From Aquiluna sp. (GTDB lineage: Bacteria > Actinomycetota > Actinomycetes > Actinomycetales > Microbacteriaceae): DNA of 41,472 nucleotides. Position 1 is the stretch's first letter, and each line of letters begins with the position of its first letter. The stretch covers positions 1 to 41,472 of the forward strand of contig JAOGAX010000006.1 of assembly GCA_028144365.1 (NCBI GenBank), in the 5' to 3' direction. Below are positions 1 through 41,472 of this stretch, one piece after another. A model generated the notes under the pieces. That model searched no databases. It saw nothing but the letters and a program-made list of their open reading frames with translations, and had not been told where the DNA came from. A program made the position numbers and the translations under genes.

Positions 1-367
1 GCTCATCGTGAATGACGATGAGGTGGGTCGCATCCAGCGAATAGAACTGCAGGAGTTTTGAAACAGGATTGCCAGAGAGATTCATGAATGAGGTGCTTTT
101 GGCAAGCACGATCTTGCTGCCGCCAACCATTTTGTATTCGGCGATCAGTGACCCTGATTTGTGGGAGCGAAAGCCAACGCCAAATTTCTTTGCGAGTTCA
201 TCGACAACCGTCTGGCCGATGTTGTGGCGATTGTTTTGGTAGCCGGGCCCAGGATTACCGAGCCCGACGACCAACCAAATTTCGTTACTCTGCAGACTCT
301 GATTCTTCTGCGGCTGCTGCTGGCTCTTCGCCCTCAGCGGCTTCAGTCTCTGCAGCAGGCTCTTCAT
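1..367 (-). CDS. pth: Peptidyl-tRNA hydrolase (5' part; 3' end outside window)
   Basis: Pth hydrolyses the ester bond of peptidyl-tRNAs released from stalled ribosomes and so recycles tRNA. The visible part contains the family start WLVVGLGNPGPGYQNNRHN (Asn of GNPG and the catalytic His of RHN), the FMNLSG segment, and ends in IVIHDE, which includes the active-site Asp; the rest lies beyond base 1. It follows rplY, the usual actinobacterial order. The start is uncertain. The only in-frame ATG (365-367) lies inside rplY, has GGAG six bases upstream, and would add about 30 Lys/Gln-rich residues read out of frame through the L25 acidic tail. A TTG at 272-274 would give a more typical N-terminus but has no clear ribosome binding site. 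Identity is very likely; the start is not. Confidence 0.88.
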   Translation of the reverse strand, partial: MKSLLQRLKPLRAKSQQQPQKNQSLQSNEIWLVVGLGNPGPGYQNNRHNIGQTVVDELAKKFGVGFRSHKSGSLIAEYKMVGGSKIVLAKSTSFMNLSGNPVSKLLQFYSLDATHLIVIHDE

Positions 368-917
368 CAGCAACTCCGGCTCTGGTCTCAACAACCGAAG
401 CTACCAGCTCATCGCTTGCAAGCTCCATAATGACGCCGTCTGGGACGTTGAGGTCACTAACTGTGTAGTGGTGGCCTGCTGGGTTTTCCTTCGAGATCTC
501 AAGCTCAATGAACTGCGGAATGTGAGTGGCCTCTGCCTCAACCTTGACGGTCTTGTGCTCGAGGTCAACAACGGTTCCACCCATAGGCTCACCGATGACG
601 TGAACCGGCACCTCGACGTGAACCTTCTCACCCTTCTTAACCTCTACTAGGTCAACGTGCTCAATGACCTGAGTCACTGGGTCCTTGGCAGCGCTCTTTA
701 CGAGCACTAGCTCTTCCTTGCCCGCAATCTTTAGCTCAAGCAGCGCGTTCTTAACACGCAGCGCCAGAGCAACCTCGTGGGCTGGCATGTGGATGTGGCG
801 GGTGGCATTACCGTGTCCGTAAATAACGGCTGGGGTGCGGTGAGCGGCACGAAGCTTACGAGCTGCGCCTTTACCAAAGCTCTCGCGAACTTCTGCTTCA
901 ATCTTGGTCTCTGACAT
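285..917 (-). CDS. rplY: 50S ribosomal protein L25 / general stress protein Ctc
   Basis: L25 binds 5S rRNA on the large ribosomal subunit. At 210 aa this is the long TL5/CTC form: an L25 beta-barrel domain (about residues 5-92, with the conserved RTPAVIYG segment), a second beta domain (about 98-185), and an Ala/Glu-rich acidic tail (about 187-210). The ATG is preceded by GAGG (AGAGGAAAAG), a good ribosome binding site. Downstream, pth overlaps or abuts the acidic tail. Upstream is the APC permease gene, which is unusual because rplY normally sits closer to prs/glmU. The 92-bp leader holds a 7-bp inverted repeat. Confidence 0.96.
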   Translation of the reverse strand: MSETKIEAEVRESFGKGAARKLRAAHRTPAVIYGHGNATRHIHMPAHEVALALRVKNALLELKIAGKEELVLVKSAAKDPVTQVIEHVDLVEVKKGEKVHVEVPVHVIGEPMGGTVVDLEHKTVKVEAEATHIPQFIELEISKENPAGHHYTVSDLNVPDGVIMELASDELVASVVETRAGVADEEPAAETEAAEGEEPAAAAEESESAE

Positions 918-935
918 CTTTTCCTCTAATCACGT

Positions 936-984
936 GGCGAGGAAAAGGACCCCGTCGATTACGGACACTTGTGTATCCCTCGCC
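936..984 (-). other. Inverted repeat in rplY leader
   Basis: GGCGAGG (936-942) and CCTCGCC (978-984) are perfect complements separated by 35 bases, with a smaller ACAC/GTGT hairpin inside. It lies between the APC permease stop and the rplY start. It could be a weak attenuator or transcript end; there is no T-tract, so its function is unknown. Confidence 0.3.
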
Positions 985-1009
985 GCTGAACAGCTTGAAG
1001 ACTAACCGA

Positions 1010-2209
1010 TTAGCGCAGCGCTCTCAAGCCCCAGCGCAATATCAGTGCCACGGTCAAAACCGTTGCGCCAACCAGCAATCCCCCAAACGGCACGCTTAGC
1101 CCCAACAGCACACACAACCCCAGGCCAACGAGGTTGAGCCACTTAGCCCTTTGAGTCTCGCTTCTAGGCTGGCGATAGGCCGCTAGATTCGCAATCGCGT
1201 AGTAACTCAAAATGGCAAAAGATGACAGCCCGATTGTCAAAAGGATGCTCCCGGAGACCACAAGCAGAATCACGAGCAGAGAAATTATGACCTCGGCGAG
1301 CACTGGAGATCCGTTTTTGAGCTTTTTGGAGAGCACTTTGGGAAGCTCAGCATCGCTTGCCATCTCCGACGCGGTCCTACTCATACCTGCAAGCAGCGCT
1401 AGCAAGGAGCCCAGGGTGGCGACCGCGGCAAAGACAGCAACAACACTGCCCTCGATGCCGAGCGCAACACCTGCAAGGTCGGCAATTGGAGTTAGAGAAC
1501 CCGCAAAGCTACGACCGAGTTTCAGCATCAGCACCAGCGCTAGCGCAAGGTATGTCACAAGCACGATTGCCAGAGAGATCCGGATTGCCGAGGGAACGGA
1601 TTTCTCTGAGTCCCTAACCTCACCTCCGAGGGTCGCAACCCTGGCATAACCGGCGAACGCGAAAAAGAAAAGTGAAGCTGCCGTGAGGACTCCGGGGAAA
1701 CCTCCGGCAGTCATGGTTCCTTCAGCCGGCTCGACAACCAGTCCCGCCAAGATCAAAACAGTGAGGAAGCTGAGGGTAATGGTCGCCAAGACCTTGGATC
1801 CAGATGCGGTTCGGTTGATGCCGGCAATGTTTATCGCTGCCATCACGACTACCGCCAACACCGCGGTCAATATCTCGAATCCAGGGGTTAGGTAGGTGGC
1901 GAAAACGAGCGCTATTGCTGCAGCTGACCCAATCTTCCCGACTAGGAAACTCATGCCGGCAAGAAAACCCCAGGCATTGCCTAGGTAATGCCTGCCATAG
2001 GCATACGCACCTCCGGAACGCGTCACAACGGCCGCTAACTGAGCGATGCTCGCCGCATTGAGATACGCGACCAAAGCAGCAAGAAGAATCGAAACTAGAA
2101 GCAGAGACCCCGCAAGCTCACTCGCAGGGCCAAACACGACAAAGACTCCAGCGCCGAGCATTGCGGCAAGACCGATAAACACCGCATCGAGGCGGCTCAG
2201 AAGCTTCAC
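1010..2209 (-). CDS. APC-superfamily amino acid permease
   Basis: Integral membrane protein of 399 aa with about 11-12 hydrophobic segments and the APC first-helix signature (GLAAMLGAGVFVVFGPA, residues 13-29), followed by a helix-2/3 region containing SGGAYAYGR. Such proteins import amino acids or related amines by proton symport or exchange; the substrate cannot be read from the sequence. It starts with GTG at 2207-2209. There is no Shine-Dalgarno, but TAATAT lies six bases upstream, which suggests a leaderless transcript whose -10 box reuses the prs stop codon. It sits between prs and rplY, where other actinobacteria carry different genes, so it looks like a lineage-specific insertion. Confidence 0.85.
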   Translation of the reverse strand: MKLLSRLDAVFIGLAAMLGAGVFVVFGPASELAGSLLLVSILLAALVAYLNAASIAQLAAVVTRSGGAYAYGRHYLGNAWGFLAGMSFLVGKIGSAAAIALVFATYLTPGFEILTAVLAVVVMAAINIAGINRTASGSKVLATITLSFLTVLILAGLVVEPAEGTMTAGGFPGVLTAASLFFFAFAGYARVATLGGEVRDSEKSVPSAIRISLAIVLVTYLALALVLMLKLGRSFAGSLTPIADLAGVALGIEGSVVAVFAAVATLGSLLALLAGMSRTASEMASDAELPKVLSKKLKNGSPVLAEVIISLLVILLVVSGSILLTIGLSSFAILSYYAIANLAAYRQPRSETQRAKWLNLVGLGLCVLLGLSVPFGGLLVGATVLTVALILRWGLRALR

Positions 2210-2215
2210 GGGGTG

Positions 2216-2221
2216 ATATTA
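2216..2221 (-). promoter_or_regulatory. -10 box (TAATAT) of leaderless APC permease gene
   Basis: TAATAT on the minus strand, six bases before the GTG start. Its first three bases are the TAA stop of prs (2219-2221). No ribosome binding site lies in the gap. The spacing fits leaderless initiation, which is common in actinobacteria. Confidence 0.5.
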
Positions 2222-3193
2222 GGCGTGGCCAGGAAACAGCGAGTTAACTGAGTCGTCATAGAAGACGGCTGCAATCGCCTTGGCAATCAGCGGGGCAATC
2301 GAGAGCACGTGTAGCGTCTCAAATTCCTTGTCAGGTGTGATCGGCAGGGTGTTGGTAACTACTACCGCATCGATTACCGGATCGTTAAGTCTCTCTGAGG
2401 CTGGGGGAGAAAATACGGCGTGGGTGGCAGCCACGATTACCCTTGCAGCGCCGTTTTCCTTCAGAGCCTTGGCGGCAGCGAGAATGGTGCCGCCGGTGTC
2501 GATCATGTCATCGACAATGAGGCAGTCTCTGCCCTCGACCTGTCCAACAATTTCGTTGACCTGAACCTGGTTTGGCTTGTCTGGGTCTCGGCGCTTGTGA
2601 ACAATGGCCAGCGGGGTCGCAAGCCTGTCTGCCCAGATGTCCGCAACTCGCACACGTCCAGAGTCTGGAGAGACCACGGTGAGTTTGTCGGTTCCAAACT
2701 TTTCTCCGACATAGTCCGCGAGTATTGGCAGTGCCCAGAGGTGGTCTACGGGCCCGTCGAAGAAGCCCTGAATCTGTGGTGAGTGCAGGTCAACCGACAT
2801 CAGCCTGTCGGCGCCGGCGGTGCGGTATAGGTCGGTTACCAACCTCGCAGAGATTGGCTCGCGTCCCTTGTGCTTCTTGTCCTGGCGGGCGTAGGGGAAA
2901 AATGGTGCGACCACGGTTATGCGCTTGGCACTGGCCCGCTTCATGGCGTCAACCATGAGCAGGTGCTCCATGACCCAGTGGTTGATTGGGTTTGGGTGAG
3001 CCTGAATTATGAAGGCATCAACCCCACGAACGCTTCTTTCGTACCTAACGAAGGTTTCACCGTTTGCAAAGTCGTAGGCAGTGACCGGAACCAGTTCGGT
3101 CTTGAGGATTTCGGCAACCTCTTGGGCCAGTGATTGGTGTGCTCTTCCTGAAGCGATCACCATTTGCTTACTCGCTGGCTTCTCAATTGCCAT
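2219..3193 (-). CDS. prs: Ribose-phosphate pyrophosphokinase (PRPP synthetase)
   Basis: Makes PRPP from ribose 5-phosphate and ATP for purine, pyrimidine, His, Trp and NAD synthesis. At 324 aa it is of normal length for class I Prs. Visible motifs are the ATP loop region (FANGETFVRYERSVRGVDAF), SVDLHSPQIQGFFD, and the PRPP-binding loop LIVDDMIDTGGTI near residues 225-237. It starts at ATG 3191-3193, three bases after the glmU stop, so glmU-prs are surely co-transcribed. This pairing is conserved in actinobacteria. Confidence 0.98.
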   Translation of the reverse strand: MAIEKPASKQMVIASGRAHQSLAQEVAEILKTELVPVTAYDFANGETFVRYERSVRGVDAFIIQAHPNPINHWVMEHLLMVDAMKRASAKRITVVAPFFPYARQDKKHKGREPISARLVTDLYRTAGADRLMSVDLHSPQIQGFFDGPVDHLWALPILADYVGEKFGTDKLTVVSPDSGRVRVADIWADRLATPLAIVHKRRDPDKPNQVQVNEIVGQVEGRDCLIVDDMIDTGGTILAAAKALKENGAARVIVAATHAVFSPPASERLNDPVIDAVVVTNTLPITPDKEFETLHVLSIAPLIAKAIAAVFYDDSVNSLFPGHA

Positions 3194-3196
3194 TGA

Positions 3197-4612
3197 CTAC
3201 TCCGTCTCCTCGCTCGCGGCTTTAGCCGAGTCGGAACCCGGCCTCTTTTCTAGTACCCACCCCGCCAGGTTTTTTTGCGGTGTCGTATTTAATGCTAGTG
3301 CCCCTGGCTCGACATCTCTGCGGATAGTTGAACCTGCTGCCGTATACGCGCCGGCACCAATGTTTACCGGCGCCACAAAGACGTTGCCGCTGCCTGTCTT
3401 GGCATGCTTGCCAACGGTGCTGCGGTGCTTCTTTTCGCCGTCGTAGTTGGCAAAGATGGTGCCTGCGCCAATGTTTGCACCCTCGCCAATTTCGGCATCC
3501 CCGACATAGGAAAGATGCGGAACCTTGGCACCAGCATGAATCTTGGCATTCTTAGTCTCAACAAAAGCCCCGATCTTTGCGCCAGCGCCAAGCTCTGTTC
3601 CGGGTCTGAGGTAGGAGAAGGGTCCCACGGTTGCTCCATCGTGAACCCTTGCGCCTTCCGCGTGGGTTCTCACAATGTTGGCACCACTGCCAACCTCCGT
3701 GTCCCGAAGGGTGGTGTCTGGTCCCACAACACTTCCAGGCCCGACGCGGGTAAGGCCGTGCAGCCTTGTTGAGGGCTTCAGCAGAACGTCCTGGCCCAGC
3801 TGGACAGTGACATCGATCAAGGTGCTGTTGGGTTCAAGGACGGTCACTCCAGCGAGCTGCCAAGCCCGGACAATCCTGCGGTTTAGCTCTGCGGCAACCT
3901 CGCTGAGCTGAACCCTGTCGTTAATACCGGCAACTAACCAGTGATCTGAAATCACGTGGGCCTGAACACCCTTGCCGGCTTCCAGCATGATGGCTGCCAC
4001 ATCCGTTAGGTATTTCTCTTTTTGGGCATTGTCGGTGGTAACTCTTGCCAGAGCTTCCTTCAAAGCAGGCCCATCAAAGCAGTAGACCCCGGCATTTACC
4101 TCAGTGACTGCGAGCTGCTCAGCGTCTGCATCCTTCTGCTCGACAATCTCCTTGAGCGCGCCTCCAGAGCGAACAATCCTGCCGTAACCATTCGGGTCAT
4201 CCAGCTCGCAGCTGACCAGGGTCGCGGCGTTGTTGGCCTCGCGGTGTCTCGCGACTAGCTCGCCAATGGACTGGGTGTCAAGCAGCGGGACGTCGCCAGA
4301 GAGCACCACTAGATCTCCATCAAAGCCCTTCGGAAGCGCATCAATTGCCGCTTCAACCGCCCTGCCGGTGCCAGGAATATCATCCTGCTCAGCAATTAAC
4401 GTCTGTGGAAAGTGCTCGGCGATGTATCCCTCGATGTCGGACTTTTTGTGCCTGAGAACTGCGACCACGTGATTGGCAGACAGTGAGTGTGCAGTTGCAA
4501 GCACGTGGCCAATAAGCGGCAAACCGGCGATCTCGTGAAGCACCTTTGGGATCTCGCTTTTCATGCGGGTGCCTTCGCCGGCGGCAAGCACCACCACAGC
4601 TAGTTGTCGCAC
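3197..4612 (-). CDS. glmU: Bifunctional GlmU: N-acetylglucosamine-1-P uridyltransferase / glucosamine-1-P acetyltransferase
   Basis: Produces UDP-GlcNAc for peptidoglycan. The N-terminal nucleotidyltransferase domain (about 1-230) begins with LAAGEGTRMKS, the sugar-nucleotide pyrophosphorylase signature. It also contains VLSGDVPLL and an NGYGRIVR segment. The C-terminal half (about 255-455) has the hexapeptide left-handed beta-helix with acetyltransferase residues (HLSYVGDAEIG, GAGTIFANYDG, GSGNVFVAPV). Length 471 aa is typical. It starts at 4612 (GTG), just downstream of tRNA-Gln, and is followed by prs after a 3-bp gap. Confidence 0.98.
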   Translation of the reverse strand: MRQLAVVVLAAGEGTRMKSEIPKVLHEIAGLPLIGHVLATAHSLSANHVVAVLRHKKSDIEGYIAEHFPQTLIAEQDDIPGTGRAVEAAIDALPKGFDGDLVVLSGDVPLLDTQSIGELVARHREANNAATLVSCELDDPNGYGRIVRSGGALKEIVEQKDADAEQLAVTEVNAGVYCFDGPALKEALARVTTDNAQKEKYLTDVAAIMLEAGKGVQAHVISDHWLVAGINDRVQLSEVAAELNRRIVRAWQLAGVTVLEPNSTLIDVTVQLGQDVLLKPSTRLHGLTRVGPGSVVGPDTTLRDTEVGSGANIVRTHAEGARVHDGATVGPFSYLRPGTELGAGAKIGAFVETKNAKIHAGAKVPHLSYVGDAEIGEGANIGAGTIFANYDGEKKHRSTVGKHAKTGSGNVFVAPVNIGAGAYTAAGSTIRRDVEPGALALNTTPQKNLAGWVLEKRPGSDSAKAASEETE

Positions 4613-4634
4613 TCAGCCTCCCAATCGCTTCCTG

Positions 4635-4706
4635 CTCCGCCCCTAGGATTCGAACCTAGACCGGACGCCTCCAAAGGGCGCCGTGCTGCCATTACACCAG
4701 AGCGGA
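4635..4706 (-). tRNA. tRNA-Gln(TTG)
   Basis: A 72-nt cloverleaf on the minus strand: acceptor TCCGCTC pairs with GGGCGGA, the T-arm is CTAGG-TTCGAAT-CCTAG, and the anticodon loop is CTTTGGA with anticodon TTG (reads CAA). The CCA end is not encoded. It lies in the 132-bp gap between the ABC-F gene and glmU. Confidence 0.95.
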
Positions 4707-4744
4707 ACGAGGTAACCCTCGAAACCAAGTCTGCCAGAGAATTG

Positions 4745-6517
4745 CTACTGCTGTAGTTTCTGAGCCACCTCTAGCCAGCTTTGCTCCGATTGTTCTATCT
4801 CACTCCTGATCAAACTCTCTTTGGCAGCCAACTCACTCAGCACCTCGTAGTCGCTTTGGTCAGCCGCCGCCAATTCGAGGTGAACCGCTGTGAGCTGAGA
4901 CTCCAACTTGGCAATTAGGCGCTCTAATCGAGCAGATTCCTTTTCAAGGTTTCTACGCTCTCCCCCAGAAAGTTCCTGAGATTGCACCTTTTTTGTCTCC
5001 GCGACCTTCTTGGGTCTCTTGAGCTGAAGGTACTGATCTACTCCCCCTGGTAGGTGGCGGACTTTGCCGTCTCCCAGGAGTCCATATTGGTTGTCGGTGA
5101 CACGCTCCAGTAGGTAGCGGTCGTGAGAGACAACGATGAGAGTGCCGGGCCAGATGTCCAGAAGGTCTTCAATAGCGGCGAGCATGTCGGTGTCTAGGTC
5201 ATTGGTGGGCTCATCCAGGATCAAAACGTTGGGTTCAGTGAACATTAGCCGCAGCAGCTGAAAGCGTCTGCGCTGCCCACCCGAGAGGTCTTTGATCGGG
5301 GTCTGGAGTTCTTCCGACTTGAATCCGAGCTGCTCCACAAGCTGGCCCGTCGGAATTTCCTTCTTACCAACCACGAACGTCGTCTTCTCGCGCTTGATCA
5401 TGTTGAAAATGCGGTCCTCGGCGTGCTGGTCTAGCTCCACGACATCCTGCGAGAGCTGCGCAAACTTCACAGTCTTACCAATCTTGACCCTGCCACTGGT
5501 TGGTGCAATCGCACCGGTCAGCAGCTTGATAAGTGTGGTCTTTCCCGCACCATTTGAGCCCACTAGACCGATCCGGTCAGCGGGTCCGAGTCGCAGCGTA
5601 ATGTCCTTGAAAATCTCTTTGCCATCCGGGGTCTGATAACTGACGTCCTCGAGGTCGACAACGTCCTTGCCAAGGCGAGCGGTTGCTAATTTCGAAAGCT
5701 CAATTGAATCTCTTGGAGGTGGTTCGTTGCCAATCAGTTCCAGTGCCGCATCAATGCGAAACTTTGGCTTGGCGGTTCTTGCAGGCGCCCCCCTTCCTAG
5801 CCAGGCAAGCTCCTTGCGCAACAGGTTCCGCCTTCGCGCATCGATGGCAGCCTGTTGCCGAGAGCGCTCTGCCCGCTGCTGAACATAGGCTGCATAGCCT
5901 CCACTAAATGGCTCGATGCGGCCTGAGACAACCTCCCAGGTTGTGTTGCAGACAGCGTCTAGGAACCAGCGGTCGTGGGTGATGACCAGCAGGCCACCAC
6001 TCGAGGCGTTCCATCTGGTCTTCAGGTGATTAGCGAGCCAGTTCACGCCGTCGACATCTAGGTGGTTCGTTGGCTCATCCAGCATGATCACATCGTGGTC
6101 CCCAGCCAGCAGTCGGGCTAGTGCGACCCTGCGGATCTGGCCTCCGGAGAGAGTTCCAACACTCTGCTCCCAGTCAAGGTCGGCAACCAAGCCACCTAGC
6201 ACGTCTCGAATCTTTGGGTCCGCGGCCCACTCATACTCAGGACCATCTCCGACCACGACCTTGGCAACGGAAAGCTCTGGGTCAAAGACATCGGTTTGGG
6301 TCAAGAACCCGACCCTTAGGTTTCCACGGTAGGTAACATTCCCCGAGTCAGGAACGAGCTGCCTGGAGAGAATCTTGATAAGCGTGGACTTTCCGTCACC
6401 GTTTCTTCCGACCACTCCAATTCGGTCTCCCTCGGCAATACCTATGGTTACCGAGTCAAAGACCTCGCGATTTGGAAAGCTGTGGGAGATGCTCTGAGCA
6501 CCCAGTAGGTGAGCCAC
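4745..6517 (-). CDS. ABC-F family ATPase (translation factor / ribosome-associated)
   Basis: Soluble protein of 590 aa with two ABC cassettes and no membrane segments, the ABC-F arrangement. Cassette 1 has Walker A GRNGDGKST (37-45), signature LSGGQ and Walker B VIMLDEPTNHLD. Cassette 2 has GSNGAGKTT, LSGGQRRR and VLILDEPTNDLD. A charged linker lies between them, and a C-terminal coiled coil (about 525-590) resembles the Uup/duplicated ATP-binding C-terminal domain. ABC-F proteins act at the ribosomal E-site or protect from antibiotics; which applies here cannot be told. GTG start at 6515-6517 overlaps the ispE stop by one base, making it the last gene of the metG-tatD-rsmA-ispE operon. Confidence 0.93.
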   Translation of the reverse strand: MAHLLGAQSISHSFPNREVFDSVTIGIAEGDRIGVVGRNGDGKSTLIKILSRQLVPDSGNVTYRGNLRVGFLTQTDVFDPELSVAKVVVGDGPEYEWAADPKIRDVLGGLVADLDWEQSVGTLSGGQIRRVALARLLAGDHDVIMLDEPTNHLDVDGVNWLANHLKTRWNASSGGLLVITHDRWFLDAVCNTTWEVVSGRIEPFSGGYAAYVQQRAERSRQQAAIDARRRNLLRKELAWLGRGAPARTAKPKFRIDAALELIGNEPPPRDSIELSKLATARLGKDVVDLEDVSYQTPDGKEIFKDITLRLGPADRIGLVGSNGAGKTTLIKLLTGAIAPTSGRVKIGKTVKFAQLSQDVVELDQHAEDRIFNMIKREKTTFVVGKKEIPTGQLVEQLGFKSEELQTPIKDLSGGQRRRFQLLRLMFTEPNVLILDEPTNDLDTDMLAAIEDLLDIWPGTLIVVSHDRYLLERVTDNQYGLLGDGKVRHLPGGVDQYLQLKRPKKVAETKKVQSQELSGGERRNLEKESARLERLIAKLESQLTAVHLELAAADQSDYEVLSELAAKESLIRSEIEQSEQSWLEVAQKLQQ

Positions 6518-7389
6518 TAGTCGAGCCTCGCTCCGACCTGGTCGGTTTGAGTTGAGATAGTGAAGTGACCAAGATCCGAAAGCTTGGCAGCTACCTCATC
6601 CGCCTGCTCTTTGGTGTCGGTCAGGAAATAAAGGGTGGGTCCAGAGCCGGTCAAAAAGCCCTGCTGGCCACTAACAAGCCCTGCATACTGGGCAAGTTCG
6701 GGTCTGAGATCAACTGCCGGTCCCCAAAGTGCGTTCTTACCTATCGGCAGCGTCCCATTTGAAAGCGCAGCCTTTGCTTCCTCTGGACTTAGAGACATTT
6801 CCCCGTTCGGACTTAGTCGATCAAATTCTCCAAAGACCTCTTTGGTGCCAAGCCCGTGGGGGCTGACCAGCAGCACAATGTGCTTTGTTGGCATGTCAGA
6901 AAGTCGCTCAAGTTCTATGCCGGTGTCCACACCAAGCGCAGTGCCACCTAAAAGCGCGAACGGCACATCAGAGCCAACCTTGGCCGCGACCTCACTCAGC
7001 TCAGTCATTTCAACGCCGAGACTCCAGTGCTCATTTAGCGCCAGTAGCGCAGCTGCCGCATCAGCGCTGCCTCCTGCGAGTCCGGCAGCAACTGGGACCT
7101 GCTTTATGGTCTCGAAGCGCATGGGTTGAGCCTCTATGCCTGCGAACTCCGCAAGCTTTTTTGCTGCTATGACAACTAGGTTTTCCTCACCCTTGGGCAC
7201 CAGGTTTAGCTGCTCAGTAGGCAGCTCGCCTGTGGTGGTAACCACCCAAGTCTCAGCCGGTGTCACGCCAACTCGTTGCCTGATCGCAAGTGACTGGTAA
7301 ATGCTTGTCACGGAGTGAAAACCATCTGGGCGCAGCGGACCCACCTCAAAGAAGAGGTTTATCTTTCCAGGGGCTGAGGCGTAAATCAC
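6517..7389 (-). CDS. ispE: 4-diphosphocytidyl-2-C-methyl-D-erythritol kinase
   Basis: GHMP kinase that phosphorylates CDP-methylerythritol in the MEP isoprenoid pathway. The protein begins [16 protein letters not shown] (substrate-site Lys), carries the ATP loop [18 protein letters not shown] around residues 90-107 and [12 protein letters not shown], and ends normally at 290 aa. The start overlaps the rsmA stop by four bases, so translation is coupled. rsmA-ispE adjacency is conserved across actinobacteria. Confidence 0.97.
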
Positions 7390-8198
7390 TTGCTAGAGGC
7401 TACCCTGATGAATTCGGCTATGCCCAGCTCCTCGCCACGAGCACTTGGCGAGATGCCAGCACGAAGCAAAATCTCCTCGGCCTGCTGAGCGCTTCCTGCC
7501 CAGCCGGCAAGCGCCTGCCTGAGGGTCTTTCTGCGTTGGGCAAAAGCTGCATCAATCACCTCAAAAACCTCTTTTCGTCCCTCTCTGGACTCTCCACGCT
7601 CGAAATAGACAAGCGCTGAATCAACCCCGGGGACTGGCCAAAATACGCTGCGGCCAATGTTTCCAGCCAACCGGGCTGTGCCAAACCACTCCAGCTTCAC
7701 ACTCGGTGACCCGTACTCTTTACCACCCGGTTTGGCAGCTAGCCGATGGGCGACCTCGGCCTGAACCATGACGAGAGCTCGTTCGATGGTAGGAAAGGTT
7801 TGAAGAAAGTGCAGCAGCACTGGAACTGAGATGTTGTAGGGAAGGTTTGCCACCAAAGCCGTTGGCGGAAGCGGAAGCTCGGTAACTCTTAGGGCGTCTG
7901 CCTCAACCAGTTCAAACGTCTTTCCTGAAAGAAATGGGTCAAGGGTTCTGGGAAGAATTGAGGCCAGCTTTGGATCCACCTCGACCGCAACCAACTTGTC
8001 GACCACCTCGAGAATGCCGAGTGTAAGCGAGCCGAGACCAGGACCTATCTCCACGACCGTGTCGGCCCGATTTAGCTGCGCGGCCGCGACAATCCTGCGG
8101 ATGGTGTTTGGGTCAATTACAAAGTTCTGACCGAGCTTCTTGGTTGGCCTCAGGTCGAGCTCTGCAGCAAGGCGCCGAATATCGGCGGCCCCAAGCAC
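7386..8198 (-). CDS. rsmA: 16S rRNA (adenine1518/1519-N6)-dimethyltransferase
   Basis: KsgA/RsmA dimethylates two adjacent adenosines in helix 45 of 16S rRNA late in small-subunit assembly. The sequence shows [18 protein letters not shown], the SAM-binding [15 protein letters not shown] (motif I), and the catalytic [13 protein letters not shown] (motif IV). Length 270 aa is normal. It overlaps tatD by one base and ispE by four. In most actinobacteria rpfB lies between tatD and rsmA; here the two genes touch. Confidence 0.97.
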
Positions 8199-9091
8199 TA
8201 GCTGTCCTCAGACCAAGACCCATAGACGGCCTCGGTGTTTTTGTTGATCTGGGTGGCGAGCTCTTCAGGGCTCTGGCCCAAAACCTCTGCCATGAATCTG
8301 AGGGTGTGGGGAACAAGATAGGGGGCGTTTGGTCTTCCCCGCATTGGCTCAGGGGTCAAAAACGGAGCGTCAGTCTCAATGAGGACCTGCCAAGGCTCGC
8401 AGGCCATAAGCGCATCTCGAAGGTACTGGTTCTTCTTGAACGAGATATTCCCCGCAAAGGAGATGTACCAACCGTTTTTCTTGGCAATCTCAACAAGCTC
8501 AACATCACCGGAAAAACAATGGAAGACCGTTTTTTCTGGCGCTCCAACTCGAAGCAGGGTCTTCACGACCTCCTCGTGCGCCTCACGGTCATGAATCTGC
8601 ATGGCTATCGAGTTTTCTTTTGCTATTTCGATGTGCTGTTCGAACGAGTGCTGCTGAAGCTTTAGGGCCTCTTTCCCCTCGGTTCGGAAAAAGTCCAACC
8701 CCGTCTCTCCGATTGCCCTAACCCTTGGCTTTGTTGCCAAAAGCGCAATCTCCGCGATGGCCGCATCTAACTTCTCTTTGGTCTCATAAAGCGGTGCCTC
8801 ATTTGGATGAAGGGCCACGGCTGCTAGGAGCATGGGCTCTTTCTCGGCCTGATCCGCAGACCACTTCGAGCTCTCCAGCGTTACCCCAACCTGCACCGCT
8901 CCCAGCATTCCTACCTGGCGCATGCGCTCCAGCTGTTCACCAACGCTCAAAGGAGAGTCGCTGTCCGCTATTTCGAGGTGAGTGTGGTTGTCGTAGGTGC
9001 CGACTGTGAGCGGCTCGGGAAGATCTGGGTAGCGCTGCGGACGATTTTCGTTACCGTCGTAACTGACCCGAGTTCTTATTGGCTCAGTCAT
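8198..9091 (-). CDS. TatD-family metal-dependent hydrolase/DNase
   Basis: TIM-barrel amidohydrolase-fold protein of 297 aa. Metal ligands of the family are visible: DNHTHLEI near residue 34, [26 protein letters not shown], and the final ETDAPFLTP. TatD enzymes have Mg-dependent 3'-5' exonuclease activity and are linked to quality control of DNA, tRNA or Tat substrates; the exact substrate is unproven. The first ~28 residues ([20 protein letters not shown]...) extend beyond the usual start but share the metG junction (4-bp overlap), so I keep them. Confidence 0.94.
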
Positions 9092-10659
9092 TTCTCTTCG
9101 ACGCGGGGAAAGAGCGCCTCAAGCTCGGAGATCTTGGTGCCGGCTGTGAGCTGCCCCCACACTCCAGCCTCGCTGATTGACTGGTTCGATAGTTCTCCCA
9201 GTGCGGACCCGATTGCGGCCCACAGCTTCTCGCAGGCTTTTGGCATCACTGGAGCCAGCAGCACAGCGAGCACTCTGAGGCCCTCGATGGATGTGTAGAG
9301 GACCGTTCCGAGGCGCTCGCGTGTGCTTTCTTCCTTGGCAAGCACCCAGGGCTCCTGGGTGGTGATGTAGTTATTTAGCTCATCAACCAGCTTCCAGGTG
9401 CTGGCAATAGCCTCGTGAATTGCAACCCTGTCCATGGCTGCCTCTGCGCCCGAGACCGCCTGAGCGGCTACTTCCTGGACCTGCTTATCAGCGGGCTGAT
9501 ATTCATTTGCTTGAGGAATGTCCGAGTCGAAGTAGCGAGCGACCATCGCCACAGTCCGCGATGCGAGATTGCCAAAGCCATTTGCAAGCTCAGCGGTGTA
9601 GCGAGCGGAGAGATCCTCCCAACTAAACGAGCCATCAGAGCCAAACCCAATCGCCTTCATGAAGTAATACCTGAAGGCATCGGAGCCAAAGACGTCTGTG
9701 ATTTCGTTGGGAGCAATGCCTGTGAGCTTGGACTTTGACATCTTTTCGCCACCCACCAAGAGCCAGCCGTGACCAAAGACCTGCTTTGGCGGCTCCATGC
9801 CCGCTGCCATTAGCATTGCCGGCCAAATAACAGCGTGGAAGCGGAGGATGTCTTTTCCGACCACCTGAACATCGGCAGGCCATAGTGAGTGAAGCTTTTC
9901 CTCATCGGTTCCATAGCCAATTGCAGTGATGTAGTTCAGTAGCGCATCAAACCAGACGTAGGTGATGTGGGAGGTGTCCCAGGGAATATCAATTCCCCAG
10001 TCAAATCTCTCCTTGGACCTCGAGATGGAGAGGTCACTAAGTCCAGAGCGGACAAACGAGACCACCTCGTTTCTTGCCGACTCTGGTTGGACAAACGTCG
10101 GGTTTTTCTCGTAGTGCTCAAGCAGGCGGTCTTGAAAATGCGAGAGCTTGAAGAAGTAGTTGTTTTCATTGAGCTGTTCAACGGGCTTCGAGTGGATCGC
10201 GCAGACCCTCTGGCCCTCAAATTCTCCGCTGCCGTCTATGAGATCTGATTCGTTTTTGTACTCCTCACACCCCACGCAGTAGTTTCCCTCAAAAGAACCC
10301 TGGTAGATGTGACCGGCATCAAGTAGCTGTTTGAGAAACTTTTGGACTGCCACCTTGTGGCGCTCTTCGGTGGTTCGAATGAAGTCCTGATTGTCAACGT
10401 CGATGGTCTCAAGGAGCGGCAGCCAGGAGTCCTTGACGAGCCTGTCGGTCCAGGCTTTGGGGTCAGTGTTGTTTCCAAGCGCGGTTCGAAGCACCTTTTC
10501 GCCGTGCTCGTCGGTGCCCGTCAGAAGAAAAGAGGAATCACCGCGCTGACGATGCCAGCGGGTAATGACATCCGCTGCTACCTCGGTGTAGGCGTGCCCA
10601 ATGTGAGGCGCATCATTCACGTAGAAGATGGGGGTTGTCACATAGAACGACTTGGGCAC
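9088..10659 (-). CDS. metG: Methionyl-tRNA synthetase
   Basis: Class I aminoacyl-tRNA synthetase charging tRNA-Met. HIGH appears as HIGH in NDAPHIGHAYTEV (residues 13-25), a zinc/connective-peptide insertion is present with CVGCEEYKNES, and the KMSKS loop reads EKMSKSKLTG. The anticodon-binding helical domain fills the C-terminal 170 residues. At 523 aa it lacks the C-terminal EMAP/Trbp111 domain, as expected for the short actinobacterial form. It starts with ATG at 10657-10659, ten bases after the rsmI stop region, and overlaps tatD by four bases. Confidence 0.97.
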   Translation of the reverse strand: MPKSFYVTTPIFYVNDAPHIGHAYTEVAADVITRWHRQRGDSSFLLTGTDEHGEKVLRTALGNNTDPKAWTDRLVKDSWLPLLETIDVDNQDFIRTTEERHKVAVQKFLKQLLDAGHIYQGSFEGNYCVGCEEYKNESDLIDGSGEFEGQRVCAIHSKPVEQLNENNYFFKLSHFQDRLLEHYEKNPTFVQPESARNEVVSFVRSGLSDLSISRSKERFDWGIDIPWDTSHITYVWFDALLNYITAIGYGTDEEKLHSLWPADVQVVGKDILRFHAVIWPAMLMAAGMEPPKQVFGHGWLLVGGEKMSKSKLTGIAPNEITDVFGSDAFRYYFMKAIGFGSDGSFSWEDLSARYTAELANGFGNLASRTVAMVARYFDSDIPQANEYQPADKQVQEVAAQAVSGAEAAMDRVAIHEAIASTWKLVDELNNYITTQEPWVLAKEESTRERLGTVLYTSIEGLRVLAVLLAPVMPKACEKLWAAIGSALGELSNQSISEAGVWGQLTAGTKISELEALFPRVEEK

Positions 10660-10668
10660 CGTGATATC

Positions 10669-11487
10669 TTAGGCTTTCAGCCGCAGCGCGTGCTCGTAGA
10701 TTACGCTCTTTGACGCTCCGGTAACCCTCGCAAGCTCCGCCGCCGCGGCCTTCATGCCAACACCCTCAGCCGCGAGTTGCAGTGCCTTTTTTGCAAGCTC
10801 CTCGTAGTCGTGCTCCTCTGCCTGAGCACCTGCTATTACCAGCACCATCTCACCGCGCGGTTCAGTCTTCGCCCAATCAACAAGGTCCTTGAGAGTGCCT
10901 CGCTCGGCATGCTCAAACTTCTTAGTGAGCTCACGAACAACCGCTGCCTGGCGGTTATCGCCCAGGACCGAGCCGGCATCCTCAAGAGCCTCCAAGATGC
11001 GATGCGGGGCCTCAAAGAAAATCATCGTCCGCTGTTCTCGCGAGAGAGACTGAAAGAGCTTCTTTCGCTCTCCGCTCTTCCTGGGTAAGAAACCCTCGAA
11101 GGTAAAGCGGTCTGTTGCCAGCCCAGAGATGGCAAGCGCTGCGATCACAGCGGAGGGACCTGGAATCACACTCACCTCGATATCAGCCTCCGCGCAAGCC
11201 CTCACGAGGTTATAGCCGGGGTCAGAGATAGTCGGCATGCCAGCGTCGCTCACTAGAAGCACATCGGCATCTCTTGCAAGCTCAACAATCTTGGCCGCAG
11301 CATCGCGCTCGTTGTGGTCGTGGAGGCTGATAAGTCTCGCCTTGAGCGTGATGCCCAATGCCTTGGCAAGGTGAGAGAGATTTCGCGTGTCCTCACAGGC
11401 AATTACATCGCTGTCCGCGAGCGCCGCCAATAGTCTGGGAGAGGCGTCGGAAAGGTTTCCGATGGGGGTTGCAGCGAGAACAAGCAC
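10669..11487 (-). CDS. rsmI: 16S rRNA (cytidine1402-2'-O)-methyltransferase
   Basis: Tetrapyrrole-methylase-fold SAM enzyme that 2'-O-methylates C1402 in the ribosomal P site. It carries VLAATPIGNLSDASPR at the N-terminus, VSDAGMPTISDPGY in the middle, and IPGPSAVIAAL. I choose the GTG at 11485-11487 because TAGTTT lies exactly seven bases upstream and the protein then begins directly with the first beta strand; a TTG at 11494-11496 adds three residues. It is divergent from pmt with about 23 bp between starts, the same arrangement as Rv1002c/Rv1003. Confidence 0.95.
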   Translation of the reverse strand: MLVLAATPIGNLSDASPRLLAALADSDVIACEDTRNLSHLAKALGITLKARLISLHDHNERDAAAKIVELARDADVLLVSDAGMPTISDPGYNLVRACAEADIEVSVIPGPSAVIAALAISGLATDRFTFEGFLPRKSGERKKLFQSLSREQRTMIFFEAPHRILEALEDAGSVLGDNRQAAVVRELTKKFEHAERGTLKDLVDWAKTEPRGEMVLVIAGAQAEEHDYEELAKKALQLAAEGVGMKAAAAELARVTGASKSVIYEHALRLKA

Positions 11488-11494
11488 GCTTAGC

Positions 11495-11504
11495 AAACTA
11501 GCAT
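11495..11504. promoter_or_regulatory. Back-to-back leaderless -10 boxes for rsmI and pmt
   Basis: TAGTTT on the minus strand (11495-11500) is seven bases before the rsmI GTG. TAGCAT on the plus strand (11499-11504) is six bases before the pmt GTG. The two hexamers overlap by two bases, so the polymerases would compete. Neither start has a Shine-Dalgarno. Confidence 0.4.
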
Positions 11505-11510
11505 CTAAGC

Positions 11511-12962
11511 GTGATTTCAGCGCTAAACCGGTTGGCTCTTCGGGTGCACTCCTCCCGCAGCCTCACACTGCTTGCCGGCTTTGCCATCACCGCCCTGGGG
11601 GCACTGCTGCGCTTTGGCAATAACGCCAATCCGGCGACGCTGGTTTTTGATGAGACCTACTACGTAAAGGACGCCTACACCCTCGGTCTTTTTGGTTCTG
11701 AGCGGACCTGGCCAGAAGATGCCAACCTCGATTTTGAAGCCGGCAATACAGACGTCTTTGAAAAGGTCGGCTCCTACGTAGTTCATCCCCCCTTTGGTAA
11801 GTGGATTATCTTCATGGGGCTTCAGCTATTCGGGGCAGATAGTCCATTTGGTTGGCGCTTCTCCACTGCACTGCTTGGGACCTTAGTAATTCCTCTTGTG
11901 ATTTTCATCGCATGGCGCCTAATCGGGTCGAGGGTGTTTGCTCTTCTTGCGGGGCTGTTTATCGCGCTTGAGGGTCAGTCAATCGTGATGTCGAGAACCG
12001 CAATTCTGGACGGCATCCTCACCTTCATGGTCGTGCTTGGGCTAGCCATCTTGGTGCTCGCAGATAGCTGGTGGCGAGACAGGGTCTCGACCAAGGGCAG
12101 AGCGGCCCTAACGATTCAACCCTGGCTGATACTCCTTGGGGCTGTAATGGGGCTTGCAAGCTCAGTGAAGTGGTCAGGGCTCTATTTCCTAGCCTTTTTT
12201 GGCATCTACACCTTCCTGTCGGATCTCAGGCTCCGAAGAAAACTGAATCTTCCCCAATTGGGAGCATGGCTGCAAGGCTTTCTCAACGCGATAACTCTGC
12301 TGCTGTTTGGAATTGCTGCCTACGTAATCAGCTGGTCTGGATGGATTCTTGGAACCGACGGTTGGGGCAGACAAGCCGAGGGAAGTTGGTGGCAGTCGCT
12401 CTGGGCTTATCACCAAAATGCATTCTCGTTCCATACCAATTTGGACAGCGAGCACCCCTATGAGGCAAATGCATTCCAGTGGCTCTTGGCGCTGAGGCCA
12501 ACAGCTTTCTTCTTTGAGCGCTTCGAGGATGCCGAGATCTGTGGCGCGCTCGGGGACTGCACCGTCGCGATTACGGCAATCCCGAACCTGGTGGTCTTTT
12601 TTGGTGGACTGCTAGCCCTACTTTGGCTACTGCCCAGGGTCTTCTCCGACCGCACCGCACTGGTGTTGGTTCTTGGTTTCCTTGCCGGCTGGCTCCCCTG
12701 GGTCATCTACCTCGACCGGACGGTCTTCCAGTTCTACACCGTTGTGCTGATGCCGTTTTTCGCAATTGCGCTGGCCTCTGTTCTCCACCGCTACTGGCGA
12801 ATTGGCGTGATAAGGGGTTGGCAGCTCAAACGTGAGCGCAGAATCGGCTACTTGGTGCTAGCCACGGTCCTTGTGGCCCTTTACTTCGCAAGCATCTGGA
12901 TGGGGCTTGCGACTCCAGACTGGGTTTGGCGAATTCAGATGCTGCTACCGATCTGGATCTAG
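11511..12962 (+). CDS. Pmt-type polyprenol-phosphate-mannose protein mannosyltransferase (GT39)
   Basis: Membrane protein of 483 aa with about ten hydrophobic segments, related to dolichyl-phosphate-mannose protein O-mannosyltransferases. In actinobacteria (Rv1002c, Corynebacterium Pmt) these mannosylate secreted proteins as they leave the Sec translocon, using polyprenyl-P-mannose. The first external loop has the family acidic pair in LVFDETYYVKDAY (residues 45-57) and a conserved VHPPFGKW; further loops have the SVKWSGLY segment. GTG start at 11511. The gene converges on terC with interlocking stop codons at CTAG (12959-12962). Confidence 0.9.
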   Translation: MISALNRLALRVHSSRSLTLLAGFAITALGALLRFGNNANPATLVFDETYYVKDAYTLGLFGSERTWPEDANLDFEAGNTDVFEKVGSYVVHPPFGKWIIFMGLQLFGADSPFGWRFSTALLGTLVIPLVIFIAWRLIGSRVFALLAGLFIALEGQSIVMSRTAILDGILTFMVVLGLAILVLADSWWRDRVSTKGRAALTIQPWLILLGAVMGLASSVKWSGLYFLAFFGIYTFLSDLRLRRKLNLPQLGAWLQGFLNAITLLLFGIAAYVISWSGWILGTDGWGRQAEGSWWQSLWAYHQNAFSFHTNLDSEHPYEANAFQWLLALRPTAFFFERFEDAEICGALGDCTVAITAIPNLVVFFGGLLALLWLLPRVFSDRTALVLVLGFLAGWLPWVIYLDRTVFQFYTVVLMPFFAIALASVLHRYWRIGVIRGWQLKRERRIGYLVLATVLVALYFASIWMGLATPDWVWRIQMLLPIWI

Positions 12963-13957
12963 CTCTTTTTCTCGCGGTTCTTAGAGGTAGCTGCCAGCGA
13001 CCAAATGGTGGTGATCAGAAGCGTAATCAAAATGACAAAGAGTGAGAGGTCTGTGCGGATCTCAGGGATCAAGGTGAAACTTTCCCCGCCGTTAATAAAC
13101 GGAAGTTCGTTTTTGTGGAGGGCGTGAATCACTAGCTTCAAACCAATCCAACCCAAGATCGCGCTTAGCCCAACACCTAAATACTTCAGTCTCTCCATCA
13201 GTCCCCCAAGGAGGAAGTAGAGCTGCCTGAGGCCTAGCAGGGCAAAGACATTCGCCACAAAGACGATGTAGGGAACATCGGTGAGGCCGTAGATGGCGGG
13301 AATACTGTCGAGGGCAAAGAGCAGGTCAGTGAAACCAATCGCAATCATCACCATCAGAAGTGGGGTCGCAAGGCGCTTTCCAGAAACCTTGATGACCATC
13401 TTGTTGCCGTGATATTCATCCGTTGATGGGATGAACTTCTGGATGGCGGCAATGATCTTCCCGCCGGAATACTCGCTGTGGCCGTTGTCTTTCAGCCCGT
13501 CGTAGGTGTCTTTGAGAATCTTCAGAGCTGTAAGCAGCAAGAAGGCCCCGAAGATGTAGAAAGCCCAGCTGAAGTTCTCAATGAATGCTGCGCCCAGCAG
13601 GATGAAGATAAACCTCAACACCAGCGCCAACCCCACACCTATCAATAGTGCCTGGCTTCGCAGCTCTCTCGGAACAGCGAACTGGCTAAAGATAACGAGG
13701 AATACAAAGACGTTATCGACCGAGAGCGACTTCTCGGTTATGTATCCCGCGAAGTACTCCTGGGCAAACTGTGGACCCCAGATACCACCGACGACGAAGG
13801 TGAACAGCAGCGCCAAAATGATATAGATAGCCGACTGAATAGCAGACTCTCTAAAAGTGGGCTCATGAGGGTTTCTGACCTGGTAAATAAAGTCAACTGC
13901 TAGGACGGTGACCAAAATCAAAAAGGTCGCGACCCAGACCCAAATATCTACGTTCAT
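12959..13957 (-). CDS. TerC-family integral membrane protein (Mn2+ efflux/tellurite resistance type)
   Basis: Protein of 332 aa with about nine membrane helices. The family's charged intramembrane residues are present: TEKSLSVDNVFVFLVIFSQF near residues 75-94 and FTDLLFALDSIPAIYGLT near 200-217, both with Asp in helices. TerC relatives export manganese and/or load metalloproteins during secretion; tellurite resistance is the historical name. ATG start with AGGGAG five bases upstream. No yybP-ykoY manganese riboswitch fits into the 77-bp upstream gap. Confidence 0.92.
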   Translation of the reverse strand: MNVDIWVWVATFLILVTVLAVDFIYQVRNPHEPTFRESAIQSAIYIILALLFTFVVGGIWGPQFAQEYFAGYITEKSLSVDNVFVFLVIFSQFAVPRELRSQALLIGVGLALVLRFIFILLGAAFIENFSWAFYIFGAFLLLTALKILKDTYDGLKDNGHSEYSGGKIIAAIQKFIPSTDEYHGNKMVIKVSGKRLATPLLMVMIAIGFTDLLFALDSIPAIYGLTDVPYIVFVANVFALLGLRQLYFLLGGLMERLKYLGVGLSAILGWIGLKLVIHALHKNELPFINGGESFTLIPEIRTDLSLFVILITLLITTIWSLAATSKNREKKS

Positions 13958-13997
13958 TACTCCCTAAGAATGAGGGTGGAATAAAACCTCTGCCACC

Positions 13998-14003
13998 ATT
14001 GTA
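13998..14003 (-). promoter_or_regulatory. -10 box (TACAAT) for terC
   Basis: TACAAT on the minus strand, about 40 bases before the terC start. It gives a leader of about 34 nt that contains the AGGGAG ribosome binding site. No good -35 is visible. It overlaps the plus-strand -35 candidate of the neighbouring epimerase gene. Confidence 0.4.
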
Positions 14004-14026
14004 GATAGTGTTATCACCCCTATAGA
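13999..14026 (+). promoter_or_regulatory. Promoter TTGTAG-N16-TATAGA for the epimerase gene
   Basis: Candidate -35 TTGTAG (13999-14004) and -10 TATAGA (14021-14026) with a 16-bp spacer. Initiation about seven bases later would fall on or next to the start codon, so the transcript would be leaderless or nearly so. Confidence 0.4.
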
Positions 14027-14034
14027 GAGCGTTG

Positions 14035-14919
14035 ATGAAAGTACTCGTATCAGGTTCCAGCGGTCTAATCGGCACGGAACTTCTAAAGCAGCTCAAGGCC
14101 GCCGGTCACCAACCCATTCGTCTTGTCAGGAAACCACCCAAGAGTGACAACGAGTTGCAGTGGTCACCTCAGGAGGGCAAGATCCCTGAGGGCATCATGG
14201 ATGAGGTTGATGCCGTGGTGAACCTAAATGGCGCAACCACCTCCCGAATTCCTTGGACACCGGGCTACGTGAAGAAGCTAATCAGCTCCAGGCTTCTCTC
14301 CACAAGGCTGCTAGTAGAAGCGATAAACGCCGCAAAGACTCCGCCGAAGGTATTTGTTTCTGGCTCTGCGGAGGGCTACTACGGAAATGGCGGCGACAAG
14401 GTCCTCACCGAGGAAAGCCCGCTCGGGACAGGGTTCATGGCAGAGCTTACAAACGACTGGGAGCAGGAGGCCAAGAAGGCCAATATCCGCACTGTCCTAA
14501 TCCGCACCACCCTCGCGATGAGTAAAAACGCGATAGCTCTCAAGCTCATCAAGCTGATGGTCAGCCTGCTGTTCGTCAAGTCGCTGGGAAACGGGAAGCA
14601 GTGGTGGGCATGGATCACAGTCGAGGATCACGCTAGGGCGATTGTTCACTTGATTGAGAACCCCAATGCAGAGGGACCATACAACCTCGTCGCTCCCGAG
14701 CCCGCAACCTGCGAACAGATTTTTGCCGCCCTTGGCAAGGAGCTCAAGAGGCCAAACCTCATAAGAATTCCAGCCTGGGCAATGAGGCTCGCTGCAGGTT
14801 CGGCAGCCGACCAGATTCTTCTTACCTCACACCGAATGAGCGCAGAAAAACTGCTGGCTACTGGTTTTGAGTTCAACCACCCAACTCTTAGTCAGGCGGC
14901 GAGCTACACCGTTAGCTAG
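14035..14919 (+). CDS. TIGR01777-family NAD(P)-dependent epimerase/reductase
   Basis: Short-chain-type Rossmann protein of 294 aa (295 if the TTG at 14032 is used). The nucleotide loop VSGSSGLIGTELLKQL is at the N-terminus; FVSGSAEGYYGNGGD and the catalytic-region tyrosines follow; the C-terminal 50 residues match the DUF1731 region of the family (PAWAMRLAAGSAADQILLTSHRMSAEKLLATGFEF). Relatives (YfcH) are annotated as nucleoside-diphosphate-sugar epimerases, but the substrate is unknown. The stop codon is directly followed by the opposing stop of the H1-like gene with no base between. Confidence 0.9.
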   Translation: MKVLVSGSSGLIGTELLKQLKAAGHQPIRLVRKPPKSDNELQWSPQEGKIPEGIMDEVDAVVNLNGATTSRIPWTPGYVKKLISSRLLSTRLLVEAINAAKTPPKVFVSGSAEGYYGNGGDKVLTEESPLGTGFMAELTNDWEQEAKKANIRTVLIRTTLAMSKNAIALKLIKLMVSLLFVKSLGNGKQWWAWITVEDHARAIVHLIENPNAEGPYNLVAPEPATCEQIFAALGKELKRPNLIRIPAWAMRLAAGSAADQILLTSHRMSAEKLLATGFEFNHPTLSQAASYTVS

Positions 14920-15312
14920 TTACTTAGCTGCAGGTTTCTTAGCTGCTGGTTTCTTAGCTGCAGGCTTCTTGGCAGCTGGCTTAGTTGCTGTTTTGGCAGC
15001 GGTTGAGGTCTTCTTTGCAGCTGGCTTGGCAGCGGTCTTTGCAGGGGCCTTTTTTGCAACTGGCTTGGCTGCTGGCTTTTTGGCAACCGGCTTGGCTGCT
15101 GGCTTCTTAGCAGCAGGCTTAGCGGCAGGCTTTGCAGTTGTAGCCTTCTTGACCTTGCTTACCTCGCTGGCAACCTTCTGCGCGCCCTTTTCGACCTCAG
15201 TGAGAGCATCGCCGGCAAGATCCTTGGCTGCGACCTTTACCTCTGCAGCGGACTGGCCAACAGCTTTAGCTGTGCGGCCAAAAAACTTTCTAATTGAATC
15301 GCCTAGACCCAT
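14920..15312 (-). CDS. Histone H1-like Lys/Ala/Pro-rich protein
   Basis: Protein of 130 aa in two parts. Residues 1-52 form a mixed-charge helix-prone region (MGLGDSIRKFFGRTAKAVGQ...) reminiscent of YtxH/late-embryogenesis-type amphipathic helices. Residues 53-130 are almost entirely Lys, Ala and Pro, in repeats of KPAAK and KKPAAKPVA, like the tails of eukaryotic H1, bacterial AlgP and mycobacterial HupB. Such tails bind DNA non-specifically and compact it. There is no HU-like globular domain, so it is not HupB itself. GGAG lies nine bases before the ATG. Function as a nucleoid protein is inference. Confidence 0.75.
   Translation of the reverse strand: MGLGDSIRKFFGRTAKAVGQSAAEVKVAAKDLAGDALTEVEKGAQKVASEVSKVKKATTAKPAAKPAAKKPAAKPVAKKPAAKPVAKKAPAKTAAKPAAKKTSTAAKTATKPAAKKPAAKKPAAKKPAAK
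14923..15140. repeat. Degenerate 15-bp tandem repeats coding the KPAAK tail
   Basis: On the minus strand a unit coding Lys-Lys-Pro-Ala-Ala recurs, first as near-perfect 15-bp copies (14923-14970) and then diverging. Slippage here would change the tail length between strains. Confidence 0.7.
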
Positions 15313-15362
15313 TTGTATTTATCTCCATTCGAACAAACGACTGAAGCTTATGTGAGGAATCT

Positions 15363-15950
15363 CTAGATGGCCCTGCGGCGTGCCAAGATCTCGTCGATGT
15401 CTTTACTCGCCAGCACTCGCCGCGGCTTCGAAATGTCGATCACATCGGCAACCGGCTTCTCTTCAAGCAGGTTGCTTCTCTTAGCAAGTGGTTCGGGCAG
15501 CGGGTTCGGGCTCCACTCCCGCGATCTGGCCCTCGCTCTTGCAGCGTTCGAGCGGACATCCTGCCGAGACTTGTGAAGCCTCTTTGCAATCGCTTGGGCC
15601 TGGCTAGCGGCTGCGCGGGAAACCAAGAGGCTCAAGGTTGAGAAAACGCCCGCTGCTGCGGCCAGAAACCAGAAGCTCGAGTCGACTGCGGCTGACATTG
15701 CTGCGGCTATGAGACCCAAAAGAAACAGCGCAAAGAGGACTGAAAATCCGCGCTGGGTTGCCAAGAGTCTTCCAAGTCGATCGTGGTCGGTCAGGACCCT
15801 GTTGCGGTTCACCTCTCGAGCTTCCTTGCGCATCAGGCTGGTTGTGGCCTTGAGCTGCGAACGCTGGGTGTAACCGGGAACGAAAATAATCAACCAGACG
15901 ATTGCGGCGATAACGAGAGTTACGCCACCTAATCCAACTGGTAAGTCCAT
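15363..15950 (-). CDS. Unrecognised membrane protein with Arg-rich cytosolic tail
   Basis: I do not recognise a family. The 195-aa product has one hydrophobic helix at about 5-25, a charged loop (30-65), two closely spaced helices at about 68-90 and 92-110, then a basic cytosolic tail rich in Arg/Ala (about 120-195) ending in a KDIDEILARRRAI segment. It starts at ATG 15948-15950 with TATCTT seven bases upstream and no ribosome binding site, suggesting leaderless expression. It is followed 50 bp later by the H1-like gene, and the two may share a transcript. Confidence 0.75.
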   Translation of the reverse strand: MDLPVGLGGVTLVIAAIVWLIIFVPGYTQRSQLKATTSLMRKEAREVNRNRVLTDHDRLGRLLATQRGFSVLFALFLLGLIAAAMSAAVDSSFWFLAAAAGVFSTLSLLVSRAAASQAQAIAKRLHKSRQDVRSNAARARARSREWSPNPLPEPLAKRSNLLEEKPVADVIDISKPRRVLASKDIDEILARRRAI

Positions 15951-15957
15951 GGCTATA

Positions 15958-15963
15958 AAGATA
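15958..15963 (-). promoter_or_regulatory. -10 box (TATCTT) of leaderless membrane-protein gene
   Basis: TATCTT on the minus strand with exactly seven bases to the ATG. It lies in the 36-bp gap after the GNAT gene. No Shine-Dalgarno is present. Confidence 0.4.
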
Positions 15964-15986
15964 TGGGGCCAGCTGGCAATCGGGCG

Positions 15987-16571
15987 CTATTGCGAGTGCG
16001 TGTTCTCGAGTCTTGCCAGCATGGAGCCTTTTCGCTCCTCAGATGTGATGGCAAAAATGCGGTGATCGCGCCACTGGCCGTCGATGTGAATGAAGCGCTC
16101 CTTGAGCCCCTCTTCACGAAGCCCCAACTTCTCAACGACCCTCAGGCTCGCGCCGTTCTCAGGCCTGATGTCGATTTCTACCCTGTGAAGGTGTTTCTCG
16201 TCAAAGAGGTGGTCAATCGTGAGCGCGACCGCAATCGGCATAGCTCCGCGGCCGGCAAAGTCTTTGCCTATCCAATACCCGACGCTTGCCGATGAAACTG
16301 AGCCGTAAAGAATGTTTGCAACATTGATCTGGCCGGCCAGCTGGCCATCAACTTCGATTATGAATGCAAGGCCCGTGCCCTTGCGCTGTTGATATAGCAG
16401 ATTGCTCACCAGGTCCCTTGCATCCACCGGATACCTAATCCCAGGGGTGGTTGCCTCCCAGGGAGATAGCCACGCCCGGTCCTTCACCAGTAGCGACTGC
16501 AACTTCCGAGCGTCACGCTTTTTGAGTTGCCTGAGTTCAACTGAACCAAATTTAAGCGCGCCGTTTCTCAC
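15987..16571 (-). CDS. GNAT N-acetyltransferase, RimJ/RimL type
   Basis: Acetyl-CoA-dependent acetyltransferase of about 194 aa. The family pattern is clear: FGSVELRQLKKRDARKL at the N-terminus, a central beta strand AFIIEVDGQLAGQINVAN, SVGYWIGKDFAGRGAMPIAVALTIDHLFDE carrying the acetyl-CoA loop, and NGASLRVVEKLGLREEGLKERFIHIDGQWRDHRIF at the end. RimJ/RimL relatives acetylate ribosomal-protein N-termini, but many act on other substrates. I place the start at GTG 16569-16571; a longer frame up to 16646 would run into the divergent cyclo-ligase gene. Confidence 0.9.
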   Translation of the reverse strand: MRNGALKFGSVELRQLKKRDARKLQSLLVKDRAWLSPWEATTPGIRYPVDARDLVSNLLYQQRKGTGLAFIIEVDGQLAGQINVANILYGSVSSASVGYWIGKDFAGRGAMPIAVALTIDHLFDEKHLHRVEIDIRPENGASLRVVEKLGLREEGLKERFIHIDGQWRDHRIFAITSEERKGSMLARLENTHSQ

Positions 16572-16589
16572 GCTGGCAAGATTACCCCT

Positions 16590-17108
16590 ATGGATTACCA
16601 AGGCAAGAAAGAGTTGAGAGCCCAGCTCTCTGGAGCAAGGCCTCACTCATCTGAGGGTCTCACCCAGCAACTTGCCGCCATCGTCTCTTCCTCTGGCGCA
16701 GAAACCATAGCTAGCTACGTGCCCCTTGCAAATGAACCAGATGTATCAGAGTTCAATCGACTTGCTGCGCAAAGAGCGAATCTGGTTCTACCGCGAATCA
16801 TCGGAGACACCCTCGAGTTCGCATCAGGCGAGCAGGTTCGGGGGCCATTAGGCATCTTCGAACCCACGGGCAAAGCAGTCGCCATCTCGAGCATTGGGCT
16901 AATGATCGTGCCTGCCCTGGCAGTTGACGAGATGGGCAATCGGCTCGGCAAGGGCAAGGGCTTCTATGACAGGGTGCTTGGCTCATTTAGGGGCTTGAGC
17001 GTTGCTGTGGTTTTTGACAGCGAGGTTATCGAGGCTGTTCCCAGTGAATCTCACGACCAGCGGGTAGCAATGATTGCAACACCTCTTCGAACACTTGTTG
17101 TTGGCTAA
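16590..17108 (+). CDS. 5-formyltetrahydrofolate cyclo-ligase
   Basis: Converts 5-formyl-THF to 5,10-methenyl-THF with ATP, returning a storage/inhibitory folate to use. At 172 aa it is slightly short for the family (usually 180-200), mainly at the N-terminus. The signature stretch LMIVPALAVDEMGNRLGKGKGFYDR (residues 109-133) includes the GxGxGxYD phosphate loop. The starting Lys-rich helix (KKELRAQL) is normal. ATG at 16590, only 18 bp from the divergent GNAT start, leaves no room for a leader. FmdB follows after 12 bp. Confidence 0.94.
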   Translation: MDYQGKKELRAQLSGARPHSSEGLTQQLAAIVSSSGAETIASYVPLANEPDVSEFNRLAAQRANLVLPRIIGDTLEFASGEQVRGPLGIFEPTGKAVAISSIGLMIVPALAVDEMGNRLGKGKGFYDRVLGSFRGLSVAVVFDSEVIEAVPSESHDQRVAMIATPLRTLVVG

Positions 17109-17120
17109 ACTTCTCAAGCT

Positions 17121-17339
17121 ATGCCTACCTACGCCTACTCCTGCAAATCTTGCGAGCACGTGTTTGAGATGCAGTTGAGCTTCAGCGATAGCGACCCTGC
17201 GGGTTGCCCTAAGTGCGGCGGGGAGATTAGAAAAGTCTTTGGCAACCTGGGGGTTAGCTTCAAGGGTTCTGGCTTTTATAAGACTGACTCTTCGACCAAA
17301 GCACCGGAAAAGAGCGAGCCGGCTCCCTCTAGCGACTAG
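17121..17339 (+). CDS. FmdB-family zinc-ribbon protein
   Basis: Small protein of 72 aa with the CxxC...CxxC zinc ribbon (C8, C11, C29, C32) and the family opening MPTYAYSC. FmdB-type proteins are thought to be transcriptional regulators or nucleic-acid binders; the original FmdB relates to formamidase/amidase operons, and the function here is unknown. Residues 50-72 are a Ser/Pro/Glu tail. It commonly follows 5-formyl-THF cyclo-ligase in actinobacteria. Its stop interlocks with that of the opposing large gene (CTAG at 17336-17339). Confidence 0.9.
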   Translation: MPTYAYSCKSCEHVFEMQLSFSDSDPAGCPKCGGEIRKVFGNLGVSFKGSGFYKTDSSTKAPEKSEPAPSSD

Positions 17340-20300
17340 CCCCAGTGGGGCGGCTTATCGTCTCTGAGCCTGTCATCGTTTGAATCATCACCATCGCCCC
17401 AACCCTCTGGACGGTCCTCAGATGCGGGCTCGTCAAAAAGCGGCTCTACACGGCCGTTGAGGTCTAGGCCCAGCTTCATGGCAATCCTGTTTGCCACTTC
17501 CTGAGGTTGAGCAAATATCTCAAAAGCGTGAACCCTGGTGTATTGCCAGCCCATTGCCCTCAGTAGACCCGGGCGCAACCTGAGCTTTTCTTCCCAGCTC
17601 TCCCCTGCGAGCGACCAGTCTGCATCAATCACGATCGCACTCTTGCCCCTAGATGCCACAAGCGCAATCCGTCCGGCGAAGTTTAGGTTCACCTTCAAGC
17701 CCAGTTTCTCAAGTCGCTTCGCAAGATCGGAAAGAAGCGGATCAGGATCTCCATCCAGCACGTCTGAGAGGAAGCTTGGGGCGATAAGGTCCTTGAGCCA
17801 CTTCTGGTTCTCGGGGAGCGAGCCACCGGCGAAGTCCTCGAAGTTGTAACAGGAGACCACGCTGAGGCGCTTTCTTGCGGAGACAATCTGATTCACCATC
17901 CAGCGGCCTGCGTTTGGAGAGTTGAAGTCGCCCAAAGTTCCGGAGATTCGACCCTCTGGAGTTCTGCCGAAGCCAACCGAGAAAATAACGCGGTCTGCGA
18001 GCCGGTGGGTTAGCTCGCTCATAGTTACAGACTCGAAGCGTTCCCTGCCGTGAGCATCAAAAAACTCAGCTATTGCGGGTTGCTCCCTGACAGCCTCAGA
18101 GACCTTCTGGTCAATTCGATCGGCGTGAGATTTCGAGGCTGTGACAACCATTAGGGACTCGTCTGGGTGCCAGCGAGCGTGAGAGATCACCAGTTCAACT
18201 ACCTTTTCAACCTCCGAGTCCATGGACTCGGTGGCACCTTCAATTGTGGACTCGGCGTTAGCGCCCTCGGTGACTTCGAAGTGTTCGAAGTTGTGCTCTC
18301 CAAAGAGCTGACCAACGGTTGGCTCCAAAATGATTTCGTCGTCGTAGAAGTTTTGGTTCAGGTAGCGACCCAATACCTGGCCATTCATTCGGTAGCTTCG
18401 GCTGATTAGCTCGTGTCCAAATCTCGACTCCACCAGCTCATAGACCGACGGCCTATCCGACTCGTGACTGTCTTGGTTAGCCCTGGCCACAGTGTCAAAG
18501 TTCTCTGGGGCTGCAATTGCTGGGTCTCCGAAGGCAATTACCTGATCGGCTTTGGTGAGCGCAAAGATTGTCTCGGCCGCTCCGGCTGATGCAGCGTCGA
18601 GAACTAGCACGGTGTCAAAGCTGTCGCTTGCCGCTAGCTCCCAGATTCGATAGGGAGAAACCATCACGGCCGGCACCAGCTGCTGCCAAAGGGTGCCTCC
18701 CACCATTAGCCCCTCTTTTAGGGTGATACTTCGCTTCCTGAGTTGTTCGCGAAGCTTGTCGGCGGAAGCCGGCTGCTTTTGAATACCGGCCTTCCAACGC
18801 TCTGAGAGGGCTGCTCTGACGGTATTTCCACCCTCAGCGATGACTTTCTGACCTGAGGTCTCAAATGCTTCCTCGAGCTCTGCCAGGTGCATGGCGTCGT
18901 ACTCAAGAATCTCGGGGTTCCGCTCCACAATCGCCTCAAGGGCTGATTGCCACCATGCCAGCTCAAACTCCAGCTGCACCTGGTGGCTCCCTGGATTCAA
19001 GCGAGACAACTCTTTGGCTAGGTGTCCGAGACCAGCTTCGCTAAGTTCCCTAACGATTGGTTTGCGATCTAGGTACTGGTCCAGATACTCGGTCTGAGTA
19101 GCTAGCTCTTCGAACTTGGAACCAAGCTCGTCGAAACTAAGTCTTGTCAGTAGCGGCCGATCCGGATCAGGATCAAGATGCTTGTACAGAAGCGCGATTA
19201 CCTCGCTAATGGTCTCAAACTTTGCCTGGGTCTCCGCCAAACCCAAGGGAACGGTCGGCGGCGCCTGAGTCTTGTTGTGTTTTTCCCAGAGCTCGCGCTG
19301 CTCCTGGGCGTCTTTGAGTGCCTGGTGGAGATTGCCCACCGAGGTCCCGGGCCTAAGGAACTCTTTCGCCAACTTCTTGAATCTTCTTCGCTGAGCGGCC
19401 GAGAGCTCGGTGCGCTCCGAGCGACCGGCGGTCGCCTTGATCAGATCGTGCAATGGGCGATCGAAGATGCTGGGTAGGAACTTATCTAGGGTGTAGCGGA
19501 CACCAAGGAGAAGCCTCAGCTGCTCGGCCCACTGCTCAACACTTTCGCACGGAGTTAGCTCCAGGTCTGTGAGATAGCGGTTGATCTGATAGCTAAGAGT
19601 CCGCCAGTTCTCTCCGGCGAGCTCTCGAACAGCACTAAGTGCCTTGGCAATTTCCTCTTGGCTTTCAAACCTTGCCCCGTACCAAGGCGAACTCTTTGGA
19701 CCGTATTCAAAGACGCGAGCCTCTTGAGCTTTTGCCAGAAGCTCAGGCGCGGTTGATCGAATGGTTCCAAGTAGCTCGGGCTTAATCCTGGCGGCATTCA
19801 CCGGTGGGTTGGCGCCTCCGGCCAGCTGCGCTAGCTCCTCAAGCGCCTCTATCAGTGAGATGCCTAGAAGAGAGTCGCTCGTGGCAACGGCATTGAAGTA
19901 GCGCTCGATGGCTGCTTGCGCTTTTCGGTGCTCGGCTTTTGCCTCTAGGAGCACGCCAGGAGTTGCTTTCTCGTTTCGAGATATGGCCGCCACCACGTCA
20001 TTCCAGGCGTCGTTTGCTCTGATTGCCAGGCCTCCAAGCCCGTGGCTGCTGAGCCGCTCCGCAAGTTCATCGAGAGTCTGCTCCCTTGGAGCAACAACCA
20101 GAGTCCTGCGCCCATCGAGAGCATTGTTAGCAAGCAGATTAACAACAGTCTGAAGGTAGCCACATCCCGGCAGAGTTCTAACTGCAAAAGATTCGCCCTC
20201 GTGGGCTCTGCGGAGCACAAGCCGTTGCGAAGTATCGGCCTCGGCAACCAAGGTGACAGGAGAGTCTGAAACCACAGGTGCCTTGCCCTGGTCCCCAAGA

Positions 20301-20935
20301 AGCGTTGCAAGGGATCTCAAGTCTTCAGGCAGGTCTAGCTGCGAAAGCCTAATTAGGTCCGGCACGAAGTTACCGAGCACAAGCAGCTTCTCAATATCTG
20401 CCTCCGTGCTTTGTAGGTACTCAGAGACAAGTGCCAATGTGCTGACTGGAATTAGGTCAGACTGTCCCGTTGCAACTGCGATCAGATCTGACTCTTTGAA
20501 GTCTGGGCGATGCTGAGCAATTAGCTCGGTGACAGCCGGGTTTAGCACCGGCAGCTCCGAAATCCGCAGCTCATAATCATCCCCGCGAACCAATAGGTGT
20601 GCCCGCCAGAGCAGGATGGGAAGCTTTTTATCCTCGATACTCACAAGCCCACCGGCGACAAAGAGAGCCTCGGCGCCAAAGGTCTGCTCGATGCGCTGGG
20701 CTTTCCTCAGGATGCGTTTTGTGGCGCTCAGCGCTCTCGCGAGCGCGACTCCATCACGCACAAGGTTGCTGATGGTGGTACTTCGTGCAGAGACCAGCTG
20801 GGCAAGACCGCCAGGATGGGCTCTTGCCAGGTCGACCTGACCAAAGCTGGAGGGTTCAAACCTAATGAGTGGATTAGTTCCGCCAATGCCTGCAAACTGC
20901 TCTTGCCAGAGCTGCAGCTGCTGCGAATGGTCCAC
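17336..20935 (-). CDS. Large SF1 helicase-like protein with REase_MTES_1575-like C-terminus; catalytic motifs degenerate
   Basis: Protein of 1199 aa with the layout of actinobacterial DUF4011-type SF1 helicase/nuclease proteins: an N-terminal domain (about 1-225, TNPLIRFEPSS), an SF1 ATPase split by a long helical insert, and a terminal restriction-endonuclease-like domain (about 1065-1150). Where motif I should read GxGK[ST], this has LPGCGYLQTVVNLL (255-268), so Lys is replaced by Tyr260. Motif II reads LVLDAASAG (778-785), lacking the Glu of DEAS; motif III is GDPAIAAP (803-810) instead of GDxxQLPP. The later SF1 scaffold survives (SRSYRMN, VIFSVGFGRTPEGRISGTLGDFN, VSARKRLSVVS). The nuclease segment lacks an obvious D-ExK (RIALVASRGK...IVIDAD). 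ATP hydrolysis and cleavage are doubtful; a structural role is inference. GTG start with TAGGCT six bases upstream suggests leaderless expression. The frame is open and intact throughout. Confidence 0.8.
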   Translation of the reverse strand: MDHSQQLQLWQEQFAGIGGTNPLIRFEPSSFGQVDLARAHPGGLAQLVSARSTTISNLVRDGVALARALSATKRILRKAQRIEQTFGAEALFVAGGLVSIEDKKLPILLWRAHLLVRGDDYELRISELPVLNPAVTELIAQHRPDFKESDLIAVATGQSDLIPVSTLALVSEYLQSTEADIEKLLVLGNFVPDLIRLSQLDLPEDLRSLATLLGDQGKAPVVSDSPVTLVAEADTSQRLVLRRAHEGESFAVRTLPGCGYLQTVVNLLANNALDGRRTLVVAPREQTLDELAERLSSHGLGGLAIRANDAWNDVVAAISRNEKATPGVLLEAKAEHRKAQAAIERYFNAVATSDSLLGISLIEALEELAQLAGGANPPVNAARIKPELLGTIRSTAPELLAKAQEARVFEYGPKSSPWYGARFESQEEIAKALSAVRELAGENWRTLSYQINRYLTDLELTPCESVEQWAEQLRLLLGVRYTLDKFLPSIFDRPLHDLIKATAGRSERTELSAAQRRRFKKLAKEFLRPGTSVGNLHQALKDAQEQRELWEKHNKTQAPPTVPLGLAETQAKFETISEVIALLYKHLDPDPDRPLLTRLSFDELGSKFEELATQTEYLDQYLDRKPIVRELSEAGLGHLAKELSRLNPGSHQVQLEFELAWWQSALEAIVERNPEILEYDAMHLAELEEAFETSGQKVIAEGGNTVRAALSERWKAGIQKQPASADKLREQLRKRSITLKEGLMVGGTLWQQLVPAVMVSPYRIWELAASDSFDTVLVLDAASAGAAETIFALTKADQVIAFGDPAIAAPENFDTVARANQDSHESDRPSVYELVESRFGHELISRSYRMNGQVLGRYLNQNFYDDEIILEPTVGQLFGEHNFEHFEVTEGANAESTIEGATESMDSEVEKVVELVISHARWHPDESLMVVTASKSHADRIDQKVSEAVREQPAIAEFFDAHGRERFESVTMSELTHRLADRVIFSVGFGRTPEGRISGTLGDFNSPNAGRWMVNQIVSARKRLSVVSCYNFEDFAGGSLPENQKWLKDLIAPSFLSDVLDGDPDPLLSDLAKRLEKLGLKVNLNFAGRIALVASRGKSAIVIDADWSLAGESWEEKLRLRPGLLRAMGWQYTRVHAFEIFAQPQEVANRIAMKLGLDLNGRVEPLFDEPASEDRPEGWGDGDDSNDDRLRDDKPPHWG

Positions 20936-20941
20936 TGCCCA

Positions 20942-20947
20942 AGCCTA
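20942..20947 (-). promoter_or_regulatory. -10 box (TAGGCT) of leaderless helicase-like gene
   Basis: TAGGCT on the minus strand, six bases before the GTG start at 20935, no ribosome binding site. The same hexamer and spacing precede the small membrane-protein gene at 27149. Confidence 0.45.
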
Positions 20948-21024
20948 AATCTTGATGGTCCCTTCTCCCCTTAGCCTTGGCCGAGGAGAATCAGATCAAA
21001 CTCCGCTAATCTAGAACCTCTTTT

Positions 21025-21100
21025 GGCCTCGTAGCTCAGTGGATAGAGCAACGGTTTCCTAAACCGTGTGTCGGAAGTTCGATTCTTCTCGGGGCCACCA
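21025..21100 (+). tRNA. tRNA-Arg(CCT)
   Basis: A 76-nt gene including an encoded CCA. Acceptor GGCCTCG pairs with CGGGGCC, D-arm GCTC-AGTGGATA-GAGC, anticodon stem ACGGT/ACCGT around loop TTCCTAA (anticodon CCT, reads AGG), T-arm GGAAG-TTCGATT-CTTCT with a G-T pair. A 40-nt hairpin starts at the next base. Confidence 0.96.
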
Positions 21101-21140
21101 GGACACATCAACTAACCAATGGGTTAGGTTTGATTTGTCC
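21101..21140 (+). other. Long imperfect hairpin directly after tRNA-Arg
   Basis: GGACACATCAACTAACC folds back on GGTTAGGTTTGATTTGTCC: 5 + 5 + 6 base pairs with one mismatch and a 2-nt bulge, closed by a 4-nt loop. It begins at the base after the tRNA CCA. No T-tract follows, so it is either a processing/termination structure for the tRNA transcript or a regulatory element 54 bp before the SulP gene. Confidence 0.5.
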
Positions 21141-21193
21141 AAGGCTCACAGTCGTGCCAACTCATCCCCAATTAAATCCGGCATGGAGCCACT

Positions 21194-22726
21194 TTGCTTT
21201 TATCTAAGATACGTTCGATTTTTTCCACTTCAGACCCCCGATACAAGCCAAGACCATCGGTTCGTGAAGCGCTCACCAACCCCAAGCTGCTACTGAGAGA
21301 GACTCTGGCCGGACTGGTCGTCGCAATCGCCCTCATACCTGAGGCAATCGCCTTCTCCATCCTCGCTGGTGTCGACCCGAGGGTGGGGCTTTTCGCAAGC
21401 TTTGTCATGGCGATCACAACCGCGGTCCTGGGAGGGCGGCCCGCGATGATTTCTGCGGCAACAGGTGCAGTTGCTCTCGTAATCGCCCCGGTAGCCAGGG
21501 ACTACGGCATTGACTACTTCTTGGCGACCGTAATTCTCGCGGGTGTTTTCCAGGTTGTGCTGGGTGTTGCTGGAGCTGCGAAGTTGATGAGGTTTATCCC
21601 ACGCAGCGTGATGATTGGGTTTGTAAACTCCCTGGCAATTTTGATCTTTATGGCTCAGCTGCCACATCTCATTGATGTGCCGTTCGCGGTTTACCCTTTG
21701 GTAGCGCTGGGACTGGTTGTGATGGTTGTGCTTCCCCGTTTCACCAAAGTCATACCCGCTCCGCTGGTAGCCATCGTGCTCGTAATGGGAACAGTTGTTG
21801 TCACGGGATTGAGTGTCCCGACAGTTGGCGACGAGGGTGAACTGCCCCAGTCTCTCCCTGAATTGCTAACTCCTAACGTCCCACTAACCATGGAGACTTT
21901 CAACATAATCGCGCCGTTTGCTCTCGCGATGGCCTTGGTTGGTCTGCTGGAGTCACTTCTGACTGCAAAGTTGGTTGATGAGATAACTGACACCCACTCC
22001 CAGAAGACACGTGAGTCGCTCGCTCAGGGTGTTGGCAACATCATCAGCGGCTTCTTCGGTGGCATGGGCGGTTGCGCAATGATTGGCCAAACGATGATCA
22101 ACGTCAAAGCCAGCGGTGCCAGGACAAGAATCTCAACCTTTCTCGCTGGTGTCTTTTTGCTGGTTTTGGTTGTTGCACTGGGCGACTTTGTCCAAGCAAT
22201 TCCAATGGCCGCGCTTGTCGCAGTCATGATCATGGTCAGCGTCGGCACCTTCAACTTCCATTCAGTAGCTCCGGCGACTTTGAAGCGAATGCCCAAGAGC
22301 GAGACCGTGGTTATGGTCGCGACAGCAGCCGTAGTGGTCTGGACCCACAACTTGGCAATCGGAGTTATCGCGGGCGTCTTGGTTGCAATGGTTGCCTTTG
22401 CAAGGCGAGTGGCTCACTTCGCCAACGTGAAGCGCTCGGTGGGTGGAGACGATGAAATTCAGGCAGCCCTCTACACAGTCGAGGGGGAACTCTTTTTCGC
22501 CAGCAGCAACGACCTAACCACTTTGTTTGAATACACCGACGATCCCCACTACGTGGTCATCGACGTTTCTGCCTCTCATATTTGGGATGCATCTACCGTG
22601 GCAGCGCTCGATTCAATCGTTACGAAGTACGAATCGCTTGGTAAAGAGGTCTACATTAAGGGCATGAACGAGGCCAGCGAAACTCTCCACACCAGGCTTG
22701 CTGGAAACTTTGGCGGAGATATCTAG
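21194..22726 (+). CDS. SulP-family anion transporter (sulfate or bicarbonate)
   Basis: Membrane protein of 510 aa. About 10-12 helices fill residues 30-400, with the SLC26/SulP opening [35 protein letters not shown] and [16 protein letters not shown]; a STAS domain follows (about 425-505) with [24 protein letters not shown]. SulP proteins carry sulfate, bicarbonate or dicarboxylates. Nothing here separates a BicA-type bicarbonate carrier from a sulfate permease, and no sulfate-assimilation or carbonic anhydrase gene is adjacent. TTG start with GGAG six bases upstream. Stop interlocks with the HNH gene at CTAG. Confidence 0.9.
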
Positions 22727-23232
22727 GCTGCTTGCTGATGCTGCAGAGCCAAAAACTCTTGCCACTGTGGCATCGGCTTCTCAGCTCCCCGCACACTCCA
22801 AACCAGACCGGTTGGCATCTTTGGGGTGACCCTAAGCTCCCAGCCCATCTCCTGAGGGGTCTTGTCGCTCTTGGCGTTATTGCACCTCAGGCAGCAGGCG
22901 ACTAGGTTCTCCCAGCTGTCCTGACCGCCACGCGACTTTGGAATCACGTGATCGATGGTGTTCGCACTCTTGCCGCAGTAGCCGCAGCGGTGTGCATCTC
23001 TGCGCAGCACGCCTCTTCTAGAGACTGGCACCCTGCGGGAGTTGGGAATACGAACATAGCGCTGGAGCAGAATTACCGCCGGCATGTCAAACTCCTGCTT
23101 TGCGCTGCGCACAACCTCACCACCAATCCCGGCAAGCACGGTTGCTTTTTGGTTGAGCACTAAGACCAGTGCTCTCTTGAAGGAAACGACCGCTAGCGGT
23201 TCGTAGCCTGCATTCAGTACGAGTGTGCGCAA
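22723..23232 (-). CDS. HNH endonuclease family protein
   Basis: Protein of 169 aa with a full HNH module: RRDAHRCGYCGKSANTIDHVIPKSRGGQDSWENLVACCLRCNNAKSDKTP, including two CxxC zinc pairs and the central DH. The N-terminal half (MRTLVLNAGYEPLAVVSFKRALVLVLNQKA) is the typical start of the actinobacterial stand-alone HNH family next to the dtxR/serC locus. The cellular role is unknown; it is not linked to a restriction system or phage here. TTG start with AGGAGA five to six bases upstream. Confidence 0.92.
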   Translation of the reverse strand: MRTLVLNAGYEPLAVVSFKRALVLVLNQKATVLAGIGGEVVRSAKQEFDMPAVILLQRYVRIPNSRRVPVSRRGVLRRDAHRCGYCGKSANTIDHVIPKSRGGQDSWENLVACCLRCNNAKSDKTPQEMGWELRVTPKMPTGLVWSVRGAEKPMPQWQEFLALQHQQAA

Positions 23233-23293
23233 GATGTTCTCCTATCGAATTCGCCCACACGGCTTGTGAGTATTCGTTACTGACTCCGGAAAC

Positions 23294-23321
23294 AAAAAAC
23301 GCGCCGCAAAAATGCGACGCG
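23294..23321 (-). terminator. Intrinsic terminator (minus strand)
   Basis: A 9-bp stem (CGCGCCGCA/TGCGACGCG at 23300-23308 and 23313-23321, one G-T pair on the minus RNA) with a 4-nt loop, followed on the minus strand by six T residues (23294-23299). It ends transcription of the NlpC/P60 gene before the HNH gene. The plus side also has a T5 run, so it may act both ways. Confidence 0.8.
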
Positions 23322-23506
23322 CAGGTTTTTCCGGCATGGGTATGCAGGGGTGTTGGTGGAGATGGATCCAGTTGCCATGCCTGGATTGCATGTCTAGTGG
23401 CACTTCACCGCCCCTTCCCAGCTAAGTCAATACTTGCAAAGAAGATTAAGTCTGCGAGGGGAAATCTCGCGTTAGAAACGCTGAAGCTTTGAGTGAACTT
23501 TTGGGA
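23322..23506. other. Gene-poor interval, no recognised gene
   Basis: With the terminator this belongs to the longest gap in the window (23233-23506, 274 bp). Apart from two small hairpins (GCGAG/CTCGC near 23455-23471 and GCGTT/AACGC near 23469-23481) just downstream of the peptidase stop, I see no convincing open frame, riboswitch or known small RNA. Confidence 0.5.
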
Positions 23507-24238
23507 TCAGTTTTGGATGTCCGCGAGGCGAACGATGTGGAATCTATCGGTGAAGATTGGTGCCAGCTTCACGCGGTCTCCCGGCTGAGGCGCGTGGTAG
23601 AAGTTACCGTTACCGGCGTAGACCCCGTTGTGGCTGTAGTCATTGAAGACCACGATGTCTCCGGGAACGGCCTCCTCGATAGGAACCCGCTCTGCGTATC
23701 TAGCCTGCTGATAGACGCTGTGCGGAAGCTCGATTCCAAACTGCGCGTAGACAAAAAGCACAAGGCCAGAGCAGTCAATACCGTTGGGGGTTTGACCACC
23801 AAAGACATATGGCGTTCCAACAACCTCGGCGGTTGCCTTCATGATGTTGGCGCTAGTGATTTCGGTGAATCTAGGTTCTGCTAAGTAGTCGGCAGCCAAA
23901 GGGCCACGGTAGCGCTGAGAAGATCGCTTGACCTCAAACTCCGATGCGTCAGCTGGTTGGTACTCGCCTCTGGTAAAAGAAACCGCCCTCACCGTTGCGA
24001 CTGATAGTCCTTGGGATGGGGCGGAGAGCTGAACCATTTCGTTAGAGGTAGTTAGGCCCGATACGGCAGTTGCCTCAGGAGAAAAACCATAAGAAGGCAA
24101 AGCGAAGGTCGCCATCAGGCCGGTGGCCGACGCCATCGTCCAGAATGAGCGCATGCCGCTGCGAGCGGCTACCATCTTCTTGGCCCGCTCTGCTTTTCTT
24201 AGCTCTTTGCGCGATGGCCTAGCATCAGCTGAACTCAA
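23507..24238 (-). CDS. NlpC/P60 (C40) cell-wall peptidase, secreted or membrane-anchored
   Basis: Peptidoglycan endopeptidase candidate of 243 aa. A basic N-terminus (KELRKAERAKKM) precedes a hydrophobic segment (about 31-50), which is a signal/anchor; the C40 domain is at about 130-240. Catalytic Cys156 sits in NGIDCSGLVLFVY, His203 in DYSHNGVYAG, and the third polar residue His215 in NFYHAP. Length and motif order are typical. TTG start with a strong GGAGG upstream; the leader has a 6-bp hairpin (AGAAGT/ACTTCT, 24252-24270). Terminator at 23294-23321 follows. Confidence 0.92.
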   Translation of the reverse strand: MSSADARPSRKELRKAERAKKMVAARSGMRSFWTMASATGLMATFALPSYGFSPEATAVSGLTTSNEMVQLSAPSQGLSVATVRAVSFTRGEYQPADASEFEVKRSSQRYRGPLAADYLAEPRFTEITSANIMKATAEVVGTPYVFGGQTPNGIDCSGLVLFVYAQFGIELPHSVYQQARYAERVPIEEAVPGDIVVFNDYSHNGVYAGNGNFYHAPQPGDRVKLAPIFTDRFHIVRLADIQN

Positions 24239-24279
24239 AAGGAATCCTCCGAGAAGTCTTTGGAACTTCTAACTGCCCA

Positions 24280-24285
24280 AGTATA
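24280..24285 (-). promoter_or_regulatory. -10 box (TATACT) for the NlpC/P60 gene
   Basis: TATACT on the minus strand between the dtxR-family stop and the peptidase start. It would give a leader of about 35 nt containing the AGAAGT/ACTTCT hairpin and GGAGG. The -35 position (inside the upstream gene) is weak. Confidence 0.45.
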
Positions 24286-24286
24286 A

Positions 24287-24970
24287 CTAGTTAGCCATCT
24301 GTTCACATAAAAACAGGTGCTGCCCTATCGAGTCGTCAATCAGCAGACCCTCTTGATAGCCCGATGCGGTTAGCAGCTTCTCACCCGATTGAACTGTCAA
24401 CACAGTCGAGGCCCCAGGCACCAGCCCCAACTGCCGAAGCTGAGTGAGGAAGCTGGTGTCTAACTGCAGCGGCTCTCCAATCCTGCAAAGCTCATATTCG
24501 CCTCCAGCTAGTTCACTAAGTGGCTGACAGCTTTTTACCTCTGGAGAGGGAAGCCCCAATAGCTCAAGTCCCGGTATTGGCATCCCAAATGGTGAGTGAG
24601 TGGGGTTATTGAGAAGCTCAATGAGCCTTCGCTCGACGGCCTCGCTCATCACGTGCTCCCAGCGACAGGCTTCGTCATGGACGCTCTCCCAGTCAAGGCC
24701 AATCACCTCGACCAGTAATAGCTCAGCTAGCCGATGTTTACGCATCACCTCAACTGCCGTCAGCCTGCCCTCGTCGGTGAAGAGAAGCTTGCGATCTTCC
24801 TCAACCCGAAGCAGCCCATCGCGCTCCATGCGGGCAACGGTCTGGGAGACGGTAGGGCCGGAGTGGTCCAGTCGCTCTGCAATCCGGGCACGCATGGGCG
24901 CGATGCCCTCCTCCTCAAGCTCCAAAATCGCCTTGAGGTACATCTCCGTGGTGTCAATTAGGTCAGTCAT
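24287..24970 (-). CDS. DtxR/MntR-family metal-dependent transcriptional regulator
   Basis: Protein of 227 aa with an N-terminal winged helix (TTEMYLKAILELEEEGI...ARIAERLDHSGPTVSQTVARMERDGLL, residues 7-55), the dimerisation/metal domain (RKHRLAELLLVEVIGLDWESVHDEACRWEHVMSEAVERRL, about 77-116) with Cys102, Glu and His ligands as in DtxR/IdeR, and a C-terminal SH3-like FeoA domain (about 150-225). It probably represses metal uptake genes when Fe2+ or Mn2+ is plentiful; which metal cannot be settled by eye. No adjacent metal transporter. ATG with AGGA upstream; divergent from serC. Confidence 0.95.
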   Translation of the reverse strand: MTDLIDTTEMYLKAILELEEEGIAPMRARIAERLDHSGPTVSQTVARMERDGLLRVEEDRKLLFTDEGRLTAVEVMRKHRLAELLLVEVIGLDWESVHDEACRWEHVMSEAVERRLIELLNNPTHSPFGMPIPGLELLGLPSPEVKSCQPLSELAGGEYELCRIGEPLQLDTSFLTQLRQLGLVPGASTVLTVQSGEKLLTASGYQEGLLIDDSIGQHLFLCEQMAN

Positions 24971-25014
24971 GTATTTTCCTGTGGCTATGCAAGAAGACTA
25001 ATAAAGCCGGAGGC

Positions 25015-25020
25015 TAAACT
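25015..25020 (+). promoter_or_regulatory. -10 box (TAAACT) of leaderless serC
   Basis: TAAACT with exactly seven bases to the serC ATG. GGAG at 25009-25012 lies upstream of this -10 box and would not be in the transcript if initiation is at the start codon. Confidence 0.45.
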
Positions 25021-25027
25021 TACCGCC

Positions 25028-26143
25028 ATGGCCCAGATTGTGATTCCCGAAAACCTCAAGCCCAAGGACGGCAGGTTTGGTTGCGGGCCATCAAAGATGC
25101 GTCCCGAGCAGATCACAAGCTTTGTTCAGTTCGCGCAGGAGCACATGGGCACCTCACACCGCCAGATGCCGATTAGGAATCTTGTCGGAGAAATGAAGCA
25201 GGGCCTTAGCGAGCTGTTCAGGGCTCCGGAGGGCTACGAGGTGATTCTGGGTAACGGTGGCGCATCAGCGTTTTGGGATGCCGCAACTTTTTCCCTTGCA
25301 ACCAGAAAAGGACAGGCCCTAGTTCACGGAGAGTTCGGCAGCAAGTTTGCCAAGATCCTTGGTGCACCGTGGCTTGAGAGTCCGACCGTAATCTCTGCAG
25401 AACCGGGCACTAGAGGTGAATTGGTAGCTGAGGCAGGGGTTGACATCTACGCCTACCCCCACAACGAGACCTCAGCGGGAGTTGTCACAAGCGTCAAGAG
25501 AGCATCCGGAGCTGACGGTGACGCTCTCATGCTCACCGATGCCACCAGTGCCGCGGGCGGTATCGACTTCGAACTCAGTGAGACCGATGCCTACTACTTC
25601 GCACCACAGAAGAACTTTGCCTCGGACGGTGGCCTCTGGATAGCGATGGTCTCGCCCAAGGCCATCGAGCGCATCGAGAGCGTTGCAGCGTCGGAGCGCT
25701 ATATCCCAAACATTCTCAGCCTCAAGCTCGCCCTGGATAACTCGCGCGACAACTACACGTTGAATACTCCCGCCCTGGCAACCATCTTCTTTATGAATGA
25801 GCAGGTTAAGTGGATTAATCGAAACGGCGGACTGAGATGGGCGGATGCAAGAACCAAGCAAAGCTCCAAGCTCCTTTTTGATTGGGCAGAGCGGACCGAG
25901 GTCACTCATGCCTTTGTAGAAAACCCCGAGCACCGCTCTCAGGTGGTCGCAACAATTAACTTCGCCGACCACATCGATGCTCTTGAGGTTGCCCAGATAC
26001 TTCGCGAAAACGGAATCGTCGACACCGAGCCATATCGAAAGCTTGGAAAGAATCAGCTCAGGATTGCAACGTTTGTTTCTATCGAGCCTTCAGACATTGA
26101 AGCGCTCATCGAGTGCATCGACTACGTTCTGGAGCGAATGTGA
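25028..26143 (+). CDS. serC: Phosphoserine transaminase
   Basis: PLP enzyme making phosphoserine from phosphohydroxypyruvate and glutamate (serine synthesis; also the pyridoxal route). At 371 aa it matches the actinobacterial form. It contains KPKDGRFGCGPSKMR, GNGGASAFWDAATFSL, and the Schiff-base lysine Lys195 in YFAPQKNFASDGGLW. Its last codons ATG-TGA overlap the GTG start of the DUF2530 gene by four bases, coupling translation. Divergent from the DtxR-family gene. Confidence 0.97.
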   Translation: MAQIVIPENLKPKDGRFGCGPSKMRPEQITSFVQFAQEHMGTSHRQMPIRNLVGEMKQGLSELFRAPEGYEVILGNGGASAFWDAATFSLATRKGQALVHGEFGSKFAKILGAPWLESPTVISAEPGTRGELVAEAGVDIYAYPHNETSAGVVTSVKRASGADGDALMLTDATSAAGGIDFELSETDAYYFAPQKNFASDGGLWIAMVSPKAIERIESVAASERYIPNILSLKLALDNSRDNYTLNTPALATIFFMNEQVKWINRNGGLRWADARTKQSSKLLFDWAERTEVTHAFVENPEHRSQVVATINFADHIDALEVAQILRENGIVDTEPYRKLGKNQLRIATFVSIEPSDIEALIECIDYVLERM

Positions 26144-26367
26144 AGTTATTTGTCCGTCACGTTGAGCGCAAGCCCGATCCCGAGCCGATGAAGGTCAACC
26201 AGAAGCTAGTTGTCTTCGTCGGCACCGGCGTCTGGGTCATTGTCCTCATTGTTCTGCTCGCGTTTTACCAGTCGCTTGCGGACGCGGGACTTCTTTGGTG
26301 GCTCCACACCGCCATCGTTGGAATTCTGCTCGGTGGCGTCGCCTACCTCATGGTCAGAAACAACTGA
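26140..26367 (+). CDS. DUF2530 small membrane protein
   Basis: Product of 75 aa with a short polar N-terminus (KLFVRHVERKPDPEPMKVNQ) and two membrane helices (about 22-42 and 50-70). The pattern of a proline-rich start, 'KVNQKLVVFVGTGVWVIV' and two helices matches DUF2530, a family found next to serC and DUF3027 in actinobacteria; no function is known. GTG at 26140 overlaps the serC stop. The last 162 bases run antisense to the 3' end of the DUF3027 gene. Confidence 0.8.
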   Translation: MKLFVRHVERKPDPEPMKVNQKLVVFVGTGVWVIVLIVLLAFYQSLADAGLLWWLHTAIVGILLGGVAYLMVRNN

Positions 26368-26727
26368 CCCCATTTCGTTTATCAGCGCGTCTGCCTCGGC
26401 ATCGGTCTTTGCCCGACCCTCTTCCCTTAGCTGGCGCCTGAACTCTTTAAGCCTCTCTGACCAGGGCACCCACTCCGGGGCGAGCTGAGCATCGGGCCCT
26501 GCAAGCATGTTTATCTCTGCCACTGTTGCGGCCTTGCGCTTATCGGGCTGAGTCAAAGTAACAACCCACTGCCAACCGGTGTAGCCCTTGGCTGTTGATT
26601 CGAAGCGGACCTCTACCACTCCCTTGGTCTCCTCGACCTCAGAGATGAGTTTGCCAAAGGAGCCCTCGGAGAACTCCTCCAGGGCGCTGGTTGCCTGATC
26701 GACGAGCTTGCTAGCCTTCGAGCTCAT
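26206..26727 (-). CDS. DUF3027 domain protein
   Basis: Protein of 173 aa of unknown function. The conserved core is visible: YTGWQWVVTLTQPDKRKAATVAEINMLAGPDAQLAPEWVPWSERL (about 49-93), followed by a charged helix and a low-complexity acidic/basic tail (about 120-173). DUF3027 proteins are actinobacterial and linked with serC. The tail is encoded antisense to the DUF2530 gene. ATG at 26727 overlaps the upstream CSD gene end by 17 bases, so these two are an operon. Confidence 0.85.
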   Translation of the reverse strand: MSSKASKLVDQATSALEEFSEGSFGKLISEVEETKGVVEVRFESTAKGYTGWQWVVTLTQPDKRKAATVAEINMLAGPDAQLAPEWVPWSERLKEFRRQLREEGRAKTDAEADALINEMGSVVSDHEVGDATEQNSNDGGVEPPKKSRVRKRLVKREQNNEDNDPDAGADEDN

Positions 26728-27091
26728 CCGCCACCCGTCTCAGTAGCTGCGCTACCTTGCGTCCGTGGGCTGCCTCTGGATACTTACCACGCTTCAGGTT
26801 TCCACCCATCTGGTCCAAAAGCCCAATTAGATCTTCTGTGATGACCGCTAGGTCTTCGGCCGGCTTACGACCAACCGGAGAGAGGGTCGGAACCTCCAAA
26901 ATTCGAAGCGAGAGAGCCTGGGCGCCTTTGCGGCCGTCGGCGATGCCGTATTCGACCCGAGTTCCGGGCCGGATGGTGGCGCTACCTTGAGGGAGCGCAG
27001 AGGCGTGCAGGAACACTTCAGAACCATCGTCGCCTGCGATGAACCCAAAGCCCTTGTCGTCGTCAAAAAACTTGACCTTGCCTGTTGGCAT
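26711..27091 (-). CDS. Cold-shock-domain protein with C-terminal extension
   Basis: Protein of 126 aa. Residues 1-65 are a cold shock domain with RNP1 DKGFGFI and RNP2 EVFLHAS; the remaining 60 residues (VGRKPAEDLAVITEDLIGLLDQMGG...VAQLLRRVADELEG) form helices absent from CspA. It resembles the longer actinobacterial CSD proteins near DUF3027. RNA binding is expected; the extension's role is unknown. I take the ATG at 27089-27091 (protein starts MPTGKVKFFDDDKG) rather than an ATG five codons upstream. Confidence 0.9.
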   Translation of the reverse strand: MPTGKVKFFDDDKGFGFIAGDDGSEVFLHASALPQGSATIRPGTRVEYGIADGRKGAQALSLRILEVPTLSPVGRKPAEDLAVITEDLIGLLDQMGGNLKRGKYPEAAHGRKVAQLLRRVADELEG

Positions 27092-27136
27092 CTTTCCCAC
27101 TTTCAACTGAACGGAGGCAAGTGTAGCCGAAAGGCT

Positions 27137-27142
27137 TAGGCT
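27137..27142 (+). promoter_or_regulatory. -10 box (TAGGCT) of leaderless small membrane-protein gene
   Basis: TAGGCT six bases before the ATG at 27149, without a ribosome binding site; identical to the hexamer before the helicase-like gene at 20935. Confidence 0.4.
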
Positions 27143-27148
27143 TGTCTG

Positions 27149-27388
27149 ATGGCCAAAAACAACAATCCTCGAAGGCTCGAGCAGGTGCTCGGGGGCATGG
27201 CCGTCGGCGTCATAGGGCTTTCCATACTTTCTCTGCTCACCACGCTCCTGATGGTTTTTCTTGGAGTTGACAATCTCCCTGTGATTTTGGCTCAGCTGCC
27301 ACTTATCGGCTTACCCGTGGGTTTTTTGATCATCATCTCGATGCTCGTTGCGGCAATCATCCGCCGCTCACGCGAGGCCAGGGACTAA
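27149..27388 (+). CDS. Small two-helix membrane protein
   Basis: Product of 79 aa: a basic N-terminus (AKNNNPRRLEQV), a first helix at about 15-37, a second at about 47-70, and a basic end (RRSREARD). I do not recognise a family. Its TAA is immediately followed by the TTG start of the helicase-associated gene, so it is the first gene of the XPB operon. Confidence 0.75.
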   Translation: MAKNNNPRRLEQVLGGMAVGVIGLSILSLLTTLLMVFLGVDNLPVILAQLPLIGLPVGFLIIISMLVAAIIRRSREARD

Positions 27389-28987
27389 TTGAGCTCAATA
27401 CTTAGCCTCGCCGGTGTCCTCCGGGAGCACTCAACGAGTCAGCTTCAAGTAGTTCTCTCGCAGATGGTCGGTAACTCAGCCGGCTGTAAGGATCTCTTTG
27501 ATTTGAGCAGGCTGCTACTAACCGGAAGAGAAATCGAGTCTCGCATCCGAAAGCTTCCTGCAAAAGACCTCGAAATGCTTGCAGCTGGAAAGAGCTCCAG
27601 GCAATTGCAGGCGAGCTTTCTCGCTGACAGTAAGCCCTACCCAGAGGCTATAGAGACCCTCGAGAGAATCGAGCCGGGTAAGAGGCCGAGGTTGGATACC
27701 GAAGGCGGAAACCTCTCCGCCTACGAGACCATGCTCTGCCTCACGGAAATTCACTTCGCGCTTGAGCAGCACTGGTTTGATGTCATGAAGACAGGACTTA
27801 GGGCGCAGGATGCAAAGCTGATTGGCGAAAAGCTCAAGTGGCAAAGCAAGGATGTGCAGCTAAGGTTCCGACTTGCCATGCTGGCGGGCCATGTTGCCGA
27901 ACACCACGGTCGCTGGGTCACCACTGAGCTTGGACAAAAGTGGCTTGGGATGACTCGTGAGCAGGCACTTGGTCAGCTAATCGACCGCATCTGGGACTTA
28001 CCCAAGCTGAAGCTGACTGAAGGTGCGATTCTCGAGCAGCTCCTGGAGGCGTTTCCGCTCATGATCACAGTCAACCTCAAGGCCTTGGAGTTCGGCGCAA
28101 CGCTGGGTCTGATGAATCAGGGTCTTGCCATGAAGCCAATAACTCTGGGGCCAAGTGCCGCGGCAAAAGAGATCGCAAAGAACCTTCCCGCGGCAGAAGA
28201 GCGGCTAATTGTCCAGGGTGATCTTTCAATAGTGTGCCCATCACCGTTGACGACCAAGCTGCACAAACAACTCGACTCTTTTGCTGACAGCGAGGACCTA
28301 GGTCTTGCATCCAGGTTTCGGCTCAGTGCCCTATCCCTCTCCCACCACCTAGAAACAGGCGGCAGCCTGAAAGACGTCAGAAAGACGCTTGAGGGTCTTA
28401 GTGGCAACAAGCTGCCCCAACCGGTTGAGTACCTCTTGTCAACAGTTGAGCAGAAGTTTGGAAAGCTCAAAATCTCTCGATCGGGCGACAGCACGATAAT
28501 CGCTGCTGCAGACGAGATTCTGCTGACCCAGATAAAGAACGAGCGTGCGCTCAATCACCTAAGTCTCACTGGCTCTACCGGGGCACTGAAGAGCCCCAGC
28601 TCAGTTGAGCTGAGCTACTTCTCCCTCAGGGACGCAGGATATGCAGCCGTAATGATCGACGATAAGGGCAAAGTCCTGTCACCACGGTTCACCGCAAGCC
28701 TTACTCTCGAAGTCCAGAGCGACGATGAGCTCGAGGCTCGGGCGAAAAACCTTCTCAGCGGAGAAAAGACAGCAGCGGACCCATCGGATGTGCTTAGGCA
28801 ATTGGAGTTTGCGCTTAAGAACAAATTGAAGGTGCAGCTTTCGATTGAGCTTCCTAATGGCAGTGAGGAGAGTTTCTTGCTGACCCCATTGGGACTTGGT
28901 GCAGGAAGGCTCAGAGGACGCGATGAAGAGCGTCAGGCCGAGCGCACTCTCCCGGTCTCAAGAATCAAGTCCGTGGTGCTCAGTTAG
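27389..28987 (+). CDS. Helicase-associated domain protein, XPB partner
   Basis: Protein of 532 aa, leucine-rich and helical throughout (winged-helix-like repeats), with the pattern of the actinobacterial 'helicase-conserved C-terminal/helicase-associated' family encoded just upstream of XPB (like the Rv0862c-Rv0861c pair). No Walker motifs of its own. The C-terminal third (about 370-530, AVMIDDKGKVLSPRFTASL...LPNGSEESFLLTPLGLGAGRLRGRD) resembles a WYL-like small beta domain. It starts with TTG right after the preceding stop. Function is presumably in DNA repair with XPB; that is inference from context. Confidence 0.8.
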   Translation: MSSILSLAGVLREHSTSQLQVVLSQMVGNSAGCKDLFDLSRLLLTGREIESRIRKLPAKDLEMLAAGKSSRQLQASFLADSKPYPEAIETLERIEPGKRPRLDTEGGNLSAYETMLCLTEIHFALEQHWFDVMKTGLRAQDAKLIGEKLKWQSKDVQLRFRLAMLAGHVAEHHGRWVTTELGQKWLGMTREQALGQLIDRIWDLPKLKLTEGAILEQLLEAFPLMITVNLKALEFGATLGLMNQGLAMKPITLGPSAAAKEIAKNLPAAEERLIVQGDLSIVCPSPLTTKLHKQLDSFADSEDLGLASRFRLSALSLSHHLETGGSLKDVRKTLEGLSGNKLPQPVEYLLSTVEQKFGKLKISRSGDSTIIAAADEILLTQIKNERALNHLSLTGSTGALKSPSSVELSYFSLRDAGYAAVMIDDKGKVLSPRFTASLTLEVQSDDELEARAKNLLSGEKTAADPSDVLRQLEFALKNKLKVQLSIELPNGSEESFLLTPLGLGAGRLRGRDEERQAERTLPVSRIKSVVLS

Positions 28988-28996
28988 GCTTAAACG

Positions 28997-30625
28997 ATGT
29001 CTCCCGGCCCCCTAATTGTTCAGTCCGATAGGACTGTGCTGCTTGAGACTGGCCACCCAGATGCCTCAGATGCCCGGCATGAACTTGCAATCTTTGCGGA
29101 GCTAGAGCGAGCACCCGAACACATTCACACCTACCGCATTACCCGGCTCGGGCTTTGGAATGCTCGCGCTGCGGGTCACGATGCGGACTTCATCATTGAC
29201 TCCCTGACTCGTTGGTCAAAATTCGAACTTCCCGGCTCAGTGGTCAGCGAGATTCGCTCGACAATTGACCGCTTCGGAAAGCTCGTTATCACCCGAGACG
29301 ATGAGGGCCTAATTCTCGTTTCCGACTCAGATGCCGTTATGGCCGAGGTCTCTAGCAACAAGAAGGTGGCCGAGCTCCTAGAGGGCAGGGTCGACTCAGG
29401 TTTCCGAATTCAGCCTTGGGCCAGAGGCCAACTCAAGCAGCAGCTTCTGAAGCTGGGCTGGCCAGCTGAGGACAATGCAGGATTCACTCCAGGGACGCCT
29501 TTTGAAATCTCACTGGATAACTCCGATTGGGATCTGAGGGATTATCAAAAGCAGGCGGTAGCGAAGTTTCAAGCAGGTGGCTCGGGAGTGGTCGTGCTGC
29601 CATGTGGGGCGGGTAAGACCCTGGTGGGTGCAGCAACCATGGCAGAGCTGCAGCGCAACACCTTGATACTCGTCACCAACACAGTTGCAGCGAGGCAGTG
29701 GCGAGATGAGTTACTTGCCCGCACCTCACTCCAAGAGGAAGACATTGCCGAATACTCCGGGTCCTCCAAGGAGCTGGCTCCGGTAACGATCGCGACCTAC
29801 CAAATACTCACCACTAAGCGAAAGGGCGAGTTCGCCCATCTAGCGCTGCTCGATGCCAGGGACTGGGGTCTGATCATCTACGACGAGGTTCACCTACTAC
29901 CCGCACCTATTTTCAAGATGACAGCAGACCTTCAGGCCAGAAGAAGACTTGGGCTAACGGCGACCCTGGTTCGTGAGGACGGCAGGGAGTCGGATGTGTT
30001 CTCGCTCATCGGACCTAAGCGTTTCGATGCCCCCTGGAAAGACATCGAGGCCCAGGGCTACATAGCCCCTGCCGAGTGTTTTGAGGTGAGGGTTGAGCTT
30101 CCGGATGAGGAGCGCATGGAATACGCCATTGCCGATGGCGACGCCCGTTTTCGAATTGCCGCGACCGCAAAGGCAAAGATTCCGCTGATGAAGAAGATTC
30201 TGGCCAAGCATGCCGGTGAGCCGACCCTAATAATTGGTCAATACCTCGACCAGATTGACGAGGTGGCAGAACTACTCAACATTCCAAAGCTGACCGGTCA
30301 GACTCCAGTGGATGAGCGCGAGCAGCTCTACAAAGACTTCCGGAGCGGGAAGCTAACCGCGCTGGTGGTGAGCAAGGTTGCAAACTTCTCGGTTGATCTG
30401 CCGGAGGCATCTGTTGCAATCCAGATTTCTGGTGCTTTTGGTTCGAGACAGGAGGAGGCTCAGCGACTCGGCAGACTGCTTAGGCCTAAGCAGGATGGCC
30501 GCACCGCTCAGTTCTACACCCTCATTGCCCGAGACACTCTTGAGCAGGACTTTGCCCAAAACCGTCAGCGGTTTTTGGCGGAGCAGGGCTACTCCTACGA
30601 GATTCTCGACAGCGACTCGATTTAG
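28997..30625 (+). CDS. XPB-type DNA repair helicase
   Basis: SF2 helicase of 542 aa. Walker A is VLPCGAGKTLVG (Lys207), motif II is DEVH (296-299), motif III LGLTATLVREDGR, with C-terminal motifs VVSKVANFSVDLPEASVAIQISG and the arginine finger in QRLGRLLRPK. A ThM/damage-recognition-like N-terminal domain precedes the ATPase core. The full length and intact motifs indicate an active 3'-5' helicase. Bacterial XPB (Mycobacterium Ercc3) unwinds DNA and anneals strands; its place alongside UvrABC is unclear. It follows its partner gene by nine bases. Confidence 0.95.
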   Translation: MSPGPLIVQSDRTVLLETGHPDASDARHELAIFAELERAPEHIHTYRITRLGLWNARAAGHDADFIIDSLTRWSKFELPGSVVSEIRSTIDRFGKLVITRDDEGLILVSDSDAVMAEVSSNKKVAELLEGRVDSGFRIQPWARGQLKQQLLKLGWPAEDNAGFTPGTPFEISLDNSDWDLRDYQKQAVAKFQAGGSGVVVLPCGAGKTLVGAATMAELQRNTLILVTNTVAARQWRDELLARTSLQEEDIAEYSGSSKELAPVTIATYQILTTKRKGEFAHLALLDARDWGLIIYDEVHLLPAPIFKMTADLQARRRLGLTATLVREDGRESDVFSLIGPKRFDAPWKDIEAQGYIAPAECFEVRVELPDEERMEYAIADGDARFRIAATAKAKIPLMKKILAKHAGEPTLIIGQYLDQIDEVAELLNIPKLTGQTPVDEREQLYKDFRSGKLTALVVSKVANFSVDLPEASVAIQISGAFGSRQEEAQRLGRLLRPKQDGRTAQFYTLIARDTLEQDFAQNRQRFLAEQGYSYEILDSDSI

Positions 30626-30626
30626 T

Positions 30627-30659
30627 CCAGCTAACTCCCAGAAAACTTCCAGAAAACCA
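30627..30659 (+). promoter_or_regulatory. Three 11-bp direct repeats before the response regulator
   Basis: CCAGCTAAC, CCAGAAAAC and CCAGAAAAC start at 30627, 30638 and 30649, an exact 11-bp period (one helical turn). They end 16 bp before the response-regulator ATG. This is the layout of OmpR/PhoP-family binding sites, so autoregulation is likely. Confidence 0.6.
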
Positions 30660-30675
30660 GAGCACAATTCTCAGT

Positions 30676-31368
30676 ATGGAAACTCTCAGGGTATTAGTTG
30701 TAGATGATGAACCAAACATTCGTGACCTGCTCTCGGCAAGTTTGAGATTCGCCGGTCACCAGGTTGCGACCAGCCCAAATGGCACGGACGCGATCTCTAA
30801 GATTGTCGACACCCAGCCAGACATAGTCTTGCTCGACGTGATGCTGCCAGACATCTCTGGATTTGGAGTCACCAAGAAAATTCGCGGAATGGGTATTGAT
30901 GTCCCGATTCTTTTTCTCACGGCGCGAGACGACACCGAAGACAAGATCGCTGGCCTAACAGTCGGCGGTGATGACTATGTCACCAAGCCGTTCAGTCTGG
31001 ACGAGATCATGGCTCGCATCAGCGCAATTATGCGCAGGACCGGTAAGGACGGCTCAAGCCCATCGCACATCAAGGTCGGCGAGCTCGAGATTAATGAGGA
31101 TGCTCACGAGGTGACAGTAAATGGCTCCGTAGTTGAGCTCTCCCCCACCGAATATCAGCTGCTTCGCTACCTGGCAAGCAATCCAAACCGAGTACTAACC
31201 AAGGCTCAGATCCTTGACCATGTTTGGGAGTATGACTTCAATGGAGAGATGGGCATCGTCGAAAGCTACGTCTCATACCTGCGGAAGAAGCTGGACCCAA
31301 TTTCAACCGAGCCACTGATTATCACCAAGCGTGGTGTCGGCTACATGATCAAAAGCCCCAAGGCATAG
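30676..31368 (+). CDS. OmpR/PhoP-family response regulator
   Basis: Protein of 230 aa. Receiver domain at 5-118 with the acidic pair DD (10-11), phosphoacceptor Asp54 (VLLDVMLPD), Thr in FLTARD and Lys104 in YVTKPFS. The winged-helix DNA-binding domain is at about 132-228 (ELSPTEYQLLRYLASNPNRVLTKAQILDHVWEYDF...VESYVSYLRKKLD). It resembles mycobacterial PhoP/TcrX-type regulators, but the signal is not known. Paired with the kinase three bases downstream; likely self-regulated through the three upstream direct repeats. Confidence 0.95.
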   Translation: METLRVLVVDDEPNIRDLLSASLRFAGHQVATSPNGTDAISKIVDTQPDIVLLDVMLPDISGFGVTKKIRGMGIDVPILFLTARDDTEDKIAGLTVGGDDYVTKPFSLDEIMARISAIMRRTGKDGSSPSHIKVGELEINEDAHEVTVNGSVVELSPTEYQLLRYLASNPNRVLTKAQILDHVWEYDFNGEMGIVESYVSYLRKKLDPISTEPLIITKRGVGYMIKSPKA

Positions 31369-31371
31369 CCC

Positions 31372-32811
31372 TTGAAAAACAGGGTCTTAGCAGCCTGGGA
31401 GCGAATCTCCCTTAGGGCAAAGCTCACCACGCTAAGTGTTGGGCTTATTGGCCTTCTGCTAAGCGTCTCGAGTGCTGGAACCGTCGCCCTGCTAAGTACC
31501 TATCTCCAGCAGAACACTGACAACCTCCTGGTTGCCACAGCAAACCAGCTGCGTGAAGAGAATCCGCTTCGCATAGAGATAAGGGTTGCAACCGGCGACC
31601 TCACCCTGCCCGCTCTTCCAAGCGACTACTACATCGCGATCTTGGATGCCGACGGCAATCAGTTCCTTGGGCTCGTCTCATCAACCGGCGGCAACAGAAC
31701 TGTTCCGAACCTATCGAGCCTGGATATCGAGGCTGTAATGGAAACCGGTGGTGTTCCATTCGATGCAGAGGTAGAAGACCCCAATGGCCCAGACAGAGAC
31801 TGGCGCATGATTGCCCAGCCGCTCCTGAGAGCCAATGGCTCGGTGGTTGTTGCGCTGCCGACTAACACAAACCGGCAGATCATTGCGGAGTATGGAGTAA
31901 TCGGCGGCAGGTTTGGAATCTTTCTACTAGTTCTCTCTGGCCTGAGTATCTGGCTCACCATCACCGGAGCCCTGAGGCCGCTAAAAGAAGTTGAGCGCAC
32001 GGCCGAGGCGGTGCAGAGCGGTAAGTTCTCCTCGAGACTTGTCCAGCGCCATGGCAAAACCGAGATTGGAAGGCTCAATAGAGCGCTGAACTCGATGCTT
32101 GACTCCATTGAGGGTGCTGTCAAGGGCAAGGACAAGACCCTGGCGCAAATGCGTAGGTTTGTTTCCGATGCCAGCCATGAGCTCCGCACTCCCCTGGTCA
32201 CCGTCCGCGGCTATGCAGAGCTCTACCGCATGGGCGCAATCAAGAACAAAAAAGACCTAACAGAGGCGATGAGCCGCATCGAGAGCGAGGCGGTGAGAAT
32301 GTCCGGCCTAGTTGAGTCGCTACTCACGCTGACCCGCATGGACGAGCTCGAAAATCTAAAGCGTCAAGACTGCGACCTAATTGAGATCGCTAGGCAAAGC
32401 ATCAAGGATGTCGCTGTGACAAACCAGAAGGTCAGCTTTCGCCTGACGACCAAGGAGGAGAGCGTTGTTCTCTCCCTGGACGACGACCGCATAAAGCAGG
32501 TACTAACAAACCTCTTGGCAAACGCATCGCGCTTTGCCCCAGAGTCCAGTGAAGTCACGCTAGAGGTAAATACCGAGGACGACAAGGTCATCCTCAAGGC
32601 AGTAGATCGCGGCGAAGGTATTGACGACTCACTGAAGGAGAAGGTCTTTGACCGCTTCTACCGAGCTGATAACTCGCGCAACCGTGAGACTGGAGGCTCC
32701 GGTCTCGGGCTCGCAATTGCCAAGTCCATAGTCGATGCTCACGAGGGCAGGATTTGGGTCGAGGACACCTTAGGCGGCGGAGCAACCTTCGTAGTTGAGC
32801 TTGGTCGGTAG
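31372..32811 (+). CDS. Sensor histidine kinase
   Basis: Protein of 479 aa: helix 1 at about 17-42, extracytoplasmic sensor about 45-175, helix 2 about 178-198, HAMP about 200-250, HisKA with His269 (RRFVSDASHELRTPL), and HATPase with N box NLLANASRFAP, G1 VDRGEGI, F box FDRFYRADNSR and G2 GGSGLGLAIA. All catalytic residues are present. The external domain (about 130 aa) has no recognised ligand motif. TTG start three bases after the response-regulator stop. Cognate kinase of the upstream regulator. Confidence 0.94.
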   Translation: MKNRVLAAWERISLRAKLTTLSVGLIGLLLSVSSAGTVALLSTYLQQNTDNLLVATANQLREENPLRIEIRVATGDLTLPALPSDYYIAILDADGNQFLGLVSSTGGNRTVPNLSSLDIEAVMETGGVPFDAEVEDPNGPDRDWRMIAQPLLRANGSVVVALPTNTNRQIIAEYGVIGGRFGIFLLVLSGLSIWLTITGALRPLKEVERTAEAVQSGKFSSRLVQRHGKTEIGRLNRALNSMLDSIEGAVKGKDKTLAQMRRFVSDASHELRTPLVTVRGYAELYRMGAIKNKKDLTEAMSRIESEAVRMSGLVESLLTLTRMDELENLKRQDCDLIEIARQSIKDVAVTNQKVSFRLTTKEESVVLSLDDDRIKQVLTNLLANASRFAPESSEVTLEVNTEDDKVILKAVDRGEGIDDSLKEKVFDRFYRADNSRNRETGGSGLGLAIAKSIVDAHEGRIWVEDTLGGGATFVVELGR

Positions 32812-32828
32812 CTCGTTTAAATGAGAAA

Positions 32829-32850
32829 CGGGGTGGCAATTGCCACCCCG
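32829..32850. terminator. Bidirectional terminator between kinase gene and groEL
   Basis: Perfect 22-bp palindrome (CGGGGTGGCAA and its complement): a stem of at least nine GC-rich pairs with an AATT loop. It lies between the convergent histidine kinase (+) and groEL (-). T-rich stretches follow on both sides (TTTCTCATTT on minus, a T6 run further on plus), so it can serve both transcripts. Confidence 0.75.
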
Positions 32851-32869
32851 AATCTCTTTGGGAACTTTT

Positions 32870-34548
<1,679 letters not shown>

Positions 34549-34553
34549 CTAAA

Positions 34554-34582
34554 GTTTTAGCACTCTCGGGCCCAGAGTGCAA
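34554..34582 (-). promoter_or_regulatory. groEL promoter TTGCAC-N17-TAAAAC
   Basis: Minus-strand -35 TTGCAC (34577-34582) and -10 TAAAAC (34554-34559) with a 17-bp spacer. CIRCE 2 covers the whole promoter and CIRCE 1 lies at and after the start point, so HrcA could block both binding and clearance. Confidence 0.55.
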
Positions 34583-34583
34583 G
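34557..34583 (-). promoter_or_regulatory. CIRCE operator 2 (imperfect)
   Basis: TTAGCACTC - nine bases - GAGTGCAAG; the first arm is perfect, the second has two mismatches. It starts 35 bp from CIRCE 1. Neighbouring arms of the two elements also pair with each other (AGAGTGCTAA / TTAGCACTCT, 34539-34548 and 34557-34566). Confidence 0.75.
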
Positions 34584-34588
34584 CGGAA

Positions 34589-34614
34589 GAAGGGCGTGTT
34601 TTTACACGCCCTTC
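34589..34614 (-). terminator. Terminator hairpin after the cold-shock gene
   Basis: GAAGGGCGTGT / ACACGCCCTTC, an 11-bp perfect stem with a TTTT loop, 14 bases after the csp stop. It separates csp from the heat-shock groEL promoter. The minus-strand tail (TTCTTCC) is only moderately T-rich. Confidence 0.65.
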
Positions 34615-34627
34615 AGCCAAATGGGTT

Positions 34628-34828
34628 TTAGAGGACTGTTACGTTCTCGGCCTGAAGGCCTTTGTCACCGGTCTTGACCTCGAATTCGACCCGCTGTTCC
34701 TCTTTGAGTTCGCGGTATCCGTCGGTCTGAATTGCTGAGAAGTGGACGAAGACGTCTGGGCCGTCGTCCTGAGTGATGAAACCAAAACCCTTCTCAGAGT
34801 TGAACCACTTAACGGTTCCTTGTGCCAT
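34628..34828 (-). CDS. Cold shock protein CspA family
   Basis: Canonical 66-aa single cold shock domain: [20 protein letters not shown] (RNP1 KGFGFI) and VFVHFSAI (RNP2). It binds single-stranded RNA/DNA as a chaperone. AGGAG lies about six bases before the ATG. The upstream gap to msrB is about 134 bp, which leaves room for a long structured 5' leader as in other csp genes. Direct neighbour of groEL, but separated by a terminator hairpin. Confidence 0.97.
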
Positions 34829-34962
34829 TGTTGCTCCTGATGCTCATTCCACGTGTGTAAGTCACCCGTGCATCGGGCTCAACCTTGGTTAAAACTCGAC
34901 ATGTACAGCCTAACTGGGAAGTGCCTTGCAATGAAAGTAGTTATTCGAAGGTTACATAGAGC

Positions 34963-35376
34963 ATGGACAGCGAAAAAATGAACTACGAAGTATTCAAAAC
35001 CGACGAGCAGTGGCGTCAAGAGCTAAGTGATTTCGAGTATCACGTGCTGAGAATGGCCGGCACCGAGCGTGCCTACACCGGAGAGCTTCTGGAGGAGAAG
35101 CGTTCAGGGAGCTACCACTGCCGAGGCTGCGATGCGTTTTTATTTGAGTCAGACACCAAGTTTGACTCCCACTGCGGCTGGCCTAGCTTCTACAAGCCCC
35201 AGGGTAACGAGGCAATTGAGTATGTAGAGGACCGCGCTCACGGCATGCTGCGAACAGAGGTCCGATGCTCGAAGTGCGGCTCTCACCTAGGACATGTCTT
35301 TGATGATGCGCCCCAAACTCCAACCGGAGATCGCTACTGCATCAACTCGGTGAGCATCACCTTCAAGGCAAACTAA
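34963..35376 (+). CDS. msrB: Peptide-methionine (R)-S-oxide reductase
   Basis: Repairs methionine-R-sulfoxide in proteins. The 137-aa product has the MsrB core: zinc Cys pairs in YHCRGCDAFLF and VRCSKCGSHLGHVF, HCGWPSFYKP, and the catalytic Cys in DRYCINSVSITF. Start ATG at 34963 (second in-frame ATG at 34978). The stop TAA overlaps the photolyase-like stop on the other strand by four bases. Confidence 0.96.
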   Translation: MDSEKMNYEVFKTDEQWRQELSDFEYHVLRMAGTERAYTGELLEEKRSGSYHCRGCDAFLFESDTKFDSHCGWPSFYKPQGNEAIEYVEDRAHGMLRTEVRCSKCGSHLGHVFDDAPQTPTGDRYCINSVSITFKAN

Positions 35377-36572
35377 CTGCCAAGACCTTTACGCCAGGCG
35401 GTAAAGCTGCGCACCGTCCCCGCCTGCGGAACTGCCAGCCACGGGTAGGGGTGAACCTGCGCTAGCTTCTGGAACTTTCTAAACGAGGGAACCGGTGCGT
35501 AGGTAACTGCAACCTCATTCGAATTTGCAAAGGCCACTGGATCACCGATGTAGACGCTTAGTTCCTTGCGCTGGGCCAGGTCTGCAAGGGTCTGCAAATA
35601 AAAGCCAATTCTTCGGGAACTTAGCTGCAGCTTCCCCAGGGCTTTCTCGTTGAAAACAAATACAGCTGGCAATTCTGGGTTTGCGCTCAGAGCTGGATCG
35701 GCATCTCCAAGGGAATCAATGGTCAACAAAACCACATTCGGTTCCCTCAGCTTCACGGGAGTCAAGGGGCCAGCGGTCCTCCTTGGGTCTGGATCGCGAT
35801 TCAGAAGCGGATTGGGCTCTAACTGTCTAGGCTGCGTCTCTGTAGGAAACTCCTGAATGGGACAAGCGTTTTTGAGTTTGCAGCCTGAGCAAATACCGGG
35901 AGCGCGTTTTTCCACCTGCCAGCGCGCAAAGCCGTAGGGCTTGCCAGTCCCCGCTCCGACCGTCCATTGCCAGCCCAGCAGGTTAGCGGCTCTAGAGCCG
36001 TCAATGAGTTCGCGGTGCATGCGCTCCTGCCCGCTTAGCCAACCAACGCCGTTTCTCACCGTCCAATGAGATGCCAGCCACATCCTGGTTTGGTTGACCA
36101 GCCAACCATCCTGTTCAAGTTCTTCGACGACCTCATCAACACAGGCCATCTCCCTGTTCCAGCCATCTCCCTCAGATTGCCAATCAACTTCGAATCTCAA
36201 GTTCTGAAATAGTTCGGTTCCCACCCTCGCGTAGAGGTGCCTTGCATACTCCTGCCAATAAAGCTCGTCTCGAAACTTCTCGCGATCCTTGAAAGGTGCC
36301 TTTGAAACTGCATCAAAGGCCTGCCTAAGGGTGATTAGGTTGTGGCGAATGTATGGCGAGAGCACGGTCGCTCCACGCGCGCTATTAGGTAAAACCTCAG
36401 ACCTGTTTGCGGCGTAGCCACTGATGTCTAGATCTTCGAGGGCCTTATCTGCCGCACTCTGACCGCCTGGAATACTGCTCAATCCAGGCTCACCCGAATA
36501 GAGCCCAGCGAACTCATTTTCAATGAGGTCAAGTGGATTGCGGCTGATATCTATTTGCTTCACAGGTTTCAC
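35373..36572 (-). CDS. Photolyase/cryptochrome-family protein with reversed domain order and Cys cluster
   Basis: Numbered from GTG 36570-36572 (399 aa). Residues about 50-245 match the FAD-binding helical domain (PF03441): ATVLSPYIRHNL, ELYWQEYARHLY, GWLVNQTRMWLASHW, ELIDGSRAANLLGWQWTVGAGTG. Equivalents of E. coli Glu274/Trp277 (E103, W106), Asn378 (N197) and the electron-transfer Trp triad (W131, W178, W201) are present; Asp374 is Ser193. The alpha/beta antenna domain (PF00875), normally N-terminal, appears at about 278-395 (SSRRIGFYLQTLADL, GTVRSFTAWRKGL). C144, C228, C231 and C237 resemble the [4Fe-4S] ligands of FeS photolyases. DNA repair activity is likely but unproven. GTG 36563 is an alternative start. 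The open frame upstream only reads through tRNA-Thr. Confidence 0.82.
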   Translation of the reverse strand: MKPVKQIDISRNPLDLIENEFAGLYSGEPGLSSIPGGQSAADKALEDLDISGYAANRSEVLPNSARGATVLSPYIRHNLITLRQAFDAVSKAPFKDREKFRDELYWQEYARHLYARVGTELFQNLRFEVDWQSEGDGWNREMACVDEVVEELEQDGWLVNQTRMWLASHWTVRNGVGWLSGQERMHRELIDGSRAANLLGWQWTVGAGTGKPYGFARWQVEKRAPGICSGCKLKNACPIQEFPTETQPRQLEPNPLLNRDPDPRRTAGPLTPVKLREPNVVLLTIDSLGDADPALSANPELPAVFVFNEKALGKLQLSSRRIGFYLQTLADLAQRKELSVYIGDPVAFANSNEVAVTYAPVPSFRKFQKLAQVHPYPWLAVPQAGTVRSFTAWRKGLGS

Positions 36573-36604
36573 AACCCTTAGCGGGGAAACAAGCTTCCTT
36601 AGAG

Positions 36605-36677
36605 AGCCGACTACGGGACTCGAACCCGTAACCCCCGCTTTACAAGAGCGGTGCGCTACCAATTGCGCCAAGTCGGC
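36605..36677 (-). tRNA. tRNA-Thr(TGT)
   Basis: A 73-nt cloverleaf on the minus strand: acceptor GCCGACT/AGTCGGC, D-arm GCGC...GCGC, anticodon loop CTTGTAA (anticodon TGT, reads ACA), T-arm TACGGG-TTCGAGT-CCCGTA region. No encoded CCA. It ends about 33 bases before the photolyase-like gene start, so the two may share a transcript. Confidence 0.95.
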
Positions 36678-36689
36678 TGGCGGCATAAA

Positions 36690-36704
36690 GCCTACCGAAT
36701 AGGC
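36690..36704. other. Small hairpin between DsbA-like gene and tRNA-Thr
   Basis: GCCTA-CCGAA-TAGGC, a 5-bp stem, followed on the minus strand by TTTAT. It is either a weak terminator of the thiol oxidoreductase transcript or part of the tRNA-Thr promoter region. Confidence 0.3.
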
Positions 36705-36728
36705 AGACCTAAGTCATGAACCCTGGAA

Positions 36729-37574
36729 CTACTGAGCGGTTGCTACCTGAACAAACTGGGCAAAGCGCTCTGCTGAAACCAGCTCCTCACCGGTAGCCCA
36801 GGTGTACTGCAGACCGTTTACCAAGATGGTCGGAGTGCCAGTGACGCTTATGCCATCCTGTGGGTCGTTCAAGACATTTTGAGTGTGCTGGGCGACATAG
36901 TCTCCAAAACTCTTTGCCTGGATGCAGCCCTTGATTTCCTCGGTGCCGGCTCCAGCTTCTTCAGCGAATGCGAACAGAGCGTTGTCGTCGTGACCATCTC
37001 CACCCTCACTGGTCTGGTTGAACATCATGGTCTCGTGGAAGTCGTAGAACGCGTCCGGCTCAAAATTCGCCACGCAGAACGCGGCATTTGCCACCCTTGA
37101 GGAGTACTGGTTTAGAGAGGCCCTATCAAGAAATGAAATGGGCCTGATCTCAACGGTTGCCGCACCGGTGTCGACCCAAGAGCGAATCTGTGCCGTATTT
37201 GGAACATCGAAGGCCTGACAAATTGGGCACTGGTAGTCAACATAGACGACGATCTCTGGAACATCTCCAGCCGCATCAGCGGTAGGGGTTTTGGTGTCGG
37301 TGAAAGCCTGGAGTCCAACTCCGATCTTGACGCCGCCCAGTTCCGTCAGGTTGTTTGGAACCTCGTTCACAACCGGAGCATCGGCCCTGTTGGCAGCCTC
37401 AATCGCGATAACTCCTGCGACACCGCCGACGATGCCCAATGCAACCAGCACGACCGAAATTTGAATAACGAGCTTGTTGCGCTTTTCCTTCTTGACGCTT
37501 TGCTCTCTCAGCTCACGAGCTTTGTTTCTTGCTGCCTCGCGCTGCTCGGACCTAGATGGCTTGGGACTTGACAA
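36729..37574 (-). CDS. DsbA-family thiol:disulfide oxidoreductase, membrane-anchored
   Basis: Protein of 281 aa. A basic cytosolic start (about 1-30) precedes one membrane helix (about 33-58); the rest is outside. The thioredoxin fold carries CPIC (about 117-120) in YVDYQCPICQAFDVPN, and SVTGTPTILVNGLQY holds the cis-Pro (TP) loop near the end. It resembles actinobacterial Rv2969c-like enzymes that oxidise secreted proteins. The partner VKOR is not in the window. TTG start at 37572-37574 with AAGGA upstream. Confidence 0.92.
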   Translation of the reverse strand: MSSPKPSRSEQREAARNKARELREQSVKKEKRNKLVIQISVVLVALGIVGGVAGVIAIEAANRADAPVVNEVPNNLTELGGVKIGVGLQAFTDTKTPTADAAGDVPEIVVYVDYQCPICQAFDVPNTAQIRSWVDTGAATVEIRPISFLDRASLNQYSSRVANAAFCVANFEPDAFYDFHETMMFNQTSEGGDGHDDNALFAFAEEAGAGTEEIKGCIQAKSFGDYVAQHTQNVLNDPQDGISVTGTPTILVNGLQYTWATGEELVSAERFAQFVQVATAQ

Positions 37575-37644
37575 GGTGGATTCCTTTTCATCTCAGTTAG
37601 ATAAACCGACCCCCATTCTAGGTTGAAGATGCGATACTTATGAA

Positions 37645-37695
37645 GCCTCAAACGAGGCACTCATCACGAAGGATCGTCCGGCACGTACCTGCCGG
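37645..37695 (+). promoter_or_regulatory. Two hairpins in the 5' leader of the sugar ABC ATPase gene
   Basis: GCCTC-AAAC-GAGGC (37645-37658) and CCGGCA-CGTACC-TGCCGG (37678-37695). The second ends two bases before the AAGGAG ribosome binding site, so folding could affect translation. Confidence 0.35.
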
Positions 37696-37708
37696 TGAAG
37701 GAGTAGAA

Positions 37709-38782
<1,074 letters not shown>

Positions 38783-38785
38783 TAG

Positions 38786-40099
38786 ATGCCCTCCAGCCTC
38801 AGTATTACGGCTGCCACGGCAGAACCAGCACTCCTGGATCTGCCGTGGCATTTGCCATTAGAGGCATGGCCACAAGAGACGATTGCAGCTTTGCCAAAGG
38901 GCCTTTCCCGCCACACCGTTCGCTTCGCTCACCTCGGCGATCACGTGATCGCTATCAAGGAGACGCTGCTCGATCTGGCCAAGCGCGAGTATGAGGTTCT
39001 CAAGAAACTAGAAAAATTAGACGTTCCCTGCGTTGAGCCTTTTGCGATCATCTCTAATCGCAAGGACGAAGTTGGCAACGAGCTTCCTGCGGTGCTTATC
39101 ACCAGACACCTCAAGTTTTCTCTTCCCTATCGTGCGATGTGGTCGCAGGGCCTCAGAGACCAGACGGCAAACAGGCTGGTGGACGCTCTCGCGCTGCTGC
39201 TTGTGCGGCTGCATCTAGCCGGTTTCTTCTGGGGCGATGTCTCACTCTCGAACACTCTGTTTAGACGCGATGCCGGACGCTTTGCGGCCTACCTAGTGGA
39301 TGCGGAGACTGGGCAGCTTTTTGAGGGCAGGCTTTCCAATGGCCAGAGAGAGAACGATCTGGAGATCGCAAGAGTAAACATCGCCGGCGAGCTCATGGAC
39401 CTTTTGGCCTCAGGCAAGGCTCAAGATATAGACCCGAATTCCGTAAGCCAGCGAATCGTCGACAAATACCACGAGCTCTGGAAAGAGCTCACCGCCACGG
39501 AAGTATTTGATGAAACAGAGCGCTGGAGAATCTCCAAGCGAGTCAAGAAACTCAATGAGCTCGGCTTTGACATTGAAGAGCTCTCCATTGTCAAAGACGA
39601 TGAGGGCCACACCGTCAAAATCCAGCCAAAGGTGGTTGACGCAGGTCACCACGCCAGAAGGCTGCTGCTGCTAACAGGCCTCGACGTCGAGGAAAACCAG
39701 GCAAGAAGACTGTTAAACGACATCGATCAATACAAGCTCGCAAACGCCAGGCCCGGCGCCGATGAAGAAGTCATGGCTCACGAGTGGCTCTCTAATGTTT
39801 ACGAGCCCGTAATTGGCTCAATACCGAGCGAGTTCACCGGCCGGCTTGAACCCGCGGAGCTTTTTCATGAGGTGTTAGAGCACCGCTGGTATGTGTCGGA
39901 AGACAAGGGAACGGATGTGCCGCTGGTCGAGGCCGTAAGGAGCTATGTCTCCGACGTGCTCTCAAAGCGTAGGGACGAGGCAACCTACCTCGGAACCACT
40001 ACCTTGACCGAGGACCTAAACCTCATTGAGCCGGTGCCAACGGGACTCATAGTTGTTGCAGATGACGATGAAGAGGGTGACTGGCGCGACAAGGTTTAG
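38786..40099 (+). CDS. DUF4032 protein with Kdo/WaaP-like kinase fold
   Basis: Protein of 437 aa of unknown function. The first ~210 residues look like an atypical kinase: KREYEVLKKLEKLDVPCVEPF, VLITRHLKFSLPYRAMW, the catalytic-loop-like GDVSLSNTLF, and YLVDAETG, similar to LPS-kinase (Kdo/WaaP) folds. The C-terminal region (about 215-437) is DUF4032, with a repeated YxxY-free helical pattern and an acidic end (VADDDEEGDW). It is translated right behind the shared sugar ATPase, an arrangement I associate with actinobacteria, so a regulatory link is plausible. Stop codons interlock with rlmB. Confidence 0.82.
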   Translation: MPSSLSITAATAEPALLDLPWHLPLEAWPQETIAALPKGLSRHTVRFAHLGDHVIAIKETLLDLAKREYEVLKKLEKLDVPCVEPFAIISNRKDEVGNELPAVLITRHLKFSLPYRAMWSQGLRDQTANRLVDALALLLVRLHLAGFFWGDVSLSNTLFRRDAGRFAAYLVDAETGQLFEGRLSNGQRENDLEIARVNIAGELMDLLASGKAQDIDPNSVSQRIVDKYHELWKELTATEVFDETERWRISKRVKKLNELGFDIEELSIVKDDEGHTVKIQPKVVDAGHHARRLLLLTGLDVEENQARRLLNDIDQYKLANARPGADEEVMAHEWLSNVYEPVIGSIPSEFTGRLEPAELFHEVLEHRWYVSEDKGTDVPLVEAVRSYVSDVLSKRRDEATYLGTTTLTEDLNLIEPVPTGLIVVADDDEEGDWRDKV

Positions 40100-41055
40100 C
40101 GGTTAGCCGCTATTTGGTAGAGAGCAACAGAGGCTGCAATCCCTGCGTTCAGCGACTCGGTGTCGCTTGAGATCGGGATACTGACAACCTGGTCGCAGTT
40201 CTCCTGAACCAACCTCGAGAGCCCCTTGCCCTCAGAGCCAACGATCACCAGAAGTGGCTTATCGTTTAGGTCGAAATCCGGGAGCATGACATCTCCATCG
40301 GCATCAAGCCCGACGACAAACAAACCCCTGCGCTGGTATTCCTTGATGACCTGGTTCAGATTTGATGCCAACGCAACCGGGATTCTTGCGGCAGCTCCCG
40401 CTGAGGTCTTCCAAGCCGAAGCGGTAACTCCCACGCTTCTGCGCTGCGGCAGCACAATGCCGTGAGCACCAAAGGCCGCCACCGAGCGGATGATTGCCCC
40501 AAGGTTTCTTGGGTCAGTGATGCCATCCAGAGCCACTAGCAGAGGCAGCGGGCTCTTGGAGAGGGCCCTATCTAGCAGCTCATTTGGGTCCACGTATTTG
40601 TAAGGGGGAACCTGGAGTGCGATGCCCTGGTGGACAAAGTCGCCGCCTGTCATCCGGTCTATCTCAGCCCGCGTGACCTCGCTTACGGGAATACCGCGAT
40701 GGTTCGCGAGCGCAATTGACTCTCGCATCCGATCGTCCATCTCCACTCGCTGCGCTACAAAAAGGGAGGTTGCCGGAATCCTTGCCCGAAGAGCCTCAAC
40801 TACAGCATTGCGACCAGACAAAACCTCGGGTCCTCCAGTCTTGGAGGTGCCTTTAGAGCTGGCAACGAACTTGCCTTTTTTGGGTTTGGTGGTCTTCTCC
40901 GCAGCCTTAGCTGCCCGATAAGCCTTGTGATAGGGCCGATCTTCCGCCTTAGGTGTTGGGCCTCTACCCTCAAGAGCCTTACGGCCATGGCCACCGGTCC
41001 CTTTCAGGGGGCCCTTCTTGCCTTTAGCGGCTCCAGGTCTTCCTTGTTTTGCCAT
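40096..41055 (-). CDS. rlmB: 23S rRNA (guanosine2251-2'-O)-methyltransferase
   Basis: SPOUT/TrmH methyltransferase of 319 aa. A basic low-complexity extension (about 1-78, Lys/Gly/Pro-rich) precedes the substrate-binding domain (VLSGRNAVVEALRARIPA) and the SpoU motifs: ALDGITDPRNLGAIIRSVAAFG (motif 1), VIVGSEGKGLSRLV (motif 2) and SIPISSDTESLNAGIAASVALYQ (motif 3). The extension is typical of actinobacterial RlmB. ATG at 41053-41055 overlaps the cysS TAA by one base; an upstream ATG at 41070 lies inside cysS and is unlikely. Confidence 0.95.
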   Translation of the reverse strand: MAKQGRPGAAKGKKGPLKGTGGHGRKALEGRGPTPKAEDRPYHKAYRAAKAAEKTTKPKKGKFVASSKGTSKTGGPEVLSGRNAVVEALRARIPATSLFVAQRVEMDDRMRESIALANHRGIPVSEVTRAEIDRMTGGDFVHQGIALQVPPYKYVDPNELLDRALSKSPLPLLVALDGITDPRNLGAIIRSVAAFGAHGIVLPQRRSVGVTASAWKTSAGAAARIPVALASNLNQVIKEYQRRGLFVVGLDADGDVMLPDFDLNDKPLLVIVGSEGKGLSRLVQENCDQVVSIPISSDTESLNAGIAASVALYQIAANR

Positions 41056-41472
41056 TAGCTCAGGCTCCAATGCGTGCCGCTCGGGCCATCAGAGAGCTCG
41101 ATGCCGGCTTTATCTAGCTGATCTCGAATCTCGTCGGCGGTGTCATAGTCCTTGTTTTCCCTTGCCTGGTCGCGGCGTGCAATTAGCGATGCGATCAACT
41201 TGTCGAGGGCAACGTGCTCCTCAGAGACTCCAAGCGACCATTGGCTTGGCGCTAGTCCGAGGATTTCAAGCATCTTTGAAACCTGATCGCGGTGCTGGGC
41301 AGCCTCGCGAAGCTGCTGCTCATCGAGCTCGGTGTTTCCGCTGGTGACAGCATCGTGAATGACAGCGAGCGCCGCCGGAATGTTCAGATCGTCGTTCATC
41401 TCGTCTATGAACTCACTCGGAAGCTCAGGGTTTTTATCAACTTGAGCAAATTGAGTCTCGCCAAGTTCCCGC
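41055..41472 (-). CDS. cysS: Cysteinyl-tRNA synthetase (3' part; 5' end outside window)
   Basis: The frame is open to the window edge and gives 138 residues of the C-terminus: FIDEMNDDLNIPAALAVIHD (start of the DALR/anticodon-binding region), then IASLIARRDQARENKDYDTADEIRDQLDKAGIELSDGPSGTHWSLS, the well-known CysS ending (ARxxARxxKDYxxADxIRxxLxxxGIxLxDxxxGTxW). The HIGH and KMSKS parts are outside. Co-directional with rlmB with a one-base overlap, the classic actinobacterial cysS-rlmB pair. Confidence 0.97.
   Translation of the reverse strand, partial: RELGETQFAQVDKNPELPSEFIDEMNDDLNIPAALAVIHDAVTSGNTELDEQQLREAAQHRDQVSKMLEILGLAPSQWSLGVSEEHVALDKLIASLIARRDQARENKDYDTADEIRDQLDKAGIELSDGPSGTHWSLS

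What the first reader, a model, noticed from the sequence alone, without database searches (positions are those of the whole stretch)
30627..30659. Three 11-bp-phased direct repeats in front of the two-component operon
CCAGCTAAC, CCAGAAAAC and CCAGAAAAC begin at 30627, 30638 and 30649, one helical turn apart, directly after the XPB stop and 16 bp from the response regulator ATG. OmpR/PhoP proteins bind such phased direct repeats as dimers. The motif could be used to find the regulon.
Basis: partly seen in the sequence, partly recalled or inferred. Interest (0 to 1): 0.5.

Follow-up and report, generated by a model that had tools for sequence, protein, structure and literature searches.

The report
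Self-control switch of a two-component operon
Three copies of a short DNA word, spaced one helical turn apart in front of a bacterial signalling operon, are kept in most relatives examined and probably let the regulator control its own gene, as a cousin in other actinobacteria does.

Summary
In the window's genus (Aquiluna by nearest named records), CAG stands near -36 and -25 of the start codon in 19 of 19 orthologue upstreams and near -47 in 15; in 53 other non-redundant Microbacteriaceae, at -36 in 51, -25 in 42, -14 in 38; four off-phase positions give 0-1. Outside the family, 49 of 67 upstreams hold CAG-N8-CAG against a shuffle mean of 3.9. Among solved structures the regulator is closest to M. 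tuberculosis PhoP, which binds 7-bp motifs with a 4-bp spacer, also in three- and four-motif arrays. The array covers the -35 region of a probably leaderless promoter, so autoregulation, probably activation, is likely. In related genomes the phased motif stands before a DUF2231/cytochrome-b5 membrane protein and, reversed, before a secreted protein of unknown family. This is a known kind of operator. New here, as far as I searched, are its depth of conservation, its promoter geometry and a candidate regulon. No binding was tested.

The parts
30627..30635 (+). unit 1, CCAGCTAAC (CAG at -48 from the ATG)
   Evidence: the -47/-48 unit is present in 15 of 19 genus upstreams and 6 of 53 other family members
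30638..30646 (+). unit 2, CCAGAAAAC (CAG at -37)
   Evidence: the -36/-37 unit is present in 19 of 19 genus and 51 of 53 other family upstreams
30649..30657 (+). unit 3, CCAGAAAAC (CAG at -26)
   Evidence: the -25/-26 unit is present in 19 of 19 and 42 of 53
30663..30668 (+). -10-like hexamer CACAAT, 7 bases before the ATG; the register of the family's fourth unit (CAG at -14) falls here but is degenerate in the window
   Evidence: 4 of 6 to TATAAT in the window; 3 of 6 in 14 and 4 of 6 in 5 of the 19 genus upstreams; family mean best score 3.9 at this place against 2.2 at two control places. No -35/-10 pair passes the consensus scan
30676..31368 (+). OmpR/PhoB-family response regulator, PhoP-like; its ATG is probably the first codon of a leaderless transcript
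   Evidence: Shine-Dalgarno-like motif in 1 of 19 genus and 3 of 53 other family upstreams
31372..32811 (+). sensor histidine kinase (HAMP, HisKA, HATPase_c), second gene of the operon; start codon uncertain
28997..30625 (+). XPB-type DNA repair helicase whose stop codon lies just before unit 1 (context, not part of the operator)

Best explanation
The repeats are the operator of the operon's own response regulator. Phosphorylated regulator molecules bind head to tail, one per 11-bp unit on one face of the helix, as a cooperative tandem array covering the -35 region, in the place of a -35 hexamer. They most likely recruit RNA polymerase to a -10 at 30663-30668, from which a leaderless mRNA starts at or near the ATG at 30676 (positive autoregulation). 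Shown: the repeats, their phase, their conservation and fixed register, the regulator family. Inferred: binding, number of molecules, start site, and the sign of control.
For: Exact repeat. Register: CAG at -47/-36/-25 in 15/19/19 of 19 genus upstreams and at -36/-25/-14 in 51/42/38 of 53 other non-redundant family upstreams; four off-phase positions give 0-1. Spacing: in two non-redundant sets 43 of 53 (family) and 49 of 67 (outside) have CAG pairs at 11 bp, against 1 and 2 at 10 bp and 6 and 5 at 12 bp; shuffle means 2.7 and 3.9. Not a by-product of the XPB end: of family loci with at least 300 upstream bases, 25 of 27 without XPB coding within 900 bases have the pair, and 31 of 50 with it. 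M. tuberculosis PhoP is the best solved relative (3e-79); the next other regulator, PrrA, is at 9e-52. E215, S216, Y217 and Y220 of the PhoP recognition helix, and S219 and R222, are identical in the window protein; of ten tandem-interface positions that I checked seven are identical. M. tuberculosis PhoP needs a 4-bp spacer between 7-bp motifs and binds three- and four-motif DNA. No canonical -35, but a -10-like hexamer at a fixed place in the family.
Against: No binding or expression data. The half-site differs from TCACAGC: the base before CAG is not fixed as A, and contact residues N212 and V213 are G and I here. L113, P196 and E161 of the interface differ, as does phosphate-contacting R204 (E here). 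M. tuberculosis PhoP's own site is reported downstream of +1 (passage of PMC3413638), so promoter geometry is not shared with that gene. 10 of 53 family and 18 of 67 outside-family upstreams lack an exact CAG-N8-CAG. Class-level loci were chosen by hand from the best-scoring matches. Within the genus the -10-like hexamer is weak (3 of 6 matches in 14 of 19, no control run).
Confidence: 0.85

Rival explanations
1. The same protein binds the same array but represses the operon (negative autoregulation by covering the -35 and, in many relatives, the -10).
For: In 38 of 53 family upstreams a unit lies at -14, overlapping the -10-like hexamer, a position that could block polymerase.
Against: There is no consensus -35 to block, and an array in place of a -35 is the layout described for PhoB-type activation (passage of PMC3413638). 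In the window's genus the -14 unit is mostly absent (2 of 19).
Confidence: 0.3
2. The array is the binding site of another OmpR-family regulator that controls this operon from elsewhere in the genome.
For: Cross-regulation between two-component systems occurs (recalled). The own genome is 55% complete, so other regulators may be missing.
Against: The array accompanies this regulator across the class sample, and the half-site resembles the motif of its closest solved relative. The only other Trans_reg_C protein found in the own genome has no evident receiver domain in its open frame.
Confidence: 0.1
3. Chance repeat, or a by-product of the end of the XPB gene.
For: The array starts two bases after the XPB stop.
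Against: No matches in shuffles; fixed register in 19 of 19 genus and 51 of 53 family upstreams at -36; a phased pair in 25 of 27 family loci without XPB in front.
Confidence: 0.01

Closest known systems
M. tuberculosis PhoP and its direct-repeat box (TCACAGC-N4-TCACAGC; PMC4832192)
   Same: 11-bp period, CAG core of the half-site, head-to-tail array, four of six base-contacting residues, autoregulation of the regulator's own gene; boxes near -35 are proposed there for lipF and pks2
   Different: Half-site relaxed before CAG; N212 is G and V213 is I; here the own-gene array lies over the -35 region of a probably leaderless promoter, whereas the M. tuberculosis phoP site is reported downstream of +1, and its third repeat in other targets lies at a variable distance
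Streptomyces PhoP / Microlunatus PolR boxes (11-nt units with GTTCAC; passages of PMC6754071)
   Same: 11-bp direct-repeat units bound by a response regulator
   Different: Different half-site, GTTCAC rather than NNNCAG
E. coli PhoB pho box (as described in passages of PMC3413638)
   Same: Box that takes the place of the -35 element of an activated promoter
   Different: Different half-site and usually two units (both recalled); here three units and a probably leaderless gene

Membership tests
OmpR/PhoB response regulators | receiver domain plus winged-helix effector | tested here: met
   PF00072 97.2 bits and PF00486 89.4 bits, both over cut-off
OmpR/PhoB response regulators | phospho-acceptor aspartate and switch Thr/Tyr | tested here: met
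   D54, T82 and Y101 align with D71, T99 and Y118 of M. tuberculosis PhoP
PhoP clade (M. tuberculosis PhoP type) | closest to PhoP among solved regulators | tested here: met
   3e-79 against 9e-52 for PrrA, 5.8e-47 for RegX3, 5.2e-45 for MtrA; reciprocal best match not tested
PhoP clade (M. tuberculosis PhoP type) | identity at all six base-contacting side chains (N212, V213, E215, S216, Y217, Y220) | tested here: not met
   four of six identical; N212 is G193, V213 is I194. Filed therefore as PhoP-like, not as PhoP
PhoP clade (M. tuberculosis PhoP type) | operator of 7-bp motifs with a 4-bp spacer (11-bp period) | tested here: met
   11-bp period in window, family and class sample
PhoP clade (M. 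tuberculosis PhoP type) | TCACAGC consensus | tested here: not met
   window units read GTCCAGC, TCCCAGA, TTCCAGA; the base before CAG is A in 27 of 189 units of regulators without N212 and 45 of 88 of those with it
Autoregulated two-component operon | regulator binds its own promoter | not testable with these tools
   needs shift or footprint assays
NCBIfam equivalogs (PhoB, MtrA and others) | score over curated cut-off | tested here: not met
   best, PhoB, 218.9 bits with cut-off 296.2; none of the 25 families shown (of 103 matched) passes

The most novel reading that the evidence does not exclude
An actinomycete-wide PhoP-type operator has a half-site whose specificity follows one recognition-helix residue (N or G at M. 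tuberculosis position 212 sets whether A is preferred before CAG). In aquatic Microbacteriaceae this relaxed box runs a small envelope regulon that includes a secreted protein family of unknown function (box reversed) and a DUF2231/cytochrome-b5 membrane protein with the same promoter geometry as the regulator gene itself.
Probability: 0.35. Interest if true: 0.55.

Novelty: new member of a known kind. Interest (0 to 1): 0.42.

Why it matters
It offers a model outside the tuberculosis agent, in bacteria known here mostly from metagenome assemblies, for a regulator type described mainly there. The array geometry, the relaxed half-site and the residue difference make a specificity question directly testable, and the motif gives a first regulon guess for small-genome aquatic actinobacteria.

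Tried and rejected
Chance and coding by-product were rejected on the conservation counts. Own-genome two-unit hits with 1-2 mismatches (window 2229; C2:10691) were not convincing as gene-start sites, and at that tolerance the own genome has fewer matches (4) than the reversed control (6). Family-wide three-unit search with 1 mismatch: 6 of 150 genomes, the own genome being one, control 0 in all 150; the other five hits were not followed up, and the pattern is too strict, since it assumes CCAG and AAC throughout. In the genus pattern search several hits lie inside coding sequence (L274, L285, L281, L283) and were set aside as probably chance. Of eight stand-alone DUF2231 homologues, six could be read: five show no phased pair within 400 bases upstream, one (L307) has a pair about 350 bases upstream, before a small preceding gene.

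Residue/base covariation: by unit counts the base before CAG is the position most associated with residue 212 (Cramer's V 0.41 in all loci; 0.44, p 1.5e-6, outside the family; 13 offsets, three of them the fixed CAG). On the tree (85 proteins, 63 with both traits) the residue changes only 6 times, 3 independent pairs lie on starred branches (6 on all), and the sign test is not significant. It is a lead, not a result.

Script slips: one search missed some starts (redone); mis-indexed loci cut by contig ends (L287 and L288 redone; L292, L295, L311, L313 not redone and not used); one fetched stretch was 2 bases by my typing error (L203, dropped).

Literature: searches. The one combining Microbacteriaceae, response regulator, direct repeat and PhoP returned 0 papers; in the 10 listed (of 116) of the other Microbacteriaceae search that word occurs 0 times. 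This covers only the open-licence library held.

Full report
OBSERVATION. The sequence at 30627-30657 reads CCAGCTAACTCCCAGAAAACTTCCAGAAAAC: three CCAGNNAAC units at exact 11-bp spacing. Shuffled windows never gave a match even at 3 mismatches (100 shuffles). In the 707-kb own genome the exact two-unit pattern occurs nowhere else; at up to 2 mismatches it shows no excess (4 matches, reversed control 6). The array lies between the stop of an XPB helicase (NCBIfam equivalog, 837 bits) and the ATG of a response regulator followed by a histidine kinase.

WHERE IT COMES FROM. The nearest named records are Aquiluna and Microbacteriaceae assemblies (regulator 99-87% identical, L005-L011). The genome held is 55% complete.

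CONSERVATION. In 80 homologous loci, the best kept of 581, phased CAGs are visible upstream of most. Anchored on the ATG, 58 non-redundant upstreams (of 81 including the window) show information peaks at -36 to -34, -25 to -23, -20 to -18 and -14 to -7, and at most 0.21 bits beyond -50. In the genus, 19 of 22 genomes have the orthologue at E 1e-60 or better; the three without are at most 77% complete. Counted directly, CAG stands within one base of -47/-36/-25/-14 in 15/19/19/2 of 19 genus upstreams (window plus 18; some nearly identical) and in 6/51/42/38 of 53 other non-redundant family upstreams (of 73), against 0 or 1 at four off-phase positions. So the register relative to the start is fixed, while the genus has its three occupied units one step further upstream. 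The pair does not depend on XPB: 25 of 27 family loci without XPB coding within 900 bases upstream have it, 31 of 50 with it, three loci being too short to judge.

SPACING. In a separate selection, CAG-N8-CAG occurs in 43 of 53 family and 49 of 67 outside-family non-redundant upstreams; mononucleotide shuffles give means of 2.7 and 3.9 with maxima of 8 and 10 in 500. Spacings of 10 and 12 bp occur in 1 and 6 (family) and 2 and 5 (outside); 22 bp peaks as well (44 and 36), and smaller peaks stand at 8 and 18 bp in the family (13 and 16). The control words GAC and CTG show no comparable peak at 11. The outside-family loci were chosen by hand from the score-ranked matches of a 246-genome class sample: 18 of the 30 loci it returned (L135-L152) plus 59 fetched stretches (one 2-base slip dropped), two of them second matches in a genome; 67 non-redundant of 77. 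They lean to closer homologues. 10 of 53 and 18 of 67 lack an exact pair.

THE REGULATOR. The protein is a receiver plus winged-helix regulator. Its best solved relative is M. tuberculosis PhoP (3e-79), far ahead of PrrA, RegX3 and MtrA. None of the 25 NCBIfam families shown (of 103 matched) passes its cut-off. From the PhoP-DNA structure paper (PMC4832192; parts 1-2 of 6 and passages read) the base-contacting side chains are N212, V213, E215, S216, Y217 and Y220; the window has G, I, E, S, Y, Y. Of ten interface positions that I checked, F42, T112, G114, G115, Y118, D200 and Y205 are kept; L113 is V, P196 is A and E161 is D (same calls). The paper reports a strict 4-bp spacer (a 3-bp spacer cuts affinity about 20-fold) and measured binding to three- and four-motif DNA, which fits arrays of three or four units.

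PROMOTER. No sigma-70 pair passes the scan, but a -10-like hexamer stands at the expected place. The family mean best match to TATAAT is 3.9 of 6 there against 2.2 at two control places, at -12 in 39 of 53; the window has CACAAT at -13, and the genus scores are low (3 or 4 of 6, no control run). Shine-Dalgarno-like motifs are rare (1 of 19, 3 of 53), so the transcript is probably leaderless. The array thus lies over the -35 region, the layout that PMC3413638 (passages) describes for PhoB-type activation and proposes for lipF and pks2. The same passages say that the M. tuberculosis phoP site lies downstream of +1 and that three direct repeats were first described there (that original paper, Gupta et al. 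2006, was seen only as a citation).

REGULON LEADS. In 22 genus genomes a three-unit pattern with up to 2 mismatches gives 38 hits against 15 for its reversed control, and an exact two-unit pattern 38 against 13; 11 of the latter 38 are the regulator's own promoter. Two families recur. (a) A secreted protein without a Pfam match or NCBIfam match, in 14 of 22 genus genomes including the own genome. CTG-N8-CTG, the same motif on the other strand, stands 97-111 bp before its start in 14 of 14; 10 of 10 non-redundant, shuffle mean 0.41, maximum 4 in 2000; a plus-strand pair occurs in 7 of 14. In the family sample the protein was found only in this genus and one other (4 of 150 genomes); in that second genus 10 of 40 genomes have it and 9 of 10 have CTG-N8-CTG within 260 bases upstream (no shuffle run, some loci near-duplicates). 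These upstreams are homologous, so the shuffle figure overstates the independence, and the reversed orientation is unexplained. (b) A DUF2231/cytochrome-b5 membrane protein. Of 6 full-length copies, 4 have CAG at -47/-36/-25 or one base off, the same geometry as the regulator gene; one keeps the outer two units; one has three phased units at another distance from an uncertain start. The own genome shows no match to it. Single or few-genome leads: a DUF305/CopM-like lipoprotein, a ClgR-like regulator, an NlpC/P60 protein and a DUF4190 protein.

SPECIFICITY LEAD. Regulators with N at position 212 have A before CAG in 45 of 88 units; those without, in 27 of 189 (all loci) or 10 of 68 (outside the family). 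The paper gives N212 a water-mediated bond to exactly that A. Of 13 offsets this one is the most associated, in all loci together and outside the family. The tree shows only 6 residue changes and an inconclusive pair test, so shared ancestry can explain it.

VERDICT. The finding is right and its interpretation is well supported. It is a conserved, PhoP-like operator, probably autoregulatory, a new member of a known kind, with a geometry and candidate regulon worth testing. Binding and the sign of control are inferred.

Noticed in passing
L218:1501-2118 (G000:C30:7328-7945) and L213-L226, L246-L254: Secreted protein family without Pfam or NCBIfam match, with a reversed 11-bp-phased CAG pair about 100 bp upstream in two genera; in the four loci read for context (L095, L097, L101, L105) it follows a gene for a multi-pass membrane protein (TRIC-like by recall).
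   Followed up: partly
L263:330-1481, L268, L272, L276; L286-L291: DUF2231 membrane protein fused to one or two cytochrome-b5 domains; in four of six copies the promoter copies the regulator gene's array register (-47/-36/-25).
   Followed up: partly
L257, L275: ClgR-like HTH gene (below the ClgR cut-off) with one phased CAG pair upstream, in two genus genomes.
   Followed up: no
L273 (and G161:C18, G165:C29, G166:C24): NlpC/P60 protein gene with one phased CAG pair upstream (L273); the same 19-base word recurs in three other genus genomes, whose genes were not read.
   Followed up: no
L262:1566-2165: DUF305/CopM-like lipoprotein gene with a phased CAG pair upstream, located just after a P-type ATPase-like gene (recognised by eye).
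   Followed up: no
L259 / L096 (G155:C1:438270): A different small secreted protein with a phased CAG array about 130 bases upstream, in a genome without the secreted family above.
   Followed up: no
27389-28987: Gene in front of XPB carries the same Helicase_C_3 domain as the XPB N-terminus and weakly matches the XPB model; a possible XPB partner.
   Followed up: no
G000:C26:34766-34981 (L092): The only other Trans_reg_C protein found in the own genome has no evident receiver domain in its open frame.
   Followed up: partly
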